Source: Chloroflexota bacterium | GTDB taxonomy: Bacteria; Chloroflexota; UBA4733 | Direction of reading: 5' to 3' | DNA length: 9,102 nucleotides | NCBI GenBank assembly: GCA_025449435.1 | Contig: JANWJO010000205.1 | Span: forward strand, 1-9,102 | Translations under genes and position numbers: made by a program | The notes under the pieces: model-generated | Databases searched by the model: none | The model's input: only the letters and a program-made list of their open reading frames with translations | Told to the model about the DNA's origin: nothing | Part shown: piece by piece, positions 1 to 9,102 of the stretch | Position numbering within the stretch: position 1 is the stretch's first letter | How the letters are laid out: each line of letters opens with the position of its first letter

Positions 1-354
1 GCGCGCAAGATCGAAACGGTCGCTGAATTGCCAAACCTCGTCACTCAGATGCACTTGACTGAACAGTGCGAGATATTCGGAGTTTGTGTGGCACTTGACC
101 GCGCGCAGCCGGGCCAGCAGCGCTTCGAGTTCGGCGCATTTGTCGACGTAGGCGTCGGCGAGGGCGAGCACGGCGGGGTCACCATCCTGCAGTTCGAGTT
201 GCCACGGGCATTGGGCGGTGCAATAGGCGCGCATCCCTGCCCTGGTCAGCGTCCTGTAGGCTGGCGCACCGCAGTTTGGGCAGTCCCTCGGCATGCTGGT
301 GTTGCCATACCGCGCCCTGATCGCTGCGAGCGTCGCGGCATCAATGGCTGTCAT
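1..354 (-). CDS. Small zinc-ribbon protein, C-terminus cut by the window edge
   Basis: An open frame of 118 codons starts at ATG 354-352 and runs off the left edge without a stop, so the C-terminus is missing. Residues 25-51 form a likely zinc-binding site: CPNC (C25, C28) followed by YCTAQC (C45, C49), spaced C-x2-C-x16-C-x3-C. After it comes a Leu/Ala-rich, probably helical stretch (about 57-85). The start overlaps the stop of the upstream gene by 4 nt (ATGA), which implies translational coupling. The segment DPAVLALADAY (about residues 59-69) and a later QVHLS match DPPALALAERY and HVHLS in the upstream 183-aa protein, so the two may be diverged duplicates. No family is recognised. A nucleic-acid-binding role is an inference from the zinc ribbon only. 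Confidence 0.8.
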   Translation of the reverse strand, partial: MTAIDAATLAAIRARYGNTSMPRDCPNCGAPAYRTLTRAGMRAYCTAQCPWQLELQDGDPAVLALADAYVDKCAELEALLARLRAVKCHTNSEYLALFSQVHLSDEVWQFSDRFDLAR

Positions 355-902
355 GCGCTGCGTCCTTCCATCTGGTGCTCGATGCCGCCCAGCTCTTCGA
401 GCAGCGCGCAGTACCGTTGCAACTGGCGATCAAGTTCGGCCTCGCGTTGGTCGTAGGTGGGTGTGCCGGAGAGATGCACGTGCGCGGTGAGCCACGCGTG
501 TTCGGTGTCTATCCAGTCCCCGCCCTTGATGAGGCGCGCCTTGAGTGCCGCGTAGCGCTCAGCAAGTGCCAGCGCTGGCGGATCGGGGAGGGTCGTCACT
601 ACGCCATCGACGCGTAGTGCACCGGAGCGAGTGACTTGCACGCCGGAGCGTTCGAGACGTTGGAGGAGCGAGTCAACCATTGGAAGCCATCCTTTCAGGA
701 GCGTGACTGGGGCCAGCACGTCATGGCCACGCGGGCATGTGCGGTCGGTGGTGGTGGTGTGCCAGCGCTGGCAACGCGGACACCACATGCTGTGCGTCCA
801 TTCCGGCTCCCGGCCAGCACCGAGATGGACGCGCTTGACCTCGAAACGTGGCTTGGCGGGGTCGGGGAGCACATCGGCAATCCGTTGCATGTGCGTTGTC
901 AC
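351..902 (-). CDS. Hypothetical zinc-ribbon protein (183 aa)
   Basis: The function is not recognised. Residues 41-60 hold CPRC (C41, C44), then H48, C56 and H60 in CPRGH, a probable C2CH zinc site. The second half is helical, with charged, Leu-rich segments (about 104-125 and 150-175) that may form a coiled coil. The start is GTG at 902-900. In-frame reading further upstream meets a stop at 929-927, and the only other nearby start is ATG four codons downstream (890). No strong Shine-Dalgarno sequence is seen, only a weak GGCGG. It is the first gene after the 334-bp palindromic gap, so its promoter may lie in that element. It overlaps the next gene by ATGA. The zinc site followed by a DPPALALAERY-like segment resembles the next protein, suggesting a tandem duplication. 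Confidence 0.8.
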   Translation of the reverse strand: MTTHMQRIADVLPDPAKPRFEVKRVHLGAGREPEWTHSMWCPRCQRWHTTTTDRTCPRGHDVLAPVTLLKGWLPMVDSLLQRLERSGVQVTRSGALRVDGVVTTLPDPPALALAERYAALKARLIKGGDWIDTEHAWLTAHVHLSGTPTYDQREAELDRQLQRYCALLEELGGIEHQMEGRSA

Positions 903-993
903 GATGCGCCGCCAAGCACCGGGGACTTATCGCGCACATTAAAACGCACTTGCAGCGCAGCCCTACAAGGGCCACTACCAGAGGAAATACCTA

Positions 994-1021
994 CTTGGAG
1001 CGCAATAACGCATAAAACGCA
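994..1021 (+). repeat. Left inner arm of the palindrome (28 bp)
   Basis: It begins CTTGGAGCGCAATAACGC and is the reverse complement of 1137-1164 except at two positions (1006 and 1015). The 115-bp spacer between the arms is AT-rich. Confidence 0.9.
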
Positions 1022-1136
1022 GTTATGAACATAGAACGCTCTACCCTTTACTCTTTGCTTGTTTACTCTCGCGTACATGTGTGAAAGAGTATTATGTAAA
1101 TAAGCAATAGTCATAGAGGCGTTGAAAGAATCTCTT

Positions 1137-1164
1137 TGCGTTCTATGCGTTTTTGCGCTCCAAG
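1137..1164 (-). repeat. Right inner arm of the palindrome (28 bp)
   Basis: It ends TTGCGCTCCAAG on the plus strand and pairs with 994-1021 at 26 of 28 positions. Transcription through the gap in the direction of the genes would give an RNA in which these arms could form a long stem. Confidence 0.9.
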
Positions 1165-1236
1165 TCCGGCTACCAGAGGGAAAGCTTCCCACCGCCCTGC
1201 GTTGTAAGGTGCGTTCTAAGTGCGCGATAAGTCTGC

Positions 1237-3432
1237 TCAGCACAGAAACCACCGTTCGGTAGGCGGCCCGCTCTTCGCCTGCGTCCGCTCCATGCGGGCA
1301 ATGCCCCGCTCCGCCAGCCGGTCGAGCGCGCTTTGGAGGTCCTTGGTAGTGATGTGTCGCTGAAAGACATCGCGCAGTTCTGTTCTCCTCAGGCCAGTCG
1401 CACCAGCCACGCTCAACGCGACGCGTATCTTCTCTTCGGTTGGGTCGCCCTCAGCGCTTGCGCCGAAGATCACGCCTGCACTCTGCTGGCAGTAGTCCCA
1501 TAGGGCATAGGCTGCGAGCATGTGTTCCTGGCGCACCACAATGGACAGGTCCAGCAGCGCATAGATGCACGCCAGGCGCAGGACGTGCGGCTCACTGCGC
1601 GCCGTCACTGCCCCCACCAATCCTGGCTGGCTGGCCGTCAACTCGTGATAGAGCTTCGGCCAGCTTGCCGTCCGCACCTCTTCATCGTGGATGATCAAGC
1701 GCTCAGTTGTGCCGAACGTGATAGCCTCGTACAGGCGGCGCGCCAAGGGTGATAGCGCGGCATCGGTCAGCGCGCCGCCGTAGGGCAGTTCCTTCGACCG
1801 CCGTACGCAGACCCACAAAAAGCGGTTGGCAAAGCCGTTGGCACCTTCGAGCATCGTGAGATCGCGGCGCAACTCTTCTTGCGTGATGTGGCCAATGATG
1901 CTGATATGCGCGTTGGTCGCCATCGCTGGGAAGTTCTTGGTCATGATGCTCAGGACGTTATTGCCGTCCCACGCCTTGCGGATGACCGGCGACAGCGTGT
2001 TGCCGTCGCGCGAGAGCACCCGTAGCGTGCTTGAGAGTTCGCTTTCCTCAATCAGCAGGCGCTTATCATGGACGCCCTCATCGGTGACCGTGCGTTGATA
2101 GGTCACGCTCTTGGTTTTGCTATCCTTGATCGGCTTGGTTTCTTCGATGGGGTCCCGTACGTTCCAGATCAACCCCTCACCGCTCGATAGACCGTCCTTG
2201 CGCCGGTCATGTATCCAGCGATCACCACCGAACAGCGCTGCCAGCTCGAATAGGTGGGTGACGTGGCGGGCGCTGGTGCCCTTGCGCGCTTTGGCCGTCT
2301 CGCCCACGATGCCGCAAAACTCGTTAAGGCCGTGGCGTGTCTGTTCGACCATCAAGTGAGGGCCACGTCCCACCACATTGCCAAACGCCACGAGGAATTG
2401 CGCTAGGATGGCAACCGAATCGGCTTCGGTGTGCGGGTCAACGGTGCGTACAAAGTCCCCAGCCAGGCCGTGTAGCGCCAGCGGGCTCAGCGTGTCCGGC
2501 CAGGGGGGCGGTGCATCTGACTCGTCTGCTGGTGCCTGATTCCCACCACGCGGGGGGAAGTGAATCACCGGGTCATAGCGCCGGGCGAGTTCCCGCGCCG
2601 CCGCCTGCATGTCGCCGCCGTACTCAAGTAGTGCAAAAGCGGCAAACTTGGTGTAACTCCGGCCCGGCTCGAAGGGCGCAGCAGCAGATGACCATACCCA
2701 CAGGTTCCCGCGTGGCGTGGTATTGGCGGAACGGGCGCGCGGATCGCCCTTGCCGGGTCGTATCCAGACTTCTGTATCGCCTCGTTGCTCGCCACGTTCC
2801 CATAGGTGCGGCTCCAGGATGGCAGTCCAGGTCGTCTCACGGTTGAACCGGTCACCAGGCCGTTCGCCGTCACCTGCTGCTGGTTCCGGCTCTTCATCTT
2901 CCCCATGTGCCGGCGGTTCCGGCAGGTCGTTGGGGTCAAACGCCGCGCCGTCGTGCTTGCGTACATCACCCGTACTGCCCATCGGGCAGGCCGGCAGGTA
3001 GTACATGCGACTCGGTTCCCCAACGCCATCGTCAGCGTTTGGTGCAAGTAGTTGCCGTGCGCCTTCCCACGCGAGCGCCCATTCCGCCGGCGCGATGCGT
3101 TGCGTCATTGGCAGCACCACCCGCCAACGTGGCTGCTGTGCGGTATGCCGCCAGGTCGTGTGTGCCACGTAGGCATAGGGTGCTAAGAGCTGCCAGTCCG
3201 GCGCGCCGTGGTCAAAATCGAACACCAGCGCCGTCAACGCATGCACATTCCTGTCTGCGCGGTGTGCCTGCGCGTACTCTGTTGGCGACCAGAGCGGCCC
3301 GTCTTTGTCCTCACGCTGCTGATGCGTGCTCAGCAGGCCGGCTAGCTGCGCCCAGGTGAGTGTGACGATCTTTGGGTTGGCGTCCTCTTGATCGTTGAAA
3401 CGCGCAATGGTGATGCCGTCTGCTGTCACCAC
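1237..3432 (-). CDS. Primase-helicase: AEP-like primase plus DUF3987-like ATPase
   Basis: This is the largest gene, 731 aa, probably the replicative primase-helicase that primes and opens DNA. The N-terminal part looks like an archaeo-eukaryotic-type primase: FDFD (D72, D74) as the metal-binding motif, HTTWRHT (91-97), PRWRVVLP (101-108), and SRMYYLPACP (141-150) as a late conserved motif. An acidic/proline linker covers about 169-195. The second half resembles the DUF3987 ATPase family: Walker A variant GETAKARKGTS (377-387), Walker B-like RLLIEESEL (458-466), SIIGHI (511-516) and NGFANRFLW (532-540) with a likely arginine finger R537. Residues about 664-731 look like a winged helix. The start is GTG 3432; GTG 3429 is equally possible and sits 8 nt from a GAGGGG Shine-Dalgarno at 3443-3438. 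The stop lies 4 nt from the palindrome. Confidence 0.85.
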   Translation of the reverse strand: MVTADGITIARFNDQEDANPKIVTLTWAQLAGLLSTHQQREDKDGPLWSPTEYAQAHRADRNVHALTALVFDFDHGAPDWQLLAPYAYVAHTTWRHTAQQPRWRVVLPMTQRIAPAEWALAWEGARQLLAPNADDGVGEPSRMYYLPACPMGSTGDVRKHDGAAFDPNDLPEPPAHGEDEEPEPAAGDGERPGDRFNRETTWTAILEPHLWERGEQRGDTEVWIRPGKGDPRARSANTTPRGNLWVWSSAAAPFEPGRSYTKFAAFALLEYGGDMQAAARELARRYDPVIHFPPRGGNQAPADESDAPPPWPDTLSPLALHGLAGDFVRTVDPHTEADSVAILAQFLVAFGNVVGRGPHLMVEQTRHGLNEFCGIVGETAKARKGTSARHVTHLFELAALFGGDRWIHDRRKDGLSSGEGLIWNVRDPIEETKPIKDSKTKSVTYQRTVTDEGVHDKRLLIEESELSSTLRVLSRDGNTLSPVIRKAWDGNNVLSIMTKNFPAMATNAHISIIGHITQEELRRDLTMLEGANGFANRFLWVCVRRSKELPYGGALTDAALSPLARRLYEAITFGTTERLIIHDEEVRTASWPKLYHELTASQPGLVGAVTARSEPHVLRLACIYALLDLSIVVRQEHMLAAYALWDYCQQSAGVIFGASAEGDPTEEKIRVALSVAGATGLRRTELRDVFQRHITTKDLQSALDRLAERGIARMERTQAKSGPPTERWFLC

Positions 3433-3470
3433 GCGTGCCCCTCATGTCCGCGCGAGTCCGTCCCGAGCAT

Positions 3471-3938
3471 TTAGCGCACCCCCTTGCGGAGCTGATCGAA
3501 AGCGGCATTGATCGCTTGCATACGGCGCGTTGCCGCTGCGCGTTCGCCCTCCGGCTTCATATCCGGATGCTCCAGCTTTGCCAGGCACTTCCAGGCCGCC
3601 TCGACCAGTGATGGCGGCGCTGTGGGTAATAGGTGCAAAATGGCGTGCGGCCCGGTAGGCGGTCCGTAACGCGGCGGCGGAGGAGGAGGAGGAGGCGGCG
3701 AAACTGGCTCGCTTTCATCAGTGACGTTCACCGGATCGAAGTACCGGCGTAGAATGGCAATGCCTTCCGCCGCGTAGACGCGGCTGATCGTCCAGCACTT
3801 CTCTTCGGCGTCCCAGGATCGATGAACGGCGGGTATCTCTTCTTTCAGTGCAGCTACGGCCAGTGGGTGATACCGAAACGAGAGCAGCACACTGCCCGTC
3901 ATGAGCACCACCACTTTGGCCCCAGCAAACACCGGCAC
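3471..3938 (-). CDS. HARP-like / DnaJ-type J-domain protein
   Basis: This 155-aa protein has two modules. Residues about 20-67 (FRYHPLAVAALKEEIP to RRYF, with W42 and W49) resemble the short HARP-like domain found in SMARCAL1-type proteins. After a linker with nine consecutive prolines (81-89), residues about 98-151 resemble a J domain: LVEAAWKCLAKLEHPD, with the diagnostic HPD at 124-126, then RMQAINAAFDQLR. J domains stimulate the ATPase of DnaK/Hsp70, so the protein may recruit host DnaK to phage DNA; this is an inference. Start GTG 3938 is preferred because GAGGGGGAGG lies just upstream, whereas the internal ATG at 3902 has no ribosome site. It sits 38 bp upstream of the primase-helicase gene and 21 bp downstream of the preceding gene, so they are very likely co-transcribed. 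Confidence 0.75.
   Translation of the reverse strand: MPVFAGAKVVVLMTGSVLLSFRYHPLAVAALKEEIPAVHRSWDAEEKCWTISRVYAAEGIAILRRYFDPVNVTDESEPVSPPPPPPPPPRYGPPTGPHAILHLLPTAPPSLVEAAWKCLAKLEHPDMKPEGERAAATRRMQAINAAFDQLRKGVR
3671..3700 (+). repeat. GGN triplet repeat encoding the polyproline linker
   Basis: The tract reads GCGGCGGCGG then AGG repeats then CGGCG on the plus strand and encodes the nine-proline run of the J-domain protein on the minus strand. Its closely spaced GG pairs make a two-layer G-quadruplex conceivable on the template strand. Its length may vary by slippage without breaking the frame. Confidence 0.7.
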
Positions 3939-3959
3939 GCCGCCTCCCCCTCTTTCGCC

Positions 3960-4370
3960 CTAGAACGGCTCTTCGCCGGTACCCATCGGCAGCACGTCAC
4001 CAATGCGGTTGCGCTCGAAGTTCTGATCGTCCGTTTCCAGGGTGACCGTGAGCTTGCACGGCTTGCCGATCAGCGCTTCCAGGTCAATGACTTCCCCGGT
4101 AGCGAGCTTGCGTCCGAGCAGCGCGCTCACCCAGCGGTTGGCCTTGGCCTTGGGGCCAAAGCGCGGCGAGCTGGAGCCCGACACCTCAACGGTCTTTTTT
4201 TTGCCGACGATGGCAAACGTCCAAAACAGGTAACTCGTGCTGCCGTTGTCGTACTGGCTCGGCTGGGTGCTTTCGCGTTCCTCAACGCTCTTGAGCGTGG
4301 CGTCATACACGCCAGCAGGAATGATCGGCTGCGCTTCGTAGGGTGCTGGTACGGTAAACGTGAGTGGCAT
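3960..4370 (-). CDS. DUF669-like protein, possible ssDNA-binding/replication accessory
   Basis: The product is 136 aa and begins MPLTFTVPAPYEAQPIIPAGVYDATL. The layout is a beta-rich first half (IPAGVYDATLKSVEE, then SYLFWTFAIVG), a Gly/Ser loop with FGPKAKANRW (about 71-80), and LEALIGKPCKLTVTLE followed by the tail DVLPMGTGEEPF. This pattern is that of phage proteins of the DUF669 type and relatives, which lie beside replication and recombination genes and are suspected OB-fold DNA-binding proteins. The assignment rests on pattern memory, not a catalytic motif. Start ATG 4370 is preceded by AGGAAG about 13 nt upstream, a rather distant ribosome site. It is the first gene after the 109-bp gap with a possible terminator and promoter, and heads the cluster with the J-domain and primase-helicase genes. 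Confidence 0.7.
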   Translation of the reverse strand: MPLTFTVPAPYEAQPIIPAGVYDATLKSVEERESTQPSQYDNGSTSYLFWTFAIVGKKKTVEVSGSSSPRFGPKAKANRWVSALLGRKLATGEVIDLEALIGKPCKLTVTLETDDQNFERNRIGDVLPMGTGEEPF

Positions 4371-4413
4371 TGCTGTTCTTTTTCTTCCTGTGTGGTTGGG
4401 GGCAACATCCCCC

Positions 4414-4442
4414 TATCGCGGTACCGCCGCGTCGGGTGTCAA
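4414..4442 (-). promoter_or_regulatory. Candidate promoter before the replication gene cluster
   Basis: A perfect TTGACA lies at 4442-4437 on the minus strand, directly after the possible terminator and upstream of ATG 4370. About 17-19 nt further is GCGATAGG (4419-4412), a poor match to a -10 box. The -35 match alone could be chance. Confidence 0.25.
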
Positions 4443-4450
4443 ACAACCGG

Positions 4451-4465
4451 CCGCGCCTTGCGCGG
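4451..4465 (-). terminator. Possible intrinsic terminator hairpin
   Basis: On the minus strand CCGCGC-AAG-GCGCGG makes a perfect 6-bp GC stem with a 3-nt loop, 14 nt after the stop of the nuclease-like gene. It is followed by CCGGTTGTTTG, which is only moderately T-rich, so termination may be weak or partial. Confidence 0.35.
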
Positions 4466-4479
4466 TGTGGGCGCTGCCA

Positions 4480-4860
4480 TCACCACTCCAGGTCCGTCAG
4501 GGAGCCATCGCGTTCAATGCGCCAGGTCTGCCAGGTCCCAGTAGGTGTGAGCCAGGCCAGCAGGCACAGCGTGTTAGCGGGTCGTGGCCACGCTAGGTAG
4601 CGCGTCAACCAGGCGTGGTCGAGATGCGGCTTGGTCGCTGTGGCCTTGACCTGGGCGCAGATCAGTTGGTGCTCGGTGATGCCGAGCACGTCGAATCCCC
4701 ATATGTCTTTATTGAATCGTGCGCTGGCGTTGCCGCCGTAGCGCCAGAGGGCAGCGGTGGGGAACACGCGCGTGAGTTCGCGCATAAACGCTTCCTCAGC
4801 GGCTGCGCCGGTGCGCTGGTTGTAGCGGGCTTGCAAGGAGCGCGGGAGGGCGGTCGCCAT
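4480..4860 (-). CDS. PD-(D/E)XK-like nuclease candidate (126 aa)
   Basis: The protein begins with a basic, helical region carrying GAAAEEAF (18-25), then ALWRYGGNASARFNKDIWGFDVLGI and LICAQVK. The order E22/E23, D52 or D57, then Q70-V-K72 fits the restriction-endonuclease-like fold (E, D, then (E/Q)-x-K), as in Holliday-junction-resolvase-like and Mrr-like nucleases, where Q-x-K is tolerated. A C-terminal beta-rich part ends TDLEW. If correct, it cuts or resolves DNA branches during replication or recombination. The start ATG 4860 overlaps the stop of the upstream gene by one base, so it is translationally coupled. The length (126 aa) suits a small resolvase-type enzyme. It could instead be an inactive DNA-binding relative, since the acidic residue before the lysine is a glutamine. 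Confidence 0.65.
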   Translation of the reverse strand: MATALPRSLQARYNQRTGAAAEEAFMRELTRVFPTAALWRYGGNASARFNKDIWGFDVLGITEHQLICAQVKATATKPHLDHAWLTRYLAWPRPANTLCLLAWLTPTGTWQTWRIERDGSLTDLEW

Positions 4861-5072
4861 TACATGGCCGCCGGTGGATACGGCTCGCTGGTGTCAGATC
4901 GCATTAGAACCTGCAACCGGTGAATGGTGTCCCGGCACGTGTCGAGCAAGGTGTATTGCTCAAGGGTGAGCGGCCCATCCCTCAGCAGGATGTTGACGGC
5001 GCGTTCGATGTCCCCAAGAAGTTCGTATGAACGGCGTTTCCGGTCGAACGCCGTGCTGGTGTACGTCCTCAC
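4860..5072 (-). CDS. Small hypothetical protein (70 aa)
   Basis: No family is recognised. The 70-aa product has a basic N-terminus (RKRR at 11-14) and two probable amphipathic helices, about 15-31 and 36-58, and ends in EPYPPAAM. It has no cysteine pair, signal peptide or membrane segment. It is accepted as a gene because the GTG start (5072) overlaps the preceding stop by 4 nt (GTGA), a good AGGAG ribosome site lies 5 nt upstream, and the stop overlaps the next ATG by one base. It is embedded between a zinc-finger protein and the nuclease-like protein, so it probably serves the same DNA-related process. Confidence 0.65.
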   Translation of the reverse strand: MRTYTSTAFDRKRRSYELLGDIERAVNILLRDGPLTLEQYTLLDTCRDTIHRLQVLMRSDTSEPYPPAAM

Positions 5073-5644
5073 GCCATCTCCTCTCGATACCCGCGCCTCA
5101 ATGCGGCATCCCGTAGCCGGATAAACGTCGCCTCAGCAGGCGCGATGGCGTCAAACTGGTAGCTGCGTTCCAAGTTCCCCGGCGCGATGCCGTGCTGCAC
5201 CACGAGCTGCACTTCCCCCAGCAGGTTGGGCAGCAGGCGCAAGATGTAGACCCGTAGCTCGCTCTGCGTCTCACGCACCAGATGCACGTGGTAGCTCGGC
5301 AGCACGCGGGGGGTGGCGAGAGCTGCTACGCGTTGTGCCGTCCCCTCTCTGAACGCGCGTTCAACGGCCACACCAGCCTGGCGGCGGCAACGGTCACTGC
5401 AATAGCTCACGCGCCGCGACAGGTGGTAGTAGTTCGCCTCGCACCACCGGCATTGCTCCACCGGCAGGAACGTGTCGATAAAGGCGGCAAGCTCGCTACT
5501 CTGCCAGCCGTGGGCCTTGACGATGCGCTCAATGGGCCGCCAGTAGCCACACTCCACGAGCCAGTCGAGTTTGCGCGCCATCGGTAGCCGGTCGTTGGCC
5601 GGGTCCACACGCAAGGCGGGGAGGGGGATGCGCTCAGCGACCAT
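5069..5644 (-). CDS. Zinc-finger protein of unknown function (191 aa)
   Basis: The protein is not recognised. Residues 65-86 form a probable C4 zinc finger: CRWC (C65, C68) and YCSDRC (C82, C86), reminiscent of FCS/MYM-like fingers, which bind nucleic acid or protein. The N-terminal 60 residues look helical (LDWLVECGYWRPIERIVKAHGW), and a basic Arg-rich helix follows the finger. Residues about 115-160 (YHVHLVRETQSELRVYILRLLPNLLGEVQLVVQHG) look like a mixed alpha/beta domain. Start ATG 5644 is chosen over TTG 5647 because it makes a TGATG overlap with the methyltransferase stop and has GAGG 7 nt upstream. Its place directly after the methyltransferase suggests a linked role, but nothing specific can be claimed. 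Confidence 0.75.
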   Translation of the reverse strand: MVAERIPLPALRVDPANDRLPMARKLDWLVECGYWRPIERIVKAHGWQSSELAAFIDTFLPVEQCRWCEANYYHLSRRVSYCSDRCRRQAGVAVERAFREGTAQRVAALATPRVLPSYHVHLVRETQSELRVYILRLLPNLLGEVQLVVQHGIAPGNLERSYQFDAIAPAEATFIRLRDAALRRGYREEMA

Positions 5645-6618
5645 CAAGCACCCTCGTCTATCAATGCGGGTTGTCGTGTGCGCTGGTTGCCCAACGCCTC
5701 AAGGTTGCGCAGTGCCTGGCGGAAGTAGCTGAGTTTGAGTTCAACGCCAACGCCACGGCGCCCAGCCTGCACTGCCGCGTATACCTCAGATCCCACGCCC
5801 ATAAATGGCGTCAACACGGTCTCGCCTGGGTTGCTCCACAGCGCTAGGCAGCGCTCGATGACATCCAGTTGCAGCGGGTGGACGTGCTTTTCGTCCTCCT
5901 CATCGCGCGCTTCCTGGAATGGCAGCACCCGATCAAGCCGCACATCGTCCCAGAAGGCCGATGCATACTGCCGCCATATCCAGTGGGAGTACCGGTTTTC
6001 GATCTGGCTTCCGGTCCAGCCGCGATAGCGCAGCACGTCGTTAGGTGGCTTGCGTTCGCCAGCGTATTCCGTCAGGCCAGTCGGGTGCGCGATCGGTACT
6101 GGATTGTTGCCGCGCTTGCGGAACACCAGCAGATAGTCCGCACTGGCTACCGAGCACTGCGCCGAGTCGTCAACGATGGTGCGATGGGCGAGCCCCTTGG
6201 TGAGTGTGCGATTGCGTACGGTGAGCGGCTCTTTCCACACGTGATAGCGCGCCACGTAGCCGAAGCCGCAGCGGTTGTGCAGTCGGATGATGTCGCCGGG
6301 GAAGTCGGCGAGTTCGTCGCCGTGGCCGGTGTGCGATGATGGCACATCCATACAATGCACCGCCGTCATCCGGCCCGGCATCGTCACACGGTGCAACTCG
6401 CGCACCACAAACTCGTAGTGCGCCAGAAACTCCTCGTAGTTGCGACTATTGCTCAGGTCGCGGTCGCTACTGGAGTACTGGTACAAGCCCGCAAAGGGCG
6501 GCGAGTACACGGAGAGATGCACCGCATCATTGGGCAGCGCTGCAATCACGTCGATACAGTCGCCGTGATAGATCGCGTATTCGTTGGTAATGACTTGCTC
6601 AGCCGTTGCTATAGCCAT
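5644..6618 (-). CDS. Beta-class site-specific DNA methyltransferase
   Basis: This 324-aa protein transfers a methyl group from S-adenosylmethionine to adenine N6 or cytosine N4 in DNA. The motif order is that of the beta class: YHGDCIDVIAALP (17-29), catalytic motif IV SPPF (39-42), then C-terminal HPLQLDVIERCLALWSNPGE and SAM-binding motif I as PFMGVGS (271-277), followed by AGRRGVGVEL. The usual VLDPF is VLTPF here, as I recall for phage members of this family. SPPF is more common in N4-cytosine enzymes, but the base cannot be decided. The specificity region is short, as in stand-alone phage methylases, and no cognate restriction enzyme is obvious. Start ATG 6618 has GGAG 8 nt upstream and overlaps the helicase stop by 10 nt. 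It may protect phage DNA from host restriction. Confidence 0.92.
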   Translation of the reverse strand: MAIATAEQVITNEYAIYHGDCIDVIAALPNDAVHLSVYSPPFAGLYQYSSSDRDLSNSRNYEEFLAHYEFVVRELHRVTMPGRMTAVHCMDVPSSHTGHGDELADFPGDIIRLHNRCGFGYVARYHVWKEPLTVRNRTLTKGLAHRTIVDDSAQCSVASADYLLVFRKRGNNPVPIAHPTGLTEYAGERKPPNDVLRYRGWTGSQIENRYSHWIWRQYASAFWDDVRLDRVLPFQEARDEEDEKHVHPLQLDVIERCLALWSNPGETVLTPFMGVGSEVYAAVQAGRRGVGVELKLSYFRQALRNLEALGNQRTRQPALIDEGA

Positions 6619-8012
6619 GAAGGCATCTCCACTCGTTGCGTTTTGTGGTCATCGCGTGCCACGTTCAGCGCCTCACGCATATGCAGCACCAGAGCATCAA
6701 ACATATGGGCCGCCTGCTCGGCCTTGCGGTGTAGATTGCGCAGGGCGCTTTCACCGCCTGGCGTGGTAACGAGGTCCACCGAAACAGCCGACTGCTGGCC
6801 AAACCGCCAGCACCGGCGTACCGCCTGGTAATACTGCTCGAAGCTGTGCGAGGGGAAGTAGGTCAGATGGTGGCAGTGCCGCCAGTTCAGTCCCCAGCCC
6901 GCGATTAATGGCTTTGTGACCAGAACACGGACCTGGCCAGCGCCAAAGGCTGTCAGCTTTTCCTCTTTGGCTTCGACACTTTCCGACCCACTCACCTGCA
7001 CAGCGCCAGGGATAAGTTCGGTCAACAGGTCGCCCTCACGGTTGAGGTGACACCAGGCGATAGCGCGTTCGCTGTGGCCAAGGAGCGACGCGGCGACCTC
7101 GCAGCGCTCCGTGAGCGTGCGCCGCAGTTCCTCGCGTTCCTCGTGCAAGCCCAACGCGGGCACATCGAACAGACGGCCAGGAGTTACCTGGGCCGCCTCC
7201 ACAACGTTCTGTTGATGGGTCAGCGGTGGCAAGCAAAAACCATCATCGGCGAACCCTAGATCCGACGGCTTGCGCAGGGCGCGCGCCCACGATGCCACCC
7301 AACGCCAGAATGGAGTTTCGGCGTGCCCCTTGAACCGCCATTCCGTTGACTGGCCAAAGAACCGCCCGTGCTGTGCCGTTGCGCCCTGTCGGTTCGTGAA
7401 AAACCGCCCCAGCATGTCGGTGTGTCCGAGGTAGCCCAGCGCCTCACTGGAGGTCCCGAGTTCCACATAGTCATTGGGAGCGGCCGTCGCTGTACAGAGC
7501 AGCCGGTAGCGATGGGTGCGCAGGAACTCGGTCACCAGTGCGCGACGTGCGCCGTCGAACGCCTTGATGGCGCTCGATTCATCACACACCACGCCGCCGT
7601 AGTCGTGCGTGTCGAATAGGTGTAGCCGGTCATAGTTGGTAATCGTGATACCGGCAGTCACACGGCCTGTTTTGGATACTGCGGCATCGATGCCGAACTT
7701 TTCCGCCTCGTGCTGCGTCTGAAACGAGACGGCCAGCGGCGTGACAATAAGCACCGGCTTTCCGGTGACACGCCGGACATTTTCCGCCCATACGAGCTGT
7801 TGCGGCGTTTTGCCCAGCCCGCAGTCCTCAAACAAGGCCGCGCGCCCTTGCCGGATGGCCCACTCCACGAGCGAACGCTGGAAGGGGAACAGGAAATCGG
7901 GCAGCCAAACAGGTGCCACACCCGATGCTTCATTCCATTGCCGTTTCTGGTCGAGGAACGCGGCGTACGGGTCTATGCGCGTTGGTGCAGATGGCGACGC
8001 TATGGCGACCAT
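6609..8012 (-). CDS. SNF2-like superfamily 2 DNA helicase/translocase
   Basis: The 467-aa ATPase carries the SF2 motifs in order (numbering from GTG 8015, one higher than from the chosen start): Q-motif-like FPFQ (43-46), Walker A DCGLGKT (64-70), Ia-like VTPLAVSFQ (91-99), DEAH-type box as DESS (145-148), motif III TAT (175-177), motif V VTKPLIAGWGLNW (366-378), and motif VI QAVRRCWRFGQ (397-407). RCWRFGQ is typical of SNF2/RapA-like translocases. No extra nuclease or DNA-binding domain is visible, and the size is that of compact phage versions. ATG 8012 is preferred over GTG 8015: it forms TGATG with the preceding stop and has GGGGAGG 5 nt upstream. Pairing with a beta-class methyltransferase is common in phages. 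It may remodel DNA for replication, recombination or modification. Confidence 0.9.
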   Translation of the reverse strand: MVAIASPSAPTRIDPYAAFLDQKRQWNEASGVAPVWLPDFLFPFQRSLVEWAIRQGRAALFEDCGLGKTPQQLVWAENVRRVTGKPVLIVTPLAVSFQTQHEAEKFGIDAAVSKTGRVTAGITITNYDRLHLFDTHDYGGVVCDESSAIKAFDGARRALVTEFLRTHRYRLLCTATAAPNDYVELGTSSEALGYLGHTDMLGRFFTNRQGATAQHGRFFGQSTEWRFKGHAETPFWRWVASWARALRKPSDLGFADDGFCLPPLTHQQNVVEAAQVTPGRLFDVPALGLHEEREELRRTLTERCEVAASLLGHSERAIAWCHLNREGDLLTELIPGAVQVSGSESVEAKEEKLTAFGAGQVRVLVTKPLIAGWGLNWRHCHHLTYFPSHSFEQYYQAVRRCWRFGQQSAVSVDLVTTPGGESALRNLHRKAEQAAHMFDALVLHMREALNVARDDHKTQRVEMPSWL

Positions 8013-8233
8013 CACAGCCTCCCCGCCAGATGCGCGCGCACACCCTCAAACGCCAGGTACAGCACAAACGCCGCGATGATGGCCACCGCCGTCAGCGTCT
8101 CGTGATGGCGTGCCCACGTCCACTTCAGTGGCGTCCACCAGGACGCACGCCGCCGCAGTGGCAGCAAGCGCAACCGTGGGCGGGTCACTGGGTGCCCGTA
8201 TTCGTCATAGGTCAGGTATTCGGGTGCGTTCAT
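8012..8233 (-). CDS. Small single-pass membrane protein (73 aa)
   Basis: The product has a very basic N-terminal half (eight Arg or Lys between residues 18 and 42, including RRR at 27-29), then one hydrophobic segment, LTAVAIIAAFVLYLAFEGV (about 47-65), and a short tail. The positive charge predicts the N-terminus inside the cell. ATG 8233 is preferred over GTG 8305 because it gives a 4-nt ATGA overlap with the upstream gene and has GGGGGA 4 nt before it. It follows an exported protein and might work with it at the membrane. A holin-like role is possible from size and topology, but one transmembrane segment is weak evidence and no family is recognised. Confidence 0.65.
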   Translation of the reverse strand: MNAPEYLTYDEYGHPVTRPRLRLLPLRRRASWWTPLKWTWARHHETLTAVAIIAAFVLYLAFEGVRAHLAGRL

Positions 8234-8625
8234 CGTGTCCCCCAACCGAAACGGAGCACGCTTATACGAACGAAGCGCCTGCCCCACAAAATTGACCAAC
8301 TGCACGACGGCGACCAGATATCCACATCGGCAATGCCTGGCCTGCCCCTGTCGTCGATCAAGACGACGCCATGCGTGGCGACATCAACGAGTGAGCCCAA
8401 TGGCAGCCAGTAATCGCCACCGGCTGAGCCGGGAGCGGTGTAGCGACCTGAAGCGGTAATCCCGTGGTCACAGTAGCTAGACACGTTGCCGATCTTGGTA
8501 TAGAGCGGCCGGTTGATGGCCACCAAAGCGGGCGGCGCTACTGGCGGTGTTGGCGCCGGGAACGACCACGGCGGTTGCAGCCCCGCCACCACCATGCAGG
8601 CGACAATGAGGCGGTGAGGGGTCAT
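8230..8625 (-). CDS. Exported RlpA-like double-psi beta-barrel protein
   Basis: The 131-aa protein starts with MTPHRLIVACMVVAGL, a short signal-peptide-like stretch, then a Pro/Ala-rich spacer (21-34). Residues about 44-126 resemble an RlpA/3D-type double-psi beta barrel: GITASGRY (55-62), WLPLGSLVDV (73-82), VLIDDRGRPGIADVDIW (88-104) with the D-R-G and D-x-D pattern, and a closing LWGRRFVRISVLRFGW. Such domains bind or cleave peptidoglycan in RlpA and in some phage and germination proteins. Here the catalytic residues cannot be checked and two cysteines (C52, C108) could form a disulfide. Start ATG 8625 overlaps the upstream stop by ATGA. It may help cell lysis or wall penetration. IVAC at 7-10 looks like a lipobox, but the n-region is very short. 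Confidence 0.7.
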   Translation of the reverse strand: MTPHRLIVACMVVAGLQPPWSFPAPTPPVAPPALVAINRPLYTKIGNVSSYCDHGITASGRYTAPGSAGGDYWLPLGSLVDVATHGVVLIDDRGRPGIADVDIWSPSCSWSILWGRRFVRISVLRFGWGTR

Positions 8626-8969
8626 GAGGACGCCCCTTCCGCCTTCAGCGCCGCCATGGCACGGTCGAACACATCGAGCACGCGCCGCTTGCTCCGGCTT
8701 TCATCATTGAAGGCCACGATATCCACGTCTTCTGGGCAAAAGTGCTCAAGAAAGGTCAACGTGTCGTTTAGGGACTCCGGAGGCAGCACTTCCTCATAGT
8801 TGGCGATGCTGACTTCCACTGCGCCGGATGCACACCAGCGACAGGCGCGCGGGTCAAGGGGGTCTATTTCCCGCCCGCCGACCTCTCGTGCGGATACGCC
8901 GCGCGTCCAACCGAGTTCAATGCGGGTACGTGCTCCCTCGATGATGGCGAGGCGGGTTGCTGTGGTCAT
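8622..8969 (-). CDS. DUF6197-like protein (115 aa)
   Basis: The sequence pattern matches my memory of DUF6197: an N-terminal helix, IELGWTRG (17-24), CRWCASGA (43-50), a middle helical part, then VDIVAFND (82-89) and RRVLDVFDRAMAAL (94-107). That family is found in actinobacteria, phages and other accessory DNA, and has no known function. The CxxC (C43, C46) has no obvious partner pair. Start ATG 8969 is preceded by AGGAAGGGG 7 nt upstream, a strong ribosome site, and overlaps the previous stop by 4 nt. The stop overlaps the next ATG in the same way. Function cannot be stated. Confidence 0.7.
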   Translation of the reverse strand: MTTATRLAIIEGARTRIELGWTRGVSAREVGGREIDPLDPRACRWCASGAVEVSIANYEEVLPPESLNDTLTFLEHFCPEDVDIVAFNDESRSKRRVLDVFDRAMAALKAEGASS

Positions 8970-9102
8970 CCGTTTGCCCCTTCCTCAGTGCCTGGCAGTC
9001 GTGCCTGCTTGGTGCCTGTGGCTTTCGCCGGCTTGTTTTGGTGGGGGCACCGCGTCCAGTCCATTGCGCGGACTTCTTCGACGGTGTGGCGTGAGATGGT
9101 CA
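8966..9102 (-). CDS. 3' end of a gene cut by the right window edge
   Basis: A frame without stops enters from the right edge and ends at TGA 8968-8966, giving 44 C-terminal residues: TISRHTVEEVRAMDW, then TRCPHQNKPAKATGTKQ and ARLPGTEEGANG. The tail is basic and Lys/Pro/Thr-rich. The stop overlaps the start of the DUF6197-like gene (ATGA), which supports real coding. The start lies outside the window; an internal ATG at 9064 could give a 31-residue protein but is less likely. The product is not recognised. Confidence 0.6.
   Translation of the reverse strand, partial: TISRHTVEEVRAMDWTRCPHQNKPAKATGTKQARLPGTEEGANG

What the first reader, a model, noticed from the sequence alone, without database searches (positions are those of the whole stretch)
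924..1233. 310-bp symmetric palindrome with mirrored iteron-like sites next to the primase-helicase gene
The whole gap between two genes is a diverged inverted duplication, and six TARAACGC-type motifs sit at exactly mirrored spacings (73 and 19 bp on each side). This suggests selection on the sites rather than chance. Position just downstream of a primase-helicase gene and an AT-rich centre fit a replication origin. A repressor-operator or partition locus, or a MITE remnant, are alternatives.
Basis: partly seen in the sequence, partly recalled or inferred. Interest (0 to 1): 0.75.

Follow-up and report, generated by a model that had tools for sequence, protein, structure and literature searches.

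The report
Phage origin read by its primase
The mirrored DNA stretch next to a phage-type primase-helicase gene is most likely the element's replication start site, and comparison with many relatives shows that the tail of that same enzyme reads the short repeats beside its gene through an almost perfect amino-acid-to-base match.

Summary
The palindrome at 924-1233 is real (self-complementarity score 97; best of 500 shuffles 39) and carries seven mirrored short units per arm. It lies 3 bp beyond the 3' end of a prim-pol/DUF3987 helicase gene that ends in a winged helix. In relatives of that gene, the same place holds tandem arrays of 9-bp units, RCGNNNWAA x3, mostly as inverted pairs: 67 of 112 loci against 4.1 expected. 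Base 1 of the unit (A or G) matches one residue of the primase's own winged helix: in 89 relatives Asn with A 31 times, His or Arg with G 58 times, no exception, with 21 joint switches by parsimony on the helicase tree. All 18 distinct array loci found after the rule was seen obey it. So the enzyme very probably reads the repeats beside its own gene, and the region is best explained as a self-recognised replication origin, like those of SaPI Rep, P4 alpha and archaeal pRN1. The window itself is atypical: spacings 8/9, 11/12 and 19, an ambiguous reading direction, and a fifth base off the trend. Binding and firing are inferred, not shown; GC skew shows no switch. Kind: new variant of a known kind.

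The parts
1237..3432 (-). prim-pol / DUF3987 (MCM-like) helicase / C-terminal winged-helix protein, 731 aa
1243..1443 (-). coding region of the C-terminal winged helix (residues 664-730), proposed iteron reader
   Evidence: AlphaFold2 helices 664-679, 683-689, 696-708, strands 712-717, 725-730; domain alone mean pLDDT 86
1354..1356 (-). codon of His693, the residue that covaries with base 1 of the iteron in relatives
1372..1374 (-). codon of Arg687, the residue that covaries best with base 5 of the iteron in relatives
924..1233 (.). palindromic iteron region, proposed replication origin
927..958 (-). left outer array, outward reading: GCGCTGCAA (950-958), GCGTTTTAA (939-947), GCGCGATAA (927-935); spacing 11 and 12
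995..1020 (-). left inner array, outward reading: GCGTTTTAT (1012-1020), GCGTTATTG (1003-1011), GCGCTCCAA (995-1003); spacing 9 and 8. Inward reading of the same place: GCGCAATAA (1000+), ACGCATAAA (1008+), ACGCAGTTA (1017+)
1031..1039 (-). left innermost single unit GCGTTCTAT (outward reading)
1040..1118 (.). centre without GCG[TC][TG] units, inside the AT-richer stretch
1119..1127 (+). right innermost single unit GCGTTGAAA (outward reading)
1138..1163 (+). right inner array, outward reading: GCGTTCTAT (1138), GCGTTTTTG (1147), GCGCTCCAA (1155); spacing 9 and 8. Inward reading: GCGCAAAAA (1150-), ACGCATAGA (1142-), ACGCAAAGA (1133-)
1199..1230 (+). right outer array, outward reading: GCGTTGTAA (1199), GCGTTCTAA (1211), GCGCGATAA (1222); spacing 12 and 11

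Best explanation
The palindrome is the replication origin of a phage or related mobile element. The C-terminal winged helix of the neighbouring prim-pol/MCM-like helicase reads the repeated units; arrays in opposite orientation would recruit two helicase rings facing opposite ways, which open the AT-richer centre and prime synthesis. Shown by computation: the palindrome and its units, arrays of short units at the same place in relatives, and the residue-to-base match between those arrays and the winged helix. Inferred: binding itself, ring loading, melting, priming, and that replication starts here.
For: Tandem 9-bp arrays lie within -60 to +400 of the primase stop in 67 of 112 loci (window included, not among the 67; 4.1 expected from the rest of the same loci); of the other ten periods from 5 to 15 the highest are 11 (5 of 112, 0.8 expected) and 8 (4 of 112, 0.4 expected). 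Strict triplets: 76 of 114 relatives in the 830 bp at the stop, 14 of 114 anywhere in their other 1.51 Mb. Iteron base 1 against residue 693: Asn 28 of 28 for A; His 43 and Arg 1 of 44 for G; normalised mutual information 0.905, next of 363 columns 0.117; 200 label shuffles reach at most 0.141 against 0.91 unweighted. New loci: 20 of 48 had an array; 18 are distinct and all obey. On the helicase tree base and residue each change 21 times, together. Convergent pairs are phased at 10.5 bp (39 gaps under 60 bp, resultant 0.90). The model has a winged helix and MCM-type complexes as nearest folds. pRN1's proven origin is a stem-loop 3' of its prim-pol gene (PMC4234260, passages). The window's His693 predicts G: all 14 units of the outward reading. 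A profile from G-type relatives has 8 of its 34 window hits at score 6 or more inside 915-1235 (1.2 expected).
Against: The window itself has no 9-bp array at its stop (the only triplet call near it lies 451 bp on, outside the palindrome): spacings are 9/8, 12/11 and 19. Its reading direction is ambiguous: the outward reading (14 of 14 G) was chosen after the rule was known, while the profile from relatives gives its two best scores in the palindrome to inward units (GCGCAAAAA 13.6, GCGCAATAA 12.9), then to the two outward end units (11.1), and only 4.6-5.8 to the outward GCGTT units it lists; read inward, 5 of 14 units begin with G. Base 5 is T in 12 of 14 outward units where Arg687 goes with C or G in 34 of 36 relatives (one has T, L202). 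42 of 114 relatives are outside the 72 counted, 37 of them with His or Asn at 693. No GC-skew switch in 24 loci. Residues 687 and 693 lie in helix 2 and the turn before helix 3, not in the middle of the usual recognition helix. No relative close enough to compare the gap DNA was found. No binding or replication experiment.
Confidence: 0.78

Rival explanations
1. The arrays are operators: the primase, through its winged helix, binds them to regulate transcription of the gene further downstream or of its own operon.
For: Many of the solved structures nearest to the winged helix are transcription regulators. The ORFs with family matches all run on the - strand, so the gap precedes the next gene.
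Against: The arrays sit 3' of the primase and the first one begins inside its coding end in 35 of 72 loci. No sigma-70-like promoter in 850-1300 (other promoter types not covered).
Confidence: 0.12
2. Origin recognised mainly by DNA shape (cruciform or stem-loop), as proposed for pRN1, with the repeats only a by-product of the stem.
For: Strong hairpin potential; pRN1 needs an intact stem-loop (PMC4234260, passages).
Against: Of 72 relatives, 18 have one triplet only, and sequence, not only symmetry, covaries with the protein.
Confidence: 0.06
3. A MITE or other insertion with inverted ends.
For: Palindrome of about 310 bp with conserved ends.
Against: No copy by exact end pattern in viral contigs, none by blastn in phages and plasmids; no target duplication seen by eye; the arrays of relatives differ in sequence but keep place and match their primase. 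Bacterial genomes were not scanned with the end pattern.
Confidence: 0.02

Closest known systems
SaPI Rep and its origin; SCCmec Cch2 (PMC7581432, passages seen)
   Same: Helicase whose C-terminal domain reads short iterons directly downstream of its own gene; [quoted passage not shown]
   Different: Other helicase families (DUF927 or D5/Primase_Cterm); Cch2 iterons are 5-nt; no residue-to-base code is told in the passages seen; here a fused prim-pol, 9-bp triplets in relatives, and elements from many bacterial groups.
Archaeal plasmid pRN1, ORF904 and its stem-loop origin (PMC4234260, passages seen)
   Same: Related prim-pol domain (ORF904, 3m1m, E 2.4e-7), C-terminal winged helix, origin as an inverted repeat 3' of the gene. 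Its stem holds GTCCA twice at 9-bp spacing (period 9 matches 7 of 16 in the arm).
   Different: The paper calls the helicase SF3 and says the origin lacks iterons; pRN1 units do not fit RCGNNNWAA.
Phage P4 alpha protein with its ori and crr iterons (recalled; named as comparison in PMC4234260)
   Same: Primase, helicase and origin recognition in one protein, with iterons (recalled).
   Different: Primase of the TOPRIM type according to PMC4234260; iteron details are recalled and were not compared here.
DUF3987 primase-helicases of mobile elements (PMC5862659, passages; PICMI prim, PMC10803314, passages)
   Same: Same helicase family; predicted to be helicases; deletion of PICMI prim lowers the number of circularised copies.
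   Different: The passages seen describe no origin or iterons for them.

Membership tests
Self-recognising initiator and origin (SaPI Rep / P4 alpha kind) | initiator is a replicative helicase | tested here: met
   by sequence and fold only: DUF3987 (below Pfam's cut-off); the 50 listed Foldseek hits are chains of MCM, CMG, OCCM or replisome complexes, best E 4e-8, TM by query 0.25-0.30; activity not tested
Self-recognising initiator and origin (SaPI Rep / P4 alpha kind) | C-terminal DNA-binding domain | tested here: met
   predicted winged helix
Self-recognising initiator and origin (SaPI Rep / P4 alpha kind) | iterons directly 3' of the initiator gene | tested here: met
   window (units at atypical spacing); relatives
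Self-recognising initiator and origin (SaPI Rep / P4 alpha kind) | the C-terminal domain reads the iterons | tested here: met
   for the relatives, by covariation only; binding not tested
Self-recognising initiator and origin (SaPI Rep / P4 alpha kind) | replication starts there | not testable with these tools
   the indirect sign, a GC-skew switch, was not seen in 24 relatives
The 9-bp RCGNNNWAA triplet class described here | tandem triplets with 9-bp period | tested here: not met
   the window has 9/8, 12/11 and 19 spacings; no array at its stop, and only a triplet 451 bp on, outside the palindrome
The 9-bp RCGNNNWAA triplet class described here | base 1 fits residue 693 | tested here: inconclusive
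   His693 asks for G: 14 of 14 units in the outward reading, chosen after the rule; 5 of 14 in the inward reading, which holds the two best profile hits
The 9-bp RCGNNNWAA triplet class described here | base 5 fits residue 687 | tested here: not met
   Arg687 goes with C or G in 34 of 36 relatives; the window's outward units have G in 2 of 14 and T in 12
pRN1-type stem-loop origin | large inverted repeat 3' of a prim-pol replication gene | tested here: met
pRN1-type stem-loop origin | SF3 helicase domain | tested here: inconclusive
   the 50 listed Foldseek hits are MCM-type complexes; SF3 not compared directly
MITE | target-site duplication | tested here: not met
   flanks of 924 and 1233 share no direct repeat (read by eye)
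MITE | dispersed copies | tested here: inconclusive
   none in viral contigs, phages, plasmids; bacterial genomes not scanned for it

The most novel reading that the evidence does not exclude
A widespread, undescribed class of replication origin: prim-pol/MCM-like helicases of phages and mobile elements read 9-bp iterons beside their own gene through a simple residue-to-base code (Asn-A, His-G at base 1; Arg for C/G, Ser for A at base 5), switched in step with the DNA about twenty times, with two oppositely oriented arrays set in helical phase so that two rings load as a pair. The same 9-bp rule may reach the archaeal pRN plasmids, so that origin specificity could be read from protein sequence alone.
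Probability: 0.45. Interest if true: 0.9.

Novelty: new variant of a known kind. Interest (0 to 1): 0.82.

Why it matters
Origins of uncultured phages and mobile elements are rarely known. If true, the origin of very many DUF3987 primase elements can be located and its specificity predicted from one or two residues, initiator-origin coevolution becomes measurable with many natural switches, and the assembly of helicase rings at inverted iterons becomes testable with natural pairs. It also gives a concrete function, origin reading, to the C-terminal domain of a family known in the passages I saw only as a predicted helicase.

Tried and rejected
Close relatives of the window by single-protein scan of viral contigs: none. 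DNA of the gap in phages and plasmids: no match at E 10. No whole genome for the window. Rfam: no family. The neighbour 351-902 matches only itself in the large protein set.

GC skew: no sign change over 24 of 72 loci, those with enough flank. Thermobifida phage P318, an isolated phage with DUF3987: no array at its stop. Base 4 of the unit: no column beyond shuffles (0.161 against up to 0.186). pRN family: in pRN2 period 9 (8 of 14) is no better than period 5 (10 of 18); pDL10 (5 of 11) and pSSVx (5 of 17) are weak or negative. The palindrome rank test (16 of 108 loci, window included, have their best palindrome at the stop; 45 of 108 within the best six windows) has no computed expectation and is used only as a lead. 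Sequence search of the winged helix in the PDB: two hits, neither significant (E 0.67 and 1.2).

Dropped before the count: L001, L054, L063, L070, L071, L099, L104 (weak or odd array calls) and L109 (no call). The seven with a call also obey the rule. From the later scans I left out loci of contigs already held, and L126 and L128-L134, which match the N-terminal part only. L167 (weak) and the duplicates L170 and L191 were left out.

Full report
What is there. The window is a 9102-base contig; its primase stands alone in its 90% cluster, one sequence on one contig. The ORFs with family matches all lie on the - strand. The gene at 1237-3432 codes for a 731-residue protein: an N-terminal part matching phage primases and, as a family profile, the prim-pol domain of ORF904 of plasmid pRN1 (3m1m, E 2.4e-7); a DUF3987 domain (E 4.4e-5, below Pfam's own cut-off); and a C-terminal winged helix. 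The predicted structure (mean pLDDT 79, N-terminal part poor) matches MCM-type helicases best: the 50 listed Foldseek hits are chains of MCM, CMG, OCCM or replisome complexes, which I take from their chain labels to be MCM subunits (best E 4e-8, TM by query only 0.25-0.30). Three bases beyond the gene's 3' end, in the gap 903-1236, is the palindrome.

Score 97 against a maximum of 39 in 500 shuffles, fold z -9.45. Read outward it contains seven GCG[TC][TG] units per arm (a pattern written after seeing them), none on the other strand of that arm, mirrored to 1 bp; 12 of 14 are preceded by T and 11 of 14 followed by G.

Relatives. One protein finds no relative in viral contigs, but an alignment of eleven sequences including the window's (A1) finds 35 viral loci and 290 genome loci, of which the best 80 are returned. 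The first hint was that the best palindrome of several loci lies just after the primase stop. The cause is tandem arrays: with the criterion 14 of 18 matches, period 9 occurs within -60 to +400 of the stop in 67 of 112 loci (window included, not among the 67), against 4.1 expected from the rest of the same loci; the other ten periods from 5 to 15 give 0 to 5 of 112, with periods 8 (4, 0.4 expected) and 11 (5, 0.8 expected) slightly raised. The unit is RCGNNNWAA, three in a row; T precedes the array in 80% (56 A-type arrays) or 83% (78 G-type arrays), G follows it in 73% or 86%. With a stricter unit rule, 76 of 114 relatives have a triplet in the 830 bp around the stop, and 14 of 114 have one anywhere in the remaining 1.51 Mb. 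The genome records that bear arrays are titled, among others, Nitrospinota, Planctomycetota, Nitrospira, Acidobacteria, Elusimicrobia, Dehalococcoidia, Myxococcales, Spartobacteria, Armatimonadetes, Bacillota, Proteobacteria and one archaeon; most are metagenome bins, so host names are uncertain.

Array calls were made from DNA alone (79 of 115 sequences, window included without a call; eight loci dropped by name, 72 counted). Of 363 variable columns of the protein alignment, one stands out for base 1: residue 693 of the window protein. A arrays: Asn in 28 of 28. G arrays: His in 43, Arg in 1, of 44. Normalised mutual information 0.905; the next column has 0.117. Without weights it is 0.91, and the largest value in any column over 200 label shuffles is 0.141. 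For base 5 the best column is 687 (0.356; 0.368 against at most 0.175 in shuffles): among 89 relatives Arg goes with C in 22 and G in 12 of 36, Ser with A in 27 of 28 (the units of the 17 later loci summarised by me). Base 4 shows nothing beyond chance.

Later test. Forty-eight further loci were scanned with the same DNA rule, without a cut on array quality; 20 had an array. Two are duplicates of earlier loci (L170 of L040, L191 of L058). The other 18, with at most 61% protein identity to any counted locus, all obey the base-1 rule, one (L167) with a weak array. Nearest neighbour by whole-protein identity predicts the base in only 53 of 72. On one FastTree tree of the helicase domain alone (346 columns; 72 loci, 17 later ones, and the window labelled G) base and residue each change 21 times by parsimony, near the 25.7 of shuffled labels (least 19 of 500), and always together. 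Without the window the table is Asn-A 31, His-G 57, Arg-G 1. The exact number of switches depends on the tree, but shared ancestry cannot explain the match: L083 (His, G) and L106 (Asn, A), for instance, have helicases 79% identical.

Geometry. Of the 72 loci, 41 have convergent triplet pairs, 13 divergent, 18 one triplet. Gaps between convergent triplets cluster at 6-9, 17-19, 27-29 and 38-40 bp, with two at 202 and 229; the best period is 10.5 bp, resultant 0.898 for the 39 gaps under 60 bp (loci are related, so no probability is given). Contact between two complexes on one face of the helix would give this (inference). In 35 of 72 the first triplet begins inside the coding end of the primase. 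L012 and L017 have both 9-bp arrays and units spaced 11-12 bp, as the window has 8/9 and 11/12.

The window within this class. His693 predicts G, and all 14 units of the outward reading have it, but I turned to that reading after the rule was known. For it: the T and G flanks and the AA ends of all six outer units. Against it: a profile built from G-type relatives gives its best scores in the palindrome to two inward units (GCGCAAAAA at 1150-, 13.6; GCGCAATAA at 1000+, 12.9), then to the two outward end units (11.1 each), and 4.6-5.8 to the outward GCGTT units listed; read inward only 5 of 14 units begin with G. Over the whole window 8 of 34 hits at score 6 or more fall in 915-1235, 1.2 expected. 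The window has no strict 9-bp triplets, and its fifth base does not follow the main trend of residue 687 (one locus, L202, has Arg with T). I therefore treat the window as a diverged variant whose reading direction is open.

Mechanism. Shown by computation: arrays beside the gene in relatives, and a match of those arrays to the gene's own winged helix. [quoted passage not shown] in pRN1 a stem-loop 3' of the prim-pol gene is needed for replication and works when moved (PMC4234260, passages); deletion of the PICMI prim gene lowers the number of circularised copies, and the PICMI search model for the primase includes DUF3987 (PMC10803314, passages). Inferred: two rings load at oppositely oriented arrays, melt the AT-richer centre and prime.

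An extension. pRN1's stem carries GTCCA twice at 9-bp spacing (7 of 16 matches at period 9, best of the periods tried), pHEN7's stem GTCACCACT-GTCACAACT (8 of 9); in pRN2 period 9 gives 8 of 14 but period 5 gives 10 of 18; pDL10 (5 of 11) and pSSVx (5 of 17) are weak or negative. The pRN1 paper says the origin has no iterons. Two of five is a lead, with no control made.

What is known. The ten held papers that name DUF3987 were listed; I saw passages of two of them. Searches for DUF3987 with iteron (none), DUF3987 with origin of replication (two papers, passages of both seen), and wider terms (mostly listings, passages of three papers) showed no account of 9-bp iterons or of a residue-to-base code for these proteins. 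The library holds open papers only, so this is no proof of novelty.

Against. See the Against line: atypical and directionally ambiguous window, relatives without a counted array, no skew switch, unusual place of the covarying residues in the winged helix, and no experiment.

Noticed in passing
960-987 and 1155-1182: A CTACCAGAGG-type segment is repeated in direct, not inverted, orientation in the two arms (75% over 28 nt); unexplained.
   Followed up: no
351-902 (-): 183-aa ORF after the gap with no relative other than itself in the large protein set.
   Followed up: partly
3471-3938 (-): Weak DnaJ-domain match in the gene upstream of the primase-helicase (below Pfam cut-off).
   Followed up: no
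945-969 and 1249-1262: Three terminator-like hairpins on the - strand in 850-1300, 0.6 expected; two overlap the left outer array.
   Followed up: no
L001, L012, L014 gaps: GTCATCA near a run of G close to the centre of the gap in relatives with different iterons; L016 and L017 have the G run. Possibly a second conserved origin element; seen by eye only.
   Followed up: no
L045 and L053: A second, oppositely oriented triplet lies about 560-600 bp after the stop, far from the first.
   Followed up: no
L018, L028, L069: Arrays that fit the rule lie upstream of the stop used here (-178 to -1669), so the origin is not always exactly 3'.
   Followed up: partly
L224 5084-5183 (pRN1), L225 (pHEN7), L227 (pRN2): 9-bp spaced repeats in the stem arms of pRN1 and pHEN7, less clearly pRN2, though pRN1's origin is described in print as free of iterons.
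   Followed up: partly
L020, L021, L034, L101, L115: Relatives with Ser, Arg or Thr at position 693 have no array call; their sites are unknown and would extend the code.
   Followed up: no
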